From Halostella pelagica (GTDB lineage: Archaea > Halobacteriota > Halobacteria > Halobacteriales > Natronoarchaeaceae), in the NCBI GenBank assembly GCA_005954745.1, contig CP040678.1, positions 558,001 through 622,000 on the forward strand: a stretch of DNA of 64,000 nucleotides, written 5' to 3'. Made by a program: the position numbers and the translations under genes. Of the stretch, positions 1 through 64,000 are shown piece after piece; position 1 is the first letter of the stretch; each line of letters starts with the position of its first letter. The notes below the pieces were generated by a model. The model had not been told where the DNA came from. It saw nothing but the letters and a program-made list of their open reading frames with translations, and made no database searches.

Positions 1-923
1 TGTCCCGCTTTCGCCGCTCCCGGAATACCGCCGCCTGTGGTAGGGTTGACGTGGCCCGCGGCGTCGCCGACGGCGACGAACCCGGGTCCGGTTGCGGAGT
101 CGTACGGCCGCCGTGTCGGGAGCGCAGCGCCGAGTTTATCTTCTACCTCCGCGCCGTCGAACTCCTCACGGTTCTCCAAGTCGCGTTTGAGAACGTCGAC
201 CAGTTCCATCGGTTCCTTGTTCATCTGGAAACCGAGACCGGCGTTGATCTCGGTTTCCGACCGCGGGAAGTACCAGAGATATCCGAGTTCCTCGGTCGGC
301 TTGAAGACGATTGCGTCGTGCCACTCGACCGGGTCCTCGACGTGAACGATCTCGCGATACGCGGAGCAAAACTGCGAGTAATCGACGTTCGTGTCGAACG
401 TCGCGTCCTCCAGATCGGCCTTGTCCTGCAGAATAGAGAGCGCTCCCGCACCGTCGATGACGACGTTCGCCTCGTAGGTCAACGCCTCGCCTTTGCGCTT
501 GGCGCGAACGCCCGTGACGCGCCCGTCCTCCTGTATCACGTCCTGTACGACCGTGTCGTACTCGATATCGGTTCCGATGCGGTCGGCCTCTTCCAGGAGA
601 ACTTCCCCGTAGCGGGTGCGGTCAAGAACGGCACCCGAGGCGGGCAACGGGATATCGATGTCGTCGCCGGAATGAGGGTTCTCGAACACCGCGCGCTCGA
701 TGTTCTGGTTCTGGAACGACTCCTCCTTGAGATACTCCCGGTCGATCACGTCCGGGAACGTGTTTTTCCCCTTGATCGCATCGCCGCAGGCGATATGACC
801 TGCCTCCTCCTCGGACTTCCGTTCTAACAGAGCGACATCTACCCCGCGGTCCGCCGCCGTCGCCGCGGCGAAGCAACCCGCGGTCCCACCACCGACGACG
901 ACGATGTCGTAGGTTTCAGTCAT
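1..923 (-). CDS. Geranylgeranyl reductase family FAD-dependent oxidoreductase (partial)
   Basis: The ATG at 923 opens a frame that runs off the left edge, so the C-terminus is missing. The N-terminus starts MTETYDIVVVGGGTAGC, a Rossmann FAD-binding GxGxxG fold. A YLWYFP stretch near residue 225 resembles the substrate-pocket motif of geranylgeranyl reductases, and GDAAGHVNPTTGGG near the cut is the second FAD motif. In archaea these enzymes saturate the isoprenoid chains of membrane ether lipids or menaquinone side chains, usually with ferredoxin or a reduced flavin as donor. A TATA-like TTTTTTATG lies about 25 bases ahead of the start. Which substrate is used cannot be told from this fragment. 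Confidence 0.85.
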   Translation of the reverse strand, partial: MTETYDIVVVGGGTAGCFAAATAADRGVDVALLERKSEEEAGHIACGDAIKGKNTFPDVIDREYLKEESFQNQNIERAVFENPHSGDDIDIPLPASGAVLDRTRYGEVLLEEADRIGTDIEYDTVVQDVIQEDGRVTGVRAKRKGEALTYEANVVIDGAGALSILQDKADLEDATFDTNVDYSQFCSAYREIVHVEDPVEWHDAIVFKPTEELGYLWYFPRSETEINAGLGFQMNKEPMELVDVLKRDLENREEFDGAEVEDKLGAALPTRRPYDSATGPGFVAVGDAAGHVNPTTGGGIPGAAKAG

Positions 924-1036
924 TATTGTCGCAGTTTCGCGTCCATCTCATAAAAAACGGGAGGGAACGAACTCCGCGGTCCAACCACACCGATAGCCGG
1001 AAGGAATATACCCGGGTACCACTCTGTCTCTGTACG

Positions 1037-1702
1037 ATGTCGGGACCGATAGACCGGAAACGCGTCGCCGTTCTCGCGGTCGCCGTTTTGCTCGCTTCGA
1101 GCGGATGTATCGGATTCCTTCTCGGGAACGACTCGCTCGAATTCACCGCGTCGAACGTGACAGTGAGCGACGATGCCCTCGACGAAACCGGCTACTCGCT
1201 GAACGAGAGCCACGCCCTCGTGGAGAACCGAACGCTCGAAGACGCCGGCGACCGAGAAATAGTCGTCGAGAGTCACGTTAACGCCTACTCGAAGCACGAA
1301 ACGATCCTCGACGACAGACGGGAAGTCGGCAGGTTCACCGCCGTCGCAGTGCCGGAAGTCGAGGTGCTCGGGCGGTCGTTCAACCCCCTCGACGACATGT
1401 CTAACGCGGACCTACTCGACGAGTTCCAGTCGCAAATGACTGATAGCTCCCGGGACGCCGACTTCTCGGTCGACGAAGAGAAGCGTCTCGACGGCGTCCT
1501 CGGCGAACAGGTGAACGTGACGCGTTTCACCGGAACGACCCGATTCAACGACAAGGAGATAGAAGTCGCGGTGTACGCCACGAAAGTCAAACACGACGGT
1601 GACTGGGTCGTCATGCTCGGCGCACACCCGACCCAGCGGCCGGAGGGAGAACAGGACATCGAGACGCTGATGCAGTCGGTCGAACACGACGGCGACGACT
1701 GA
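1037..1702 (+). CDS. Haloarchaeal secreted lipoprotein, function unknown
   Basis: This is a 221-residue protein with a short basic N-terminus, a hydrophobic stretch and a lipobox ending at Cys24 (LLASSGC), so it should be an anchored extracellular lipoprotein. The rest is acidic and soluble. It resembles a widespread haloarchaeal family that I know only as a domain of unknown function (DUF6517-like). I chose the ATG at 1037 over the upstream in-frame start at 926 because the signal peptide begins there and a TATA-like AATATA lies about 30 bases upstream. It is divergent from the reductase gene to its left. Confidence 0.8.
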   Translation: MSGPIDRKRVAVLAVAVLLASSGCIGFLLGNDSLEFTASNVTVSDDALDETGYSLNESHALVENRTLEDAGDREIVVESHVNAYSKHETILDDRREVGRFTAVAVPEVEVLGRSFNPLDDMSNADLLDEFQSQMTDSSRDADFSVDEEKRLDGVLGEQVNVTRFTGTTRFNDKEIEVAVYATKVKHDGDWVVMLGAHPTQRPEGEQDIETLMQSVEHDGDD

Positions 1703-1807
1703 TGCGGCGTTTTCTTTTATTAGTAGAGCCGTCGCTGGCGAGTGTCGAAAGCTCTGTTCTCTCGAACCGAAAAAAGTCGTTTTAGTCCGAACGGAAAGGC
1801 CGTCGTT

Positions 1808-2671
1808 CTAGTAGAACTCCCGAACCAGGTCCATCGCGTCCTCGGGCGCGCCGTCGGGTATCTCGGACATGTTCGAGCCGATCCCGTGCAGGTCACTGTA
1901 CGGCACGGAGTTTTCGTCCTTGTAGATGACTCCCTGATACTCCTTGTCGCCTTCCAGGATCTTCTCCTTGGCTGCCTCGCGGTCGTTCGGGTCGTGGTCC
2001 TCGTCGGCGAGGTCGACGATGGAATCGCGGAAGTAGTCGTAGGTGTCGACGTCGTTGAACGTCACGCAGGGGGAGTAGACGTTGACGAAGCCGAAGCCGT
2101 CGTGTTCGATGGCTTCCTTGACGATCTCGGTGTGACGCTGGGAGTCCGACGAGAACGACTGCGCGATGAAGGTGCCGCCGGCGGCCAGCGAGAGCGCGAG
2201 CGGGTTGACCGGGGGCTGTTTCGGACCCTCGGGGGTCGTGCTCGTCTCGAAGTCCTCGCGCGAGGTCGGCGAGGCCTGGCCCTTGGTGAGGCCGTAGATG
2301 CGGTTGTCCATGACGACGTAGGTCATGTCAACGTTTCGGCGGACGGCGTGGATAAAGTGGCCCGCGCCGATGGAGTAGCCGTCGCCGTCGCCGCCCGCGA
2401 CCATCACTTCGAGGTTCGGGTTGGCGAGTTTGACGCCGGTGCCGACCGGGAGCGCGCGGCCGTGGACGCCGTGCAGGGCGTACGAATGCATGTACGTGCC
2501 TATCTTCCCGGAACAGCCGATACCGGCGCAGATGAACGTGTTGTCCGGGTCGTTGCCGGTTTCGGCGAGCGCTTTCATCATGCCGTTCATCGTGCCGAAG
2601 TCCCCGCATCCGGGACACCAGGTCGGCTGCTTGTCGGATTTGAAGTCCGTGAATCGAACGTCTGAGCTCAT
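1808..2671 (-). CDS. korB: 2-oxoacid:ferredoxin oxidoreductase, beta subunit
   Basis: At 287 residues this has the usual length for the thiamine-diphosphate-binding beta subunit. CPGCGD (Cys19, Cys22) and Cys53 are iron-sulfur ligands, GGDGDG at 93-98 and DNRIYGLTKGQ at 122-132 form the ThDP/Mg site. The enzyme oxidatively decarboxylates 2-oxoacids (2-oxoglutarate or pyruvate) to the acyl-CoA and passes electrons to ferredoxin, replacing the dehydrogenase complexes of bacteria. It overlaps korA by four bases (ATGA), so the two are translationally coupled. Pyruvate versus 2-oxoglutarate specificity cannot be read directly; haloarchaea carry both paralogues. Confidence 0.93.
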   Translation of the reverse strand: MSSDVRFTDFKSDKQPTWCPGCGDFGTMNGMMKALAETGNDPDNTFICAGIGCSGKIGTYMHSYALHGVHGRALPVGTGVKLANPNLEVMVAGGDGDGYSIGAGHFIHAVRRNVDMTYVVMDNRIYGLTKGQASPTSREDFETSTTPEGPKQPPVNPLALSLAAGGTFIAQSFSSDSQRHTEIVKEAIEHDGFGFVNVYSPCVTFNDVDTYDYFRDSIVDLADEDHDPNDREAAKEKILEGDKEYQGVIYKDENSVPYSDLHGIGSNMSEIPDGAPEDAMDLVREFY

Positions 2672-4419
2672 GCTTTTATCTCCTCCGTCAGGGTTGCCGC
2701 GATATCGTCTGCCAGCTCGTCCGCTTTGAAGCGGATGCCGTTGTACTTGTTCACGCGTTTCAGTCGGGTAAGGGTATCGTGCTCCAGCAGGTCGGCGAAC
2801 TGACCCTGCTCGTTACACTCGACGACGATGACGTCGTCGGCGCTTTCGACCTCCTCGGAGAGGTCGGGACGCGGGAAGATGTACGGTACCGAGATGAAGC
2901 GTACGTCGATGCCGTCGTCTTCGAGGTACTCTAGGGCCTCGACCATCGCCCCTTCGTTCGACCCCCACGAGATGACGAGCGTGTCGGCGTCTTCGTCGCC
3001 GAACTCCCGGTAGTCGAACTCCTCTTCTTGCTTTGCCGTTTCGACTTTGCGGTTGCGCTTGTCGACTTGACTGACGCGCTCGTCGGTGTCTTCGGTCCGG
3101 CGGCCGAGTTCGTTGTGTTCGAGACCGGTCGACATGTGCGCGCCGCCCTCGGTGCCGGGGAACGCGCGCGGACTGACGCCGTCCGCGGCGTCGTAGTGCG
3201 GCTGGAAGCGGTCCTGTTCGTCGAGGTACTGGTCGATGTCGTCCTCGTCGACGACCTTTCCGCGGTCGATTTCGACGGCGTCCATATCGAACTCCTCGGG
3301 GCGGAACGTCTGTTCCGTCACCGCGAGCGCGAGGTCAGCGACCAGATACACCGGTAGCTGGTACTTCTCGGCGAGGTTGAACGCTTCGACCGTCTTCTGG
3401 AAACACTCGGCGACGGTCGTCGGAGCGACGACGAAGCGTGGCACTTCACCGTGACCGCCGTAGAGGGCCATGTTGAGGTCGCCCTGCTCCTGCTTGGTCG
3501 GCATCCCCGTCGAGGGGCCCGAACGCATCACGTCACAGATGACCAGCGGTGTCTCGCTGGTCGCGACGAGGCCGAACGTCTCCGTCATCAGGTCGATGCC
3601 CGGACCCGAGGTTGCCGTCATCGCGCGAGCGCCGGAGCGGGCCGCACCGAGCGCCATGTTGATCGCGGAGAGTTCGTCCTCGGCCTGGACGACGTGGCCG
3701 CCGTACTTGTCGATACGACCGGTGAGATACTCCATGACGTCCGTCGCGGGCGTGATCGGGTAGCCGGAGTAGAACCGACAGCCGGCGGCGATAGCGCCCA
3801 TTCCGATCGCCTCGTCGCCGTTCAGGAGGACGTAGTCCTCGTCGGTGGTGTCGAGGCTGTACTCCGGCAGGTCGTCGTAGTTCTCTTGGACGTACTCCTG
3901 ACCCAGTCGAGCGGCCTGCTTGTTGTTCTCGACGAGTTTCTCGCCCTTGCTGGCGAAGCGCTTTTCGAGCGATTCGTCCAGGTTCTCGATGGGGAACGAG
4001 GCTATCTCACAGGCGGCACCCAGCGCAACGATGTTGCGCATGATCGCGCCGCCGGCGTCCTCGGCCAGCGACTTCAACGGAACGTCGACGCCGGTGACAC
4101 CCTCGGGGATCTCGGCGTCCCAGGAGCGTTCGCCGTCGTAGATGACGATGCTGTCGTCGTGCAGTTCGTCGAGGTTCTCGTCGATGGTCCGCTGAGTCAA
4201 CGCGACCAGAATGTCGAGTCGGTCGACAACGCTCTGGACGCGGTCGGTCGACGTCCGGATCTTGTAGGCGGTGTAGCCACCGCGGATCCGTGACGCGAAG
4301 TCTTTCGATGTGAAAACGTGTCGTCCTGCTCTGGAGAGTGCCTGCGCAAAGATCTTCCCGGTGGAAGCGATGCCGTCGCCAGCCTCCCCACCTATCGCCC
4401 AGTTCAGGTCGTCGGCCAT
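2668..4419 (-). CDS. korA: 2-oxoacid:ferredoxin oxidoreductase, gamma-alpha fusion subunit
   Basis: The 583-residue protein has an N-terminal gamma-type domain (about 1-180, GEAGDGIASTGKIFAQAL) followed by the alpha domain (about 195-560, with YPITPATDVMEYL, QAEDELSAINMALGAA and SGPGIDLM). This gamma-alpha fusion is the usual haloarchaeal form. With KorB it makes an alpha2beta2 enzyme feeding ferredoxin. It is the first gene of a two-gene operon. A TATA-like TTTTGATTT lies about 30 bases before the ATG at 4419, which is bounded by a stretch with no other gene up to 4626. Confidence 0.93.
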   Translation of the reverse strand: MADDLNWAIGGEAGDGIASTGKIFAQALSRAGRHVFTSKDFASRIRGGYTAYKIRTSTDRVQSVVDRLDILVALTQRTIDENLDELHDDSIVIYDGERSWDAEIPEGVTGVDVPLKSLAEDAGGAIMRNIVALGAACEIASFPIENLDESLEKRFASKGEKLVENNKQAARLGQEYVQENYDDLPEYSLDTTDEDYVLLNGDEAIGMGAIAAGCRFYSGYPITPATDVMEYLTGRIDKYGGHVVQAEDELSAINMALGAARSGARAMTATSGPGIDLMTETFGLVATSETPLVICDVMRSGPSTGMPTKQEQGDLNMALYGGHGEVPRFVVAPTTVAECFQKTVEAFNLAEKYQLPVYLVADLALAVTEQTFRPEEFDMDAVEIDRGKVVDEDDIDQYLDEQDRFQPHYDAADGVSPRAFPGTEGGAHMSTGLEHNELGRRTEDTDERVSQVDKRNRKVETAKQEEEFDYREFGDEDADTLVISWGSNEGAMVEALEYLEDDGIDVRFISVPYIFPRPDLSEEVESADDVIVVECNEQGQFADLLEHDTLTRLKRVNKYNGIRFKADELADDIAATLTEEIKA

Positions 4420-4625
4420 ATTGACGTATGAGTAGCCGTTACCAAATCAAAAGCCTTCTGAAACACCGACCTTACACGTCGGCGAGTAAACACGGCGACA
4501 GGGGGACTGAATCCTCCGTGTCCGCGGAAAGATACCGACGATACTGGCCCGAGCAGGCGGTTCGAACGCAGCGGTCCCTGTGGTCGAAAGGAAGGCCTTT
4601 GTCCGGCCCACCTGTACGGTCCCAC

Positions 4626-5249
4626 ATGAACGCAACGCAAGTGCCGGTCCGGAACGTGCGGACCGTCGGCGACGAGACGGTCGCACTGGAACTTGAGACT
4701 CCGCCGGAGTTCGACGCGAAACCCGGTCAGTTCGTACTCCTGCGGGCGACCGTGGGCGGCGAGGACGTGTCACGTCACTACACGCTGTCGTCGGCCGACG
4801 TCGAGGAGACCTTCGAAATCACAGTCGGAGTCGACCCCGAGGGCGACCTGAGTCCGTGGCTCGCGGACCGCGAACCCGGCGACACGGTCACGGTAGAGGG
4901 GCCGTTCGGCACGGTGTTTTACGAGGACGAGGACGTCGTGTTGCTCGCCGGCGGCCCCGGCGTCGGCCCCGCCGTCGGCATGGGCGAGCGAGCACTCGCG
5001 GACGGTCACGACGTGGCCGTCGTGTATCAAGACGACAGTCCCGCGCACGAGGACCGCCTCGCGACACTCGCCGCGGGCGGCGCGACAGTCATCATCACCG
5101 ACGGTGAGATCGACGACGCCGTCGCGGAGGTCGTCGACGGCGGGCAAGTGTACGTGTTCGGCTTCCGCGAGTTCGTCGACGACTCCGTGGCGGCTATCGA
5201 CTCGGCCGGCGGCGACTCCGACGACGCGAAGATAGAGAACTTCGGATGA
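4626..5249 (+). CDS. FAD-binding oxidoreductase, ferredoxin/flavin reductase type
   Basis: This 207-residue protein has the ferredoxin-NADP reductase layout: an N-terminal FAD barrel with RHYTLSS near residue 50 and a C-terminal nucleotide-binding domain with LAGGPGVGP near 110. It lacks an iron-sulfur domain, so it resembles stand-alone NAD(P)H-flavin/ferredoxin reductases. Its position divergent from korAB, whose product is reduced ferredoxin, makes a role in ferredoxin or NAD(P)H balance plausible, but that is inference from context. The frame is open to 4428, but homology-like sequence begins at MNATQVPV (4626). Confidence 0.8.
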   Translation: MNATQVPVRNVRTVGDETVALELETPPEFDAKPGQFVLLRATVGGEDVSRHYTLSSADVEETFEITVGVDPEGDLSPWLADREPGDTVTVEGPFGTVFYEDEDVVLLAGGPGVGPAVGMGERALADGHDVAVVYQDDSPAHEDRLATLAAGGATVIITDGEIDDAVAEVVDGGQVYVFGFREFVDDSVAAIDSAGGDSDDAKIENFG

Positions 5250-5320
5250 GAGCAACTGACCGAGATCACTCACGTCGACGACCGGGTCCCGCAACTGCAC
5301 CTCGGTGAAAGAACGTCGGG

Positions 5321-5345
5321 TTCTAAGTACCGCTGTTTCTTAGAA
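5321..5345. promoter_or_regulatory. Inverted repeat ahead of NUDIX gene, candidate operator
   Basis: TTCTAAG (5321-5327) and CTTAGAA (5339-5345) form a perfect 7-base inverted repeat with an 11-base spacer. It ends 7 bases before the ATG at 5353, so it covers the place where a promoter or a transcript start would sit. The half-site spacing of 18 bases suits a dimeric regulator. No regulator is assigned. Confidence 0.4.
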
Positions 5346-5352
5346 ATCCTAC

Positions 5353-5910
5353 ATGTCTTTGGCGGAGCGGACCAGAGGGGCGGTCAACGGTCATTTCGCG
5401 CGCCTCCGGTCGAAGTACGGCGAATTCCGGGTAACCGGCGACACCGTCGAACTGCCGCGCAAGGAGTTCGAGGTCGCCCGCAGACGCGCCCGTAACGGGT
5501 ACGTGGGCGGTGCGAGCGCGTTCGTCCACGACGACGACAGTCTGCTTCTGGTCCGGACCCGGGATACCGCCGACGCCTGGTGCGTTCCGGGGACGGCGAT
5601 GGAAGGCGTGGAAACGCTCGAAACGGCGGCGGCCCGCGCCGTTCGCGACCACACTGCCGTCGAGTGCGCTATCAGCGATCTCTTCCAGGTGCGACGGCGA
5701 CAGACGGTGGCGTCCGACGACCCCGACGGGCCGACGATACACAGTCTATGGGCGGTGTTCGATGCCGACTACGAGGCGGGAACGCCGGTCCCTGCGGACG
5801 AGTCAGTAACGGACGCCGCGTGGTGGTCACGACCGCCCGAAGCCGTCCACACGAGCGCTCAGTCTCGGATCCGGCAATGGGCCAGCGGGGCGAACCGGGT
5901 CACGCGGTGA
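5353..5910 (+). CDS. NUDIX-fold protein with degenerate catalytic box
   Basis: The 185-residue protein has a helical N-terminus (about 1-50) and a NUDIX-type domain with GGASAFVHDDDSLLLVR and WCVPGTAMEGVE leading into the helix. In the helix the usual REVxEE motif reads RAVRDH, so the two glutamates that normally bind the catalytic metal are absent. It may therefore be a binding protein, or an enzyme using other residues, and not a standard pyrophosphohydrolase. A haloarchaeal family of this architecture exists, but I do not know its substrate. An inverted repeat lies just upstream. Confidence 0.72.
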   Translation: MSLAERTRGAVNGHFARLRSKYGEFRVTGDTVELPRKEFEVARRRARNGYVGGASAFVHDDDSLLLVRTRDTADAWCVPGTAMEGVETLETAAARAVRDHTAVECAISDLFQVRRRQTVASDDPDGPTIHSLWAVFDADYEAGTPVPADESVTDAAWWSRPPEAVHTSAQSRIRQWASGANRVTR

Positions 5911-5923
5911 CGACAGTTCGCAC

Positions 5924-6736
5924 CTACAGTCCGAGCGCCATCCTGAGCCTGTCGAGCAAACCCCCCTGAAGATCGAACACTGTCTCCATCTCCTCGTTCG
6001 AGAGTTCGAAATCGAACACGTCGAGATTCTCGGCCATGTGGTCGCGACTGCTCGCTTTCGGAATAGCCGCGACGCGGTCCTGCTGGAGTAGCCAGCGCAG
6101 TGCGACCTGCGAGGGCGTCTTGTCGTAGCGGTCGCCGATCTCGGCGAGCGTCTCGTCGTCTGCGACTTTTCCCTTGGCGAGTGGACTGTACGCCGTTAGC
6201 AGAACGTCGGTGTCGATACAGAACGACAGCAGGTCCGTCTGGTCGGTGTACGGGTGGTACTCGACCTGGTTCGTGAGGATCGGCGTCTCCGAGGCGTCGA
6301 TGGCCGCCCGCAGTCCGTCGACAGAGAAGTTACTGACGCCAATATGGCGGACTGTCTCCGCCTCCTGTAACTCGTTCATCGCACCGATAGTCTCGGCGAC
6401 TGGAGCGTAGTCGCGCGGCGCGTGGATCAACAGGAGGTCGACGTACTCCGCGTCGAGGCGGTCGAGACTCGCCTCGAAGGACGCGTGAACGTCGTCGGGC
6501 GAGAGATTCGACGGGTCGATCTTGGTCGTGACGAACAGGTCCTCACGGTCGACCGGGTGGTCGCGAATGGCCGCGCCGACCGCCGCCTCGTTGTCGTACA
6601 TCTGGGCCGTGTCCAGGTGTCGGTACCCGAGGTCGAGAGCAGTCTCGACGGCGTTCCGGCACTCCTCTCCTTCCATGCGGGCCGTCCCGAGGCCGAGCAT
6701 CGGTACGTCAACGCCCTGGACGGTGACGGTTTCCAT
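5924..6736 (-). CDS. Aldo/keto reductase
   Basis: The 270-residue (alpha/beta)8 barrel enzyme carries the aldo/keto reductase signatures: GLGTARM at the N-terminus, LDTAQMYDNE with the catalytic Asp/Tyr, VTTKID with the catalytic Lys and LLLIHAP with the His. It reduces aldehydes or ketones with NAD(P)H; the substrate is unknown. It most resembles the 2,5-diketogluconate reductase-like branch. The frame is open further upstream, but METVTVQGVDVPMLG is the normal start. It is convergent with the NUDIX-like gene (14 bases apart). Confidence 0.88.
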   Translation of the reverse strand: METVTVQGVDVPMLGLGTARMEGEECRNAVETALDLGYRHLDTAQMYDNEAAVGAAIRDHPVDREDLFVTTKIDPSNLSPDDVHASFEASLDRLDAEYVDLLLIHAPRDYAPVAETIGAMNELQEAETVRHIGVSNFSVDGLRAAIDASETPILTNQVEYHPYTDQTDLLSFCIDTDVLLTAYSPLAKGKVADDETLAEIGDRYDKTPSQVALRWLLQQDRVAAIPKASSRDHMAENLDVFDFELSNEEMETVFDLQGGLLDRLRMALGL

Positions 6737-6800
6737 CGCTCGACGTACGGGCGCGACTCCAAAGAAACCGGTCGGTCCGCGTGACCGCTGTGGCGTCCGG

Positions 6801-7184
6801 TCAGTGCTCGACGAACTCGACGAGGATACCGCCGGTTGATTTCGGGTGGAGGAAGGCAACGTCGTGGCCCCACGCGCCGGGGCGGGGTTCGTCGTCGATC
6901 AGGTCGACACCGCGGTCGCGCGCGGCGTCCAGCGCCGCCTCGATGTCGTCGGTTTCCAGGGCGAGGTGGTGGATCCCCGGGCCGTTCCGGTCGAGATAGC
7001 GCGCGACGGTCCCATCGTCGATCGGTTCGAGCAACTCGAAGTAGCCGTTACCCAGGTCGAGGAAGACGACCCGGAGGTCGTCGAGGTCTTCCTCGTGGAC
7101 GACCGGCGCGTCGAAGAGGTCGGCGTACAGGGCCGCGAGGTCGTCTGCGTCTTCGGTGGCGAGGCCGGCGTGGTCGAACTGCAT
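6801..7184 (-). CDS. mce: Methylmalonyl-CoA epimerase
   Basis: This 127-residue glyoxalase-fold protein has two beta-alpha-beta modules with metal ligands suggested by MQFDHAGLA (His5), GIHHLALET and LVEFVEH. It interconverts the S and R forms of methylmalonyl-CoA, linking propionyl-CoA carboxylase to the mutase. The mutase large subunit lies just upstream on the same strand (7502-9184), separated by 317 bases holding two palindromes. It has its own TATA-like CTATTAGTA about 25 bases before the start, so it may be transcribed separately. Confidence 0.9.
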   Translation of the reverse strand: MQFDHAGLATEDADDLAALYADLFDAPVVHEEDLDDLRVVFLDLGNGYFELLEPIDDGTVARYLDRNGPGIHHLALETDDIEAALDAARDRGVDLIDDEPRPGAWGHDVAFLHPKSTGGILVEFVEH

Positions 7185-7501
7185 GGCTGGGAGAACGCGG
7201 AGGAACTACTAATAGGAAGCGAACAGGCGACGCTCGGGTTCTCGGCGCGACGGTGCATCGCACTCCCGCGCTGGGTCGTGCGACCGGATTCCTACTGACG
7301 GACGCAAATCACTGAAGAATTTCGCGGGGGCGTCCCCGCGAAATGTCTGAAACAGTTACGTCCGACAGTATCAGGTCACGCCGACGGGTGGCCTCGCCCT
7401 CGTACAAAAACCTGGGGTCAACCGACAGTAGCGCTTGCAACTGTTTACACATCCGACCGCATGCAACCGTGCGGTCGAGTGTGGGCAACTCGCAAGCGCT
7501 A
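7185..7501. other. 317-base gap between mce and mut with two long palindromes
   Basis: No gene is seen here. The stretch holds a 78 bp imperfect palindrome at 7293-7370 that recurs at 45880-45957, and a second long stem-loop at 7427-7503 that reaches into the stop codon of the mutase gene. The mce promoter lies at its left end. Confidence 0.6.
7293..7370. repeat. Dispersed palindromic element, copy 1
   Basis: The two arms pair imperfectly over the full 78 bp and end in a perfect 11 bp central stem (ATTTCGCGGGG / CCCCGCGAAAT) with a GCGT loop. By hand alignment it matches 45880-45957 without gaps and with about 13 differences. Its right arm read in reverse contains GTAACTGTTTC, close to the GTAACTGTGTAC of the copies at 55708, 62938 and 38149, which suggests one family with two subtypes. 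Confidence 0.7.
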
Positions 7502-7503
7502 CT
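7427..7503. repeat. Long stem-loop overlapping the mut stop codon
   Basis: A perfect 12 bp outer stem (AGTAGCGCTTGC / GCAAGCGCTACT) and a perfect 8 bp inner stem (CGACCGCA / TGCGGTCG) are joined by a partly paired region. The right outer arm covers two bases of the mut stop codon at 7502-7504. It could act as a 3'-end structure or terminator for mut. One arm contains GCAACTGTTTACACAT, similar to the arm of the dispersed palindrome next to it, so it may be a divergent sixth copy. Confidence 0.55.
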
Positions 7504-9184
7504 ATAGCGTCCCGCCCGGACGATGCTCCCCGAAGACATCGCGAAGCACGTCACAGACCTCGCCGACCGTCGCGTACGCTTTCACGGCGTCGACGATGTA
7601 CGGCATCACGTTTTCGTCGCCCTCGGCGGCCTCGCGGAGCGCGGCGAGTGCGGCCTCGGTCTCCTCGTCGTCCCTGTCGCTTTTGGCGGTCTCCAGTCGG
7701 TCTATCTGCCGGCGTTCGTCCTCTTCCGTGACCTCCTGAATGTCCATCTCGGGCTCCTCGTCGGTCTCGAACTCGTTGACGCCGACGATGATTCGGTCGC
7801 CTTCCTCTATCTCCTCCTGACGCTCGAACGCGGTGTCTTGGATCTGTCGCTGGACCCACTGTGATTCGACGGCGCGTAACATGCCGCCTTTCTCGTCGAC
7901 GGTGTCCAGAATGTCGAACGCCTCCGATTCGAGTTCGTCGGTGAGGTTTTCGACGTAGTAGCTCCCGGCGAGTGGGTCGATGGTGTCGGCGGCCCCGGAC
8001 TCGTGGGCGAGGATCTGCTGGGTGCGAAGCGCCGTGCGAACGCTCTCCTCGGTCGGGAGCGCCAGCGCCTCGTCCTTGCCGTTCGTGTGGAGGCTCTGGG
8101 TGCCGCCCAGGACGGCGGCGAGCGCCTGATAGGCGACGCGGACGACGTTGTTCTCGATCTGTTGGGCGGTGAGCGTCGACCCGGCGGTCTGGGTGTGAAA
8201 CTTCAACTGCTTCGACTTGGGATCGTCCGCGTCGAAGCGCTCCTCCATGATCGTCGCCCACATCCGTCTGGCGGCCCGGAACTTCGCCGCCTCCTCGAAG
8301 ATGTTGTTGTGGGCGTTGAAGAAAAAGGAGAGTTGGGGAGCGAACTCGTCGACGTCGAGGCCCGCGTCGAGCGCCGCCTCGACGTACTCGATGCCGTTAC
8401 CGAGGGTGAACGCGAGTTCCTGTGCGGCCGTAGACCCCGCCTCGCGGATGTGATAGCCGGAGATAGAGATGGTGTTGAAGTTCGGCGTCTCGTCGGCACA
8501 AAAGTCGAAGATGTCGGTGATGATCCGCATCGACGGCTCCGGCGGGTAGATGTAGGTGTTGCGCGCGACGTACTCCTTCAGTAAGTCGTTCTGGATGGTG
8601 CCGCGCAGTTGCTCGCGGTCGACGCCCTGCCGGTCGCCGACGGCGATGTACATCGCGAGCAACACGGACGCGGGGGCGTTGATCGTCATCGATGTCGACA
8701 CCTCGTCCAGCGGGATGCCGCCGAAGACGGTTTCCATGTCGTGCAGCGTGTCGATCGCGACGCCCGACTTGCCGACCTCGCCGGCGGCCATGGCGTTGTC
8801 GGAGTCGTACCCCATCTGGGTCGGCAGGTCGAACGCCATCGAGAGACCGGTCTGGCCCTCGTCGAGCAGGTAGTTGAACCGCTCGTTCGTCTCTTCGGGC
8901 GTCCCGAAACCCGCGTACTGCCGCATCGTCCACAGGCGGCCGCGATAGCCGGTCGAGTAGACGCCGCGAGTGTATGGCTCTCGCCCCGGATACCCCAGGT
9001 CGTCGTCGTAGTCCATGTCCGCCACGTCGTCGGGCGTGTACAGCCGGCTAACCGTCTGCCCGCCCGTGTCGGTGGTGAACTGCTCCTTGCGCTCCCCGAA
9101 CCGCTCGACCGTCGGGTCGACGTCGTCCGCCTCCCACTCGGCCTTCGACTCGCGGATCGCTTCGAGGTCGTCCGAGTCGAACAT
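7502..9184 (-). CDS. mut: Methylmalonyl-CoA mutase, large (catalytic) subunit
   Basis: The 560-residue protein covers the substrate-binding TIM barrel of methylmalonyl-CoA mutase, with the archetypal N-terminus ([33 protein letters not shown]) and later [29 protein letters not shown]. It lacks the C-terminal cobalamin-binding domain, as is normal in archaea where that domain is a separate small protein; that partner is not in this window. It converts R-methylmalonyl-CoA to succinyl-CoA, closing the propionyl-CoA route, and mce follows downstream. Confidence 0.93.
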
Positions 9185-9315
9185 TATTTTAACGGAAGGT
9201 TTCCACCGACCTTAATGGTTGACGGATCGAGCGGGTCGGCGGCGGTGCCACACGTTACCGGGTGTCGGAAACCGCCACCGGTCCGTTTTTGCTCGTGGAC
9301 GACCGAGTTGCGAGT

Positions 9316-9549
9316 ATGTCGACGCCCATCCCCGACGACGACGGCGATACCGACAGGCGACGGGCGGCGCTGTACATCGCGCCCTTTCTCGCTTTGGGTA
9401 TCGGGAACCTGGTTCTGATCCTTCAGTGGGGCGTCAATCCGCTGTGGGGCTTCGCTATCCTGCCGCCGATACTCTTTATCACCGTCATCGGGTGGATAGC
9501 GTTCAAGGGCGGGTTCGTCCACGACCGCGAGAACGAACTGGCCGAGTGA
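9316..9549 (+). CDS. Small two-helix membrane protein
   Basis: This 77-residue protein has a charged N-terminus (DDDGDTDRRR), two hydrophobic segments (about 20-37 and 42-62) and a short charged tail. I do not recognise a function. The ATG at 9316 is preferred over the upstream in-frame start because the charged N-terminal tail followed by the first helix begins there. It is divergent from mut and convergent with the acetyltransferase at 9593. Confidence 0.65.
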   Translation: MSTPIPDDDGDTDRRRAALYIAPFLALGIGNLVLILQWGVNPLWGFAILPPILFITVIGWIAFKGGFVHDRENELAE

Positions 9550-9592
9550 AAGGCCACAGTCGCACTCACTGAGCCACCGGCGGAAACCGATC

Positions 9593-10174
9593 TCACCGCC
9601 CGGTATCGTACTTGTACGACGTGTTTTCCGGATCGATACCGAAGTCCTCCGCGGACTCCTCCGGTTCGTCGTCCGCTTCTACCGTCGCGCCCTTGAATCG
9701 CTGGCGGAACCGATCCGGCATCACGAACTCCGAAACGGAGAGCACCATCGCGACGGCCTCGGGCGCGATGTCGTCGCGCTTACTTTCGAGGCGGTCCCGT
9801 AGCACGGCGGGCAGTTCGTCCTCGGCGATCCGCTCGAAGCCGAACTGCGCGAGGTAGGCTGGTTCGTCGACCAGCGAGTAGACGAACGAGAACCCCTCGT
9901 CGCGGGCGTGCTCGACCAGACGCTCGACGACGTGCGCCCCGACGCCGTTCCCTCGCCAGTCCTCGACGACGCCGATACTCGTCAGCTCGCAGACGTCGTC
10001 ACCGTCCTCGACTTTGTGGATCCGGATGCGGCCGAACCCGGCCTTCTCCCCAGTCTCCTCGTCCAGCGCGATGACGTAGTCGCGGGAGCGAAACGCCGTT
10101 TCGTCCAGTCCCATCGCTTCGATGTGGTCGAGCAACCAGACCTCTTCCCTGTTTTTGGCCTCCCGGACGTACAT
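9593..10174 (-). CDS. GNAT-family N-acetyltransferase
   Basis: At 193 residues, this has a GNAT core with the acetyl-CoA loop GVVEDWRGNGVGAHVVERL (about 85-105), then a C-terminal extension of about 50 residues that is acidic. It resembles ArgA/YhbS-like stand-alone acetyltransferases; the substrate is unknown. The start at 10174 (MYVREAKNREEV) is chosen because sequence upstream does not look coding. It is divergent from the acyl-CoA synthetase gene, with about 95 bases between them. Confidence 0.82.
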   Translation of the reverse strand: MYVREAKNREEVWLLDHIEAMGLDETAFRSRDYVIALDEETGEKAGFGRIRIHKVEDGDDVCELTSIGVVEDWRGNGVGAHVVERLVEHARDEGFSFVYSLVDEPAYLAQFGFERIAEDELPAVLRDRLESKRDDIAPEAVAMVLSVSEFVMPDRFRQRFKGATVEADDEPEESAEDFGIDPENTSYKYDTGR

Positions 10175-10269
10175 GGATGGAAGTTTGTCCCCTGTGGTAA
10201 AAAGGGTGCCCCGACGCGGTCGGAAAAGTTCTTGGTCGATCCAATAAGAATCCCATACGAGGACCAACC

Positions 10270-12306
10270 ATGGAATCACTTGCTGACGTGGACGAGGTCG
10301 TCCACACGCCGACACAGGAGTTCGTCGAATCCACGAACGTGTACGAGTTCATGCGGGAGTACGGCATGGAGGACTACGACGAACTGATCGCTCGGACCAC
10401 CGGCGATGTCGAGGGGGTCGAAGAGTCCGGCGTCGACTGGTTCTGGGACGAAATGGTCGACTACCTCGACATCGAGTTCTACGAGGGGTACGACGAGGTC
10501 CGTGATGACTCGGACGGTCCCCAGTTCACCGACTGGTACCCGGGTGGAGAGATAAACATCGCACACAACACGCTCGACCGCCACGCCGACCCCGAGAGCG
10601 AGACGCGGAACAAGGTGGCCTGTATCTGGGAGGGCGAGGACGGAGATATCCGGGAGATCACGTATCACGAACTCGCGCGGCAGTCGAACAAGGTCGCAAA
10701 CGCTCTGGAAGAGCGGGGCGTCGGGACCGGCGACACCGTCGGCCTGTACATGCCGATGATCCCCGAGGTGATCTCTATCCTGTACGGCTGTTTCAAGGTC
10801 GGCGCTATCGCCGTTCCGATCTTCTCCGGGTTCGGCGTCGACGCGACCGCGACTCGCATCGAGGACAGCGAGTGTTCGGTCATGTTCACCGGCGACGGCT
10901 TCTACCGGCGCGGCAGCGAGGTGACGCTGAAGGGTGCTGCGGACGAGGCTATCGAAGAGGCGGGACACGTCGAACACACCATCGTCTACGACCGATTCGG
11001 TAGCGAGGCGGACGCCGAGAGCGACACCACGGGAGACAGCGGGACCGAGGCCTCGATTCCGTGGAACGACGACCGCGACGAGTGGTGGGACGACGCCGTC
11101 GAATCCGCCGACGACGAGTACGAGACGAAGGAACTTCCGTCGGACCAGGAGGCGATGCTGCTCTACTCGTCGGGGACGACGGGGCGACCGAAAGGTATCG
11201 TCCACACCCACGCCGGCGTCCTCGCTCAGTGCGCCAAGGAGATCTACTTCGGCTTCGACCACAAGGACCACGACCGTTTCTTCTGGGTCAGCGACATCGG
11301 GTGGATGATGGGGCCGTGGACGCTGATCGGCAACCAGCATTTCGGCGGCACCGTGTTCATGTACGAGGGCGCGCCCGACTACCCCGAACCGGACCGCTTC
11401 TGGGAGATGATCGACCGCCACGGCCTGACGGTGTTCGGCATCTCGCCGACCGCCATCCGCGCCCTCCGCAAGCAGGGCGACCACTGGGTCGAAGGTCACG
11501 ACCTCTCGACGCTCCGCCTGTTGGGGTCGACCGGCGAACCCTGGGACCCGGAGTCCTGGCAGTGGTTCCACGAGAACGTCGGCGGCGGTGACGCGCCGAT
11601 CATCAACATCTCCGGCGGCACCGAGATCTGCGGCTGTTTCCTCATGCCGATGCCGATCCAGGACCTGAAACCGTGTACGCTCGGCGGCCCCGGTCTCGGC
11701 ATGAACATCGACATCGTGGACCACAACGGCGAGTCCATCGCGGACACTCACGAGCGCGGATTCCTCGTCGCCCGCGACTCCTGTCCCAGCATGACGAAAT
11801 CGCTGTGGGAGGGCGACGAGCGCTACCTGGAGGAGTACTGGTCGAACTGGGACGACCTCTGGGACCACGGCGACTGGGCGCAGAAGGACGAGGACGGCTT
11901 CTGGTTCCTCCACGGCCGCGCCGACGACGCACTGAACGTGGCCGGCCGCAAGGTCGGCCCCGCCGAGGTCGAGGGGGCGCTCATCGAACATCCTGACGTG
12001 AATCAGGCCGCCGCCGTCGGCGCGCCGGACGACACCACCGGCACCGCCGTCGTCACGTACGTCGTCACCGAGGACGGCGTTGAGGAGACCGACGAACTGC
12101 GCGACGAACTGCGGGCGCAGGTCGGCGAGGAACTCGGCAAACCGTTCCGCCCGCGCGAGGTGCTGTTCGTGGACGAGTTCCCCAAGACACAGAGCGGGAA
12201 GATCATCCGCCGCGCCATCGAGGCGACGTACACCGGCGAGGACCTCGGCGACATGAGCAGCATCGAGAACCCCGACGCGCTAGACGAGATAGACGCGGCG
12301 CGGTAG
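10270..12306 (+). CDS. AMP-forming acyl-CoA (acetyl/propionyl-CoA) synthetase
   Basis: The 678-residue adenylate-forming enzyme has the P-loop LLYSSGTTGRPKG, the ATP motif ISGGTEICG, the hinge GRADDALNVAGRKVGPAEVE and the catalytic lysine in PKTQSGKIIRR. Length and the ACS-type N-terminal domain fit the acetyl-CoA synthetase group. It activates short-chain acids with ATP and CoA. The nearby methylmalonyl-CoA genes make propionate or acetate plausible, but specificity is not readable. A short acidic insert (about 240-270) follows the N-terminal half, as in many haloarchaeal paralogues. Confidence 0.9.
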   Translation: MESLADVDEVVHTPTQEFVESTNVYEFMREYGMEDYDELIARTTGDVEGVEESGVDWFWDEMVDYLDIEFYEGYDEVRDDSDGPQFTDWYPGGEINIAHNTLDRHADPESETRNKVACIWEGEDGDIREITYHELARQSNKVANALEERGVGTGDTVGLYMPMIPEVISILYGCFKVGAIAVPIFSGFGVDATATRIEDSECSVMFTGDGFYRRGSEVTLKGAADEAIEEAGHVEHTIVYDRFGSEADAESDTTGDSGTEASIPWNDDRDEWWDDAVESADDEYETKELPSDQEAMLLYSSGTTGRPKGIVHTHAGVLAQCAKEIYFGFDHKDHDRFFWVSDIGWMMGPWTLIGNQHFGGTVFMYEGAPDYPEPDRFWEMIDRHGLTVFGISPTAIRALRKQGDHWVEGHDLSTLRLLGSTGEPWDPESWQWFHENVGGGDAPIINISGGTEICGCFLMPMPIQDLKPCTLGGPGLGMNIDIVDHNGESIADTHERGFLVARDSCPSMTKSLWEGDERYLEEYWSNWDDLWDHGDWAQKDEDGFWFLHGRADDALNVAGRKVGPAEVEGALIEHPDVNQAAAVGAPDDTTGTAVVTYVVTEDGVEETDELRDELRAQVGEELGKPFRPREVLFVDEFPKTQSGKIIRRAIEATYTGEDLGDMSSIENPDALDEIDAAR

Positions 12307-12381
12307 CGTCGCCTGTCCAAGCACGGAGAGGTGGACATACCAACCTCCGGGTTTTGGGTGGTCCGGTTCGTTTAGTGACGT

Positions 12382-13251
12382 ATGGGTAAATCTGGCACGC
12401 ACGAGCGCCTCGAAGCACGGCCTATCGACGACGACTCGCTCATGTTCGTTGACGACGACCACTTCGTCGAAGAGACGGTCTGTCTCGTGACCGGGGCCGG
12501 GTCCGGTATCGGCCGGGCCACGGCAGTCGCGATGGCCGCGAACGGAACGACCGCCGTCGCGACGGACGTCGACGAGTCGGGACTCGCCGGAACGGCGGAG
12601 TTGGGCGACGAGATAGGCGTCGACGGCCGCGTCGAGACGGTCGCCGGCGACCTCACTAACGACGACGATATCGAGCGCATCGTCGAGACGGCGGCGGACC
12701 ACGGAACGCTCCGCTACCTGGCGAACGTCGCGGGCATGCAACACATCGACGCCATCGAGGACTTTCCGATGGAGCAGTACGACCGGATGCACGACGTGAT
12801 GCTACGGGCACCGCTGTATCTCGCGAAACGGACCATCCCGCATATCCGCGCGACCGACGACGGCGTCGGTGCCGTGGGAAACATGGCGTCGGTCCACGGC
12901 CACTACGTCACGTCCGACAAGGTCGGGTACAACGTCTCGAAGTTCGGCCTCCGGGGGCTGACGCAGTCGATCGCCGCCGAGGGGGGAGACGGACTGCGCT
13001 CGTTCTCGATCAGTACGGGGTACGTGAAGACGCCGCTTGTCACCGACCAGATACCAGACACCGCGGAGCAACGAGGCATCTCCGTCGACGAGGTCATCGA
13101 CGACGTGATGCTCGGCCAGTCCCGCGTCACGGAAATGATGGATCCCGTCGACGTCGCCAACCTCTTCGTGTTCGGCTTCTCGAAACACGCGACGCATCTG
13201 AACGGCGGCGACCTGCTGTTCGACGGCGGCATGACGCTCACGTACGAATAG
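12382..13251 (+). CDS. Short-chain dehydrogenase, 3-hydroxybutyrate dehydrogenase type
   Basis: The 289-residue SDR enzyme has the NAD(P) motif TGAGSGIGRA near 38, NVAGMQ near 115, and the catalytic Ser (NMASVHG) and YNVSK (about 183-187). The PxxTGYVKTPLV and HLNGGDLLFDGGMT segments fit D-3-hydroxybutyrate dehydrogenases and related enzymes. It has about 30 extra residues at the N-terminus. It follows the acyl-CoA synthetase by 75 bases, and a T-rich, TATA-like stretch (GTTCGTTTAGTGACGT) precedes it, so it may have its own promoter. Confidence 0.85.
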   Translation: MGKSGTHERLEARPIDDDSLMFVDDDHFVEETVCLVTGAGSGIGRATAVAMAANGTTAVATDVDESGLAGTAELGDEIGVDGRVETVAGDLTNDDDIERIVETAADHGTLRYLANVAGMQHIDAIEDFPMEQYDRMHDVMLRAPLYLAKRTIPHIRATDDGVGAVGNMASVHGHYVTSDKVGYNVSKFGLRGLTQSIAAEGGDGLRSFSISTGYVKTPLVTDQIPDTAEQRGISVDEVIDDVMLGQSRVTEMMDPVDVANLFVFGFSKHATHLNGGDLLFDGGMTLTYE

Positions 13252-13299
13252 ACGGGTTCGCGGCGTCTGGCCCGCCGTAGTCGGGGGAATACCGTCCCG

Positions 13300-13863
13300 C
13301 TACGACTCCCACTCGCGGCGTAACAGGCCGTACTGGATGCCGTCGCGGTACGCGCCGTCGACGTACCACGCGTTCCGCAGACGCGCCTCCTGCGTGAAGC
13401 CGAGCGATTCGAGCAGGCCGCGCGACGCCTCGTTGAAGCCGTACGCGCCCGCGCTGATGCCGTGGACCGGATGCGAGCGAAACACCGCGTCAACGACGAG
13501 TTCGACGGCTTCGCCGGCGTAGCCCTCGCCGTGGTAGTCCGGGTCGAGCCAGTAGCCGAGCCACGCCCGCTCCCTGTCGACGCCGCGGGCGTGGACCGCG
13601 CCGACGGGCGTCGTCTCCTCTTCGTCGGGGTCGCCAGCGGCCGCGCCCTCCTCGTCGAGACAGACGAGAAATCCGCGCGTTCCCTCGTTCTCGGTGTCGT
13701 TTTCGATCCGCTCTCGCACTTCGGCTTTCGTCTGGTGCGAGTCGATGCCGAGTGAGAACCGAACGCGAGGGTGGGTCGCACACGTCTGGACGAACTCCGC
13801 GTCCTCGCGTTCGACGGCACGCAGAGTGACGCGTTCACCGGCGTCGATGATCGGCCCCGGCAT
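13300..13863 (-). CDS. GNAT acetyltransferase, RimJ/RimL type (array gene 4)
   Basis: Last of four coupled acetyltransferase genes, 187 residues. It starts MPGPIIDAGERVTLRAVEREDAEF and has the acetyl-CoA loop GYWLDPDYHGEGYAGEAVEL; its C-terminal half is nearly identical to that of gene 3 (HPVHGISAGAYGFNEASRGL and following). The TGATG junction with gene 3 sets the start at 13863. RimJ/RimL-type enzymes acetylate protein N-termini or small amines; the substrate here is unknown. Confidence 0.85.
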   Translation of the reverse strand: MPGPIIDAGERVTLRAVEREDAEFVQTCATHPRVRFSLGIDSHQTKAEVRERIENDTENEGTRGFLVCLDEEGAAAGDPDEEETTPVGAVHARGVDRERAWLGYWLDPDYHGEGYAGEAVELVVDAVFRSHPVHGISAGAYGFNEASRGLLESLGFTQEARLRNAWYVDGAYRDGIQYGLLRREWES

Positions 13864-14420
13864 CACTCCCACTCGCGGCGCAACAGGCCGTACTGTATTT
13901 CGTCGCGGTACGCGCCGTCGATGTAGCGGCACTGTCGCTGCCGCGCCTCCTGCGTGAAGCCGAGTGATTCGAGCAGGCCGCGCGACGCCTCGTTGAAACC
14001 GTACGCGCCCGCACTGATGCCGTGGACCGGATGCGAACTGAAGATGTCGTCGACGGCGAGTCGGACCATCTCTTTCCCGTAGCCCTCGCCGTGGAACTCC
14101 GGAAGCAGCCAGTACGCCAGCCACGGCCGGTCGCCGTCGACGTGGCGCGCGCTCACCGACCCGATCACCGTCGTTTCGTCCTCGCCCGGGTGTCCGGCGG
14201 ACGGGTCGTCGTCTACGCACGCGATGTACGCTACGGTGCTGTCGCTCTCTAGCCACTCTTCCATGCCCGATTCCAACTGTGCGCGACTGCTCGGAAAGAC
14301 GGACCCGAGGGAAAACCGGATCCGGGGGTCTGTTTTCGACCGCTGGAGGACCGCGGCGTCCTCGCGCTCGACGGTACGCAAGACGACGCGCTCGCCGGCG
14401 GTGACGACGGGACCGGGCAT
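13863..14420 (-). CDS. GNAT acetyltransferase, RimJ/RimL type (array gene 3)
   Basis: 185 residues, starting MPGPVVTAGERVVLRTVEREDAAV, with the acetyl-CoA loop YWLLPEFHGEGYGKEMVRLA. The start at 14420 overlaps the stop of gene 2 as TGATG, and its own stop overlaps gene 4 the same way. About 95 bases of its 3' half match gene 4 with only around four differences, far closer than the 5' halves, which points to recent duplication or gene conversion between the two. Confidence 0.85.
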   Translation of the reverse strand: MPGPVVTAGERVVLRTVEREDAAVLQRSKTDPRIRFSLGSVFPSSRAQLESGMEEWLESDSTVAYIACVDDDPSAGHPGEDETTVIGSVSARHVDGDRPWLAYWLLPEFHGEGYGKEMVRLAVDDIFSSHPVHGISAGAYGFNEASRGLLESLGFTQEARQRQCRYIDGAYRDEIQYGLLRREWE

Positions 14421-14986
14421 CACCGGCCCTCCCACTCCTCGTGGAGCAAGCCGTACTGATACACGTCGCGGTACTCGCCCTCGACGAACAGAACCTCGCG
14501 GTTACGCCCCTCCTCGACGAAGCCGACCGCTTCGACGTGCTCGCGAGTCGCCTCGTCGCCAGCGACCACTTCGACGCCTATAGTGTTCGGGTCGTACGTC
14601 CGAAGCACCGTGTCGACCGCCAGCGAGAGCGCCTCGACGCCGTAGCCCTCGCCGCGGAACGCCGGCGCGACCCAGTGATTGACGCCCGGCCGGTCACGGT
14701 CTACGTGGGTCACGGCGACGAACGCCACAGGGGTCGTCTCGTCCTCTTCGGGATGTCCCCAGGGTGCGTCGTCATCGTCAACGCAGGCGAGATACGCCGC
14801 CGTGTCGCGCTCTTCGAGGTCGCCTTCGAGCAGTTCCTCGACCTCTGCGTGGTTCTTGTGACCGTGTTCCTGAAACCCGACACGCGCCCACGGGTCCGCG
14901 AAGAGTCGCTGTACGAACTCGGCGTCCTCTCGTTCGACGGTACGCAACACGAGGTCGTCGCCGGCCTCGACTATCGGCCCCGGCAT
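14420..14986 (-). CDS. GNAT acetyltransferase, RimJ/RimL type (array gene 2)
   Basis: 188 residues, starting MPGPIVEAGDDLVLRTVEREDAEF, with the acetyl-CoA loop HWVAPAFRGEGYGVEALSLA. It is more divergent from genes 3 and 4 in the C-terminal half. Start and stop both lie in TGATG overlaps with the flanking array genes, so translation is probably coupled along the array. Confidence 0.85.
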   Translation of the reverse strand: MPGPIVEAGDDLVLRTVEREDAEFVQRLFADPWARVGFQEHGHKNHAEVEELLEGDLEERDTAAYLACVDDDDAPWGHPEEDETTPVAFVAVTHVDRDRPGVNHWVAPAFRGEGYGVEALSLAVDTVLRTYDPNTIGVEVVAGDEATREHVEAVGFVEEGRNREVLFVEGEYRDVYQYGLLHEEWEGR

Positions 14987-15525
14987 CAGTCGTCCTCCCA
15001 CTCCTCGCGGAGCAGTCCGTACCAGACGACGTCGACGTGTTCGCCGTTCCGGAACCGCGCGTCGCGCAGTTGTCCCTCGTGCGTGAACCCGAGGTTCTCC
15101 AGAACGCCCACGGAGCCTTCGTTCGGTGCGAACGCCTGCGCCTGCAGTCCGCGGATCTCGTGTGCGTTGAACGCGTAGTCCACGAGGACGCCGACCGCCT
15201 CCGTACCGTACCCCTCGCCCTGATACTCGGGGAGGATCCAGTACGATATCTCGGGACGCGTGTGGTGGAGGTTGCTCAGTCTCACTTTCCCGATGGGGGT
15301 CGGCTCGTCCCCGTCTTCGAGACAGACGAGGAGTCCGACGTTCAGCGGGTCACCCTCGTCGTCTTCGATGTTTGCCTCGGCTTCAGTCTCGCTCTCGGGG
15401 CGGTTCAGGCCAAGCGTCACCCCTACATCCGGATGGTTGTGTCCTCGCTGAATGAACTCTGCGTCCTCGTGTTCGACCGTCCGGAGGGCGAGACGGTCGC
15501 CGCGACGGAAAACTGTCCCTGGCAT
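14986..15525 (-). CDS. GNAT acetyltransferase, RimJ/RimL type (array gene 1)
   Basis: First gene of the array, 179 residues, starting MPGTVFRRGDRLALRTVEHEDAEF, with the acetyl-CoA loop YWILPEYQGEGYGTEAVGVL. A TATA-like CGATTTAGTG about 25-30 bases upstream of 15525 is the likely promoter for all four genes. The track frame extends upstream, but alignment with the paralogues fixes the start here. The four proteins share the same opening pattern (MPGxxxxxGxxxxLRxVExEDAxF or V). Confidence 0.85.
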   Translation of the reverse strand: MPGTVFRRGDRLALRTVEHEDAEFIQRGHNHPDVGVTLGLNRPESETEAEANIEDDEGDPLNVGLLVCLEDGDEPTPIGKVRLSNLHHTRPEISYWILPEYQGEGYGTEAVGVLVDYAFNAHEIRGLQAQAFAPNEGSVGVLENLGFTHEGQLRDARFRNGEHVDVVWYGLLREEWEDD

Positions 15526-15677
15526 GTCACAAAGATGAGACAGGGGCACTAAATCGGTTTCGGGAGAGTGGGTCGCATTGACGAACGACGGCTCGCCGCC
15601 GGACAGCGCGGCCATCGCGCAACTGGAAACGGCAGGGGTAGTCGACCGCGGGCCCGCTCAGCCGTCCGCAGGTCCGC

Positions 15678-16985
15678 TTAGTCGTCCGTCGGGGCCGCCC
15701 CGGTCGCTTCGTTCCCGACCCAGGTACCGCCCGTGAAGTCGACCGCGTGGTTCCACTTGGCGACCAGCGTCGTCACCGCAAGGTCACCGCTGATGTTCGT
15801 CATCGTCCGCATCCGGTCGAGGATGGGGTCGACGCCGGCGACGAAGCCGACTATCTCCAGCGGAAGCCCGAGTTGCGTGAGCACGAGCGTCAGCATGATG
15901 AGGCCGGTTCCGGGGACGCCCGCGGCCCCGACGCTCGCGAGCACGGCGATAGCAACGACGGTTAGCTGTTCGGTGATTGTCAGCGAGACGCCGGCGATGT
16001 TCGCGGCGAAGATGGCGACGACGCCCTGGTACATCGCCGTCCCGTCCATATTGATCGTCGCGCCAAGCGGTAACGAGAAGCTGTAGACGCTCTCGTCGAT
16101 CTGGAGGTTGATCTCCGCGTTAGACATCGTCACCGGGAGCGTCCCGCTGGACGAACGGATGCTCAACGCGGTGATCAACGCTTCCTTCCCTCCGACGAGG
16201 AAACCACGCGGCGACTCGCCGACCAGCAGCGCGATGATGCCGCCGAGGTGAACCACGGCGATGTGGATCGTCACCGCCAGCGCCACCGCGAAGATGAGCA
16301 TGGCAAAGGGGACGATAGCGTCGACGCCGGCCTGCCCGAACACCGCCGCCATCAGGGCGAACACCCCGATAACGCCGTACTCCATCACGCCCCAGACGAT
16401 CTTGAACATCGCCTCGGCACCGGCCTCCATGATGTCGAATATCGTCTCTACGCCGCGACGGACGTCTCCCTCGTCTAGTTCCTCCTGGAGCATCGCCAGC
16501 GCCAGGCCGAACACGATGGCGAAGAAGATGGTGGGCAACACGTTCCCCTCCGCCATCGCAGCGATCGGGTTCTCCGGAACGATGCCCAGAAACACCTCCA
16601 CGATGTCTGGCGCTTCCGCCTCCTGTGCCTCCGCGTCCGTGAGTTCGAGGCCGGTACCCGGGTTCAGCAGGTTGCCGACCGCCAGACCGATGAACACCGC
16701 AAATGCCGACGTGATCGCGTAGAGCATTACGACCTGTCCGCCGATCTTTCCGAGACTGCTCGGCGAGAGTCGCCGAGCGCCCATTACCAGCGTGAACACG
16801 ACGATGGGGATGATGAGCATGCTCAGCAGGCGAACGAACAGGTCCCCGAGCGGTTGCAGTCGCGTCGCCGGGTCACCCACAGCGAGTCCGAACAGTGACC
16901 CGAGGACGAACGCCGCCCCGATCCGGTACACAATCGGGATCGAACGGTACTGCCGCCAGTATCGCATCGTGCTACTAGTTGACAT
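15678..16985 (-). CDS. Dicarboxylate/amino acid:cation symporter (DAACS)
   Basis: The 435-residue membrane protein belongs to the GltP/DctA/EAAT family: eight-helix topology with the serine-rich re-entrant loop IRSSSGTLPVT, NMDGTAMYQGV in helix 7 and GVPGTGLIML in the second re-entrant loop. It takes up glutamate, aspartate or C4-dicarboxylates with sodium or protons. Its promoter region carries an inverted repeat (17007-17044) around the TATA box, so regulated expression is likely. The MFS gene upstream is on the same strand but 79 bases away. Confidence 0.9.
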   Translation of the reverse strand: MSTSSTMRYWRQYRSIPIVYRIGAAFVLGSLFGLAVGDPATRLQPLGDLFVRLLSMLIIPIVVFTLVMGARRLSPSSLGKIGGQVVMLYAITSAFAVFIGLAVGNLLNPGTGLELTDAEAQEAEAPDIVEVFLGIVPENPIAAMAEGNVLPTIFFAIVFGLALAMLQEELDEGDVRRGVETIFDIMEAGAEAMFKIVWGVMEYGVIGVFALMAAVFGQAGVDAIVPFAMLIFAVALAVTIHIAVVHLGGIIALLVGESPRGFLVGGKEALITALSIRSSSGTLPVTMSNAEINLQIDESVYSFSLPLGATINMDGTAMYQGVVAIFAANIAGVSLTITEQLTVVAIAVLASVGAAGVPGTGLIMLTLVLTQLGLPLEIVGFVAGVDPILDRMRTMTNISGDLAVTTLVAKWNHAVDFTGGTWVGNEATGAAPTDD

Positions 16986-17006
16986 CCCTCGGCCTTCTGT
17001 TTCATC

Positions 17007-17044
17007 ATACCCTCATATAAATTCACGTGTAGAATGGAGGGTAT
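17007..17044. promoter_or_regulatory. Inverted repeat flanking the symporter promoter
   Basis: ATACCCTC (17007-17014) and GAGGGTAT (17037-17044) are perfect inverted 8-mers with a 22-base spacer. The spacer contains the TATA-like ATTTATATG (minus strand, about 17013-17022), placed correctly for a near-leaderless start at 16985. A dimeric regulator bound at both arms would cover the TATA box and TFB recognition element. Confidence 0.5.
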
Positions 17045-17063
17045 ACTATTGGCTGTCCCTGTT

Positions 17064-18296
17064 TCAGCTAGTTCGTGGGGCCGTTCGCGCCGCGGCGACC
17101 AGTCCGGTCCCGACCAGTCCGACCGCACCAGCGGCGACGAACGCCGGCGCGTAGGTGCCCGTCGCGTCGAACGTCAGTCCGGCCGCCCAGGGTGCGACCA
17201 GACCCGACACGGCGAACGAGAGCGAGACGAGGCCGAAGACCGCGTTCGGGTTCGCGGTCCCGAACAGGTCCGTCGTCAGCGGCGAGAGGAGTGCCCCGTT
17301 CCCCCCGTAGGCCACACCGTAGACGACGGCGAATGCGTACAGTCCTACCGCCGATTCGACAAGCGGCAGTGCGAGCGTCGACGCGCCCATCGCCGCCGAG
17401 CACGCGACGAACGTCCGGTGTCGACCGACCCTGTCCGCACCCCACCCCACGGCGATCCGGGCGACGCTCGTGGTCGCGCCGATAACGGCCAGCGCGAGCG
17501 CACCGGCTCGCTCCCCGATGCCGACCGCGCCGGCGTGGGCGACCACGTGAACGAAGACGACGTACAGCGTCGCGTAGACCAACACCCACCCGACGAACAC
17601 GAGCAGGAATGTCCGCGAGGCCGCGACCGCGACGACCTCGTCGCGATAGACTGACCAGTCCGTGGGCGGGCGTTCCGGGTACCCCGTCGGGAACTCCACG
17701 CTCGCGTCGATACCTTGACTCGGGGGGTCGTCTGCAACCAGTGTCACTGCCACCGCCAGCAGGAGCGCCGCACCGAGAGCCACCGCCAGCAGGGCCGCCC
17801 GCCACCCGGCCGATGAGACGAGGACGCTCGCCGCCGGTGCGACCACGAGCATCCCGACGCCGAGACCGGCAGTCGCCACGCCGGCCGCGAGGCCGCGGCG
17901 TCGCCGGAACCACCGCGGGACGGTGGCGTACGAGACGACGTACACCGCGCCGAGGCCGACCGCCGTCAGCACTCCGTAGCTGAGAAGCAACGTCAGAAGC
18001 GACCGCGCCCGCGTCACGAGCAGAGTCCCCGCGACGAAGAGGCCGCCGCCCAGCCTCAGCAACCGCCGGACGCCGTATCGGTCGGCCAGAACGCCGATCC
18101 CGGCGGCTGAGACGTAGATGACTGCGGTCTGGACGGAGAACACGAGCGACACGTCGGCGCGAGACAGTCCCAGATCGCGCTGGATCGGTTCCAGAAACAC
18201 GCTGTACGAGTACGAGACGCCGAAGACGACGAGCGCGCCCAGGAAACACCCGGCGACGACCGACCACCCGCGGTAGACCCTCGCGCTATCGACCAT
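17064..18296 (-). CDS. MFS transporter, oxalate/formate-antiporter-like
   Basis: The 410-residue protein has 12 predicted membrane segments and the MFS loop motif LADRYGVRRLLR between helices 2 and 3. The N-terminal YRGWSVVAGCFLGALVVFGVSYSYSVF resembles the OFA branch, which carries oxalate, formate or other monocarboxylates. The substrate cannot be assigned from sequence alone. It is divergent from atoE and shares one TATA box with it, which ties it to carboxylate uptake. Confidence 0.82.
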   Translation of the reverse strand: MVDSARVYRGWSVVAGCFLGALVVFGVSYSYSVFLEPIQRDLGLSRADVSLVFSVQTAVIYVSAAGIGVLADRYGVRRLLRLGGGLFVAGTLLVTRARSLLTLLLSYGVLTAVGLGAVYVVSYATVPRWFRRRRGLAAGVATAGLGVGMLVVAPAASVLVSSAGWRAALLAVALGAALLLAVAVTLVADDPPSQGIDASVEFPTGYPERPPTDWSVYRDEVVAVAASRTFLLVFVGWVLVYATLYVVFVHVVAHAGAVGIGERAGALALAVIGATTSVARIAVGWGADRVGRHRTFVACSAAMGASTLALPLVESAVGLYAFAVVYGVAYGGNGALLSPLTTDLFGTANPNAVFGLVSLSFAVSGLVAPWAAGLTFDATGTYAPAFVAAGAVGLVGTGLVAAARTAPRTS

Positions 18297-18319
18297 CTAT
18301 CCGTCCGTGGTCTCGAAAA

Positions 18320-18331
18320 GATTTAAAACTA
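18320..18331. promoter_or_regulatory. Shared bidirectional TATA box between MFS gene and atoE
   Basis: GATTTAAAAC contains the palindromic TTTAAA at 18322-18327. Its centre is about 30 bases from the ATG of atoE (18355, plus) and about 29 bases from the ATG of the MFS gene (18296, minus). No other TATA-like stretch of this quality lies in the 58-base gap, so one site appears to drive two near-leaderless transcripts. Confidence 0.6.
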
Positions 18332-18354
18332 TTATTGTTGCCCTTTTACTAGGT

Positions 18355-19827
18355 ATGTCAACTGATACCACTTCAGCGGACGGCGAAAACGCGATAGAGC
18401 GCGCGGGGCGGCGACTGGCGGACGTCGTCGAACGGTGGATGCCGAGTCCGTTCCTGTTCGCGATCATCCTGACATACGTGGTGTTCGTCGTCGGGATCGC
18501 GGTCGAGAACACCGGCCCCTTCGAGATGGTCGAATTCTGGGTCGACGGGTTCTGGGCCTTCCTCACGTTCGCGATGCAGATGGTACTCATCCTCATGACC
18601 GGTTTCGTGATAGCGTATCACCCACGGGTCAACGACCTGCTCCAGCGATTGGCGGCGATACCGAACGACGGCAAGCAGGCAGTCGTTCTCGTCGGCGTGT
18701 TCGCGATGGTGCTAGGGTGGATCCACTGGGGACTGAGTCTTATCGTCGGCGCTATCTTCGCCCGCGAGATGGGCAAGGCCGCCCACGAACGGGGAATCGA
18801 GGTCCACTACCCGCTGTTGTGCGTGGCGGGGTACATGGGTCTCGGCCTGACGTGGCACTGGGGTCTGTCCGGGTCCGCTCCGTTGCTTCTCAACACGCCG
18901 GGCAACGAGTTCGTCGAACTCGATATCCTCGGCGGTGTCGTCCCCACCAGCCAAACCATATTCAGCGCGTACGCGCTGACCTTGACCGCCCTCTCGATCC
19001 TCTTCGCAGCGGCCGTACTGTACCTGTTGACGCCTGGTCCGGAACGGTCCGAGGGCATCACGGAGTTCGTTCCGGAGACCGAACTGTTCGGCGCGGTATC
19101 AGACGGCGGCGAGCGGTCCGACGGTCCGGAAACCTCCTCTGAGGACCGCTCTGACGGGGGCGAGGCGGTCGACGACGAGTCGGCCGCTGCCGAACCGGTC
19201 CCCGCCGAACGGATCGACAACAGCCGTATCCTGGGCGGAGTGATCGCGCTGACCGGCGTCGCGATGGTCGTCTACACGCTGGCAACCCAGGGGCTAGACG
19301 GGTGGAACCTCAACGTCGTCAACTTCGCGTTCCTGTTTTCCGGCCTGTTGATCTACCAGCGCCCGGCGCTCTACCGCGAGCGGTTCGGCGAGGCCGCGGA
19401 GGCCGCCGCCGGCATCATTCTGCTGTTTCCCTTCTTCGCGGGTATCCAGGGGATGATGAACGCGTCCGGCCTCTCCGAGACTATCGCCGAAACGCTGTTC
19501 GCGGTGTCGACACCGGCGACGTACCCCGTCATCGCCTGGATCACCGGCGCAGTCGTGAACATGTTCGTCCCCTCCGGTGGCGGCGAGTGGATAGTCATCG
19601 GACCGTCCGTGATCGAGGCGGCACAGGACCTCGGCGTTCCGGTCGGCAAGGCGACGATGGCCTACGCCGTCGGCGACGCTCACACGAACCTGTTCAACCC
19701 GTTCTGGGCGATCCCGCTGCTCGCTATCACGGGCATCAAAGCCCGCGAGATGTTCGGCTACGCCATCGCGATGCTCATCGCGCTGATCCCCTTCCTCGCC
19801 GTCGTGTTGTTTGTCCTGCCGTACTGA
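18355..19827 (+). CDS. atoE: Short-chain fatty acid transporter, AtoE family
   Basis: The 490-residue membrane protein matches the short-chain fatty acid transporter family: WMPSPFLFAIILTYVVF at the N-terminus, FVIAYHPRVNDLL, HWGLSGSAPLLLNTPGN and FVPSGGGEWIVIGPSV near the C-terminus. It imports acetoacetate, butyrate or similar acids. A hydrophilic acidic loop (about 235-285) separates the two halves. The start at 18355 is set by the TATA box about 30 bases upstream; an upstream in-frame ATG at 18307 would lie ahead of that box. Confidence 0.9.
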   Translation: MSTDTTSADGENAIERAGRRLADVVERWMPSPFLFAIILTYVVFVVGIAVENTGPFEMVEFWVDGFWAFLTFAMQMVLILMTGFVIAYHPRVNDLLQRLAAIPNDGKQAVVLVGVFAMVLGWIHWGLSLIVGAIFAREMGKAAHERGIEVHYPLLCVAGYMGLGLTWHWGLSGSAPLLLNTPGNEFVELDILGGVVPTSQTIFSAYALTLTALSILFAAAVLYLLTPGPERSEGITEFVPETELFGAVSDGGERSDGPETSSEDRSDGGEAVDDESAAAEPVPAERIDNSRILGGVIALTGVAMVVYTLATQGLDGWNLNVVNFAFLFSGLLIYQRPALYRERFGEAAEAAAGIILLFPFFAGIQGMMNASGLSETIAETLFAVSTPATYPVIAWITGAVVNMFVPSGGGEWIVIGPSVIEAAQDLGVPVGKATMAYAVGDAHTNLFNPFWAIPLLAITGIKAREMFGYAIAMLIALIPFLAVVLFVLPY

Positions 19828-19921
19828 TCGAGGGCCTGCCGTTTTCTCTCGGCGACGCGTCGTCGACCGCTCCCATTGGCTTCTGGCGTGACGAAACCGA
19901 CCGTAGCGCCGCTGATAGCTT

Positions 19922-19938
19922 ACTTTGTACTACAAAGT
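19922..19938. promoter_or_regulatory. Perfect 17-base palindrome, operator of the ABC exporter operon
   Basis: ACTTTGTACTACAAAGT is a perfect inverted repeat with one central base. It lies just upstream of a TATA-like AAATTTTATT (19951-19960) that precedes the ATG at 19991. The operon ends with a winged-helix regulator (22516-22803), the obvious candidate to bind here. Confidence 0.65.
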
Positions 19939-19990
19939 GGATTACAGCACAAATTTTATTGTGAGCCAGACCGATCGTGACGGTAGGCTC

Positions 19991-20845
19991 ATGGCAGTGG
20001 AAACGTACGAGACATCGCACGACGGCGGGTGGGCCAGCCAGGTCCACGCGTTCACGGAACGATACCTGCGGGAGATAGCTCGGAGTCGCGTAATGCTGGC
20101 CTGGTCGGTCGGCTTTCCCGCTGTGTTTTACCTCCTGAACCTCGCGCTGTTTATCGATCTGAGCACAGTTCCCGACGAACTTCTCGGCCAGGTGAAAGGT
20201 GCGGTCGTGATCGGGTTCGGGACGTTCACAACGATCATCGTCTGCATCAGCGTGTTCGCGCAGTTACTGGTCAACGACATCGAGGCCGGTCGGTACGAGC
20301 AGTTCCGGTCGCTTCCCATCTCACCCACTGCCGACCTGGTCGGTCGCATTCTGGCCGGCGTGATAGTCGCGCTCTCGGCGTTTCTCGTGATGCTCGGCAT
20401 CGGCGTCCTGACCGGTGCCGAGTACGGCCTCCGCGACCCTGCATCGTTACCGCTCGCGTTGGGGGCGTTCATCGCTTTCGCGGTCCCCTGGCTGACGCTC
20501 GGACTCCTTCTCGGGGCTGTCCTGAGTGACGCCCGCTACGCGACTGTCATCTCGACCGTCGCCGCGCTGGTGCTTTACTTCGTTACGGGGTTCAACGGTG
20601 CCGAACCGTCCATGTTTGCCGCCGACGCGACGCTTCTCAACTACCTCCCGAACACCCTTCCCAACCGGTTTCTCAACTATCATCTAACGACTATCTCGAA
20701 CTGGGGGGCGTCCGGCATGACGCCGCCGCCGGTGCCGACCGGTCCCCGGTGGGTCGGTCTGCTCGCGGCGTACGGTGCCGGGAGCTTCCTCCTGGCACTC
20801 GGGATCATGCGTCGTCTGATCTACAAACGGGGTGTTCTGCCGTGA
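19991..20845 (+). CDS. ABC-2 type transporter permease
   Basis: The 284-residue protein has six predicted membrane segments and the layout of ABC-2 exporters, with FEQFRSLPISPT-like text (YEQFRSLPISPTADLVGRIL) in the cytoplasmic coupling region. It should pair with the ATPase encoded next, whose GTG start overlaps its stop by four bases (GTGA). Such exporters move drugs, lipids or peptides; nothing here fixes the cargo. The ATG at 19991 is chosen over the longer frame because it follows the TATA box at 19951-19960. Confidence 0.85.
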   Translation: MAVETYETSHDGGWASQVHAFTERYLREIARSRVMLAWSVGFPAVFYLLNLALFIDLSTVPDELLGQVKGAVVIGFGTFTTIIVCISVFAQLLVNDIEAGRYEQFRSLPISPTADLVGRILAGVIVALSAFLVMLGIGVLTGAEYGLRDPASLPLALGAFIAFAVPWLTLGLLLGAVLSDARYATVISTVAALVLYFVTGFNGAEPSMFAADATLLNYLPNTLPNRFLNYHLTTISNWGASGMTPPPVPTGPRWVGLLAAYGAGSFLLALGIMRRLIYKRGVLP

Positions 20846-21744
20846 GTACCCCCGCGCTCCGCGCCGAAGGCGTCCGGAAGTCGTTCGGCAACGACGGCGT
20901 CGTCGACGACGTCGACCTCTCCGTCGAACCCGGCGAGATCCTACTGCTCATGGGCCCGAACGGTGTCGGTAAGACCGTGCTGCTGTCGTGTCTCGCCGGG
21001 AGTTCGCGACCCTCCTCGGGAACGGTGACAGTCGACGGACGAACTATCGGCGAGGACGGCGGCGAGACGCTGAGTTTCATGCTGCAGAACGCGATGAGTA
21101 TCGGACGCCTCACCGGACGGGAGAACGCTCGGTTCTACTCGCGTCTGCATCCTCGCTTCACCGACCGATGGCGTGAGGATGTCGCGGCGTTCGAACTCGA
21201 CGACGACCTCGACAAACTCGTCGAGAACTACTCGGAGGGGATGACCCGGAAACTCGAACTCGCACTCACGCTCAGCGTCGACGTGCCGCTCTACCTGCTC
21301 GACGAACCCACGGCCGGTATCGACCTCGCGATGCTCCAGCGCTTCCACGACCGCATCCTCGACGCCAACGACGAGGGCAAGACCTTCGTCATCGCGAGCC
21401 ACCGCCCACAGGACGCCGAACTGGCCGACCGTATCGCGTTCATGGTCGACGGGACGGTGACCGCGACCGGTCCCCCGGACGAACTGCTTGCGTCGGTACC
21501 GCCTGTCGTCCGCGTTGCCGGACCGCGTGCGGCCACCGCCGCGAAGGACCACTTCGTCGGTGGCGAACTGTTTCACGCCGGATCGGAGGCCCGCGGATTC
21601 CTCGACCCGGAGAGCGACGTAAGCGACATCAAAGCCGTCCTGGCCGACGCCGAGTCCTCCGGTAGCGCTCGTGTGACGACAGCGGATCCGACGTACACCG
21701 ACCTGTTCAACTACCACGTCCACCTCGACGGCGAGACGAACTGA
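20842..21744 (+). CDS. ABC transporter ATP-binding protein
   Basis: The 300-residue ATPase has Walker A GPNGVGKT, a signature region NYSEGMTRKLELA (variant of LSGGQ), Walker B LYLLDEPTAGID and the H-loop ASHR. Start is GTG at 20842, overlapping the permease stop. The C-terminal 80 residues after the nucleotide-binding domain are an extension of unknown role. It energises the permease upstream. Confidence 0.9.
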   Translation: MSTPALRAEGVRKSFGNDGVVDDVDLSVEPGEILLLMGPNGVGKTVLLSCLAGSSRPSSGTVTVDGRTIGEDGGETLSFMLQNAMSIGRLTGRENARFYSRLHPRFTDRWREDVAAFELDDDLDKLVENYSEGMTRKLELALTLSVDVPLYLLDEPTAGIDLAMLQRFHDRILDANDEGKTFVIASHRPQDAELADRIAFMVDGTVTATGPPDELLASVPPVVRVAGPRAATAAKDHFVGGELFHAGSEARGFLDPESDVSDIKAVLADAESSGSARVTTADPTYTDLFNYHVHLDGETN

Positions 21745-21890
21745 TAGGCGACGACGGCTGCGACCGCGGCCACGGTCGATCCCCGCGTCCGTGTTTTCTG
21801 GGCGGGCCGCGGCGTCGTGTCAGGTCGATCGAAGCGGAACAATCATACTGCGTCCCCCGCAACCTCCGGCGAAGCGACTGACGGCACATC

Positions 21891-22511
21891 ATGTCAGAAC
21901 AGGACGTCGACCCCCAGGACCTGCAGCGCGAACTGGACCAGATCAAGGGCGCGATGGGAATCGAGGAGCGATACCCCGGCCAGCGCCGGATGTGGCTGGT
22001 CTACGGCGTCGTCATCGGTCTCACGGCCATCATCACGAACGTCGCGTTCACCGCCGACCTGCCCAACGCCGCGTACATCGCGCTCTGGTACGGCATGGTC
22101 GGCGTCATCGCGGTAGCACAGTGGCGACTCGTCTCGAACGCGTCGACCGAACGCTCCTCGTCGGGGCTCGACTGGTGGATCCTTCTGACCGCGCTGATAG
22201 TTTCGCTCCACGCCATGTGGACCTCGCTGGGGCCGCTGATAGCCGAAAACTCCACTGGTGCCGCCCGCGGCGCGCACTACTTCAGTCACGTGCTGATCTT
22301 TCTCGGACTCGGACTGCTCGTCGCCGGGAACATACTCAAAGCCGAACGGATCCGGCGGCGCGACAGGTTACCGTTCTACGCGGGCGGGGTCTGGATGCTC
22401 GTACTGGGTGCGCTGTTACCCCACTCTCGATACCTCCAGCTAACCGGCTACGCGCTGTTCGGTGTCCTGTTTCTGATCCACTCTGTCGCCGCGTACGCGC
22501 TGACCAAGTGA
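21891..22511 (+). CDS. Membrane protein of the ABC exporter operon
   Basis: The 206-residue protein has a charged N-terminus (about 1-35) and five to six hydrophobic segments. I do not recognise a named family. It lies 146 bases after the ATPase and 4 bases before the winged-helix gene, so it belongs to the same transcription unit or to a pair with the regulator. It may be an accessory membrane sensor for the regulator or a transporter component; this is inference from position. Confidence 0.7.
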   Translation: MSEQDVDPQDLQRELDQIKGAMGIEERYPGQRRMWLVYGVVIGLTAIITNVAFTADLPNAAYIALWYGMVGVIAVAQWRLVSNASTERSSSGLDWWILLTALIVSLHAMWTSLGPLIAENSTGAARGAHYFSHVLIFLGLGLLVAGNILKAERIRRRDRLPFYAGGVWMLVLGALLPHSRYLQLTGYALFGVLFLIHSVAAYALTK

Positions 22512-22515
22512 GCCC

Positions 22516-22803
22516 ATGGAGTTCGACAAACTCGTCCACCAGCCGACTCGGTTGCAGATATTCGCCTACCTCTACCGACACGGCGAGACAGGGTTCACCG
22601 AACTACAGGAGGAACTCGGGATCACGGAAGGGAATCTGGCCAGTCACCTCGGCACGATGGAGGACTCGGACGCCGTCGCAGTCGAGAAGGAGTTCGTCGA
22701 CCGCAAACCGAAGACGACCTACCGGCTGACCGACGGGGGCGAGACGGCCTTCGAAGACCACATCGACAGGTTAGAGGCACTGATCGATGGGTTAGACGAG
22801 TGA
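22516..22803 (+). CDS. Winged-helix transcriptional regulator
   Basis: This is a 95-residue stand-alone DNA-binding domain: LVHQPTRLQIFAYLYRHGETGFTELQEELGITEGNLASHLGTMEDSDAV is the helix-turn-helix, and KPKTTYRLTDGGETAFEDHI is the wing and dimer helix. It resembles the HTH_34/MarR-like group that often sits beside ABC exporters. It starts 4 bases after the membrane gene. The palindrome at 19922-19938 is its probable operator, giving autoregulation of the operon. Confidence 0.87.
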   Translation: MEFDKLVHQPTRLQIFAYLYRHGETGFTELQEELGITEGNLASHLGTMEDSDAVAVEKEFVDRKPKTTYRLTDGGETAFEDHIDRLEALIDGLDE

Positions 22804-22820
22804 CCGCGCGGTGACGGCGT

Positions 22821-22947
22821 CGCGCTTCCTCGACCGTTCTGCGGCGACTACCGCGGTCGCGCTTCCTCGACCGTTCTGCGGCGACTACCGCGGTCGCGCT
22901 TCCTCGACCGTTCTGCGGCGACTACCGCGGTCGCGCTTCCTCGACCG
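22821..22947. repeat. Tandem repeat, 37 bp unit, about 3.4 copies
   Basis: Three exact 37 bp units (from 22821, 22858 and 22895) and a 16-base partial unit (22932) follow each other. The rightmost copies include the last codons and stop (22922-22924) of the adjacent minus-strand gene, so the array looks like repeated duplication of that gene's 3' end. The 37 bp unit is not a multiple of three. Confidence 0.9.
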
Positions 22948-23656
22948 GGATCGCCCGGTCGCTCTGGTCGTCTCCCGCGACGGAGGCCGTCGCGTCCACC
23001 TTCGTGCCGTCCGCGCCGTCGAACGCTATTGCCCCGCCGACGAGCAACGGCGCGACGACGCCCGCGACGACAGTGCCCGGGTCGGACAACGGCGCACGAA
23101 CCGCGACGCGGTCGTCCGCGGTCAGTTCGTAGCCGTCGACGATCCGCTCCGCCGCCTCGAACAGGTCGCGGTGGGAGTAGGTCGCGTCACCCGTCGTCAA
23201 CACCGGCGCGGTCGGGTCCCGTTCGACCGGGGGGAACGACGGGTTCTCGCTCCAGACATCCCGCTCGAAGTGCGCCACGGCCGGCTCCGAGGGTTCCGTC
23301 CCGTAGCCGACGCGGTTCGTTCCGGCGGGTACCGCGGCGTCGTCGGCATCGGCCCCCGGGAGGACGAGCGCTTGGAGGTCGCTCGCCTCGCCGTCGTTCC
23401 AGCGTGAGACGCTGTCGAACAACGTCACGCCGCCCAGTAGCGCAGTGCCGAAAAACGAGAGTAGCGCTTGCGGGGCCTCGTCGTCGGCGACGAACACCGT
23501 AACGCTCTCCCTGACACCCTGGTGGCGCAGGAAGTTGCCCGTCTTCCAGGCCGTCGTACAGAAGCGGTGGTAGTCGTACGTCGGCCCGTCAGCTATCGAG
23601 AGCGCGGTCGCCTCGCTCCGCCGGTCACGAGCGACCAGATCGTCGAGCGTCTCCAT
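22922..23656 (-). CDS. Half-length adenylate-forming enzyme homologue
   Basis: The 244-residue protein follows the N-terminal half of acyl-CoA synthetases (METLDDLVARDRR, TYDYHRFCTTAWKTGNFLRHQGV as the usual substrate-loading region). Where the P-loop SGTTGxPKG is expected it reads TTGDATYSHRDLFEAA, so the ATP loop is lost, and the C-terminal domain is missing. It is unlikely to adenylate anything alone. It follows the P-loop protein gene by 42 bases on the same strand. The frame is intact, so it seems to be a maintained short form and not an obvious pseudogene. Confidence 0.65.
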   Translation of the reverse strand: METLDDLVARDRRSEATALSIADGPTYDYHRFCTTAWKTGNFLRHQGVRESVTVFVADDEAPQALLSFFGTALLGGVTLFDSVSRWNDGEASDLQALVLPGADADDAAVPAGTNRVGYGTEPSEPAVAHFERDVWSENPSFPPVERDPTAPVLTTGDATYSHRDLFEAAERIVDGYELTADDRVAVRAPLSDPGTVVAGVVAPLLVGGAIAFDGADGTKVDATASVAGDDQSDRAIPVEEARPR

Positions 23657-23698
23657 GCCTGCGGCTTGGGACGGGGCCGAGAAAAGCGCGCCGGGACG

Positions 23699-24220
23699 CT
23701 ACCGCGGTTCAGTCTGCTCGGCGACGCGGTCGGAACGCGTGACGCGTCGGCAGTCGAACAGTTGTTCCAGGGTTCGTAGTTCGTCCGGCCGTAGCCGATG
23801 CGTGTCGACAGTACAGACGAGTTGGGTACCGTCGTCGGCAATGCGACGGTGGAGCAGGTCGAAGAAGGCGAAAAGCGGGAAGAGGTCGCACTCCGGAACG
23901 AGTCCCGGGAGTTCGTCGATGGCAACCCAGACGCCCGCATCGTTCGCCTCCTCGATCGCCTCTGACACCGAAACGCCCAGTTCCGAGAGCCCCATCGACC
24001 CCCCTCCCCCCTCGGCCGGATCGATGGTGACGAGTTCCGCAGTACGGCCCCGATACCAGGACCCGACGGTAGTGGCCGCCTGCTCCGGTGCGACAGCGAC
24101 GACTGTCTCGCACTGGGAGAGCGCGTCGAACGCCAGTTCTCGCTGCCCCGTACCGGACGGTCCGGCGACGAGGAAACTCTGCTCCGACGACGGGTCCGGT
24201 TCGTGCATGTACTGTGACAT
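23699..24220 (-). CDS. Haloarchaeal RecA/KaiC-like protein with degenerate P-loop
   Basis: The 173-residue acidic protein has a P-loop-like GPSGTGQRELAFDAL in which the Walker A lysine is replaced by Gln-Arg, and a later VWVAIDELPGLV resembling Walker B. This fits a large haloarchaeal family (DUF7504-like) related to KaiC/RecA folds, often found beside signalling genes. Without the lysine ATP hydrolysis is doubtful. The gene is upstream of the half-length ligase in what looks like a two-gene unit. Confidence 0.65.
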   Translation of the reverse strand: MSQYMHEPDPSSEQSFLVAGPSGTGQRELAFDALSQCETVVAVAPEQAATTVGSWYRGRTAELVTIDPAEGGGGSMGLSELGVSVSEAIEEANDAGVWVAIDELPGLVPECDLFPLFAFFDLLHRRIADDGTQLVCTVDTHRLRPDELRTLEQLFDCRRVTRSDRVAEQTEPR

Positions 24221-24318
24221 CCGGCAGCAGGTGATCCGGAACCACCTACCTTTGTTACACGTCGCCTAACGGACAGTAGAGAGCATCAAACCGGGGATCG
24301 CGACGGCGGCCGAGGCGT

Positions 24319-25482
24319 TCAAAACGAGTTCTTGATCTTCTCGAAGAACCCCTGTTCGACATCTATCTCCTCGCCTCCGGCCTCGGCGAACGCTTCGAGC
24401 GCCTCGCGCTGTTCCTCGTTCAGGCTCTCCGGCGTCACTACCTGCACCGTGACGTAGAGGTTGCCGTGGCCGCGCCGACGGAGGCGGGGCATCCCCTTCC
24501 CTTCCAGCTGGAACGTCTCTCCGCTCTGGGTTCCCGCGTCCACGTCGAGTTCGACATCGCCCTCCATCGTCGGAACCGTGACCGTGTCGCCGAACGCCGC
24601 CTGCGGGAACGAGATTGCGTGGTGGTAGCGGAGGTCGTCGCCGTCGCGTTCGAAGTCGGGGTGGTCGGCGACGGACACCTCGATCAGGAGGTCGCCGTTC
24701 GGCCCGCCGTTCTCGCCCGGCGCGCCTTCGCCTTCCATCCGGAGAGTCTGTCCGTCGCGGATCCCTGGGGGGACCTCGACCGACAGGGACGCTTCGCGGC
24801 GGACCTTCCCCTGGCCGCGGCAGTCGCTACAGGTCTCCTCGTAGAGTTCGCCCTCGCCCTCGCACTGAGGACAGGTCGTCGTCTGCTGGACGCGGCCCAG
24901 CGGCGTCTGTTGAACCTGCGTTGTCTGCCCGCGACCGTTACACTCGGGGCAGGTCTGACTCTCGGTTCCCGGCGGGTGGCCCTCGCCGTTACAGGTGTCA
25001 CAGCGCTCCGGTCGGCGAACTGTGACTGCCTTTTCGACGCCCTCGTACGCGTCTTCGAGGTCTATCTGGAGGCGCGTCCGCAGGTCCGACCCCTGTCGCG
25101 GTCGGTCGCGTCTGCTGCCGCCGCTGCCGCCGAAGAACTGCTCGAAGATGTCGCCCATGCCGCCCGCGCCCCCACCGCCGCCGAACGGGCCGCCGCCACC
25201 GCCGAAGGGTCCGCCAGCTCCCCCGCCGCGGCCTTCGTCGAACCCGCCGCGTTTCTCGGCCTGTTCGAACCGCTCGTGGCCCATGCGGTCGTACGCGCGG
25301 CGCTTCTCCTCGTCGGTGAGCACTTCCTTCGCCTTCTTGGCTTTCTTGAACTTCTCCTCGGCGTTCGGTTCGTCGCTGACGTCCGGGTGGTACTTGCTCG
25401 CCATCTCGCGGTAGGCCTTCTGTATCTCCTCCTCGGACGCGTCCGTACTCACGCCGAGAACATCGTAGAAATCCTCGCTCAT
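24319..25482 (-). CDS. dnaJ: Chaperone protein DnaJ
   Basis: The 387-residue protein has the full type I layout: J domain (1-65, with YHPD for DnaK stimulation), Gly/Phe-rich linker (about 75-115), four zinc-binding CxxCxGxG repeats (CDTCNGEG, CPECNGRG, CPQCEGEG, CSDCRGQG) and the C-terminal substrate domain. It delivers unfolded clients to DnaK. The ATG at 25482 opens the normal MSEDFYDVLGV N-terminus. dnaJ is separated from dnaK by the Rieske and antiporter genes, a variant of the usual order. Confidence 0.97.
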   Translation of the reverse strand: MSEDFYDVLGVSTDASEEEIQKAYREMASKYHPDVSDEPNAEEKFKKAKKAKEVLTDEEKRRAYDRMGHERFEQAEKRGGFDEGRGGGAGGPFGGGGGPFGGGGGAGGMGDIFEQFFGGSGGSRRDRPRQGSDLRTRLQIDLEDAYEGVEKAVTVRRPERCDTCNGEGHPPGTESQTCPECNGRGQTTQVQQTPLGRVQQTTTCPQCEGEGELYEETCSDCRGQGKVRREASLSVEVPPGIRDGQTLRMEGEGAPGENGGPNGDLLIEVSVADHPDFERDGDDLRYHHAISFPQAAFGDTVTVPTMEGDVELDVDAGTQSGETFQLEGKGMPRLRRRGHGNLYVTVQVVTPESLNEEQREALEAFAEAGGEEIDVEQGFFEKIKNSF

Positions 25483-25611
25483 CAGTTGAGCGATCCTATA
25501 CGGTTGAGCTACTTGAAAAGACTGGCTCGGGACCGTCAGGCGAACTGTCATCGTCTCTACGTAAACGCCCTTCAGGGAACCTTGATATCCGTATTTGCGG
25601 TATGGTGACGT

Positions 25612-27390
25612 ATGACAACCGAATCATCAGAGTACGTCCGCGTCGCCGACCGCGACGACCTCGTCGAGGAGGGTCGGGCGGTGACCACAGTCGAGGGACA
25701 ACCGATGGCGCTGTTCCACCACGAGGGGGAGATCCGCGCCGTGAACAACCGCTGTCCGCACATGGGGTTCCCGCTGGCGAAAGGGACCGTCGAGGACGGG
25801 ATACTCACCTGCCACTGGCATCACGCGCGGTTCGAACTCTCCTGCGGCGACACGTTCGACCCGTGGGCCGACGACGTCCAGACGTACCCGGTCGAGGTCC
25901 GGGACGGCGACGTGTACGTGGACCCGTATCCTGAACCCGACGAACCGCCGGTCGAACACTGGCAGAACCGTCTGGAAGCAGGACTCCGCGACGACCTCCG
26001 CCTCGTCATCGCCAAATCCGTCATCGGCCTGCTTGCGGACGACACCGACGAGCATAGCTCGTCGAGCCCCGGGACATCGTCCCGGAACGTCCCGTACACA
26101 GACCCCGTCAGAACCGGACTGGAGTTCGGCACGGAGTACCGCGCTGACGGGTGGGGGCCGGGCCTCGTCATCCTCGGCGCGATGGCGAACGTGTACGACG
26201 ACGTTCGCCCCGAGGACCGCCGCCGGGCGCTCTACCGGGGTTTGCTCGAAGTCGCGGACGACACCAGCGGCGAACCGCCGCGGTTCGAACAACCGACGTT
26301 TTCCAACCCCGCTCTCTCGAAGGACCGCCTGAAACAGTGGTTCCGGAAAACCGTCGAAGTACGCGACGACGACGGCGCGGAGCGCTGCCTCCGCACCGCC
26401 GTGGCGACGCTCGACCCGCCGGAAATCGCGGAGATACTCTACGCCGCGGGCACCGACCACGTCTACCTCGACTCCGGCCACACGCTCGATTTCGTCAACA
26501 AGGCGCTGGAGACCCTCGACCACGTCGGGTGGGAGCACGCCGAGCAGGCCGTCCCGACGCTCGTTCCGCGGTTCACGCAGGCGCGCCGCAGCGAGGAGCA
26601 GTCCGAGTGGCGACAGCCGATCGATCTGGGCGAACTGGTGTTCGAGTTTCACGGCGACCTCCCCGACCTGCTCGACGCGCGGGACGCCGGCGGCTGGGAA
26701 CCGCAAGCGGGGTTCGTCGACACGCTGCTCTCCGACGACCCGCACGATATCGTCGACGCCGTTCGCGGGGCTATCCGGAACGGCGCGACCGCCGAGCAAC
26801 TGGCCTCTCGCGTCACGTTCGCGGCGGCGACGCGGGTCGTTCAGTTCGCGACCACCAACGAGTTCAACGATTGGAACACGGTCCATCACACGTTCAGCTA
26901 CTGCAACGGCGTCCACGGCGGGGCCCGGCGCGTCGACGCGCCCGCGCTCTACCGCGGTGCGCTCCACGGCGCGATGAGCGTCTACCTCGACCGCTTCCTC
27001 AACACGCCGCCCGCGCCGATACCGGACGGCGACCCCGACGCGGACCCGGAAACAATCCCCGAGAAACTGCTGGAGACGTTCGACAAGGAGGGCGAAGTCG
27101 ACACCGCCGGCCGACTCGTCGCGGACTACCTCGCGGCCGACGGTGACCCCGCCGCGCTCAAGGCGACGCTCGGGCGGGGACTCCTCCGTGAGGACGCCGG
27201 GTTCCACACGCTCCAGCACGTCGAAGCCGGGTTCGAGCAGTTCGACCTCGCGGACGACCCCGACGAGGCGAGCGTGTATCTGATGGCCCCGGCGCGCTAC
27301 ATGGCCGCGCACTTCCCCACGCGGCGCTCGGCCGAGCAGACGTTCACCATCGCCGAGCGACTCCACCAAGGGGAGCGGATCCACAGGTAA
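25612..27390 (+). CDS. Rieske [2Fe-2S] protein with large uncharacterised C-terminal domain
   Basis: Residues 8-110 form a Rieske ferredoxin domain with ligands Cys48/His50 (RCPHMG) and Cys67/His70 (CHWHH). The following 480 residues contain no domain I recognise; they are rich in helices and keep conserved-looking His/Tyr/Asn patterns (WNTVHHTFSYCNGVHGG, FHTLQHVEAG, YMAAHFPTRR) that could bind metal or haem. It is not a ring-hydroxylating dioxygenase of the usual kind, which would show a compact 2-His-1-carboxylate site. A redox enzyme is likely; the reaction is unknown. Confidence 0.75.
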   Translation: MTTESSEYVRVADRDDLVEEGRAVTTVEGQPMALFHHEGEIRAVNNRCPHMGFPLAKGTVEDGILTCHWHHARFELSCGDTFDPWADDVQTYPVEVRDGDVYVDPYPEPDEPPVEHWQNRLEAGLRDDLRLVIAKSVIGLLADDTDEHSSSSPGTSSRNVPYTDPVRTGLEFGTEYRADGWGPGLVILGAMANVYDDVRPEDRRRALYRGLLEVADDTSGEPPRFEQPTFSNPALSKDRLKQWFRKTVEVRDDDGAERCLRTAVATLDPPEIAEILYAAGTDHVYLDSGHTLDFVNKALETLDHVGWEHAEQAVPTLVPRFTQARRSEEQSEWRQPIDLGELVFEFHGDLPDLLDARDAGGWEPQAGFVDTLLSDDPHDIVDAVRGAIRNGATAEQLASRVTFAAATRVVQFATTNEFNDWNTVHHTFSYCNGVHGGARRVDAPALYRGALHGAMSVYLDRFLNTPPAPIPDGDPDADPETIPEKLLETFDKEGEVDTAGRLVADYLAADGDPAALKATLGRGLLREDAGFHTLQHVEAGFEQFDLADDPDEASVYLMAPARYMAAHFPTRRSAEQTFTIAERLHQGERIHR

Positions 27391-27431
27391 CGACGACCTT
27401 TGTCACCTTTGGGGGTGAACTGTTCTTCCCT

Positions 27432-28439
27432 TTAGATCCCCTGTACGGTTTCGATGAGGCCTACTGATTCGAGGACCATCCACGCGAGAAACAGCGCGTA
27501 CAGGCCCAGGAAGCCAACGGCCTCGTTGTTGGTCAGTTCGAGATCCGTGCGGGTGAACACGATGAAAACGATAGTCGCGAACGCGAGAAACCCCATCGTC
27601 GGGATCGCCGCGAGGAAGTTGATAGTCGCTGACCCAGCTAGGAGGACGCCGACGGGGATGGCGACGAGCAGGTTGAACGTGTTGCTCCCGAGGACGTTCG
27701 TGAGACTGGTGACGTCCTCGCCGTTCGCGGCGGCGCGAACGCTGACGAACGCGTCGGGAAGGCTCGTCGCCGCGGCGATGACGGTTATCCCCCACAGGAA
27801 ACTCGGCGTGTCGAAGATCGCTCCGAGAGTAAGCGCCGCCCGGATTATCCCTTCGACGCCGACTGCGATGAGGACCAGCGCCCCCGCGAGCGTCGCCCAT
27901 TCCCGAAGCAGATTCACGTCGACGACCTCGGTAGCCGCGTGGTCGCTTGCGTCCTGCTGGTGGAGGAAGACGTAGACGCCGTACGTGGCGAGCGGAATGG
28001 CGGCGAGCGGCGGCGTGAGTATCGCGGCCCCGTTCGTCCCGCCGGGAACGTATGTCGCTCCGAGCGCGAACACGATAAAGAGGACGAGAACGCTGATGAT
28101 GTAAAACTGGGCGTCCTTGTGGACGATGTCGCGGGTCGCTTCGAGTTGGTCGCTAAACAGCGCGGAGAGCGCCGGGATCACGAGGAGGTTGAAGATGGCG
28201 CTCCCGACGATGGCCCCGACGCCGAGGGAGAACTCGCCGTGGACCAGCGTGCTGATCACGACGGAACTCAGTTCGGGAAAGCTCGACCCGACGGCGACGA
28301 CGATAGCGCCGTGTACGGCGACGGGCAACCCGTAGTACTTGCTGAGGCGTTCAGCTGACCCTTCGAGGAGTTCGCTCCCCTTCCAGATGACGCCCGTCGC
28401 AATCACTGCAAGTGCAAGCGAGACGAGGATGCCGTTCAT
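27432..28439 (-). CDS. Sodium:calcium antiporter, CaCA family
   Basis: The 335-residue membrane protein has ten predicted helices in two inverted halves carrying the alpha-repeats GSSFPELSSVVIS with GSAIFNLL, and AATSLPDAFVSV with GSNTFNLL. This matches prokaryotic YrbG-type exchangers, which swap calcium for sodium across the cell membrane. A charged loop (about 165-185) joins the halves. It is convergent with the Rieske gene; a GGGTGA/TCACC hairpin lies in the 41-base gap. Confidence 0.9.
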   Translation of the reverse strand: MNGILVSLALAVIATGVIWKGSELLEGSAERLSKYYGLPVAVHGAIVVAVGSSFPELSSVVISTLVHGEFSLGVGAIVGSAIFNLLVIPALSALFSDQLEATRDIVHKDAQFYIISVLVLFIVFALGATYVPGGTNGAAILTPPLAAIPLATYGVYVFLHQQDASDHAATEVVDVNLLREWATLAGALVLIAVGVEGIIRAALTLGAIFDTPSFLWGITVIAAATSLPDAFVSVRAAANGEDVTSLTNVLGSNTFNLLVAIPVGVLLAGSATINFLAAIPTMGFLAFATIVFIVFTRTDLELTNNEAVGFLGLYALFLAWMVLESVGLIETVQGI

Positions 28440-28738
28440 CTGTTGGTATTTGTCGGTTCCCAGTGAAAGACGTGTCTCATCCAGACGCGTGAAACAGAGA
28501 CGGCACTGCGTTCGTTTTCGAAACGTGACGTAAGCAAGTCTGCACTGGCTTTCGTCTCGTGTTCTCGCCGACTCGCTACTGCTCGTCGTCGTCGCCTAAC
28601 TGAAAAAGTTCGCTCCGCTCACGTTTTCAGACTCGGAAGCATCGGAGATGCTTCCAGCCTTCGGTCGCTCGTTTCTCTCACTCCCGAAGACACCGGGAGA
28701 GCAAAGCTCTCCCGAGCCGACGAGAACGACTCGACTCG
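28440..28738. other. 299-base gap with three hairpins and a copy of the dnaK 3' end
   Basis: No gene is seen. At 28568-28594 a 25-base stretch repeats the dnaK 3' end (28732-28757) with one difference, including the stop codon, 163 bases apart. Between the copies lie a stem CTGAAAA.GT/AC.TTTTCAG (about 28600-28630), a perfect GGAAGCATC/GATGCTTCC stem (28634-28654) and a perfect CGGGAGAGC/GCTCTCCCG stem (28693-28713). These sit downstream of dnaK and could end its transcript. Confidence 0.6.
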
Positions 28739-30646
28739 CTACTGCTCGTCTTCGTCGTTCTCGTCGACGTCTTCGAAGTCCGCGTCGACGAACTCCTCGT
28801 CGTCGCCGGGCGCGCCGCCGGGGCCGCCCGCGGGACCGCCGGCCGGGCCGCCGCCCATTCCGCCAGCGCCAGCACCAGCGCCGCCTGCGCCGGCCTGGGC
28901 CTGCTGCTGGTACATCTGCTTGCCGATCTCCTGAAGTTCCTTGCTCAGGGTCTCGGTAGCGTCCTCGATTTCCTCCTTGGAGGCGTCGTCGTCTTCGAGG
29001 GTGGCTTCGACGTTCTCGATCTCGGCTTCGATCGCTTCGCGGAGTTCCGCGTCGACTTCGTCCTCGTTCTCTTCCAGCAGGGTCTGTGCGCGCTGGACCG
29101 ACGCTTCGGCCTCGTTACGGGCCTCGATGCGCTCGCGGCGGCGCTCGTCCTCTTCGGCGTGTTCCTCGGCTTCCTCCTGCATCTCCTCGATCTGTTCGTC
29201 GGACAGTCCGGCACCGCCCTCGATGGTGATCTCCTCGCTCTCGCCGGAGCCCTGGTCCTTGGCGGAGACGTTGACGATGCCGTTCTCGTCGATGGAGAAC
29301 GTCACCTCGATCTGCGGCGTCCCTGCGGGGGCCGGCGGGATGCCGGTCAGGTGGAACTCGCCGAGCAGTTCGTTCTCCTCGGCTATCTCGCGTTCACCCT
29401 GGAACACGCGGACCTGGACGGAGGTCTGGTTGTCCGCCGCGGTCGTGAAGATCTTCGACTCCTCGGTCGGGATCGTCGTGTTCTTCTCGATGAGGCGCTC
29501 GAACAGACCGCCCTTGACCTCGATACCGAGAGAAAGCGGCGTCACGTCGAGCAAAACGATATCGTCGACGTCGCCGGAGAGGACGCCGCCCTGGATTGCC
29601 GCGCCCAGTGCAACCGCCTCGTCCGGGTTGACGTTTTTCTTCGGCTCCTGACCGGTGAGTGACTCGACTTGCTCCTCGACCTGCGGCATTCGGGTCGACC
29701 CGCCGACGAGCAGCACCTCGTCGATGTCGCTCTCGTCGTAGCCGGCGTCTTCGAGGGCCTGCTCCGTCGGACCCACCGTCCGCTCGATGAGGTCAGACGT
29801 GAGCGACTCGAACTTCGCGCGAGTCATCGACTTTTCGAGGTGGATGGGGCCGTCGTCGGTCGCCGTGATGAACGGCAGATTGATCTCGGTTTCCTTGCGC
29901 GATGAGAGTTCGATCTTCGCCTCCTCCGCGGCGTCTTTCAGTCGCTGGAGAGCCTGGCGGTCCTCGCGCAGGTCGATGCCGTGTTCGTCCTCGAACTCGT
30001 CGGCGAGCCAGTCGATAATAGCGCCGTCCCAGTCGTCACCGCCGAGGTCGTTGTCGCCGTTCGTCGCGACGACTTCGTAGACGCCGCCGCCGAGATCGAG
30101 AATAGAGACGTCGAACGTTCCGCCACCGAGGTCGTAGACGAGGACGGTCTGGTCGGACTCGTCGTCGAGACCGTACGCCATCGAGGCGGCCGTCGGTTCG
30201 TTGACGATCCGGTCTACTTCGAAGCCGGCTATCTCGCCGGCGTCTTTCGTCGCCTGACGCTGGCGGTCGTTGAAGTACGCCGGGACCGTGATGACGGCCT
30301 TCTCGATCTCGTCGCCGAGATACTCCTCGGCGTCTCGTTTGATCTTCTGAAGGATCATCGCCGAGAGTTCTTCCGGCGTGTACTCCTCGCCGTCTATCTC
30401 GACGGTGTAGTCCTCCTCCCCCATGTGGCGCTTGATGGACTGGATCGTCCGTTCCGGGTTCTGGACGGCCTGGTTCTTCGCCGGCTTTCCGATGAGTCGC
30501 TCGCCGTCGTCGGAGAACGAGACGACAGAGGGCGTCGTTCGTTCCCCTTCGCTGTTGACGATGATCTCCGGGTCACCGCCTTCCATCACTGCGAACGCAC
30601 TGTTTGTCGTACCCAAGTCTATTCCGAGAATCTTGTTACTCGCCAT
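28739..30646 (-). CDS. dnaK: Chaperone protein DnaK (Hsp70)
   Basis: The 635-residue protein has the Hsp70 nucleotide-binding domain ([50 protein letters not shown]), the linker [11 protein letters not shown], the substrate-binding domain and an acidic C-terminal tail after a Gly/Ala/Met-rich stretch. It folds and protects proteins with ATP, DnaJ and GrpE. A TATA box (TTTAAA at 30674-30679) lies about 28 bases before the start. The tail end and stop have a second copy 163 bases downstream. Confidence 0.97.
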
Positions 30647-30673
30647 CTTGAACAGTACTTGCTCACTCGTTGG

Positions 30674-30679
30674 TTTAAA
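30674..30679 (-). promoter_or_regulatory. dnaK TATA box
   Basis: TTTAAA within GGTTTAAACC sits 28 bases upstream of the dnaK ATG at 30646, the usual archaeal distance for a near-leaderless transcript. It implies dnaK can be transcribed apart from grpE. Confidence 0.6.
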
Positions 30680-30779
30680 CCTTGCTACACACCCTGAACC
30701 GCCGAATAAAACTACGACGCAGCGCCTGGATTAAAGAAATCCGTGGGGAGTCGAACCCCCTCGACTTATATACGCGCTG

Positions 30780-31778
30780 TCAGTTGTCGCTCCCGTCTAT
30801 CGCGTCGCTAATCTGGTTGTCGCTCGCCTCCGAAACGTCGCCGGTCCCTCGCTCGTCCGCGTCGTCGGACCCTTCGATTTCGCCGCCGAGTTCGATCGCT
30901 TCTGCCTCCTCGTCGGCGTCCACCTCGCCGCCGTCCGTTTTCTCGCCGGAATCGCCGTTCGAGTCGGACGGTTCGCTCTCGTCGGCGTCCGGATCTGCCT
31001 CGACGTCGGCACTCCCGCCGCTCCCGTCGCTGACGGTGACCTGCGCCGTTTCGAGGACTTTCTCGCCCATCTCGTAGCCGGGTTTGTACACCTCGGCGAT
31101 GGTGTCTTCCGGTTGGTCGCTCTCGACGCGCATCATCACCTCGTGTCGCTGGGGGTCGACCGCCTCGCCCGGTTCCGGGTCGACTTCGGAGACGTTCTCC
31201 CCGTCGAGCACGCGGTCGAACTCCTTCAGCGTCATTTTCACGCCCTCGCGGATGCTCTCGACGTCGTCGTGGTCCCCGTCTACGGCCCGCTTCAGGTTGT
31301 CCCGAACGTCGAGCAGTCGCTCGACGAGGTCCTCAGTCGCGCGGTCGCGGATCTGGTCCTGGCGCTTCTTCGCGCGTTTCTTGTAGTTCTGAAAGTCCGC
31401 CTGCTTGCGTTTCAGGCGGTCCTCTAGGTCCTCGATCTCCTCGTCGCGCTCCTCGGTCGCGGACTCCAGTTCGTCCACCCGCTCGTCGAGTTCGACCGCT
31501 TTCGAAAGCAGTGCGCCGACCTCCGCTCCGAGTTCGTCGTCGTACTCGGCGACCCTGTCCGGGAGGTCACTCAGCGTCGGTTCTGCCCCTCCGAGTTCGC
31601 TGTCCGTCGTTTCGGACTCTGCCGGTGCTGACCGCTCCGGTTCGGACTCTATCGGTTCCGATCCCACCGATTCGGACTCCGTCGCTTCGGCGTCTTCCGG
31701 TTCCGTCTCCGCGTCTTCCGTCTCGGCGCCGGGGTCTCGTTCCCCCGTCGTGGCGTCCGGTCCCTCGTCTTCGCTCAT
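30780..31778 (-). CDS. grpE: Nucleotide exchange factor GrpE
   Basis: The 332-residue protein contains a GrpE core (about 100-250): a long coiled coil (ELDERVDELESATEERDEEIEDLEDRLKRKQADFQNYKKRAKK in pieces) and the head domain ending in GYEMGEKVLETAQVTVS. It is much longer than bacterial GrpE (about 200) because of acidic, Ser/Glu-rich tails at both ends, a haloarchaeal salt adaptation. It releases ADP from DnaK. The start at 31778 is preferred: a TATA-like TTTAATA lies about 25-30 bases upstream. grpE precedes dnaK by 133 bases. Confidence 0.95.
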   Translation of the reverse strand: MSEDEGPDATTGERDPGAETEDAETEPEDAEATESESVGSEPIESEPERSAPAESETTDSELGGAEPTLSDLPDRVAEYDDELGAEVGALLSKAVELDERVDELESATEERDEEIEDLEDRLKRKQADFQNYKKRAKKRQDQIRDRATEDLVERLLDVRDNLKRAVDGDHDDVESIREGVKMTLKEFDRVLDGENVSEVDPEPGEAVDPQRHEVMMRVESDQPEDTIAEVYKPGYEMGEKVLETAQVTVSDGSGGSADVEADPDADESEPSDSNGDSGEKTDGGEVDADEEAEAIELGGEIEGSDDADERGTGDVSEASDNQISDAIDGSDN

Positions 31779-31910
31779 TGCCCGAACGAAGACGGCCGGC
31801 GGGTTTAATACTTCATACTGACGGCCGTAAGTCATCGCCCGCTGTCGCAGAGACGCCTGTGGACTCTCCGGTCCGGGGAGGGCCGACACGTCAGAACCGG
31901 ACGGGGACCG

Positions 31911-31918
31911 ATTTAAAC
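31911..31918 (+). promoter_or_regulatory. TATA box of the XPB helicase gene
   Basis: ATTTAAAC in the grpE/XPB divergent region ends about 22 bases ahead of the GTG at 31940, supporting that GTG as the true start. Confidence 0.55.
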
Positions 31919-31939
31919 CAGTAGCGCCAACGAGCGGGC

Positions 31940-33280
31940 GTGGCCGCACTCACGCTTCGCTACGAGAACGGGACCGTTCGGATCGAGGGTGACGGGTGGT
32001 GTCCGCCGTTCGTCGAGAGCGACCCGCGGTCGGAAACCCGCCGGGCACCGGGATTCCGCTACGCCGACCTGCTGGCGGGCCTCGACGGTCGCGGCGTCAC
32101 GTACGAGGACCGCGTGCTCGATGTCGACCCGCTGTCGAACCTCGACTCCGCGTACGAACTCCGGGCGTATCAGGCCGACGCGCTGGACGCCTGGCGGGAT
32201 GCGGACGAACGCGGCGTCCTCGAACTGCCCACCGGCAGCGGAAAGACGGTCATCGCGATCAAAGCGATCGAAGCCCTCGCGGTTCCGACGCTCGTCGTCG
32301 CCCCGACTATCGACCTGGTGACGCAGTGGCGGCGCGAACTGGAAACCGAGTTCGACCGCCCCGTCGGACAGCTCGGCGGCGGCGAGCAGCGGCTGGAACC
32401 GCTGACAGTCTCGACGTACGACTCGGCGTACCTGCGGGCCGACGACATCGGTAACCGCTTCGGCTTCGTCGTCTTCGACGAAGTGCACCACCTCGGCGGC
32501 GAGGGGTACCGCGAGATAGCTCGGCTCCTCCCCGCACCGCCGCGGATTGGACTGACGGCGACGTTCGAGCGCCCGGACGACGCCCACGAGGTGATAGAGG
32601 AACTCGTCGGTCCCGTCGTCTACCGCGTCTCGCCGGAGGAACTCGCCGGCGACCACCTCGCGCCGTACGACGTCAAGCGGATATCCGTCTCGCTCAGCGA
32701 CGCCGAGCGCGAGGAGTACGAGCGCCAGCAGGACGTTTTCACGGATTACCTCGCGCGGTCGAACATACAGATGCGAAGCGGGAGCGACTATCAGGAACTC
32801 GTCAAGCGCTCCGGGAACGACCCGGAGGCCCGCGAGGCGTTACTGGCCAAGCAACGCGCTCGCGAGATCATGATGGGTAGCGAGCGGAAAGTCGACCGTC
32901 TCGCCGATATTCTCGACGACCACCGCGAGGACCGCGTCATCCTGTTTACGGCCCACAACGACCTCGCCTACCGCATCTCGGAGCGGTTCCTGATCCCCGC
33001 GGTGACCCACCGCACGAGCGCCGCCGAGCGACGCGAGATCATCGAGCGGTTCCGCGACGGCACTTACTCGCGCATCGTCACGTCGAACGTGTTAGACGAG
33101 GGCGTCGACGTGCCGGATGCGAACGTCGCCGTGGTGCTCTCCGGCAGCGGCAGCGAGCGGGAGTTCACGCAGCGTCTCGGACGGATCCTGCGCCCGAAAG
33201 CGGACGGAGGGCGAGCGCTCCTCTACGAGATTGTGAGCGAGGAAACGGCGGAGGAGCGCGTGGCTTCTCGCCGTCGATGA
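31940..33280 (+). CDS. XPB/Rad25-type superfamily 2 DNA helicase
   Basis: The 446-residue helicase has Walker A LPTGSGKT (about 93-100), motif II DEVHH (near 180), motif III LTATFER and the C-terminal motifs VTSNVLDEGVDVPDANV and FTQRLGRILRPK. The N-terminal damage-recognition-like domain (1-75) matches archaeal XPB. It opens DNA for repair; in archaea it works with the nuclease Bax1, which is encoded 676 bases downstream. GTG start, set by the TATA box at 31911. The 3' end, including the stop, is duplicated just downstream. Confidence 0.92.
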   Translation: MAALTLRYENGTVRIEGDGWCPPFVESDPRSETRRAPGFRYADLLAGLDGRGVTYEDRVLDVDPLSNLDSAYELRAYQADALDAWRDADERGVLELPTGSGKTVIAIKAIEALAVPTLVVAPTIDLVTQWRRELETEFDRPVGQLGGGEQRLEPLTVSTYDSAYLRADDIGNRFGFVVFDEVHHLGGEGYREIARLLPAPPRIGLTATFERPDDAHEVIEELVGPVVYRVSPEELAGDHLAPYDVKRISVSLSDAEREEYERQQDVFTDYLARSNIQMRSGSDYQELVKRSGNDPEAREALLAKQRAREIMMGSERKVDRLADILDDHREDRVILFTAHNDLAYRISERFLIPAVTHRTSAAERREIIERFRDGTYSRIVTSNVLDEGVDVPDANVAVVLSGSGSEREFTQRLGRILRPKADGGRALLYEIVSEETAEERVASRRR

Positions 33281-33375
33281 CCTTGTGTCATCGGAACGTG
33301 AGAAGTCACGTGCTTAGCGTGGCCTCTCGCCGTCGATGAGTCCGTCTCAGTGGGACGTGAGAGGACGCGCTTAGC
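33260..33375. repeat. Diverged tandem duplication of the XPB gene 3' end with conserved hairpins
   Basis: Unit 1 (33260-33318, 59 bp) holds the last XPB codons and stop; unit 2 (33319-33375, 57 bp) is a diverged copy. Each can fold: unit 1 has CTTCTC/GAGAAG outside and CGATGAC/GTCATCG inside, and unit 2 has CCTCTC/GAGAGG outside and TGAG/CTCA inside. Substitutions in one arm are matched in the other, so the structure seems to be kept. A 3'-end or termination structure is the simplest reading. Confidence 0.65.
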
Positions 33376-33416
33376 TTGCGTATCGTCGGAGTACGGCTTC
33401 GGCAGCAGAGACGAAC

Positions 33417-33881
33417 TCACTCCTCGATGGGCTCCCAGTGCGGGGCGATCCGCTTACTGTCCGCTTCGAGATATTCGCTGCGCTTTATGTCGAACACGAA
33501 CTCGTAGGTCTCGCGCTCGCCGGGGTCGAGGCGGACAGTCTCTCGTTCGGCGTAGGTCGTTTCGTCGACGACCACTTTGAAGACGAGAACGGCCGCCTGG
33601 GGTTCTTCGGTCTCGTTCGTGACGGTAGACGTGACCGAGAGGTACCCGTCGTCCGTCTCGCCGTAATCCGTGGCGACGAAGGTAAAACCGTCCCCGGGAG
33701 AGGCTGTCGCAGTCAGATTGAGGGTGACGTTCCCCGACTCGGACGCGGTGGGGTAGTCGTCGGATTTGGGCGGCCCCTCGCGTGCCGACCACTCGTCGCG
33801 GTTCTTGCCACACCCCGCGAGCCCCGCAACGCCAGCGACGCCGAGCGCCCGGAGGAGTTCCCGCCGTTTCATATCCGCCAC
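33417..33881 (-). CDS. Tat-type lipoprotein, function unknown
   Basis: The 154-residue protein starts MADMKRRELLRALG, with twin arginines at 6-7, and a lipobox LAGC ending at Cys24: a Tat-exported, lipid-anchored extracellular protein as is common in haloarchaea. The mature part is predicted beta-rich and resembles immunoglobulin-like FxLyD-type domains. It lies between the XPB and Bax1 genes on the opposite strand. Starting at the inner ATG (33872) would still keep the signal peptide. Confidence 0.8.
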   Translation of the reverse strand: MADMKRRELLRALGVAGVAGLAGCGKNRDEWSAREGPPKSDDYPTASESGNVTLNLTATASPGDGFTFVATDYGETDDGYLSVTSTVTNETEEPQAAVLVFKVVVDETTYAERETVRLDPGERETYEFVFDIKRSEYLEADSKRIAPHWEPIEE

Positions 33882-33955
33882 GTGGTAGCAGGGGGACGTA
33901 TGCTTTGCGACCCGGACCGACCGCTTTTGACGCTGGCGCGTCGACTACCGGTCGG

Positions 33956-35467
33956 ATGCTGACGAAGGACCTGCTTCGAGTCTCGCGCGCCGGCGGGGGC
34001 TACCGACCGCAGTTCGCCCGCCGCGAGCACAGACCGCTCGCCGCGAAAGTTCTCGGAACCTATCAGGGCCACGTCGGCGAGCAACGGAGCGACCTGCAGG
34101 ACGCCCTGACCGACCTCGAACGCGAGAGCGAGGATTTCAAACTCGTCCGCGGCTTCGCGAAACTGCTGGAGCGGGAGGCGACGTTCGAGACGCGCGCGGG
34201 CGTCGACCCGGAGCGGGCGCGTCGGGAAACGTTCGCCGCCGCGGAGGCGGTCGGCGTGGTCGCTGAAGCGGAGCGAGACGCGGCGCTGTCGCAAGCCGCG
34301 GAGTCGCTGGGTGCGGACCCCGCGACGGTCGAGACGGCGCTTTACGCCGACCGGGAGGACCGCCAGGTGCTCGCGTCGTTCGACGCGCGCTGGGACCCGG
34401 ACGACCTGATCGCGCAGTACAACCTCTCGGTGGCCCAGACGGCCCTGTTCGACGCGACGGAGGTCCGCGTGCGTTCCTCGGACCCGAAGGCGCTCGTTTC
34501 CGCGGTAAAGCGCCTCCGCCTGATGTACGAGGTGTTGCGAACCGACTCGGGCGAGCGCGAGGTAGTCGTCACCGGGCCGACCCGCCTGTTCCGGTCGACG
34601 CGGCGCTACGGGACGCGGTTCGCTCGCTTGCTTCGCACCGTCGCGAAGGCTCGGGAGTGGCAACTGACCGCGACGATAGACGACCGGGGCACGGAGCGGG
34701 AGCTATCGCTATCCGATTCCGACCCCGTTCGGCCCATCGACGTGGAACCGGTGACCGACGTCACCTACGACAGCGGCGTCGAGGCGGACTTCGCGACGCG
34801 GTTCGAGTCACTGGACCTGGACTGGAACCTCGTCCGCGAACCGGAACCGCTGGCGGCCGGATCCCGCGTGATGATCCCGGATTTCGCGTTCGAGTACGAG
34901 CACGCGAACTTCCGTCTCTTCTTCGAGATAATGGGGTTCTGGACCCCCGAGTACGTCGAGAAGAAACTGTCACAGATGGACGCCGTCGAGGACGTGGAAC
35001 TGCTCGTCGCCGCCGACGAGAGCCTCGGTGTCGGCGAGGCGATCGAGGCGAGAGACCATCGAGCGATCCTCTACTCCGGGACCGTCCGAATCAAGGATGT
35101 CCGTGACGCACTCCGACGGTACGAAACCGACCTCGTGGCCGAGAGTGCGGCGGCGCTCCCCGACGAACTCGTCCCCGAAGAGGACGTAGTGACGCTGGAA
35201 ACGCTCGCCGACCGCCACGGCGTCAGCGAGGCGGCGATAGAGGGCAAGGCGTTTCCCGATCACGAGCGAGTCGGACGGACGTTGGTCCACCCGTCGGTGC
35301 TGTCGGACCTCCGCGAGCGGATCGAGGCCGGGATGGAACTCGACGAGGCAACCGCCGTACTCGAGGAGGCGGGTATCACCGACGCCAGCGCGGCGCTCGC
35401 GACCCTCGGTTACCGCGTCGAGTGGACTGGACTCGGCGGCGGAACGGTCCGCGAACGGTCCGAGTGA
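33956..35467 (+). CDS. bax1: Bax1-type nuclease (DUF790), partner of XPB
   Basis: The 503-residue protein belongs to the DUF790 family, known as Bax1 in other archaea, where it binds XPB and cuts bubble DNA. Visible signs are the N-terminal MLTKDLLRVSRAGGGYRPQF, the nuclease-like core with IPDFAFEYEHANFRLFFEI (about 303-321), and the family's GFWTPEYVEKKL motif (about 324-336). The pairing with XPB in the same region supports the call and a role in nucleotide excision repair. The start at 33956 matches the family's usual N-terminus. Confidence 0.88.
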   Translation: MLTKDLLRVSRAGGGYRPQFARREHRPLAAKVLGTYQGHVGEQRSDLQDALTDLERESEDFKLVRGFAKLLEREATFETRAGVDPERARRETFAAAEAVGVVAEAERDAALSQAAESLGADPATVETALYADREDRQVLASFDARWDPDDLIAQYNLSVAQTALFDATEVRVRSSDPKALVSAVKRLRLMYEVLRTDSGEREVVVTGPTRLFRSTRRYGTRFARLLRTVAKAREWQLTATIDDRGTERELSLSDSDPVRPIDVEPVTDVTYDSGVEADFATRFESLDLDWNLVREPEPLAAGSRVMIPDFAFEYEHANFRLFFEIMGFWTPEYVEKKLSQMDAVEDVELLVAADESLGVGEAIEARDHRAILYSGTVRIKDVRDALRRYETDLVAESAAALPDELVPEEDVVTLETLADRHGVSEAAIEGKAFPDHERVGRTLVHPSVLSDLRERIEAGMELDEATAVLEEAGITDASAALATLGYRVEWTGLGGGTVRERSE

Positions 35468-35506
35468 CCCCGGCAGGTATAGGGAAGAACGGGGTTCGAT
35501 TTTCCC

Positions 35507-35797
35507 ATGCCTGAGGACCGCTGCGGGTACGTACACGACGTCACAGCGATTCCAAACGTCGGTGAGACGACCTGCTGGCGTCCCACCTGGGGAGACCGCG
35601 ACCGGTGCGTCTGGCACGCTGACGAGGACGGGAAACCAGCGAAGCTCTACTTCAGCGTCGTTACGTTCGCCACGCTCGGGTTCGGCGATATCAGCCCGGT
35701 TGGAAGCTTCGCGCGCTTTCTCGCCGGCGTGGAGTCGCTGTTTGGGTCGCTACTGCTCGCCTTGCTCGTGTACGTGCTGACCATGACGCCGCGGTGA
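35507..35797 (+). pseudogene. Internally deleted pentapeptide-repeat/ion-channel protein
   Basis: The 96-residue frame begins like the N-terminus of haloarchaeal pentapeptide-repeat channel proteins (CGYVHDV, CWRPTWGDRDRCVWHADEDGKP) and then jumps directly to a potassium-channel pore (LYFSVVTFATLGFGDISP, with the selectivity filter TLGFGD) and a final membrane helix. The pentapeptide repeats and first channel helix that normally lie between are gone, with the frame kept. A single pore helix and inner helix could at best form a fragment. I read it as a remnant, though expression cannot be excluded. Confidence 0.65.
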
Positions 35798-35823
35798 GCG
35801 GGCGATACCGCTTTCCCGTCCGC

Positions 35824-36372
35824 TCAGAACTCCCGCCGCCGCCCCTTCGGGATCCGCGAGCGGAGTTCGCCGTGCAGGTAGAGGCCGACGCCGAGCGGGG
35901 CGTCCTCACCGGCTATCTCGTGCGCCGCGATGAGGTAACCCCAGTCGCCGTCCCAGTCGAGTTCCTGGTCCTCTCCCGCGACGAACCGCTCGGCCTGCTC
36001 CGGGGAGAGTCGGAGCACGTTCCGGTCCGCGTCAGCGCCGAATCGCTGGACGGCCTCCGTCGTCGGCTTCCAGTGTTCCTGACGGGTCCGCATGAACGTC
36101 AGCCCGAGACCCTCGATCCGGATCGGCGAGTCGACATCGCCGGCGAACGCCCAGACCTTCCCCGCGCCTTTCTCCCAGAACGTGACCCCGTCGAACGTCT
36201 CGGGCGGGACGCCGAAGCGTTCGTCCCACCAGTCGAGAACCTCTCGGCGGGAGGCGCGGCCCTCCACTTCTCGGTCCGCGGGCGTCTCGGGGAGACGGTC
36301 GAACTGCTGGCCGTCATTGGTGCGGCCGTCGTCCGCCCGACCGCCGTCGGTCCGCAGTGGTTCGTCGCTCAT
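35824..36372 (-). CDS. PUA-like RNA-binding protein coupled to the m5C methyltransferase
   Basis: The 182-residue acidic protein overlaps the methyltransferase gene by four bases (ATGA). Its second half (FWEKGAGKVWAF through LYLHGELRSRIPKGRRREF) resembles the RNA-binding, PUA-like C-terminal domain that is fused to the methyltransferase in bacterial RsmF. In haloarchaea the family is listed as unknown (DUF7122-like). I infer it supplies the RNA-binding half of a two-protein enzyme. The N-terminal 45 residues are low-complexity and probably disordered. Confidence 0.75.
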   Translation of the reverse strand: MSDEPLRTDGGRADDGRTNDGQQFDRLPETPADREVEGRASRREVLDWWDERFGVPPETFDGVTFWEKGAGKVWAFAGDVDSPIRIEGLGLTFMRTRQEHWKPTTEAVQRFGADADRNVLRLSPEQAERFVAGEDQELDWDGDWGYLIAAHEIAGEDAPLGVGLYLHGELRSRIPKGRRREF

Positions 36373-37277
36373 GCCGTCACCTCCAACTTCGCGACGAAGA
36401 ACCCGCCGGTGTCCTGGAAGTGGGGGTAGATGCGGGCGGCCTTCCGGACGCTGTCGTCGAACCCGTCGCCCTCCCACTCCGTGATGCCGGGCGCGTGTTC
36501 GATGTCTATGTCCATCTCGACGACGCGACAGTCTTCCTCGGCGATCACGTGGTCGAGAGCGGCCTCGTTCTCCTCCGGCGCGAACGTGCAGGTGGCGTAG
36601 ACGACCGTGCCGCCCTCGCGGGTGGCCTGTACGGCGCGTCGGAGTATCCCCTTCTGGACGCCCGCGACGCTGTGGACGTGGTTTAACGACCACTCGTCGA
36701 ACGTGTCCGGGTTCTTTCGAACCGTCCCCTCGCAGGAGCAGGGGACGTCGACCAGCGCGCGGTCGAACGGTTCGCCGTCGAACGGTTTCAGCGAGAAGTT
36801 CCGCGCGTCCCGGTTCGTGACGGCGACGTTCGAGACGCCCAGACGTTCGGCGTTCGACCGCAACGCCGAGAGGCGACCGAGGTTGTTGTCGTTGGCTACG
36901 AGTGTCCCGGTGTCCTCCATCAGGGCGGCGAGATGGGTCGTCTTGCTTCCGGGCGCGGCGCAGGCGTCCCAGACGCGCTCGCCGGGGTTCGGGTCGAGAA
37001 CGACGGCGGGGAGCGACGACACCTCCTCCTGGCCCTGGACCCAGCCGTGGAAGTACGGCCAGGTGTTGCCGGGGCGGTCAGTCTCCACCGTCATGACGCG
37101 GTCGTTCCAGTCGGCCTGCTCCCAGCCGACGCCAGCCTCGTCGAACGCGGCGGTAACCCGCTCGGTCGACGACTTGATCGTGTTGACGCGGACGGCCGAG
37201 GGGAGCGGCCGCTCACACGCGTCGAGGAAAGCGTCGAAATCGTCGACGATGGGGCGATACCGTTCCAGTGGTTCCAT
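36369..37277 (-). CDS. NOL1/NOP2/Sun-family RNA cytosine-5 methyltransferase
   Basis: The 302-residue SAM-dependent enzyme has DACAAPGSKTTHLA for SAM binding, the release cysteine in motif IV (VDVPCSCEG, Cys180) and the nucleophile in motif VI (YATCTFAPEENE, Cys230). It methylates C5 of cytosine in tRNA or rRNA. The protein has only the catalytic domain; the following coupled gene probably encodes the missing RNA-binding domain. The position methylated is unknown. Confidence 0.9.
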   Translation of the reverse strand: MEPLERYRPIVDDFDAFLDACERPLPSAVRVNTIKSSTERVTAAFDEAGVGWEQADWNDRVMTVETDRPGNTWPYFHGWVQGQEEVSSLPAVVLDPNPGERVWDACAAPGSKTTHLAALMEDTGTLVANDNNLGRLSALRSNAERLGVSNVAVTNRDARNFSLKPFDGEPFDRALVDVPCSCEGTVRKNPDTFDEWSLNHVHSVAGVQKGILRRAVQATREGGTVVYATCTFAPEENEAALDHVIAEEDCRVVEMDIDIEHAPGITEWEGDGFDDSVRKAARIYPHFQDTGGFFVAKLEVTA

Positions 37278-37402
37278 TACCGGCGGATTCGCCCGGCGGT
37301 CGCAAGTGCGTTTCGAAGCGACCGTTCGCGGCCGCTGTCTCCTCCCCGCCGCGGTTCGCGACTACCCCCACGGTTAAGACTCGTCCCCGAAACGTCCAGT
37401 GT

Positions 37403-38146
37403 ATGGCGCACGTCAAACTCCGCGGCGACGAGGCCGACTTCGAGGGAGCGTGGCTGGTCGAGGGAATGCCTGGCGTCGGTCTCGTTGGGAAGATAGCGAC
37501 CGACCACATCGTCGAACAGTTCGACATGGAGTACTACGCGAGCGTACACTGCGACGGCATCCCGCGGATCGGCGTCTATCAGGACGGCGACCGGGCGGTC
37601 CGTCCGCCGGTCCGTCTGTACGCCGACAGGGAGCGCAACCTCCTCGCGCTCCAGAGCGACGTGCCGGTCTCCGCGGAGACCGCAACCGACTTCGCCACCT
37701 GCGTCACGACGTGGCTCGAAGAGACGGGCGCCAAGCCGCTGTACCTCAGCGGACGCCCCGCCGAAAAAGACGGAAGCGCCCCGGACATGTTCGGCATCTC
37801 GACGGGCGACTCCGGCGGGATACTCGACGACCTGGACATCGGTACGCCGACCGAAAACGGGGCTATCGCGGGGCCGACAGGCGCGCTGATATCGCAGGCG
37901 GCCGAGCGTAACATCGACGGCGTCGGTCTGATAGTCGAGAGCGACCCGCAGTTCCCGGACCCGGAGGCGGCGCGGGTACTTATCGACCGCGGCATCGGTC
38001 CGGTCGCCGATATCGACCCGAACGTCTCCGACCTGGTCGACCGCGCCGAGGAGATCCAGAGCCAGAAGGAGCAACTCGCACAGCGGATGGGCGAAGCGAA
38101 CGAGCAGGAGAGTTCGCAGGCTCAGCCGCTGCGAATGTTCCAGTGA
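37403..38146 (+). CDS. PAC2-family proteasome assembly chaperone
   Basis: The 247-residue protein has the PAC2 pattern: WLVEGMPGVGLVGKIATDHIVEQ at the N-terminus, a central domain with TGALISQAAERNIDGVGLIVES, and a C-terminal helix (EEIQSQKEQLAQRMGEANEQ) ending QPLRMFQ. The terminal hydrophobic-x-aromatic tail is reminiscent of the HbYX-type tail by which these chaperones dock on the 20S proteasome, though not a perfect match. The start at 37403 is the family N-terminus. A dispersed palindrome begins 3 bases after its stop. Confidence 0.87.
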   Translation: MAHVKLRGDEADFEGAWLVEGMPGVGLVGKIATDHIVEQFDMEYYASVHCDGIPRIGVYQDGDRAVRPPVRLYADRERNLLALQSDVPVSAETATDFATCVTTWLEETGAKPLYLSGRPAEKDGSAPDMFGISTGDSGGILDDLDIGTPTENGAIAGPTGALISQAAERNIDGVGLIVESDPQFPDPEAARVLIDRGIGPVADIDPNVSDLVDRAEEIQSQKEQLAQRMGEANEQESSQAQPLRMFQ

Positions 38147-38148
38147 GA

Positions 38149-38224
38149 GGGAAACGTTGTAACTGTGTCGCGGTGTTCGCCGACCCGCGTCGGTGAACTG
38201 CCGAACTGACTTGCGAGAGCTATG
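38149..38224. repeat. Dispersed palindromic element, copy 2 (degenerate)
   Basis: It begins three bases after the PAC2 stop. It shares GTTGTAACTGTGT, TTCGCCGAC and CCGAACTGACTT in order with the copies at 55708 and 62938, but its right end has drifted. Same orientation relative to the gene as those copies. Confidence 0.65.
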
Positions 38225-38310
38225 GGCCTCTCCGGTCCGACCGTCGACCGCCGAACTATCGCCGACTGCGATCGTAGTTTCTTTTGCGTCTGGCGGAACG
38301 ACTGTGAACT

Positions 38311-38457
38311 ATGAGCGACCTCGAAGCGGCAGTTGAGACGTTTCTCGACGATACGGACACGGTGTTCGGGGAGTACGAACAGGGTTACATGGACGCCGAC
38401 GTTGCGCTCGACCGGATCGAGGACCACGTCGAGGAACTGCGCGAGGCCCGCGAGTAG
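38311..38457 (+). CDS. Small acidic protein, 48 residues
   Basis: ATG at 38311 to TAG at 38455-38457 encodes MSDLEAAVETFLDDTDTV and onward, a highly acidic, probably all-helical protein ending HVEELREARE. Composition and codon use match the neighbouring haloarchaeal genes, and it starts 10-35 bases after a T-rich, TATA-like stretch. I recognise no function. It may be a conserved haloarchaeal small protein. Confidence 0.6.
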   Translation: MSDLEAAVETFLDDTDTVFGEYEQGYMDADVALDRIEDHVEELREARE

Positions 38458-38529
38458 AGCGGCGGTTCCGAACGATCCCGGTCAGTCACACCATTTATCG
38501 TGGTCCGGTTTGTGTGAACAGAACATCAT

Positions 38530-40410
38530 ATGGCTCTCTCGGAGCAGCGACTCCTCGTCGTCGGCGACGAGACGGTCGCGGACGGCGTTGCCGCGGCCGT
38601 TGACCGGTCCGTCACAGTCGACGACACCGCGGAGGCGCGCGCCGAACTCGATGCGGGCCGCTTCGACGGCGTTCTGGTCGAGAACGGCGTCGACGGGGCG
38701 ACGGACCTGATCCGTTCGCTCGCCACCGCCGACGACGCCCCCGGCGTTCTGTTCGTGACCGACGGAGAGGAGGGGGTAGACGAGGCGTTACACGCTGGCG
38801 CTACGGACTACTTCCGCGTCGACGATCCGCCGCGCGTCGCCCGGGGCCGTGTCCGGGATATCACTACGTCCCGGGCGGCCCGCGACAGGGAACTGGAACG
38901 GTACCGGACGCTCGTCGAGACGGCCGGCGACGCGATGTACGCGCTCGACGAGAAGGGGCGGATCACGATGGTCAACGAGACTCACGTCGAGTTCACGAAC
39001 AAGCCGCGAGAGGCCCTCATTGGGTCGCATCCCGGCGAACGCATCGGCGACGACGCCGTCGCGGAAGCGAAGTCGTTGATCGGGGAGATCCTCAGCGACG
39101 ACGACCGGAAGCGCGGGCGACTGGAGTTCGAAATCGCGGACGCCGACGGCGAACTGCGGCAGTACGAGGACAACCTCGCCGTCCTCACCGACGACAACGG
39201 GGAACTCACAGGCTCAGTCGGCGTCATTCGCGACATCAGCGACCGGAAGAGACGAGAGCGGGAACTCGCCCGCTACCGAACGCTGGTCGAGGCCGTCGGC
39301 GACCCGATGTACATCCTCGACGAAGAGGAAGTCGTGACGATGGCTAACGAGGCAATGGCCGAGCATCTCGACTACGACCGTGCGGATATCGTCGGGACAC
39401 ACACGAGCGAGTTCGTGGCCGACGGGGACTACGAGCGCGGGACCGAACTGCTCAGAGACCTGTACGAGGACGACGAACGCGACTGGGGGACCTACGAGAT
39501 GGAAAGCGTCACTGCGAACGACGAGCGGATACTTACCGAAAACAACGTGGCAGTCCTCACCGACGACGGGAACTACGCGGGGTCGGTCGGTGTCATCCGC
39601 GACATCAGTGAGCGCAAACGCCGGATCGAGGCGCTCCGAGGGCAGAACGAACGTCTGGACGAGTTCGCCAGCGTCGTCGGCCACGACCTGCGTAACCCGC
39701 TGAACGTCATTCAGGGGCATCTGGACCTCGCCCGAAAGACGGGCGAAGCGGAGCACTTCGACGCGATCTGCGAGGGGGTCGACCGGATGGAGGACCTCCT
39801 CGATGAACTGCTTGCGCTCGCTCGCCAGGGGAAAGTCGTGAGCGACCCGGAGACGGTGTCGCTGGTCGAGGTTTCCCGGAACGCCTGGGACGGCGTGGCC
39901 ACCGGCGATGCGACGCTGGAGTTGCCGGACGGCGACCCGACGGTCGAGGCCGACGGCACCCGCCTTCGGGAACTATTCGAGAACCTCTTCCGAAACACGG
40001 TCGAACACGCGGGTCCGGACGCGACGGTGCGCGTCGGCACGACTGGGGCGGGTTTCTACGTGGAGGACGACGGTCCCGGAATCCCCGTATCGGACTCGGA
40101 ACGGGTGTTCGACCGGGGGTACACGACGGCGGACGACGGCACTGGGCTCGGCCTGAACATCGTCAAGCGGATCGCCGAGGGGCACGGGTGGTCGGTGTCG
40201 GCGACGGTAAGCGGGGACGGCGACCGCACCGACACCGCCCGGTTACTCAGGGGCTCCGGGGACACCTCGGACCGGGAACGTGACTCCGAGATCGGCCGAC
40301 ACGCTACCACCGGCGGAACTGCGCCCGACGGAGATGCGGGCGGTACGCACCGGATGCAGTCCGGCGGTGGCGCACGTTTCGAGTTCCGGACGACCGTCAC
40401 GCGTCGATGA
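38530..40410 (+). CDS. Two-PAS sensor histidine kinase with pseudo-receiver
   Basis: The 626-residue soluble kinase has a receiver-like N-terminus (1-110) whose phosphate-accepting Asp position reads VLVEN, two PAS domains (about 125-235 and 250-360), the dimerisation helix with the phospho-accepting His in GHDLRNPL (about 384) and an ATPase domain (EDDGPGIP near 514, GTGLGLNIVKRI). After SVSATVSGDGD a roughly 50-residue acidic insert (about 562-612) precedes the final GGARFEFRTTV strand, which is unusual. It has no membrane segment, so it senses a cytoplasmic signal. No response regulator is adjacent. Confidence 0.88.
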   Translation: MALSEQRLLVVGDETVADGVAAAVDRSVTVDDTAEARAELDAGRFDGVLVENGVDGATDLIRSLATADDAPGVLFVTDGEEGVDEALHAGATDYFRVDDPPRVARGRVRDITTSRAARDRELERYRTLVETAGDAMYALDEKGRITMVNETHVEFTNKPREALIGSHPGERIGDDAVAEAKSLIGEILSDDDRKRGRLEFEIADADGELRQYEDNLAVLTDDNGELTGSVGVIRDISDRKRRERELARYRTLVEAVGDPMYILDEEEVVTMANEAMAEHLDYDRADIVGTHTSEFVADGDYERGTELLRDLYEDDERDWGTYEMESVTANDERILTENNVAVLTDDGNYAGSVGVIRDISERKRRIEALRGQNERLDEFASVVGHDLRNPLNVIQGHLDLARKTGEAEHFDAICEGVDRMEDLLDELLALARQGKVVSDPETVSLVEVSRNAWDGVATGDATLELPDGDPTVEADGTRLRELFENLFRNTVEHAGPDATVRVGTTGAGFYVEDDGPGIPVSDSERVFDRGYTTADDGTGLGLNIVKRIAEGHGWSVSATVSGDGDRTDTARLLRGSGDTSDRERDSEIGRHATTGGTAPDGDAGGTHRMQSGGGARFEFRTTVTRR

Positions 40411-40441
40411 CGGGAGACGGGCTACGTATCGATGACGGGAG
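40404..40441. repeat. 13-base direct repeat at the kinase stop codon
   Basis: TCGATGACGGGAG occurs at 40404-40416 and 40429-40441, 25 bases apart. The first copy contains the kinase stop codon. It is short and could be chance, but it fits the pattern of duplicated gene ends in this window. Confidence 0.4.
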
Positions 40442-40484
40442 CGGACCACGAACAGTTAAGCGGGCGGCGCTATCGGTATACTCC

Positions 40485-41606
40485 ATGACGGAGTTCTCAC
40501 AACGGGTCGAACAGGTGTCGATGAGCGGGATACGAGAAGTGTTCGAGGCTGCGAGCGAGGACGCGATCAACCTCGGTATCGGGCAACCGGACTTCCCGAC
40601 CCCGAGCCACGCTCGGCAGGCCGCCGTCGAGGCCGTCGAGAACGGCAACGCCGACGCCTACACGTCGAACAAGGGGACGCTCGGTCTCCGCGAGGCGATC
40701 AGCGCGAAGTACGACCGCGACGGAGCGTTTTCGGTCGACACCGACGACATCATCGCGACCTCGGGCGGGAGCGAGGCGCTCCACCTCGCGATCGAGGCTC
40801 ACGTCGACCCCGGCGAAGAGGTTATCTTCCCGGACCCCGGGTTCGTTTCCTACGACGCCCTGACGCATCTCGCCGACGGCACGCCGAAGCCAGTGGGACT
40901 GCGCGAGGACCTCACTCTCGACCCCGCGACGGTCGAGGACGCGATCACCGACGACACTGCGGTCTTCATCGTCAACAGCCCTGCGAACCCCACCGGTGCG
41001 GTCCAGAGCGAGGACGATATCCGCGAGTTCGCCCGGATCGCGGACGAACACGACGTGCTCTGTATCTCCGACGAGGTGTACGAGTACATCGTCTTCGACG
41101 GCGAACACTACTCGCCGATGGCGTACGCGGAAAGCGACAACGTCGTCGTCGTCGGCGCGTGTTCGAAGACGTACTCGATGACAGGATGGCGACTCGGGTG
41201 GGTGACCGGGTCCAACGAGCGGATCGAGCGGATGCTCCGCGTCCACCAGTACATGCAGGCCTGCGCCAGCGCCCCGGCACAGTTCGCCGCCGAGGCGGCT
41301 CTCACCGGCCCGCAGGAACCCGTCGACGAGATGGTGACCGCCTTCGAAGAGCGCCGCGACGTTTTGCTTGACGGCCTCGCGGACATCGGCCTCGACACCC
41401 CGACGCCTCGCGGCGCGTTCTACGCGATGCCGGAGGTGCCCGAGGGCTGGGTCGACGAGTGTATCGACCGCGGCGTCGTCGTCGTCCCCGGCGAGGCGTT
41501 CGGAGAACACGGCGAGGGCTACGCCCGCATCTCCTACGCGACGGGCATCGAGACGCTGAAAGAGGCGCTAGAGGTCATGGGCGAGGCGACGCGAGCGGTT
41601 CGCTGA
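40485..41606 (+). CDS. Class I/II pyridoxal-phosphate aminotransferase
   Basis: The 373-residue fold-type I enzyme has GIGQPDFPTP, ATSGGSEALHLA, NSPANPTGAV, ISDEVYEYIVF and the PLP lysine in GACSKTYSMTGWRLGW (about 228). It belongs to the aspartate/aromatic aminotransferase branch; the substrate is not fixed by sequence. The ATG at 40485 (MTEFSQRVEQV) is the family start, so the longer frame from 40407 is not used. A TATA-like CTATCGGTATA lies close to the start. Confidence 0.9.
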   Translation: MTEFSQRVEQVSMSGIREVFEAASEDAINLGIGQPDFPTPSHARQAAVEAVENGNADAYTSNKGTLGLREAISAKYDRDGAFSVDTDDIIATSGGSEALHLAIEAHVDPGEEVIFPDPGFVSYDALTHLADGTPKPVGLREDLTLDPATVEDAITDDTAVFIVNSPANPTGAVQSEDDIREFARIADEHDVLCISDEVYEYIVFDGEHYSPMAYAESDNVVVVGACSKTYSMTGWRLGWVTGSNERIERMLRVHQYMQACASAPAQFAAEAALTGPQEPVDEMVTAFEERRDVLLDGLADIGLDTPTPRGAFYAMPEVPEGWVDECIDRGVVVVPGEAFGEHGEGYARISYATGIETLKEALEVMGEATRAVR

Positions 41607-41712
41607 CGGAACGAACCGCTCAGTGTCAGTCCGGCCGTGTAGCCGGCCACGGGTCCGGTCGAATTCTCCGAACGCCCCGAACGTTATGTTCGGTCGAGTC
41701 CATGTTGAACCT

Positions 41713-42564
41713 ATGGCCATCTCGCGCCGCGGTACCGGACCGGAACCGGCGCTTCGAGCGCTCCTTTCGCAGGTTCACCCGGTGTTCATGCTCCCGCCGC
41801 TGGCGGCGTCGCTGTTCGGCGGCGTCCTCGCAAGCGGCGTCGCCCCGGTCGTCGCGGGACTGCACGTCGTCGCGGTCTTCTCGGCGGTGTACACCGCCCA
41901 CGTGAAAGACGGCTACGTCGACTTCCACGTCCGCGGCGAGGACGACGACCATCCGCTCACCGAGCGCGGATGCAAGGCCGCTCTCGCGGGGGTCTGCGTC
42001 CTGTTCGCGGTGTGTCTCGTCGGCCTCTGGGCGCTCGTCGGCGTCGGCGCGGCGCTGGTGACCCTGCCGACGTGGCTCATCGGTTACCACCACGCGCCGC
42101 AACTCGACATGAACCCCGTGACCGCGACGACGGGCTACCCGCTCGGCATCGCGTTCGCCATCGTCGGCGGTCATTACGTCCAGGCCGGCACGGTCGGCGC
42201 GACGGCGCTCGCGTTCGGCGTCGTCTTCCTCGTCTTGCTCTCCGGCGTCAAGGTGATAGACGACGCGCAGGATTACGAGTACGACCGATCCATCCGCAAG
42301 CGGACGGTCGCCGTCCTCCTCGGTAAAGAGCGGGCGCGGACTGTCGCGTTCCTGCTGATGGCGACCGCTCTGCTCGCCGTCGTCGCCTTCTCCGCGGCGG
42401 AACTGTTCCCCCCGTCTAGCGTCCTCGCCGTTCTCGCGTTCGGCGCTGTGGCACTCGTCGCCCGCCGCGCGGACCCGGAACTCGCCACGATGTTGCTCGT
42501 TCGCGGGTCGTACGTGTTTCTCGCCGTCCTCGTCGCGGCGGTGTGGTTCGAACCGTTCGCGTAA
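41713..42564 (+). CDS. UbiA-family prenyltransferase
   Basis: The 283-residue membrane protein has about eight helices and the two aspartate-rich motifs of the family in modified form: KDGYVDFHVRGEDDD (near 60-75) and DDAQDYEYDRSIRKRTV (near 190). UbiA enzymes attach isoprenoid chains to aromatic or glycerol acceptors; in haloarchaea relatives make menaquinone, haem or archaeal lipids. The first motif departs from NDxxDxxxD, so this is a divergent branch. It precedes a methyltransferase gene by 36 bases. Confidence 0.82.
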   Translation: MAISRRGTGPEPALRALLSQVHPVFMLPPLAASLFGGVLASGVAPVVAGLHVVAVFSAVYTAHVKDGYVDFHVRGEDDDHPLTERGCKAALAGVCVLFAVCLVGLWALVGVGAALVTLPTWLIGYHHAPQLDMNPVTATTGYPLGIAFAIVGGHYVQAGTVGATALAFGVVFLVLLSGVKVIDDAQDYEYDRSIRKRTVAVLLGKERARTVAFLLMATALLAVVAFSAAELFPPSSVLAVLAFGAVALVARRADPELATMLLVRGSYVFLAVLVAAVWFEPFA

Positions 42565-42600
42565 ACCAGTTTTATCCCGAACGACGGCGAACCAACGCGG

Positions 42601-43380
42601 ATGAGCGACTGGCTGGACGACTCCGACGCGCTGGCGGAGCAGTACGCGGACGCATCGAACCTGAACGCGCGGGCGGCCCTCCACGAGCGGTACAGCACCG
42701 CGGACCGCGACCTCCACCCCTGGCTCTTCGACCAATTCGACCTGCCGTCTGAGGGCCGCGTCCTCACGCTCGGGTCCGGGCCGGGAGCGCTCTGGTCCGA
42801 GAACTGCGAGCGGATCCCGGACGGGGTAGACGTGACGGTGACGGATTTCTCGCCGGGGATGGTCGAAGCGGCCCGCAACAACCTCGCGGACTGCTCGCAC
42901 GGGTTCGATTTCGAGGTGATGGACGCCGAGAACATCTCTTTCGGCGACGAGACGTTCGACATCGTGACCGCCAACCACATGCTGTATCACGTCCCGGACC
43001 GCGAGGCGGCGTTCGCGGAGATCCGTCGCGTGCTGAACTCCGGTGGTCGCCTCTACGCGTCGACCAACGGCGAGTCGAACATGCAGGTACTGTACGACGT
43101 GATGGCCGAAATCGCCGGCGAGGCACTGCCGCGGGCCGCGGGGTTCGAACTGCAAAACGGGGCGGCACAGCTCGACCCGTTCTTCGAACACGTCGAGCGC
43201 CGGACGTACGACGACGCTCTCGAAGTGACGGCGGTCGAACCGCTGGCCGAGTACGCGCTTTCCCGCGACGAGTTCGACGAGTCGGACCGCGACCCTCTCC
43301 GGAAGGCGTTCGCCGAGCGGTTCGAGGACGGCGTCTTTCGAGCCGAGAAGGACGTCGGCGTCTTCGTCGCGACGGCGTAA
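42601..43380 (+). CDS. Class I SAM-dependent methyltransferase
   Basis: The 259-residue enzyme has the SAM motif VLTLGSGPGALWSE (near 58), the acidic loop VTVTDFSPGMVEAARNN and NHMLYHVPDREAAFAEIRRVLNSGGRLY, as in the UbiE/Coq5-like and small-molecule methyltransferases. Its place 36 bases after a UbiA-type gene would suit quinone or lipid modification, but that is inference. TTTTATCC about 25 bases upstream is a plausible TATA box of its own. Confidence 0.85.
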   Translation: MSDWLDDSDALAEQYADASNLNARAALHERYSTADRDLHPWLFDQFDLPSEGRVLTLGSGPGALWSENCERIPDGVDVTVTDFSPGMVEAARNNLADCSHGFDFEVMDAENISFGDETFDIVTANHMLYHVPDREAAFAEIRRVLNSGGRLYASTNGESNMQVLYDVMAEIAGEALPRAAGFELQNGAAQLDPFFEHVERRTYDDALEVTAVEPLAEYALSRDEFDESDRDPLRKAFAERFEDGVFRAEKDVGVFVATA

Positions 43381-43425
43381 CCGACTGCCGTCGAGTCGAA
43401 CGCCGGGCTCCGAGAAACGGGGCGG

Positions 43426-43596
43426 CTACTGCAAAGCGGGAGGTTCGAACTCGTCGTTCCCGCAGCTACAGCTACCGTCAGTTCCGACCGGTCGCAGGTT
43501 GTCGTCGTCGGTCAGCTGTGCAGGATAGATAGTACCGCACTCGGTACACCGCGCGAACGTCTGTGGGATCCCCCCGGCCTCTGGTTTGCGTTCCAT
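43426..43596 (-). CDS. Small zinc-ribbon protein, 56 residues
   Basis: ATG at 43594-43596 to TAG at 43426-43428. The four cysteines in CTECGTIY and SCSCGNDEF form a likely zinc ribbon (CxxC...CxC). Such haloarchaeal micro-proteins are often single zinc fingers of unknown target. A TATA-like ATTTAATCC lies about 30 bases upstream, with an inverted repeat (43667-43686) beyond it. Confidence 0.7.
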   Translation of the reverse strand: MERKPEAGGIPQTFARCTECGTIYPAQLTDDDNLRPVGTDGSCSCGNDEFEPPALQ

Positions 43597-43666
43597 TTAC
43601 CGACCGACCGACCGTACGACAGCACGGATTAAATGGTATCGTGAGGATGATAGTGAACGCAGGACT

Positions 43667-43686
43667 GTTGTGATTCTAGTCACAAC
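43667..43686. promoter_or_regulatory. Inverted repeat GTTGTGA-N6-TCACAAC upstream of the zinc-ribbon gene
   Basis: Perfect 7-base arms (43667-43673 and 43680-43686) with six bases between. It lies about 40 bases beyond the TATA-like ATTTAATCC of the small gene, in position for an activator. The remaining sequence to 43805 shows no gene. Confidence 0.4.
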
Positions 43687-43805
43687 AAACGGCCGCGAGG
43701 AGTAGAACGGAGGGCAGTAGAGAGGAGACTGGGAGGACAGTAGTGAGTAGAATGGACGGAGGCGGCGTGTCGAGGGGGAGGCCTGCGGCGTAGAACCGCG
43801 CTTTC

Positions 43806-44972
43806 TCAGCGGTCTCTTTCGTCCTCGACGAGCGCACAGACCCGCTCCGCCGACCGACCGTCGCGGTGGTCGAACATCTCGTCGCGGACGCGCCGCCGAT
43901 GGTCGGCGTCCGCGGACGGGTCCTCGAAACACCGGTCCAGCGCGGCCGTCAGGCCGTCGAAGTCGGTAGCGACGGGTCCCGGCGCGTACTCGTCGTACTC
44001 GAAGTAGAGGCCGTTCGCTTCCTCGAACGCCGGCAGGTCGTACGCGTAGAACGCTACGGGGCGGTCGAGCAGGAGGAACTCGAAGTAGATAGAGGAGTAG
44101 TCCGTCAGGAGCACGTCGACGTGTTCCAGCAGCGGGTACGGGTCCGCGTCCGACGGTAGCCGACGGATCTGATCGAAGTCGTCGAGGTCAACGTCGGGTT
44201 GGTCTGCGGGGTGAAACTTCAGCAGGAGCGCGGCGTCGCGGTCGGCGAGGTAGGCGTCGAGCGCCGCGAAGTCGAGAGCGGACGCCGGTGTGCGGTCCGG
44301 GTCGTTTCGGTACGTCGGGAAGTACGCGACGACGCGTTCGACGTCGAGGTCCGCGATGTCGTCCAGTACGCGCCCGTCGAACCCCACCGTCGCGCCGGGA
44401 ACGTCCCGCCACAGCACGTCCGTCCTGGGGTATCCCGTTACCGCCATCCGCGAGAGCGGGAGGCGGAAGGCCGACGCGAAGTGCTCCGACACACCTGCCG
44501 AGGTTACCGTCACCCAGTCGAACTGGCGGTAGACGTACCGTTTGGCGAGACGGTCCGGGAGCGAGGCGTCGGCGTACGCCGCGGAGTCGGTCGAGATTCG
44601 CTTCAGCGGCACGCCGTGCCACAACTGGACGACCTCCGCGCCGCCGGTGGGCCAGATCGGAACGTCCGTCAGCGCCCCGGTGACGAACACTCGACCGGCC
44701 CGCAGAAGCGTCCAGATGCCGCGAAGGCTCGACGCGCGGCGAGCGCCGTACCCCTCGGCCCGGAGTTCGGAGACGAGGTCCTCGTCCTCGGTGATCCAGA
44801 CGGGGCGAACGTCGGTGTCGTCCCGGTTCGCGACGTGCAGGAACTGATACTTCGTGTTCCCCTCGAACCCGGTTCCGCCGCGCGAGCCGAACGCCCACAC
44901 GTCGTCGCGCCGCGGGAGCAAAACGGCGAGACGGTGCGCAAGCAGCGACAGCAGGACCCCGAACGCGCCCAT
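43806..44972 (-). CDS. CDP-glycerol:poly(glycerophosphate) glycerophosphotransferase family protein
   Basis: The 388-residue protein is of the TagB/TagF type that builds teichoic acid backbones: QLWHGVPLK (His119), KFHPADQP (His253) and [18 protein letters not shown] (290 onward) are the conserved catalytic and phosphate-binding motifs. A short hydrophobic N-terminus suggests membrane association. It overlaps no gene but follows the nucleotidyltransferase by four bases. In archaea, which lack wall teichoic acids, it may add polyol phosphates to a surface glycan or lipid; inference only. Confidence 0.85.
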
Positions 44973-44976
44973 CCGC

Positions 44977-45702
44977 TCACTCCGGAATGGTCCGGGCCTG
45001 CCACATCTGACGCGCCCGCTGGAGGTCCGCGAAGTCGTCTATCTCGATCCAGTCGTCGCCCACCTCGACGATGCCGACGTCGATGTCGTCGAACGTCTCC
45101 CGAAAGGCGGCTTCGTACCACTCGTTTACCCGCCCCCCGTCGACGAACCGGTCGAGCGCGTCGACCACCCGCTCCGCTCCGCGCTCGTCGAATTTGCAGA
45201 CGCCGATGTACTCGCCCGTCGCGCTGTCTATCTCCTTGCCGATGTCGACGACGGTGTCTCCGTCGGTGTCGACTTTCATCTCCTCCTTGCCGAGGTCTTT
45301 CTCGGCGTCGACGACGAGTGCGGACCCCTCCGCCGACTGCAGGCGGCCGAGGGCCGACCGCGGGAACATGGTGTCCGAGTTGATCAGCGTGAACCCGTCC
45401 CTAATGCGGTCGCGGGCGAGCCACAGCGAGTAGAGGTTGTTCGTCTCCCTGAACCGGTCGCTGTGGACGAACGACACCGACAGATCGCCGTGGCCGACGA
45501 GAGAGGCCCGGATCTGGGCTTCCTCGAAGCCCGTGACGACGGTGAGGTCCTCGTACCCCGTCGCGGCGAGCGCGTCCGTGATATGGTCGAGGATCGGTTT
45601 GTCGTCCACTGCTAACAGCGTCTTCGGCGTGTCCTCGGTCAGCGGCCGCAACCGGCGACCCAGGCCGGCGGCGAGTACGACCGCGTGGCTGTCTCCCCCC
45701 AT
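44977..45702 (-). CDS. Sugar/choline-phosphate nucleotidyltransferase
   Basis: The roughly 241-residue enzyme has the NTP-transferase signature [20 protein letters not shown] (about 8-27), LINSDTMFP for metal binding and a C-terminal [15 protein letters not shown]. It resembles the LicC/phosphocholine cytidylyltransferase-like branch more than classical sugar enzymes with a left-handed helix domain. Immediately followed by the glycerophosphotransferase gene, it may make the CDP-activated donor for it. An alternative start at 45717 adds five residues. Confidence 0.85.
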
Positions 45703-45717
45703 GAGAGAAGCGGACAA

Positions 45718-46034
45718 CGAATACGGTCAAAAGGGTCGGGTATGTCAATGGATGTCAATTGAGATGTACGGACGGAGATGCAGGGGTCGGCGGAGAGACG
45801 CGAACGAAGATGGAAGGGATCGACGGCCGACTCTCCGTCGGCGAACGCGACCGAGAACGGACTGTCGGCTCACCTCACATACTGCCGGACGGAAGTCAGT
45901 GGAGAATTCCGTGGGGACGCGCCCGCGAAATATCTGAAACAGTTACGTCCGACACTACCAGTCCCTTTCCCGAACTGTGACGGGCCGAAACACACCCTGC
46001 GAAACGTAAAGTGGACGCGGCGGAGGATCGTCGT
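45718..46034. other. 317-base gap with a dispersed palindrome
   Basis: No gene is seen between the divergent nucleotidyltransferase and acetyltransferase genes. It contains a TCAAT/ATTGA inverted repeat near 45744-45761 and, at 45880-45957, a copy of the 78 bp palindrome found next to mut. Confidence 0.6.
45880..45957. repeat. Dispersed palindromic element, copy 3
   Basis: It matches 7293-7370 over 78 bp without gaps (about 13 differences by hand count), including the block TCTGAAACAGTTACGTCCG. Unlike the other copies it lies between two divergent gene starts, about 80 bases ahead of the acetyltransferase. Confidence 0.7.
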
Positions 46035-46502
46035 ATGGAACTCGTCGAAGCCGGTGAGGAAGACCTCGACACGCTCGTCGACCGCTGGTATTCCCTCGCA
46101 AAATCGATGGAACCGTACGACGAACTGAATGAACTCGCTTATGGGGAAATCACCGAAGTCCCGGACGACGGCTTCCGCGACCATCTCGACGACGACGAAA
46201 TCACCGACTACCTCGTCGTTCACGAGGACGAGACGATCGGCTTTGTTACGCTTCGCGACGGCAACCACCCTTCCCGACAGTACTCTCAGTATCTCCGGAT
46301 CGTGAACCTCGCTATCGACAGAGACCACCGGAATCAGGGTCACGGCTCGAAAGTCGTCGAGCGCGTCGTCGAGATGGCCCGCGACCAGGGGTGCGACCAC
46401 GTCAAAGTCTCCTGCGAGTGGCAGAACGAAGACGCGCGCCGGTTCTACAGGGGTACGGGGTTCCGACCGAAACAGGTCGACTACGCACGACCGTTAGAGT
46501 GA
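46035..46502 (+). CDS. GNAT-family N-acetyltransferase
   Basis: The 155-residue protein has a GNAT core with the acetyl-CoA loop LAIDRDHRNQGHGSKVVERVVEMA (about 95-118) and the C-terminal NEDARRFYRGTGFRPK. Substrate unknown. It is not part of the tandem array at 13.3-15.5 kb. Codon use is a little less GC-biased than in its neighbours. The start at 46035 (MELVEAGEEDLD) is the natural family beginning. Confidence 0.85.
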   Translation: MELVEAGEEDLDTLVDRWYSLAKSMEPYDELNELAYGEITEVPDDGFRDHLDDDEITDYLVVHEDETIGFVTLRDGNHPSRQYSQYLRIVNLAIDRDHRNQGHGSKVVERVVEMARDQGCDHVKVSCEWQNEDARRFYRGTGFRPKQVDYARPLE

Positions 46503-46578
46503 CTCAAACCGGTTCCCGTACTGGCACCGTACCCGGCTGAAACGAGATAGAACGGCGGTTTGGCGTGTGCTGATTCCG

Positions 46579-47757
46579 TTAGTTAGTGCTCACGATCTTG
46601 ATAACGTCGGCCTCTTCGAGTTCGTACCCGTCACTGATCTCCCGGCTGGTCTTTGCGTTCACTGCGTGGAGGTAGCCGTCGCCGATATCGCTGTGGACGG
46701 CGTAGGCCAGGTCGACGGGGGTCGACCCGCGACGGAGAAGGAAGGCGTCGGGGAGCATGGTCCCCGTCGCGTCGGTCCACTTGGATGCGTCCTGAACGGG
46801 GTAGGCCGTCACTCGGTCGAGTAGGTCGTAGACGGCGTAGTTCAGGGCCGCCTGGACGCCGGTGCCGTCGTACTCGGCCGTCGCCTCGCGCAGGCCTTCG
46901 AGCGCCGTGCGCTGGTCGTCGCTCACGTCGCCGACGATGTCGAACGTCCCGTCGCCCGGGTCGTAGTCGACGACGCCCGCGTCCGCGGCGTTGCGAAGGG
47001 CGAGTTCGCCCTCTGCGGTGGTCGGGATGACGGGCTTGTCCAGTTCGAGCAACCGCTCGACGTTCTCCTCGGGGGCGACGTCTATCTTGTTCGCGGCGAC
47101 GATGATGGGTTTCGTGCGCCTGCGAACGTCGCGTGCCAGCGCCTCCCTGTGTTCGTCGGTCCACTGCTGCGGTTCGTCCGGATACTCGATCGAGCGGAGG
47201 CTGGCGGCCACCTCGGCCTCCGTCGCACCGAACCCGGTGAGCATCTCCGCCAGCGCGTCGTCGATGTCGAAGTCGGGCGAGCGGGACTTGCGCATGACCG
47301 ACTCCCAGTTCCGGTCGACGATGCTCGCGAGCCACAGGTCCATCTCCTCCTCGACGAAGTCGATGTCGTCCATCGGGTCGTGGTCGCCGATCTCGACGGG
47401 TTCGCCCTCCTCGTTGGTCGCACCGCTCGCGTCGACGACGTTGATTATCGCGTCGGCGTTCGTGAGTTCGTCGAGGAACTGGTTGCCCAGGCCCCTCCCT
47501 TCGTGTGCCCCCGGGACGAGACCGGCGACGTCTAACAGTTCTACGGGGACGTAGCGCTTCCCGTCACGGCAGTTGTCGCTGTCACAGCGACGGTCGCGGT
47601 CGAGACAGGGACACGTCGTCCGGGCGTGGCTGACGCCGCGGTTCGCGTCGATCGTCGTGAACGGGTAGTTCGCGACGTCGACATCGGCCCGCGTCGCCGC
47701 GGTGTAGAACGTGGACTTGCCGGCGTTCGGTTTCCCGGCAAGCGCGATCGAGAGCAT
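46579..47757 (-). CDS. OBG/YchF-related GTP-binding protein with TGS domain
   Basis: The 392-residue protein has G1 GKPNAGKST (8-16), G3 DVAGLVPGAHEGRGLG and G4 NKID, then the long insertion of the archaeal Ygr210/YchF-like branch with a Cys cluster (CPCLDRDRRCDSDNC, about 49-63) and a C-terminal TGS domain (PDAFLLRRGSTPVDLAYAVHSDIG). Such GTPases act on ribosomes or translation factors. The Cys cluster could bind zinc. The start at 47757 (MLSIALAGKPN) is clear from G1 position. Confidence 0.9.
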   Translation of the reverse strand: MLSIALAGKPNAGKSTFYTAATRADVDVANYPFTTIDANRGVSHARTTCPCLDRDRRCDSDNCRDGKRYVPVELLDVAGLVPGAHEGRGLGNQFLDELTNADAIINVVDASGATNEEGEPVEIGDHDPMDDIDFVEEEMDLWLASIVDRNWESVMRKSRSPDFDIDDALAEMLTGFGATEAEVAASLRSIEYPDEPQQWTDEHREALARDVRRRTKPIIVAANKIDVAPEENVERLLELDKPVIPTTAEGELALRNAADAGVVDYDPGDGTFDIVGDVSDDQRTALEGLREATAEYDGTGVQAALNYAVYDLLDRVTAYPVQDASKWTDATGTMLPDAFLLRRGSTPVDLAYAVHSDIGDGYLHAVNAKTSREISDGYELEEADVIKIVSTN

Positions 47758-48094
47758 ACGGGCCCTACCGCCGACGCCGAAAACTGCCTTTCGATCCTGC
47801 CGACCATCGGCCACCACGTGAACACCTCACAATCATGAATGTACATGATGAGCAATACCGTTGGTAATTGGACTTCTCAGGTAGTCTGTGGTACAGCGCC
47901 GTAACTGGCCTGTATACGCCAATATTGAACGGCCTAGAATGTACGTCGAATGCGGCGGTAGATTGTGCGGGATTCGCAATATCGGCGAAAGGTTTAAGTA
48001 GCTTTCGCCCTTGTCTATGGATAGGAAGCGTGGCTTCCGGTCTTCTTCGGGTTTTTCCCCACCGGCAGTCGCTGCCCTCTCACGGTACAAATCA
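47758..48094. other. 337-base divergent region and tfb leader
   Basis: No gene is seen. An inverted repeat ATCATG-N6-CATGAT lies at 47832-47849. The tfb TATA box is probably GGTTTAAGTA (47991-48000), which would give a leader of about 70 bases before the ATG at 48095, long for a haloarchaeal gene. The leader contains a GGAAGC/GCTTCC hairpin (48025-48039). Confidence 0.5.
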
Positions 48095-49075
48095 ATGACT
48101 GAAACAAGCATCCATACCGGCAACCAGAGGCGAGTAACGGACACTGAACGAAAAGAGGAGACTACAGAGGAGACCGAACACGAGCAGGTCTGTCCCGAGT
48201 GTTCGGGCGACCTCGTCACCGAAGGCAGCGAGACGATCTGTGCAGAGTGCGGTCTCGTCGTCGAAGAGGACAACGTCGACCGCGGTCCGGAGTGGCGCGC
48301 GTTCGACGCCAAGGAAAAAGACGAGAAATCCCGCGTCGGCGCACCGACGACGAAGATGATGCACGACGAGGGGCTCTCGACCAACATCGGCTGGCAGGAC
48401 AAGGACGCCTACGGCAACTCACTGAACTCCCGCCAGCGTCAGAAGATGCAGCGCCTGCGCACCTGGAACGAGCGCTTCCGAACCCGCGACTCCCAGGAGC
48501 GCAACCTGAAGCAGGCGCTCGGCGAGATCGACCGGATGGCGTCGGCGCTCGGCCTCCCGGAGAACGTCCGCGAGACCGCGTCCGTCATCTACCGCCGCGC
48601 ACTCGAAGAGGACCTGCTGCCCGGCCGCTCCATCGAGGGCGTCGCGACCAGCGCGCTGTACGCGGCTGCGCGGCAGGCCAACACGCCGCGAAGCATCGAC
48701 GAAGTCGCCAACGTCAGCCGCATCGACGACCAGGAGTTCAAGCGGACGTACCGCTACATCGTCCGCGAACTCGGTCTCGAAGTCCAGCCGGCGGACCCCG
48801 AGAGCTACGTCGGCCGGTTCGCAAGCGACCTCGACATCTCGGACGAGGCCGAGCGGCGCGCTCGCCAGTTGCTCCAGAACGCGAAAGAAGAGGGCGTCCA
48901 CAGCGGCAAGTCGCCCGTCGGCCTGGCCGCGGCGTCCGTCTACGCGGCCCCGCTGCTGACCAACGAGCAGATCACCCAGCGCGAAGTCAGCGAAGTGGCC
49001 GACATCAGTGAGGTCACCATCCGCAACCGCTACAAGGAACTGCTCGAAGCCGAAGGCACCATCACGCCCGCCTGA
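48095..49075 (+). CDS. tfb: Transcription initiation factor IIB (TFB)
   Basis: The 326-residue protein has an N-terminal zinc ribbon (CPECSGDLVTEGSETICAEC, starting at Cys33), the B-reader/linker region (RGPEWRAFDAKEKDEKSRVGAPTT) and two cyclin-fold repeats that bind TBP-DNA; the second carries the helix-turn-helix REVSEVADISEVTIRNRY for the BRE. It recruits RNA polymerase. Haloarchaea have several TFB paralogues with different promoter use. The ATG at 48095 follows the poorly conserved frame from 48011, which I exclude. Confidence 0.95.
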   Translation: MTETSIHTGNQRRVTDTERKEETTEETEHEQVCPECSGDLVTEGSETICAECGLVVEEDNVDRGPEWRAFDAKEKDEKSRVGAPTTKMMHDEGLSTNIGWQDKDAYGNSLNSRQRQKMQRLRTWNERFRTRDSQERNLKQALGEIDRMASALGLPENVRETASVIYRRALEEDLLPGRSIEGVATSALYAAARQANTPRSIDEVANVSRIDDQEFKRTYRYIVRELGLEVQPADPESYVGRFASDLDISDEAERRARQLLQNAKEEGVHSGKSPVGLAAASVYAAPLLTNEQITQREVSEVADISEVTIRNRYKELLEAEGTITPA

Positions 49076-49152
49076 TGACCGCAGTCGTTTTCACCGGCCC
49101 GTCTCTTCTCTCGGCCGACGCGTAACGCAGACGGAGACTCCGTCTATCGAAC

Positions 49153-49269
49153 TCAGTGGTGCGTCTCGAACCATTCAGCGCCCAGCTCCGCGACCGTCTC
49201 CAGTTCGCCCTCCAGCGCGACGCCGTCGACGGGGCTGTCGAAGACGCCGTCTTCGCCATTTCGGTTCAC
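49153..49269 (-). CDS. Small protein coupled to phosphoribosyltransferase, 38 residues
   Basis: A GTG at 49267-49269 overlaps the phosphoribosyltransferase stop as GTGA and opens a 38-residue acidic frame (VNRNGEDGVFDSPVDGVALE at the start, GAEWFETHH at the end). The four-base overlap and haloarchaeal composition support translation. No function is recognised. Confidence 0.5.
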   Translation of the reverse strand: MNRNGEDGVFDSPVDGVALEGELETVAELGAEWFETHH

Positions 49270-49892
49270 GGCGACTCTCCCTGAAGGTACTGCATCGCTT
49301 CTTCGTCCGTCACCTGGCCGAAATCGCGGTAATACTGGCCGACGGCTCTGAACCCGCGCGGCGTTTCCAGCGCGTACACCGCGTCGGCCTCCGCCCGGAG
49401 TTCCGCGATCGAATCCGGCGACCCCACCGGAACCGCGAGCGCGACCCACGACGCCTCGGCGTCGCGGACCTGTCTGAGGCATGCGATCGCCGTCGCGCCG
49501 GTGGCGACGCCGTCGTCGACGACTATCACCCGCTTTCCCCGCAACTCCACCAGGTCCTCCCGGTACGTCTGCGCTTTCTCGTGTGCGTTCTCGGCCTCGT
49601 TTCGCCGCTCCTGTTCGACGTACTCCTCGGTGATGCCTAGCCTGTCGATGAGGTCGTCGTTGCGGTAAATGCTCCCGTCGGCCGCCGCCGCACCGACGGC
49701 GAGTTCCGGGTTGTCCGGCGCACCTATCTTCTGGACGACGACGATATCGAGCGGTGCTTGCAACCTTTCGGCCACGGGTGCGGCGACCGGCATCGCTCCC
49801 CGGGGAATGCCGAGGACCACGTCGGCGTCGACGCCTTCGCGGACGAGCAGGCCGGCGAGTTGCTGCCCCGCGTCAGTTCGGTTCTGGTACAT
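49266..49892 (-). CDS. Phosphoribosyltransferase family protein
   Basis: The 208-residue protein has the type I PRPP-binding loop VIVVDDGVATGATA (about 118-131) and MYQNRTDAGQQLAGLL at the start. This fits the stand-alone PRTase family often found as predicted phosphoribosyl transferases with no assigned base. It is unlikely to be a classical Hpt/Upp. The start at 49892 is preferred over the longer frame, because the family normally begins with FxDRxDAGxxLA. Confidence 0.85.
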   Translation of the reverse strand: MYQNRTDAGQQLAGLLVREGVDADVVLGIPRGAMPVAAPVAERLQAPLDIVVVQKIGAPDNPELAVGAAAADGSIYRNDDLIDRLGITEEYVEQERRNEAENAHEKAQTYREDLVELRGKRVIVVDDGVATGATAIACLRQVRDAEASWVALAVPVGSPDSIAELRAEADAVYALETPRGFRAVGQYYRDFGQVTDEEAMQYLQGESP

Positions 49893-50118
49893 TGTTTCCC
49901 CCCGATCGAAACAAACCACCTGTCGCAAATATACTGTCGGGCGTCTCTGTTTCGGTGTTCTGTGCGGAAATCCGGCGAAGTGATGCGCGGCTTCACGTCC
50001 GTCAGTACGAACGGACCCGTTGTCGTTCGTCTCTCCCAGTCCCGGCGTCGTACCACGACAGTAGTGTTAGAATATTAACAAAATTTATAAGTCTGAGAAG
50101 TACAAAAAACACAGGAAG

Positions 50119-50889
50119 ATGTCATTTTCTGTAGATCAATTCCCGATTCCATCTTTCACCGACGAGCTACAGATCCTACTGATAGAGGACGATCGAGCGT
50201 TTGCAGATCTTGCGGAAACGCGATTACGGAACAAGCTACCCGACGCACGGATCATCGTTCGGACCGACCCCGAAGCGGGACTCGAACTCGTCTCGTCGGA
50301 CGATATCCATTGCGTCGTCAGCGATTACGACATGCCGACGCTAGACGGCATCGAACTTCTCAAGCAGGTCCGGAACGACCACTCGATGCTCCCGTTCATC
50401 CTGTTCACCGGGAAAGGAAGCGAAGAAGTCGCGGACGAGGCCATCTCCGAGGGCGTCTCGGACTACCTTCAGAAAGGCGGCACGTCCGACGTGTTCGAAA
50501 TTCTGGCCAACCGCATTCAGAACCACATCGACAAGTATCAAACCGAACAGCGGCTCAAGCAGTGTTTCCAGGCTCTCGAATCCACGCAAGAGGGGATCGG
50601 AGTCATCAGTTCGGAGGGAACGTATTTGTACCTGAACGAGGCCTACGCATCCATCTACGGACGGTCGAAGGAAGACCTCATCGGACGGCACTGGGAAGAA
50701 CTGTATCCCGACGAGGAGGTCGAACGGTTCCACGACGATATCCTCCCCGAGTTGAAAGACTGCGGCCACTGGTCGGGTACCGCAGTCGGCAAACGCTCCG
50801 ACGGGAGTTCGATCTCGGAATCGCTCGTACTCACTCACCTCGAAGACGGGGCACACATCTGTAGTGTCCAACGGCAGACTGACCAGTAG
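50119..50889 (+). CDS. Response regulator with PAS output domain
   Basis: The 256-residue protein has a receiver domain (about 15-135) with the acidic pair in LIEDDRAF, the phospho-acceptor Asp in SDYDMPTLDG (about 69) and Lys in FTGKGSEE, followed by a PAS domain (about 150-250). It has no kinase or DNA-binding domain, so it may work through partner proteins. Codon use and the strongly AT-rich 60 bases before it (TATA-like TTTATAAG at about 50087) differ from the neighbours and may mark recent acquisition. Confidence 0.88.
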   Translation: MSFSVDQFPIPSFTDELQILLIEDDRAFADLAETRLRNKLPDARIIVRTDPEAGLELVSSDDIHCVVSDYDMPTLDGIELLKQVRNDHSMLPFILFTGKGSEEVADEAISEGVSDYLQKGGTSDVFEILANRIQNHIDKYQTEQRLKQCFQALESTQEGIGVISSEGTYLYLNEAYASIYGRSKEDLIGRHWEELYPDEEVERFHDDILPELKDCGHWSGTAVGKRSDGSSISESLVLTHLEDGAHICSVQRQTDQ

Positions 50890-51157
50890 GACGTTTCTGA
50901 AAAGCGCAGACCACGGCCAGCGGTTCGACTGGGACGAGTTCGTCGACCGCGTCTGCGACCGTGCGGACGTCGAGGAGTCGGACGCTGTCTTCTACGCACA
51001 GGCTATCGTCGCGCTGGTCGGCGACCTCGTTCCGAGAAGCGAACTTGACGACGTACGGAACAGCCTGCCGGACGAGGAGTTCGACAACCTGTTCGGACTC
51101 GTCAGCGAGGAGGAGAGGTTCGAGCAGGGGAGCGAGCGCCGCGAGCGAACGAACTGA
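50864..51157 (+). CDS. DUF2267-like small protein
   Basis: The 97-residue frame contains RFDWDEFVDRVCDRADVEESDAVFYAQAIVALVGDLVP and LPDEEFDNLFGLV, the pattern of the DUF2267 family. The only in-frame start seen is the GTG at 50864, which overlaps the response regulator gene by 26 bases. A start slightly downstream at a non-standard codon is possible. The role of DUF2267 is unknown. It ends one base before the convergent bactofilin-like gene. Confidence 0.7.
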   Translation: MSNGRLTSRTFLKSADHGQRFDWDEFVDRVCDRADVEESDAVFYAQAIVALVGDLVPRSELDDVRNSLPDEEFDNLFGLVSEEERFEQGSERRERTN

Positions 51158-52012
51158 TCACTCGATCTCGCGGCCGTCCGGGCGAAACATCCGTATCTCG
51201 TCGCTCGCGCGCATTGCGCCGTCGACGGCGGCACCGTCAGCGAGTTCGAGCGACCCGCAGGAGACGTCGCCGAGAACCTCGGCGTCGGGGGCGAGTTCGA
51301 CCTGGCCGTTCCGCGTCGTCACGTCGCCGTGGATCCGGGTCCCCTGGCCGACGTGGATGTCGCCGCGGGCGCGGAGGCTTCCGAACACGTTGTTGTCCTC
51401 GCCGACGGTTATCTCCTCGGCGCGGATGTTGCCGTGGATCCGGCAGTCGTCGCCGATGGTCGCGGGCGTCGAGACGCGCCACGCGTCGTCGTTGACGGTC
51501 GCGTTAGGCGGGACGACCAGCGGTTCGTGTTCGGGGTCATCGTCGTCGAATATTTCGGAGACGAGTTCCTGTGCGGCCTCGTCCTCGCCGATGCGCAGGA
51601 GTTGCGAGAGGTAGACGAACAGGAAGACGATGGTCGGCATCGGGTTCCGGATGACGATCCAGCCGTTGGCTTCGAACCCCTCCTCTATCTCGACGTCGTC
51701 GCCGATGTCCAGGTCGCCGCTGACCATCAACCGGCCGCCGACGTGGACCCGTTCGCCCAGGTAGGCGTCCTCGCCGACGAGGACGTTGCCGGCCACGTCA
51801 CACCACATGTCGAGGCGAGAGTCGCCTTCCGCTTCGATATCGCCGCCGAAGCGGACTCCTTCCCCCGCGAGGACGTTCCGTCCTCGGACGCCGAACTCGA
51901 CGGTGCTTCGGTTCCCGACGACGACGTCGCCGTCGGTCACGAGGTCGTGCTCCTCGACGGTGGTCCCGTCCGGGATGGCCAACTCGTCGAGGGGATTCGT
52001 ACTCAAAGACAC
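51158..52012 (-). CDS. Bactofilin-like polymer-forming protein
   Basis: The 284-residue protein consists of two right-handed beta-helix regions (about 25-120 and 185-270) built of short Gly/Asp/Val-rich turns (GDVVVGNRSTVEFGVRG, GDIHVGQGTRIHGDVTT), as in bactofilins and carbonic anhydrase-like beta-helices. Between them lies a hydrophobic segment MPTIVFLFVYLSQLLRIG and an acidic linker. It is probably a self-assembling cytoskeletal or envelope protein. The hydrophobic insert suggests membrane contact. cetZ lies 4 kb away. Confidence 0.8.
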   Translation of the reverse strand: MSLSTNPLDELAIPDGTTVEEHDLVTDGDVVVGNRSTVEFGVRGRNVLAGEGVRFGGDIEAEGDSRLDMWCDVAGNVLVGEDAYLGERVHVGGRLMVSGDLDIGDDVEIEEGFEANGWIVIRNPMPTIVFLFVYLSQLLRIGEDEAAQELVSEIFDDDDPEHEPLVVPPNATVNDDAWRVSTPATIGDDCRIHGNIRAEEITVGEDNNVFGSLRARGDIHVGQGTRIHGDVTTRNGQVELAPDAEVLGDVSCGSLELADGAAVDGAMRASDEIRMFRPDGREIE

Positions 52013-52159
52013 ACTACACCCACTCCGTCCCGTGATAATAAACCCCCCGCGACCGTCTGACGACCGTCTGACGACGGCGCTGATCGACGGTCCGCCGCGC
52101 CTCGTCTCTCCGCGTTCCGCTTCTTCAGGTTTTTATCCGCAAGCGTCGTATCGGACGAT

Positions 52160-52357
52160 ATGACTACGCTCTCCTTCGACGACAAGGGTGTCGACGTGGT
52201 GTATCAGGGCACCGAGTTCCGTCTGGAGAAAGCCCTGATCGAGGACGCGATTCAGAAGGACTACCACGACGCGACCGACCACGAGGTGTTGCAGATAGTC
52301 GCGGAGAACCCGGACCTCAACGGCGAACCGCGCCGTATCGGTGACATCCTCCGATAG
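52160..52357 (+). CDS. Small conserved haloarchaeal protein (DUF5800-like)
   Basis: The 65-residue protein begins MTTLSFDDKGVDVVYQGTEF and ends RRIGDILR. It matches a small protein widespread in haloarchaea and listed only as a domain of unknown function. Leading TATA-like TTTTTATCC about 30 bases upstream fits a near-leaderless gene. Confidence 0.75.
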   Translation: MTTLSFDDKGVDVVYQGTEFRLEKALIEDAIQKDYHDATDHEVLQIVAENPDLNGEPRRIGDILR

Positions 52358-52365
52358 CGGCCGGA

Positions 52366-52438
52366 CGCTCCCAGCGCTTGGGGTGTGACTGGCCGCTCCC
52401 AGCGCTTCGGGACGACCGCTCGCTTACAGCGCTTCGGG
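52366..52438. repeat. Three tandem copies of the glyoxalase gene 3' end
   Basis: The 18-base block CGCT(C/T)(C/A)CAGCGCTT(C/G)GGG occurs at 52366-52383, 52394-52411 and 52421-52438, spaced 28 and 27 bases. The last copy is the final codons and stop of the minus-strand glyoxalase gene; the others lie beyond the stop. Confidence 0.75.
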
Positions 52439-52861
52439 GTCGAACCGACGGTTCTGTCCCTCCCACGCCTCGTGATCCGCCGTTCGCGTGTCGAGGTACA
52501 CCTCCATCCCGTTCCCGTCGGGGTCGTCGAAGTACAGCGCCTTGCTGATACCGTGGTCGACCGGCGTGACTGTCACCTCACGGTCGCGCAGGCGACGGTA
52601 GACGGCCCGGAGCGCATCAGCCGTCTCCACTTCGAACGCCGCGTGGTACAGACCGATGCCGGGCCCGGGTCCCGGGGCGTCCTCGCCGACGCCCTGAAGG
52701 GCGACGTCGTGGTGGTGTTTCCCCCACGAGAGAAACGCGAACTGGCCGTATTCGTCCTCGACCTCCAGGCCCAGAACGTCTGTGTAGAACTGCACGGAAC
52801 GGCTGACATCCCGGACCTTCAGATGGACGTGGCCGACCTGCGTCGGTCGCGACTCGCTCAT
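52424..52861 (-). CDS. Glyoxalase/dioxygenase superfamily (VOC) protein
   Basis: The 145-residue single-module or double-module vicinal oxygen chelate protein has QVGHVHLKVRDVSRSVQFYTDVLGL, LYHAAFEVET and DPDGNGMEVYLD, giving His/His/Glu metal ligands. This is typical of catechol-dioxygenase-like or lactoylglutathione-lyase-like proteins; the substrate is unknown. The ATG at 52861 gives the family N-terminus. Its 3' end is repeated in tandem just downstream. Confidence 0.85.
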   Translation of the reverse strand: MSESRPTQVGHVHLKVRDVSRSVQFYTDVLGLEVEDEYGQFAFLSWGKHHHDVALQGVGEDAPGPGPGIGLYHAAFEVETADALRAVYRRLRDREVTVTPVDHGISKALYFDDPDGNGMEVYLDTRTADHEAWEGQNRRFDPEAL

Positions 52862-52971
52862 ACTGAATCTCCGACGTGATGGCTGAAAAGTCGACTGGCC
52901 GTTTCGGGTCTCTCTCGGTTGCCGCGTCACGCGGCGGATCCGGCGTCCGTGAACCGGCACGGGAGGACCGC

Positions 52972-53592
52972 TTACTCGTCGTAGCGGTCCGCGGCCGATT
53001 CGAAACCGAGTTCCGACTGTTCCTTGCTCCGGCGTTCCTCCTTGGCGGCGATGGCGGCCGTGTCCGGTGACGCGTCGTCAGTGACTCGTGCCCAGGACTG
53101 GTGGACCTTTGCGTGACACCAGCGACAGAGGTAGACGGTTATCTCGTGAGAAAGCGTGTCGCCGGCTTGCGAGTACGAGAGGTGGTGCTCTTCGAGCAGC
53201 GGACGCTCGTCCGAGTGCGCCATCCGGCGCTCGTCTAGGCCACAGCGGATGCACTCGCGGTCGCTGTTGCGCGACCGGAAGTGCGGGCAGTCCGCCCACG
53301 CCCAGTCGCCGCCTGGAGACTGGGCGCTGTCGACCGCCGTCTCGTCGCGGTCGCTATCACCGCCCGGGCCTCGGCCGCTCGCCTCCTCTCCGGGACACGA
53401 CACGTCGGCATCGGGGTCGACCACGGGACAGGCGAACTCGTCCTCGCGGCGTTTCCGGGCGAAGTCGCGGTCCTGTTCGGGGTGGTCGAACGCGAACCGA
53501 CAGCGACCGTCGTCGGTCAGGTGGTCGCAGACGTCAGCGTGTTCGTACGGGTCGTCGACCCCGACGGAGGTTCCCTCGGGCGTCTTCTCCAT
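52972..53592 (-). CDS. HNH-endonuclease-like zinc protein
   Basis: The 206-residue protein has a Cys/His-rich N-terminal half (CDHLTDDGRCRFAF, CPVVDPDADVSC) and a C-terminal HNH-like module: CIRCGLDERRM, EEHHLSYSQAGD and YLCRWCHAKVH supply CxxC-(HH)-CxxCH. It is a haloarchaeal family (DUF7097-like) with no known role. The catalytic HH and terminal WCHAKVH agree with an HNH nuclease, but activity is not shown. Start at 53592 (MEKTPEGTS). Confidence 0.75.
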   Translation of the reverse strand: MEKTPEGTSVGVDDPYEHADVCDHLTDDGRCRFAFDHPEQDRDFARKRREDEFACPVVDPDADVSCPGEEASGRGPGGDSDRDETAVDSAQSPGGDWAWADCPHFRSRNSDRECIRCGLDERRMAHSDERPLLEEHHLSYSQAGDTLSHEITVYLCRWCHAKVHQSWARVTDDASPDTAAIAAKEERRSKEQSELGFESAADRYDE

Positions 53593-53675
53593 ACCCGGGG
53601 ATCGGCGGCGAGCACTTTGACACTGTCGGACGGGCGCACCGAAACGCTTTTTCGCGCTCCGGAAGACCCCCGTTC

Positions 53676-54077
53676 GTGCGACTGGTTCACGATCCGGGCG
53701 GCGGCGGAAACGACAGCAGAGAGGGGGAAGCCAGCGGCGAGAGCGACTATCACGGTCCCATCCGCACGCTCGCGACGAACGTCGAGACGGCGGACTCGTT
53801 CGGGACTCGGCTGCGCGGTCTGATGTTCCGCTCCGAGGTGCCGGCAGACTACGCGCTCGTCTTTCCCTTCGACGGGACAAAGCGCCGCGGCATCCACACG
53901 CTGTTCGTCCGGGTACCTATCGACGTGATTTGGGTCGACGACGGCACCGTGACCCGAGTCGAGACGCTCGCCCCGTGGCGAAGCGTCGCCACCGCGACGG
54001 CAGACACCATCGTCGAACTCGCCGCGGGCGGCGCTGCGGGCGTAAACGCCGGCGACACGGTCCGTATCGACGCTTGA
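53676..54077 (+). CDS. DUF192 family protein
   Basis: The 133-residue protein shows the DUF192 pattern: GTRLRGLMFRSEVPADYALVFPF, GIHTLFVRVPIDVIWVDDG and LAPWRS...GDTVRI. Members are small, often envelope-associated beta proteins of unknown function. The GTG at 53676 is the first plausible start in frame, after a stretch shared with the divergent upstream gene. Confidence 0.85.
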   Translation: MRLVHDPGGGGNDSREGEASGESDYHGPIRTLATNVETADSFGTRLRGLMFRSEVPADYALVFPFDGTKRRGIHTLFVRVPIDVIWVDDGTVTRVETLAPWRSVATATADTIVELAAGGAAGVNAGDTVRIDA

Positions 54078-54157
54078 TCCGCCGCGTCGCAAAATCTGTC
54101 ACAACGAACGGTTTATACGTCCCCTGGCGATAAGGAGCAACTGGTTACTCATGACCG

Positions 54158-55705
54158 GTGGCCGATTTATTCGGGGTTCCTCCCGAATCAACTAATCTCA
54201 AAGACGGTGCGGACGTACAGCTTCTCGATACGACGTTACGTGACGGGGAACAGGCACCCGGCATCTCGCTCACGCCTGACGAGAAGGCAGAAATAGCGGC
54301 GGCGCTTGACCGCGCCGACGTCTCCGTAATCGAGGCCGGAAGCGCCTGTACCGGCGAGGGCGAGCGCCGGACTATCCAGCGCGTGACCGACCTCGGTCTG
54401 GACGCGCGGATCACCAGCTTCGCCCGCGGGGTCCGCAACGATATCGACCTCGCGATAGACTGCGGCGTCGACGGCGTTAACCTCGTCGTCCCCGCGAGCG
54501 ACCGCCACATCGAGACGAAGGTCGACACGACCCACGACGAGGTCGTGCGAGACACCGTGGACCTGGTCGAGTACGCGAAAGACCACGGCCTCTGGGTCGA
54601 AGTCATCGGCGAAGACGGGTCACGCGCGGACCTCGACTTCCTCGAACGCCTCATGGACGCGGCGCTCGACGCGGGCGCGGACCGCGTCTGCTACGCCGAC
54701 ACCGTGGGCCACGCCGGCCCCGAACGGGCGGTCGAGGCCATCTCTCGCCTCTCCGAACTGGGCCCGGTCAGCACGCACACCCACGACGACCTGGGTCTCG
54801 GCGTGACGAACGCACTCGCGAGCGTCGCCGCGGGCGCGGACCTGATTCACGCCACGGTCAACGGCCTCGGCGAACGTGCCGGCAACGTCGCGCTCGAAGA
54901 GGTCGCCATCGCGCTCGACCACTCCTACGACATCGAGACAGTCGACACGACGCAACTGTACGACCTTGGACAGACTGTCGCCCGCGCGACGGGCGTCCAG
55001 ACCGCTCCGAACAAGGCGGTCACGGGCGCGAACGCGTTCACCCACGAGAGCGGCATCCACACCGACGGGACGCTCAAGGACGACCAGATGTACGAGCCGT
55101 ACCCGCCGGAGAAGGTGGGCCGCGAGCGCCGGATCGTCCTGGGCAAACACACCGGACGCGCCGGTGCCCGCGCCGCCCTCGACGAACACGGTGTCGACGT
55201 CTCGGACGAGGAACTAACAGAGGTCGTCCAGCGCGTCAAGGAAATAGGCGACCGCGGCAAGCGCGTCACCGACGCCGACCTCCTTGCCATCGCTGAGGAA
55301 GTGACGGGGCGCGACCGCGAGCGCCGCGTCGAACTGAAGGGCCTCACCGCCGCCAGCGGCGGCGGCACTCCGACCGCCAGCGTCCGCCTCGAAGTCGACG
55401 GCGAGGAGCGCCTCGCCAGCGGCACCGGGAGCGGACCGGTCGACGCCGCCGTCACCGCCGTGCGCGAGGCGCTCGGCTCCGCCGCGAACGCCACGCTCGA
55501 ATCATACCACGTCGACGCTATCACCGGCGGCACGGACGCCGTCGTCACGGTCGAGGTGGAAATGAGCCGCGGCGACCACTCCGTTACGGTGGCCGCGAAC
55601 GACGCGGACATCACGGGCGCGAGCGTCCGTGCGATGGTCGACGCGCTCGACCGCCTGCTCACCGTTCCCGGCGAGGACGGCCAGCCCGTTCTCGCGGACG
55701 ACTGA
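54158..55705 (+). CDS. Alpha-isopropylmalate/citramalate/homocitrate synthase family protein
   Basis: The 515-residue enzyme has the DRE-TIM barrel (LLDTTLRDGEQAPGI, HTHDDLGLG, NGLGERAGN, HESGIHTDG) and a C-terminal LeuA-type regulatory domain (about 385-500). It condenses acetyl-CoA with a 2-oxoacid; LeuA, CimA and homocitrate synthase share these features, and I cannot separate them here, though (R)-citramalate or isopropylmalate synthase is most likely. Start is GTG at 54158 after a TATA-like GGTTTATACG. The stop runs straight into a dispersed palindrome. Confidence 0.88.
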   Translation: MADLFGVPPESTNLKDGADVQLLDTTLRDGEQAPGISLTPDEKAEIAAALDRADVSVIEAGSACTGEGERRTIQRVTDLGLDARITSFARGVRNDIDLAIDCGVDGVNLVVPASDRHIETKVDTTHDEVVRDTVDLVEYAKDHGLWVEVIGEDGSRADLDFLERLMDAALDAGADRVCYADTVGHAGPERAVEAISRLSELGPVSTHTHDDLGLGVTNALASVAAGADLIHATVNGLGERAGNVALEEVAIALDHSYDIETVDTTQLYDLGQTVARATGVQTAPNKAVTGANAFTHESGIHTDGTLKDDQMYEPYPPEKVGRERRIVLGKHTGRAGARAALDEHGVDVSDEELTEVVQRVKEIGDRGKRVTDADLLAIAEEVTGRDRERRVELKGLTAASGGGTPTASVRLEVDGEERLASGTGSGPVDAAVTAVREALGSAANATLESYHVDAITGGTDAVVTVEVEMSRGDHSVTVAANDADITGASVRAMVDALDRLLTVPGEDGQPVLADD

Positions 55706-55784
55706 TAGGAACTGTTGTAACTGTGTACCGGTATTCGCCGACCCCGTGTCGGCGAAATACCGAAATGACTTACAACAGTCCCTA
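55706..55784. repeat. Dispersed palindromic element, copy 4 (best preserved)
   Basis: It begins the base after the synthase stop and spans 79 bp. The arms TAGGAACTGTTGTAA / TTACAACAGTCCCTA pair at the outside and TTCGCCGAC / GTCGGCGAA near the centre. It is about 90% alike 62938-63012. A poly-T run (55802-55808) follows soon after. Confidence 0.75.
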
Positions 55785-55990
55785 TGAGCGGACATCGTTT
55801 CGTTTTTTTGAGGCCAGTCCACTATCGTTCGGTCGAGTGGATAGCAGGCCTGCAGGGAGTAATATCGGCCGTCTGAAACCATATTGTCGGTATTTCGTCG
55901 ATATCTGGTAACTACCCCGTCAGCAACAGATCTGTGTTTGTGACGTAGTATCATACGGATCCATGTTGGCCACGCTGACAGGGGATACCA
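55785..55990. other. cetZ upstream region
   Basis: About 205 bases between the palindrome and the cetZ start hold no gene. There is a T-rich TTTCGTTTTTTT at about 55797-55808 that could end the synthase transcript, and AT-rich, TATA-like patches further on. No clear promoter stands out. Confidence 0.4.
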
Positions 55991-57163
55991 GTGAAACTAG
56001 CACTCATCGCAGTCGGCCAGGCCGGCGGCAAGATCGTCGACGAGTTCTTGGCGTACGAGCAGCAGGCCGACGCGGACTTCATCACGGCGGCGACAGCGAT
56101 CAACACTGCCAGACCCGACCTGGAGGGACTCGACTACGTGCCCGTCGAGAACCGCGTCCTCATCGGTCAGTCGCGGGTCGGCGGGCACGGCGTCGGTGCC
56201 GACAACGAACTCGGGGCGGAGATAGCCGCCGAGGAGTCGACGGAGATCGTCGCGGCGACCGACGACGTACCGGTGAGTCACGTCGACGCGTTCCTGGTCG
56301 TCGCGGCGCTCGGCGGCGGCACCGGAAGCGGCGCGGGCCCAGTCATCGCCAAAGAACTGAAGCGAGTGTACACGACGCCGGTGTACGGACTCGGTATCCT
56401 GCCGGCCAGCGACGAGGGGGGTATCTACACACTGAACGCCGCCCGCTCGTTCCAGACGTTCGTCCGAGAGGTGGACAACCTCCTCGTCTTCGACAACGAC
56501 GCCTGGCGCAAATCCGGCGAGACGCTCACGGCGGGCTACGACGAGATCAACGAGGAGATCGCGCGTCGCTTCGGCGTCCTCTTCAGCGCCGGCGAGACGA
56601 ACACCGACGACGCCATCGCCGAGAGCGTCGTCGACGCCAGCGAGATCGTCAACACGCTGAAAGCCAACGGCGTTTCCACGGTCGGCTACGCGTCCGAGGA
56701 ACTCACGCCCGAAGAGGAGGACCCGGGCCTACTCTCCCGGTTCACCGGCGGGTCGGCGGAACCGGACCCCAGCGAGGCGGAAAACCGGATCAACAGTCTC
56801 ATCCGGAAGGCGACGTTGGGACGGCTGACGCTGCCGTGTGACGTCGACAGCGCCGAGCGGTCACTGACGGTCGTCGCCGGACCGCCCGAGCACCTGAGCA
56901 GGAAAGGTATCGAGGAGGGGCGTCGCTGGCTCGAAGAGGAAACCGGGTCGATGGAGGTCCGGGGCGGTGACTACCCGCTCCAGTCCGACTCCGTCGCGGC
57001 GGCCGTGTTGCTCTCCGGCGTCACGGAAGTCCCGCGGGTCACGAAACTCCAGATAATCGCCAACGAGACTCAGGAGAACATCGAGGAGACGACGCAGGGG
57101 CCGGCGCAGGCTGAGGAGCAGTTGATCGGCGAACAGGGCGAGGACCTCGACCCGCTGTTCTAA
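55991..57163 (+). CDS. cetZ: CetZ tubulin-superfamily GTPase
   Basis: The 390-residue protein begins VKLALIAVGQAGGKIVDEFL (GTG start) and has the tubulin signature GGGTGSG at 108-114, plus the switch T4 and T6 regions. It matches the CetZ group of haloarchaea, distinct from FtsZ, which controls cell shape and motility. The C-terminal tail is acidic (EEQLIGEQGEDLDPLF). A strong hairpin follows the stop. No other cytoskeletal gene is adjacent, but a bactofilin-like gene lies 4 kb to the left. Confidence 0.9.
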   Translation: MKLALIAVGQAGGKIVDEFLAYEQQADADFITAATAINTARPDLEGLDYVPVENRVLIGQSRVGGHGVGADNELGAEIAAEESTEIVAATDDVPVSHVDAFLVVAALGGGTGSGAGPVIAKELKRVYTTPVYGLGILPASDEGGIYTLNAARSFQTFVREVDNLLVFDNDAWRKSGETLTAGYDEINEEIARRFGVLFSAGETNTDDAIAESVVDASEIVNTLKANGVSTVGYASEELTPEEEDPGLLSRFTGGSAEPDPSEAENRINSLIRKATLGRLTLPCDVDSAERSLTVVAGPPEHLSRKGIEEGRRWLEEETGSMEVRGGDYPLQSDSVAAAVLLSGVTEVPRVTKLQIIANETQENIEETTQGPAQAEEQLIGEQGEDLDPLF

Positions 57164-57174
57164 CAGTTCTCCAC

Positions 57175-57195
57175 GCGGACGGCGAAACCGTCCGC
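57175..57195 (+). terminator. Hairpin after cetZ
   Basis: GCGGACGG-CGAAA-CCGTCCGC is a perfect 8 bp stem 12 bases after the cetZ stop. A near-identical hairpin (GGACGGC-GAA-GCCGTCC) recurs at 57306-57322, about 130 bases on. Confidence 0.55.
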
Positions 57196-57272
57196 TACTG
57201 ACACTGTTCGACGGCGATACGCTCGACTGACGCGAGCGACACACAGAGCGGTCGCTCGCGGCGTAATCTCGT

Positions 57273-57420
57273 TGAAAAGCGCCGAGGAGGAGATTTGAAC
57301 CACGCGGACGGCGAAGCCGTCCTCTACTTCAAATCTCCACGTCCGTAGATTTCACGACGCTGGCGACTCGCTCCGCTCGTCACGTTGCGTCGTGAAAAGC
57401 GCCGAGGAGGAGATTTGAAC
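57273..57420. repeat. Duplicated 3' end of tRNA-Ser, att-like direct repeats
   Basis: The 28 bases at 57273-57300 are identical to 57393-57420, exactly 120 bases apart. They comprise the last 21 nucleotides of the tRNA (T-arm part, acceptor stem, discriminator base) plus 7 flanking bases. Between them lie nested inverted repeats: GGAGATTTGAA (57290) pairs with TTCAAATCTCC (57328) around a GGACGGC/GCCGTCC hairpin, and TTTCACGACGC pairs with GCGTCGTGAAA. Direct repeats at a tRNA 3' end are the mark of integrase sites. Confidence 0.7.
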
Positions 57421-57484
57421 TCCTGTGTCCTTGCGGACAGTTGCTCTCGAAGCAACCGCCTTGGCCGGGCTAGGCTACCTCGGC
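57400..57484 (-). tRNA. tRNA-Ser (anticodon CGA)
   Basis: An 85-nucleotide type II tRNA: acceptor stem GCCGAGG/CCTCGGC with discriminator G, D-arm with GCCTAGCCCGGCC, anticodon stem GTTGC/GCAAC around loop TTCGAGA (anticodon CGA, for UCG), a serine-type long variable arm TGTCCGCAAGGACA, and a T-arm with GTTCAAATC. No CCA is encoded and no intron is seen. A TATA-like CCATAACAT lies about 30 bases upstream. Confidence 0.95.
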
Positions 57485-57585
57485 TTCATCCTTCGGTTCG
57501 GTGGTTTCGATGTTATGGGTTTCGGTTCGGGACCGGTTCCGCGAGTCTCCGCCACGAATAATAGGAGGGAGTGCGCACGGGACCC

Positions 57586-58536
57586 ATGGACGTTCGCGAA
57601 GCGAACGAAGAGGCACAGGCCGTTCTCGATACGGTCGGCAAGGCGGTCATCGCTGACCGCGAATTTCTGGAAACGGTGTTGCTCGGCGTCCTGGGCCGCG
57701 GACACGTGCTGCTCGAAGACGTTCCCGGCACGGGGAAAACGCTCACCGCCCGGTCGTACGCCGAGGCGCTCGGACTCTCGTTCAGTCGCGTCCAGTTCAC
57801 GCCGGACCTGCTCCCGTCCGACGTGACCGGGACACACGTGTTCAACGAGGACACCGGCGAGTTCACCTTCAACGAGGGACCGATCTTCGCCAACGTCGTT
57901 CTGGCGGACGAGATCAACCGCGCGCCGCCGAAAACTCAGGCCGCCCTGCTGGAAGCGATGGAGGAGGGTCAGGTGACCGTCGACGGCGACACCCACCCCC
58001 TGCCGGAGCCGTTTTTCGTCATCGCGACCCAGAACCCCGTCGAGCAGGAGGGGACGTTCCCGTTACCGGAGGCCCAGATCGACCGGTTCATGGTCAAGAC
58101 GAGCCTCGGCTATCCGGAACTCGACGGCGAGGTGGAACTGCTCGAACGCCGACGCTCCCGCGACACCCAGAGCCCCGACGCCGAACAGGTGCTGACGACT
58201 GATACCGTCCGAACCTTGCGGTCGGTACCGGAATCGGTCCGGATCGAGGACGAACTGCTAGAGTACGTCGCGAAGGTCGCCCGGGCGACCCGCGAGGACC
58301 GCCGCGCCGAGGTCGGCGTCTCCCCGCGTGGCACCCAGCGACTGTTCGAGACGGCCCGCGCGCAGGCGGTGCTCGCAAACCGCGACTACGTCACACCCGA
58401 CGACATCAAGCGCGTGGCGCAACCGGTGCTCGCTCACCGTCTCGTGCTAACGCCCGACGCGACGGTCAATGACGTCGACAAACGCGCCGTGATAGAACGC
58501 GTTCTCGACCAGGTGCCGGTGCCGACGATCGATTAG
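57586..58536 (+). CDS. MoxR-family AAA+ ATPase
   Basis: The 316-residue ATPase has Walker A EDVPGTGKT (43-51), Walker B VVLADEINRAPPKTQAALLEAM and sensor 1 IATQNPVEQEGTFPLPEAQ, then the C-terminal lid. MoxR proteins act as chaperones for complex assembly, normally together with DUF58 and DUF4129 or transglutaminase proteins; all but the last are in the convergent operon. The ATG at 57586 is preferred over a GTG 15 bases upstream. Its stop overlaps the convergent gene by four bases. Confidence 0.92.
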   Translation: MDVREANEEAQAVLDTVGKAVIADREFLETVLLGVLGRGHVLLEDVPGTGKTLTARSYAEALGLSFSRVQFTPDLLPSDVTGTHVFNEDTGEFTFNEGPIFANVVLADEINRAPPKTQAALLEAMEEGQVTVDGDTHPLPEPFFVIATQNPVEQEGTFPLPEAQIDRFMVKTSLGYPELDGEVELLERRRSRDTQSPDAEQVLTTDTVRTLRSVPESVRIEDELLEYVAKVARATREDRRAEVGVSPRGTQRLFETARAQAVLANRDYVTPDDIKRVAQPVLAHRLVLTPDATVNDVDKRAVIERVLDQVPVPTID

Positions 58537-59033
58537 TTCCGTAGCACCGACGTCAACGCCACTGCCGAGAGGAGGAGAAAGACGAGCGCCGACAGCGGCA
58601 TTCCGCCGCCGGCCACCGAATACAGGGCGAATCCGGCAAGCGATACGCCAAGGCCAAGCACCGCACTCCCGCCGACGTGGACGATCTCCGCCCGTCCGGT
58701 CGACGCTTCCCGGCCGAGTTGCTCGCCGAGGCTGACTGAGTTGTCGAGGAGGTCCCACGCGACGACGGCACCGCTCACAACGAGGAGGACCACGACTGTC
58801 GGTGCGTTCTGGATCCCGGCGACGATCCCGCCGAGAAAGAGCAGTCCACCGGACCAAAACGCCGCGCGTCGCCACCCGCGAAGCATCGTGACGACCGCGG
58901 CGAACATGGACAGGACACCGAAGGGTGCCGCGAGTCCGGCGTACACGCCGGCCAGAAGGGTGAGAAAGCCGATCATGACGACTGCGGCGACGCCGCTGTG
59001 CAACGGCGGCAGGCGGTCTATCTCGCCCGTCAT
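58533..59033 (-). CDS. Membrane protein of the MoxR/DUF58 cluster
   Basis: The 166-residue protein has about five to six membrane segments and no other motif (DUF7519-like). The start at 59033 overlaps the DUF58 stop by four bases (ATGA), so translation is coupled. It is the last gene of a four-gene minus-strand operon. No function is recognised. Confidence 0.75.
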   Translation of the reverse strand: MTGEIDRLPPLHSGVAAVVMIGFLTLLAGVYAGLAAPFGVLSMFAAVVTMLRGWRRAAFWSGGLLFLGGIVAGIQNAPTVVVLLVVSGAVVAWDLLDNSVSLGEQLGREASTGRAEIVHVGGSAVLGLGVSLAGFALYSVAGGGMPLSALVFLLLSAVALTSVLRN

Positions 59034-60463
59034 CGCGACCACCGCTGGGCGGCGCGGGCAAGCGTCGTCTCTACGTCCGTTCCCTCGGGCAGGTCGGCGA
59101 CGCGGATGCCCGCCCCGCGCAGCGCGACGATACGAGCGATCCGTTCGGCGGCGACGAGTCGGTGTCCCGCGGTCTCGGTCGTCGTCGGGTCCGGGCTTAT
59201 CACGGTGACGAGATGCCCGTGTGCGTCGAGAAGCCGTGCGAGGCGAACGATGCCATCGTCGCACAGCGGCGAGAACAGGATCACCTGCGCGTCGTCGGGG
59301 AGGCGTTTTCGAAGCCGCTTCGCCTGAATAGCGAAGTAAAACTCCCCATCGGGTATCTCCGCCGACAGAACCGGGTTCGACGTGAACAGTTCCTCGGCTC
59401 GTGCGCGCTGATCCGACCCGAGCCCCGGCGGAAGCCAGGCGTCGCCCGGACCGAACGCGGCGACCCCGACCCGGTTGCTCTCTTTGAGCAGTGCCGGAAA
59501 CACCGACATCGCGGCCTGCACTGATCGGTCGACCGCGTGCGGTGCGTTCTCCGACGGTCGAAGATACGCGGCTTCTCGCGAATCGATCACGAGGACGGCC
59601 GTCGCGGACCGCTCCTGCCTGAACCGCAGCGTTGCGAGTTCGCCGGTCCGCGCGTGGCGGTTCCAGTCGATTCGGGAAAGCGAGTCTCCCGGGCGATACT
59701 CGCGGGTCGAATGGAACTCGATCCCCTCGCCGCCGTCCCGAGTTTCGACGCGGCCGGCGTGTCTCGTGGTGAGCGCCCGGAGCGCCATCGTCGAGATGGG
59801 TTGGAACTCCGGCTCGCAGACGATCTCGTCGGACGTAGACAGGGTGACACGGCGCTCGACAGTCCCGCTCATCCCACGCGCTATCGCGAGCAGGTGGTCG
59901 AACGTGTGCGTCCCGCGGCCCATCGTCACGGTGTAGTCGAACGACGCCGACTCTCCGGGGCGAAGCGCCGTCCCGAGACGCGGAACGCCGTCGGTTACTA
60001 CCAGCGGTTCCGGCACGCCGTCGACGAGTCGGAGGTCGGGAAGGAACGACTCCCCTTCGTTCGTCACGGTGACGACGACATCCACCTCGTCGCCCGGTTC
60101 CGGCGACTCGTCGGAGAGGGTCCGCGAGACCGACAGCGCCACGTCGGGTACCGTCCCTGCCTGTGCGTACGCGGCGTAAGCGACGCCGATAGCCCCGGCG
60201 AGCAGTAGCGACGGTCGACTCAACACTATCCCAGCACCGCCGGCGGCGAAGGCGACAGCGCTGATTCCGCGCCAGCGGTGGGTCGGTTCGTCCGAGGACT
60301 CGACGACAGGTGAAGCGGCGTTTTCGTCCGTCCCGGCGCGTTCGTCCGCGTCGAGTTCCGCCGTTTCGCCGTCGCCTTCCGTCTCTTCGGAGACATCTCT
60401 CGCGTCCTGATCCGGTACGTCAGTCGGACCTTCAGATTCGGTTGCGGATGCGCGGGATATCAT
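59030..60463 (-). CDS. DUF58 domain protein of the MoxR cluster
   Basis: The 477-residue protein has an acidic N-terminus, one or two membrane helices (about 65-105), a beta-rich CARDB-like segment (about 110-205) and the DUF58 domain with EFHSTREYRPGDSLSRIDWNRHARTGELATLRF near 250-280. DUF58 proteins are partners of MoxR ATPases in envelope or secretion complexes. Overlaps both neighbours by four bases (ATGA). Confidence 0.88.
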   Translation of the reverse strand: MISRASATESEGPTDVPDQDARDVSEETEGDGETAELDADERAGTDENAASPVVESSDEPTHRWRGISAVAFAAGGAGIVLSRPSLLLAGAIGVAYAAYAQAGTVPDVALSVSRTLSDESPEPGDEVDVVVTVTNEGESFLPDLRLVDGVPEPLVVTDGVPRLGTALRPGESASFDYTVTMGRGTHTFDHLLAIARGMSGTVERRVTLSTSDEIVCEPEFQPISTMALRALTTRHAGRVETRDGGEGIEFHSTREYRPGDSLSRIDWNRHARTGELATLRFRQERSATAVLVIDSREAAYLRPSENAPHAVDRSVQAAMSVFPALLKESNRVGVAAFGPGDAWLPPGLGSDQRARAEELFTSNPVLSAEIPDGEFYFAIQAKRLRKRLPDDAQVILFSPLCDDGIVRLARLLDAHGHLVTVISPDPTTTETAGHRLVAAERIARIVALRGAGIRVADLPEGTDVETTLARAAQRWSR

Positions 60464-61026
60464 TCTCGGTCCACCCCGTGGAGGTCGGCGATAGCGTGCG
60501 CGGCGTGTCGTCGCTGTCGGTCGAAACGGAGGCGGAACGACATCGTGTGGCGGATTCTGGTCAGAACCGGTGTCGACTCCGGAACGTGGTCAGTGAAAAA
60601 CGCGGCGGCAACGGGGTCGTCCGTCCAGGTCCCGCGTTCCAGTGCGTCGCGGGCCTCGTCCTCGGAACAGTCTTGAGCGTACACGATCCCCTCGATAGCG
60701 GCCGTTTCGAGGCGTTCGTCGATCCGCTTTTGCCGATCCGAATGGCGACGGTCGTGCGACCGGAGGTTGTGGCCGAGTTCGTCGCCCGGCGTCGGCAGCG
60801 TCGGTCGGGTCTCGGGATCCGGCGTTTCGAACTCCACGACCTCTTTTCGTCGGCGGAGCTGTACGGCCCGAAACCCCTGTAAGAGCGCGATAGCGCCGAC
60901 GATAGTGACGAACGCGTTAGGTGCGTTGATGAGGCCGGCGTACTCCGGGACGAACACCAGTACGAAGCCCAGCGCAGCGGTCACGATGCCGATAGTCGCG
61001 ACGAGTCCGCTGATCCTTCGGCCCAT
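60460..61026 (-). CDS. Membrane protein of the MoxR cluster (DUF7269-like)
   Basis: The 188-residue protein has two N-terminal membrane helices (about 5-60) and a basic cytoplasmic tail with many arginines and histidines. It overlaps the genes on both sides (TGATG and ATGA). The GTG one codon upstream (61029) is an alternative start. No function is known; linkage to DUF58 and DUF4129 suggests an assembly role. Confidence 0.75.
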   Translation of the reverse strand: MGRRISGLVATIGIVTAALGFVLVFVPEYAGLINAPNAFVTIVGAIALLQGFRAVQLRRRKEVVEFETPDPETRPTLPTPGDELGHNLRSHDRRHSDRQKRIDERLETAAIEGIVYAQDCSEDEARDALERGTWTDDPVAAAFFTDHVPESTPVLTRIRHTMSFRLRFDRQRRHAAHAIADLHGVDRE

Positions 61027-61982
61027 CACCAGTCACCCCCGTCGTCGGCGTACTCCGATTCGATCCGTCTGAGCGCCGCCAGCGCGCGCTGTTCGCGGTC
61101 GTCGGTCGGGTCTTTCCCGCCGTATCGGACCTCCTCGAACAGTTGGGTCAGTTCGTCCACGTCGCCATCTGTCATCCCCGCGTCTACCGCCGCGTCGGCG
61201 AACTCCGCGGGTGTACTCGACTCGGGCCGGTCGACGTCCAGATGGCCGGTCATCTCCCGCCAGGCGCGGTACACTTCGTTTTCGAGGTCATCGGCGTCCT
61301 CGATTCTGTCGGCCGCTCGGCCCGCGGCGTTGCCGATCGCTGACCGTCGCTCCGCGTCCGTTTCCTCTGCGTCCGCGTCCTCGTCCCCGGTCGTATCCCT
61401 GCCGCTAAACACGTACAGGCCGACCACCATCCCGACGGTGAGAACGAGGACCACGAACAGGAGGATGGACGGGGCGGTGGGGTCAGTGATGTCGCCTTCG
61501 CCGTCCGTACCGAGCCCGCCGGATCCGCTCTCGCTCATGTTGATATCACCGTCGATGGGAGCCGGTGGCGTCACGTCCGGCTGCGCCGGCCCCGCGCAAC
61601 TGCCCATCAGGAACGCGAGGAACAGGAGGAGGATGACGGCCAACCCGACAGTGAGGCCGAACGCGACAACCGCGTCGTACTTGTGAGTGAGCCCGACAGC
61701 CGTGACGACTAAAATCCCGCCCGCGATCCAGAACGGCGTAGAGCCCGACAGCAGATCCACGCAGAAGAACGGAACCCTCGGTACGTCAACACTACCGCCG
61801 CTGCCGCCGTCGCTACTACTTGACCCCTCTGAATCATCCGTCCCGTCGTGTCCCGCCCCTTCCGGTTGTGGTCCACCGCCGCTTTCGGTGTCAACCGGCG
61901 ACGTAAGCGTCGCGGCTGCCACCGAAATGGCGAGAACGCAGATGATAGCGACGAGAATCGGACGGAGGGCCTCTCTATCCAC
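61026..61982 (-). CDS. DUF4129 domain membrane protein
   Basis: The 318-residue protein has an N-terminal helix, an acidic Ser/Gly-rich loop, three more helices (about 85-185) and a C-terminal DUF4129 region (NEVYRAWREMTGHLDVDRPESSTPAEFADAAVDAGM). In bacterial and archaeal clusters DUF4129 is the C-terminal partner of transglutaminase-like proteins; here no transglutaminase gene lies next to it. It is the first gene of the operon, whose promoter region lies before 61982. Confidence 0.82.
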   Translation of the reverse strand: MDREALRPILVAIICVLAISVAAATLTSPVDTESGGGPQPEGAGHDGTDDSEGSSSSDGGSGGSVDVPRVPFFCVDLLSGSTPFWIAGGILVVTAVGLTHKYDAVVAFGLTVGLAVILLLFLAFLMGSCAGPAQPDVTPPAPIDGDINMSESGSGGLGTDGEGDITDPTAPSILLFVVLVLTVGMVVGLYVFSGRDTTGDEDADAEETDAERRSAIGNAAGRAADRIEDADDLENEVYRAWREMTGHLDVDRPESSTPAEFADAAVDAGMTDGDVDELTQLFEEVRYGGKDPTDDREQRALAALRRIESEYADDGGDW

Positions 61983-62183
61983 AGGCGGTTTTGAAACACC
62001 GATGACTTAGGCTTTCTGCTTGTTTTCGGTGGAAAATAGAGGCTGCCATGGCAGCGAACCTGTCTCGACAGGTTAGTACTGTCACGACGGCGCATTATTG
62101 GCCACTTAACGAAGTCGCGATCCTCGGGTGGCAGGAGCCGACAGATCCGGACCCTTTTGTCGCCTTTCGTCGGATCCCAGACC

Positions 62184-62927
62184 GTGACCCGAGCGACAGT
62201 GTGGAACGAGTTCCGCCACGAACGAGAGCACGACCAGGTCGCGGAGATATATCCGGACGGAATTCACGTCACCATCGCCGAGGCGCTCGAAGAGCGCGGT
62301 ATCGACGCCGAGACAGCGACGCTCGACGAACCGGAGCACGGGCTACCCGAGGACACTCTCGACGACACTGACGTGTTGCTGTGGTGGGGCCACGACGCGC
62401 ACGAGGAGGTGAGTGAGGCGGTCGTCGACCGCGTTCAGGACCGTGTCCTCGCAGGGATGGGTCTGGTCGTACTCCACTCGGGGCACTTTTCGAAACCGTT
62501 TCGGCGGCTCATGGGCACCAGCGGGACGTTACGGTGGCGCGAGGCCGCCGAGACGGAACGGCTCTGGACGGTGAACCCCGGCCACCCTATCGCCGACGGC
62601 GTCGGGGAGTACTTCGAGGTCGACGAGGCGGAGATGTACGGCGAACCCTTCGATATCCCTGCCCCCGACGAACTCGTCTTCACCTCGTGGTTCGAAGGTG
62701 GCGAGGTGTTCCGCTCGGGCTGTTGTTTCTACCGCGGGAACGGCCGCCTGTTCTACTTCCGACCCGGCCACGAGACGTATCCGGTGTACCACGACGAGAC
62801 CGTCCAGCGGGTGCTCGGTAACGCCGTCGAGTGGGCCGCTGACGGGAGTGACGCGCCAGCGCCCGGCGTCGAAAACGTCGACCCTATCGAACCGATCGAC
62901 ACAGACGACGATCGGAGCGTCCACTGA
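62184..62927 (+). CDS. ThuA-like family protein
   Basis: The 247-residue protein has the ThuA-type glutamine amidotransferase-like fold: [61 protein letters not shown], and [13 protein letters not shown] near the C-terminus. ThuA proteins are linked to trehalose and other sugar use in bacteria, but no partner sugar genes are here. The GTG at 62184 fits the usual start (TRVTVWNE); the frame extends to a TTG at 62157. Confidence 0.85.
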
Positions 62928-62937
62928 CGCATTCATC

Positions 62938-63012
62938 GGGACTACTGTAACTGTGTACCGGTATTCGCCGACGCGGGGTCGGCGAACTACCGAACTGACT
63001 TACAGCAGTCCC
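62938..63012. repeat. Dispersed palindromic element, copy 5
   Basis: It starts ten bases after the ThuA stop, in the same orientation as copies 2 and 4. Arms GGGACTACTGTAA / TTACAGCAGTCCC and a TTCGCCGAC / GTCGGCGAA inner stem are kept. Confidence 0.75.
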
Positions 63013-63124
63013 TATCAGGGCCGCACATCCCCGGAGCCACGGTCGTTCACCGACCGATTCAGGATCGTGGACTAACCGACCGGGCCACAAACTCTCTTCC
63101 GGCTCGATAGTGTACTCTCCGGCC

Positions 63125-63607
63125 ATGGCGATGGAAAACGACTCCGCGCCGGATTTCGCCCTGGAAAGCACCGCAGGTGGAACCGTCAGGCTCTCGGAAA
63201 CGCTGGAAGACGGGCCGGCTATCGTCCTCGTCAACCGCGGGCATTGGTGTAGTTTCTGCGCGGAGCAGCTGCAGACGTTCAGCGAGGTGTCCTACGATCT
63301 CTGGATCAACGAAAACGTCGATATCCTCCCGGTCGTGACCGACACCGTCCCGAAACTCCGGGAGATGCGCGACCGGTTCGACTACGACTTCCAGTTGCTC
63401 GCCGACCCTGACGGCGATGTTGCGGAGCAGTACAGCGGTACCGAACAGACCAGTCACGGAATAACGGGTGTCGCCGCAACGTACGTCGTCGACGAGGGCG
63501 GGACGGTGCGGTACGAACAGGTGGCGGACGACCCCGCCGACCGGACGTACGGCAACTGGATCCGCTACTACATCCGCAACGACTACGAGGACCCATTCGG
63601 GGAGTAA
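63125..63607 (+). CDS. Peroxiredoxin-like (AhpC/TSA) protein
   Basis: The 160-residue thioredoxin-fold protein has the N-terminal APDFALESTAGGTVRLSE pattern and a CxxC in GHWCSFCAEQL where the peroxidatic cysteine lies. Standard peroxiredoxins have PxxTxxC; here the redox site is NRGHWCSFC, so a thiol-disulfide role is also possible. The ATG at 63125 precedes MENDSAPDF; the next ATG at 63131 would serve equally. Confidence 0.82.
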   Translation: MAMENDSAPDFALESTAGGTVRLSETLEDGPAIVLVNRGHWCSFCAEQLQTFSEVSYDLWINENVDILPVVTDTVPKLREMRDRFDYDFQLLADPDGDVAEQYSGTEQTSHGITGVAATYVVDEGGTVRYEQVADDPADRTYGNWIRYYIRNDYEDPFGE

Positions 63608-63665
63608 CGCCGGATCCACGGACCGAATCGCCGAAGATAACCGCCTGCCCTGAAACGGTCAGATC

Positions 63666-64000
63666 ATGACCGAGAACGCATCCGACGGTCCATCTCCGTA
63701 CGACCACGTGCGAGCGGAGGACGGATCCCTTCCGGACGGCATCTACCGCGTAGTGGGAGTCGGGGCCGACGACGTGACACTCCTTTTCGTCGCCGACGCC
63801 GCGGGAAGCCGGGTCCACGACGGCCGCGTCTTTACCGTCTCGCACGAACAGTACGCGGACCTTCCCGCGGCACCAAACCCCGACGACGACGGTCTCTTCC
63901 GCCGGTGGGGCCTCGTCGCCCTCGCAGGGGTGCTGTTCGCCGTCAGCCTCTCGTCGACTGCAACCGAGACGCTCGGCGTCTCGCAGTCGTTCATCAGAAC
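63666..64000 (+). CDS. Membrane protein, cut by the window edge
   Basis: ATG at 63666 opens a frame that continues past the window. The first 75 residues form a soluble acidic domain with SLPDGIYRVVGVGADDVTLLFVADA and HDGRVFTVSHEQY, followed by a membrane helix (about 82-98). I do not recognise the family. Confidence 0.6.
   Translation, partial: MTENASDGPSPYDHVRAEDGSLPDGIYRVVGVGADDVTLLFVADAAGSRVHDGRVFTVSHEQYADLPAAPNPDDDGLFRRWGLVALAGVLFAVSLSSTATETLGVSQSFIR

Follow-up and report, generated by a model that had tools for sequence, protein, structure and literature searches.

Bacterial MITEs such as ERIC, Correia elements (CREE) and RUP are palindromic, intergenic sequences of ~100 bp that are moved in trans and leave a short target duplication, which is TA in all three; RUP and CREE have been linked to IS630-type enzymes. 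Three-bp duplications of TNA or TWA are made by the IS1031 group of the IS5 family and by the PIF/Harbinger Tourist MITEs, DDE_Tnp_4 being a usual transposase class for duplications of the TNA type. Transposition by Y1 enzymes leaves no target duplication and requires no terminal inverted repeat. The closest described system is found in Haloquadratum walsbyi, which harbours two kinds of small mobile repeats (SMRs), SMR-A of ~110 bp and SMR-B (HqIRS41) of 80 bp (PMC3119063). SMRs have prominent inverted terminal repeats unlike those of any transposon, no transposase and a high copy number, and their mobilisation has been called "enigmatic"; they were reported to be without target duplications and, for SMR-A, to target IS605/PATE palindromes (PMC3119063).

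The palindromes described here came to light in a stretch of 64,000 nucleotides of the Halostella pelagica genome (hereafter the window). They resemble SMRs in having the same two sizes (classes of 78 and 108 bp here), prominent terminal inverted repeats, a high copy number and no transposase, and differ from SMRs, which were compared by description only, in their 3-bp TNA duplication and their targets (stop codons and GACTSAGTC). A 3-bp TNA-type duplication is also found in the IS1031 group and in PIF/Harbinger Tourist MITEs, whose terminal sequences are different and whose PIF/Harbinger-like enzyme, DDE_Tnp_4, was detected in 0 of 59 genomes. Unlike ERIC, CREE and RUP, the haloarchaeal elements duplicate TNA and come in two quantised lengths. 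Literature searches turned up nothing on them other than the Haloquadratum paper (PMC3119063). A structural search of four Haloquadratum loci returned no copy, and an inverted-repeat scan of Haloquadratum sequence gave one chance-like pair among the matches listed ahead of those in runs of N. We class the elements as a variant of MITE, and SMRs, which agree with them in size but not in duplication, as only putative members of the same family.

The original prediction saw in them a MITE, a REP-type element or a mobile terminator, and only the first of these fits. The palindromes are very probably non-autonomous, MITE-like transposable elements, since they are short and non-coding, with terminal inverted repeats, a constant 3-bp TNA duplication, more than 100 dispersed copies and empty sites in congeners.

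Copies in the window and across the order

The five palindromes first noticed, at 7293, 38149, 45880, 55706 and 62938, were correctly placed and are genuine. As RNA, four fold better than dinucleotide shuffles (z of -8.1, -6.1, -7.8 and -2.5); decay of the outer arms explains why the 38149 copy does not (z -0.8). Their exact ends, set by the target duplication, are as follows, together with those of a possible sixth copy.

55706-55784, plus strand: B-subfamily element, 79 bp, ends TA...TA; TGA duplication 55703-55705 / 55785-55787; whole 55703..55787
62936-63014, plus strand: B-subfamily element, 79 bp; TCA duplication 62933-62935 / 63015-63017; whole 62933..63017
38147-38222, plus strand: decayed B-subfamily element; left TGA 38144-38146, TGG by decay on the right; whole 38144..38225
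7293-7370, minus strand: A-subfamily element, 78 bp; TCA right 7371-7373, TCC left (one change); whole 7290..7373
45880-45957, minus strand: A-subfamily element; both flanking target repeats decayed
7426-7504, plus strand: family C element with TAGTAGCGCTTGC ends; the possible sixth copy

Three copies were said to start 0-10 bases past a plus-strand stop, and so they do. For two of them the stop is the left target repeat itself, that of a leuA-like gene (54158-55705) for the 55706 copy and that of a PAC2-family gene (37268-38146) for the 38147 copy, while the 62936 copy begins 8 nt past the stop of a ThuA-domain gene (62157-62927). The 45880 copy sits between divergent genes (44977-45717, minus strand, and 46011-46502, plus strand). 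The two subtypes that had been distinguished, A (7293 and 45880) and B (38149, 55706 and 62938), are real, and further subfamilies exist. The possible sixth copy, at 7427, is a palindrome related to the others but belongs to a separate family C, and its right end provides the TAG stop of a methylmalonyl-CoA mutase gene (7502-9184, minus strand). In none of the 11 copies of family C (this one and 10 other places, L155-L165) was a TNA duplication seen, a point against the preferred reading. Their flanks are mostly TA, and family C has GCAACTGTTTAC in common with the TNA families. Elsewhere in the window are a tRNA gene (57400-57484, minus strand, just past a CetZ-like gene at 55991-57163), at least three units of exact 37-bp tandem repeats (GTCGCGCTTCCTCGACCGTTCTGCGGCGACTACCGCG; 22819-22947) and three diverged tandem repeats ~560 bp apart that are likely paralogous genes (13296-15000).

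The initial observation was right and understated. The motif GTAACTGT-N(26-50)-TGACTT has 16 matches in the 3.94-Mb genome and 0 in a reversed control, and the covariance-model search that had been suggested, run with a model built from 18 copies, gave 141 hits counting both strands, or ~107 distinct places. With pattern searches, which recovered through its own end sequence a subfamily E (77 bp) that is absent from the window, the total in the host genome reaches ~130 copies. Near-identical copies are dispersed amid unrelated flanking DNA. The model also matches in 25 of 59 relatives (15 of 30 genera), the other 34 serving as a rough negative control, and 22 of 146 genomes, belonging to 11 of 56 genera, contain the 15-bp end TACTGTCGGCTGTAA together with TNA. 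The elements are thus spread over relatives across the order of the host. Subfamily F, whose 108-bp members have unrelated interiors, has 15 bp of end sequence in common with subfamily E, and such unrelated interiors between common ends argue for recognition in trans. Two F elements are similar to each other (L134, 1916-2023, and L194, 1413-1520), the former being nested inside a B copy with a TGA duplication.

Target duplication, length and ends

Every intact copy has the same layout, namely a TNA triplet, TA followed by an inverted repeat of 12-14 bp, the interior, the inverted repeat followed by TA and the same TNA again. The flanks of intact copies are TGA/TGA in 18 cases and TCA/TCA in 24, with 0 cases of either TGA/TCA or TCA/TGA, and since a palindromic flank would yield such mixed classes, the TNA repeat is a 3-bp target duplication. 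In subfamily E the matched flanks are TCA (11), TGA (8), TTA (3) and TAA (1), unmatched copies resemble decay of one flank, and no copy combines intact TNA triplets of two kinds, the single exception having a decayed end. A family-blind structural search (TNA, TA..TA and the same TNA, with a 14-bp inverted repeat, 60-124 bp) recovered de novo, in 2.6 Mb of loci, 86 distinct elements with matching TNA versus 1 mismatched. Much of this sequence was chosen for holding copies. The 1.5 Mb around leuA, chosen without regard to them, yielded 12 elements of the same two length classes. The 86 elements measure 75-81 bp (73, mode 78), 102-109 bp (12) or 65 bp (1), and when sizes of 24-4000 bp were admitted, the sole additions were pairs of nested or composite make-up, up to 4 kb. 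The consensus of the target is ~GACTSAGTC.

A target duplication and terminal inverted repeats in nearly every intact copy bear directly on the alternative that a Y1 (HUH) transposase moves these palindromes in the form of single-stranded hairpins, as for REP-like sequences or those derived from IS200/IS605 (PATEs). The elements are, like REP/RAYT and PATE sequences, repeated extragenic palindromes of high copy number, and PATEs are common in Haloquadratum (PMC3119063), but REPs and PATEs are without target duplication and PATEs also without terminal inverted repeats, which leaves this origin, and with it the REP-type label, highly improbable.

The terminal inverted repeats of the MITE-like elements are 12-15 bp long, and their outer 14 positions are 79-100% complementary in a set selected for matching ends, although copies recovered by model and pattern show these ends as well. 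End sequences vary among subfamilies and genera (TACTGTCGGC, TAGGGACTGT, TAGTGTTTAT and others), more than one transposase usually tolerates, which speaks against the preferred reading; positions 11-16 stay near TGTAAC across subfamilies. Interiors in the long class (102-109 bp) are largely unrelated.

Stop codons and paired arms

Empty sites are seen at stop codons. For the copies at C1:1847253 and C1:3130023, the orthologue in each of the four congeners (G001-G004) stops at the identical TGA and lacks the element, and at the first site both flanks align in G004 across a single TGA. LeuA of a same-genus genome (L270) ends GACGACTGA as at the 55706 site, with the same TGA and without the element, the intergenic region beyond the stop having diverged. 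In Salinibaculum litoreum (L292), the same leuA stop has received a long-class element of 107 bp, an independent event involving a different subfamily.

Residence at stop codons was counted for 129 copies placed relative to the calls of a simple codon-score gene caller. TNA is exactly the stop codon of a gene in 46 of them (43 TGA, 3 TAA), and 60 are at a stop codon if boundary error is allowed for. The expected share of stops among non-coding sites, where no gene would be broken, is 7.6% unweighted or 12.5% target-weighted, with a weight matrix trained on the same copies it weights (binomial 2e-13). Within the 3' zone (stop to +60), 60 of 78 copies are at the stop versus 37-49% expected (p of 8e-13 and 4e-7). 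At leuA-neighbourhood loci, which were not picked for elements, 7 of the 12 elements are at stops. Copies away from stops are frequent, 15 lying between divergent genes and 12 overlapping called genes. TGA and TAA being stop codons, an element that lands on one of them doubles the stop and does the gene no harm, and since an in-frame TGA at the target was a stop already before insertion, no gene is truncated.

Most of the stop enrichment follows from target sequence and tolerance, and the residual excess, which is modest within the 3' zone (~1.6-2 fold), could be explained by selection or by an enzyme preference. A refinement of the MITE reading, not exclusive of it, would be that a host-encoded or orphan enzyme truly prefers gene ends, through coupling to transcription or translation termination. 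That the excess persists inside the 3' zone, that two independent subfamilies sit in the same leuA stop and that an IS-borne transposase was not found all point this way, but the excess could also reflect 3' UTR selection or an imperfect target model, and many copies lie elsewhere; a true stop-codon preference is therefore putative, and we consider it rather unlikely.

Intact copies are predicted to form a 3' UTR hairpin in transcripts (z -6 to -8), and their arms are maintained as complements. Across 22 diverse short copies, 88.5% of cells are paired and 15 of 21 pairs show two-sided changes, with a covariation score that 0 of 500 shuffles reach and that collapses upon a one-column slide. The outer helix is biased, its rows having been chosen for matching ends, so only the inner helix is an independent test (72.7% paired, two-sided changes in 5 of 6 pairs). 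Strong folding as RNA, compensatory changes and the location of about half of the copies at stop codons would suit a structured RNA or terminator, that is, a transcript hairpin that stops transcription or protects the 3' ends of mRNAs and whose stems selection preserves at the RNA level. This is nevertheless very unlikely for several reasons: (i) a T5 run within 8 nt downstream is found in 0 of 60 stop-codon copies, T5 being rare in and beyond the element, (ii) across the genome, copies lie in either orientation to the gene (19 same, 27 opposite), at odds with the common orientation first read from the window, (iii) the copies between divergent genes and overlapping genes do not fit, (iv) an Rfam search of the window returned one tRNA only and no family for the elements, (v) G-U pairs are rare in the outer stem, where the pairing count is biased in any case, and (vi) the TNA duplication and fixed length are left unexplained. 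Points (i) and (ii) also leave the mobile terminator without support. Inspected by eye as a possible kink-turn or box C/D motif, the conserved internal loop showed neither a consistent C-box nor tandem GA, and this reading was dropped. Complementary arms may need no RNA function, since they could be kept so by template switching from one to the other or by selection for paired ends.

Mobilisation and significance

The original prediction proposed looking for a transposase whose ends match the elements; this search came up empty, which weighs against the preferred reading. No IS-size pair of terminal inverted repeats with TNA was found in the 2.6 Mb of loci at lengths up to 4 kb. IS-sized end pairs considered as the autonomous parent proved to belong to separate copies or to a B copy with an unrelated insert, and single-end matches in the own genome were decayed, truncated or chance copies. 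The genome searches used the best-conserved ends only, and a parent with diverged ends may exist. DDE_Tnp_1 insertion sequences from this and 8 other genomes have different ends and, where resolvable, duplications of 10 bp (CATTCGTC ends) or 8 bp (GGCTCTGTTGAAA ends). Plasmids yielded 5 haloarchaeal records and phages none, and viral contigs gave single-end matches only, the one inspected not being an intact element. As a separate observation, a ~1.3-kb element interrupts one B copy (L111, 2069-3361; G000:C1, about 1484427-1485719); the interrupting element has GCCTCTGTTGAAA/GGCTCTGTTGAAA-like ends and an 8-bp duplication (AAATGACT) and contains small ORFs, one of them helix-turn-helix-regulator-like by eye, and no obvious transposase.

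For MITE-like elements, a plausible scenario is that a trans-acting transposase recognises both ends, cuts TNA with a 3-bp stagger and puts the element in, whose fixed length and near-palindromy may come from geometric constraints when both ends have to pair on such short DNA. Haloarchaeal genes often end in ...GAC TGA, and with TGA and TAA both being TNA triplets, stops would make good targets; the duplication would restore the stop, selection would keep such insertions, and a settled copy would form a hairpin within the 3' UTR and be neutral or almost neutral. Possible, although we hold it only tentatively, is an order-wide family of mini-transposons, Haloquadratum SMRs included, that come only in 78 and 108 bp (a difference of ~three helical turns), with interiors free to change, a TNA duplication and stop-preferring insertion by an undescribed enzyme that has no matching-end IS.

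For these widespread archaeal repeats there is now a rule for size and a concrete one for the target (TNA and GACTSAGTC, in many cases a stop codon). How the most similar described repeats move has been called enigmatic, and the elements offer a testable substrate with which to look for the missing transposase. More generally, they illustrate how stop codons, as safe sites, can let a mobile element multiply in gene-dense genomes, with many genes acquiring a 3' UTR hairpin in the process.
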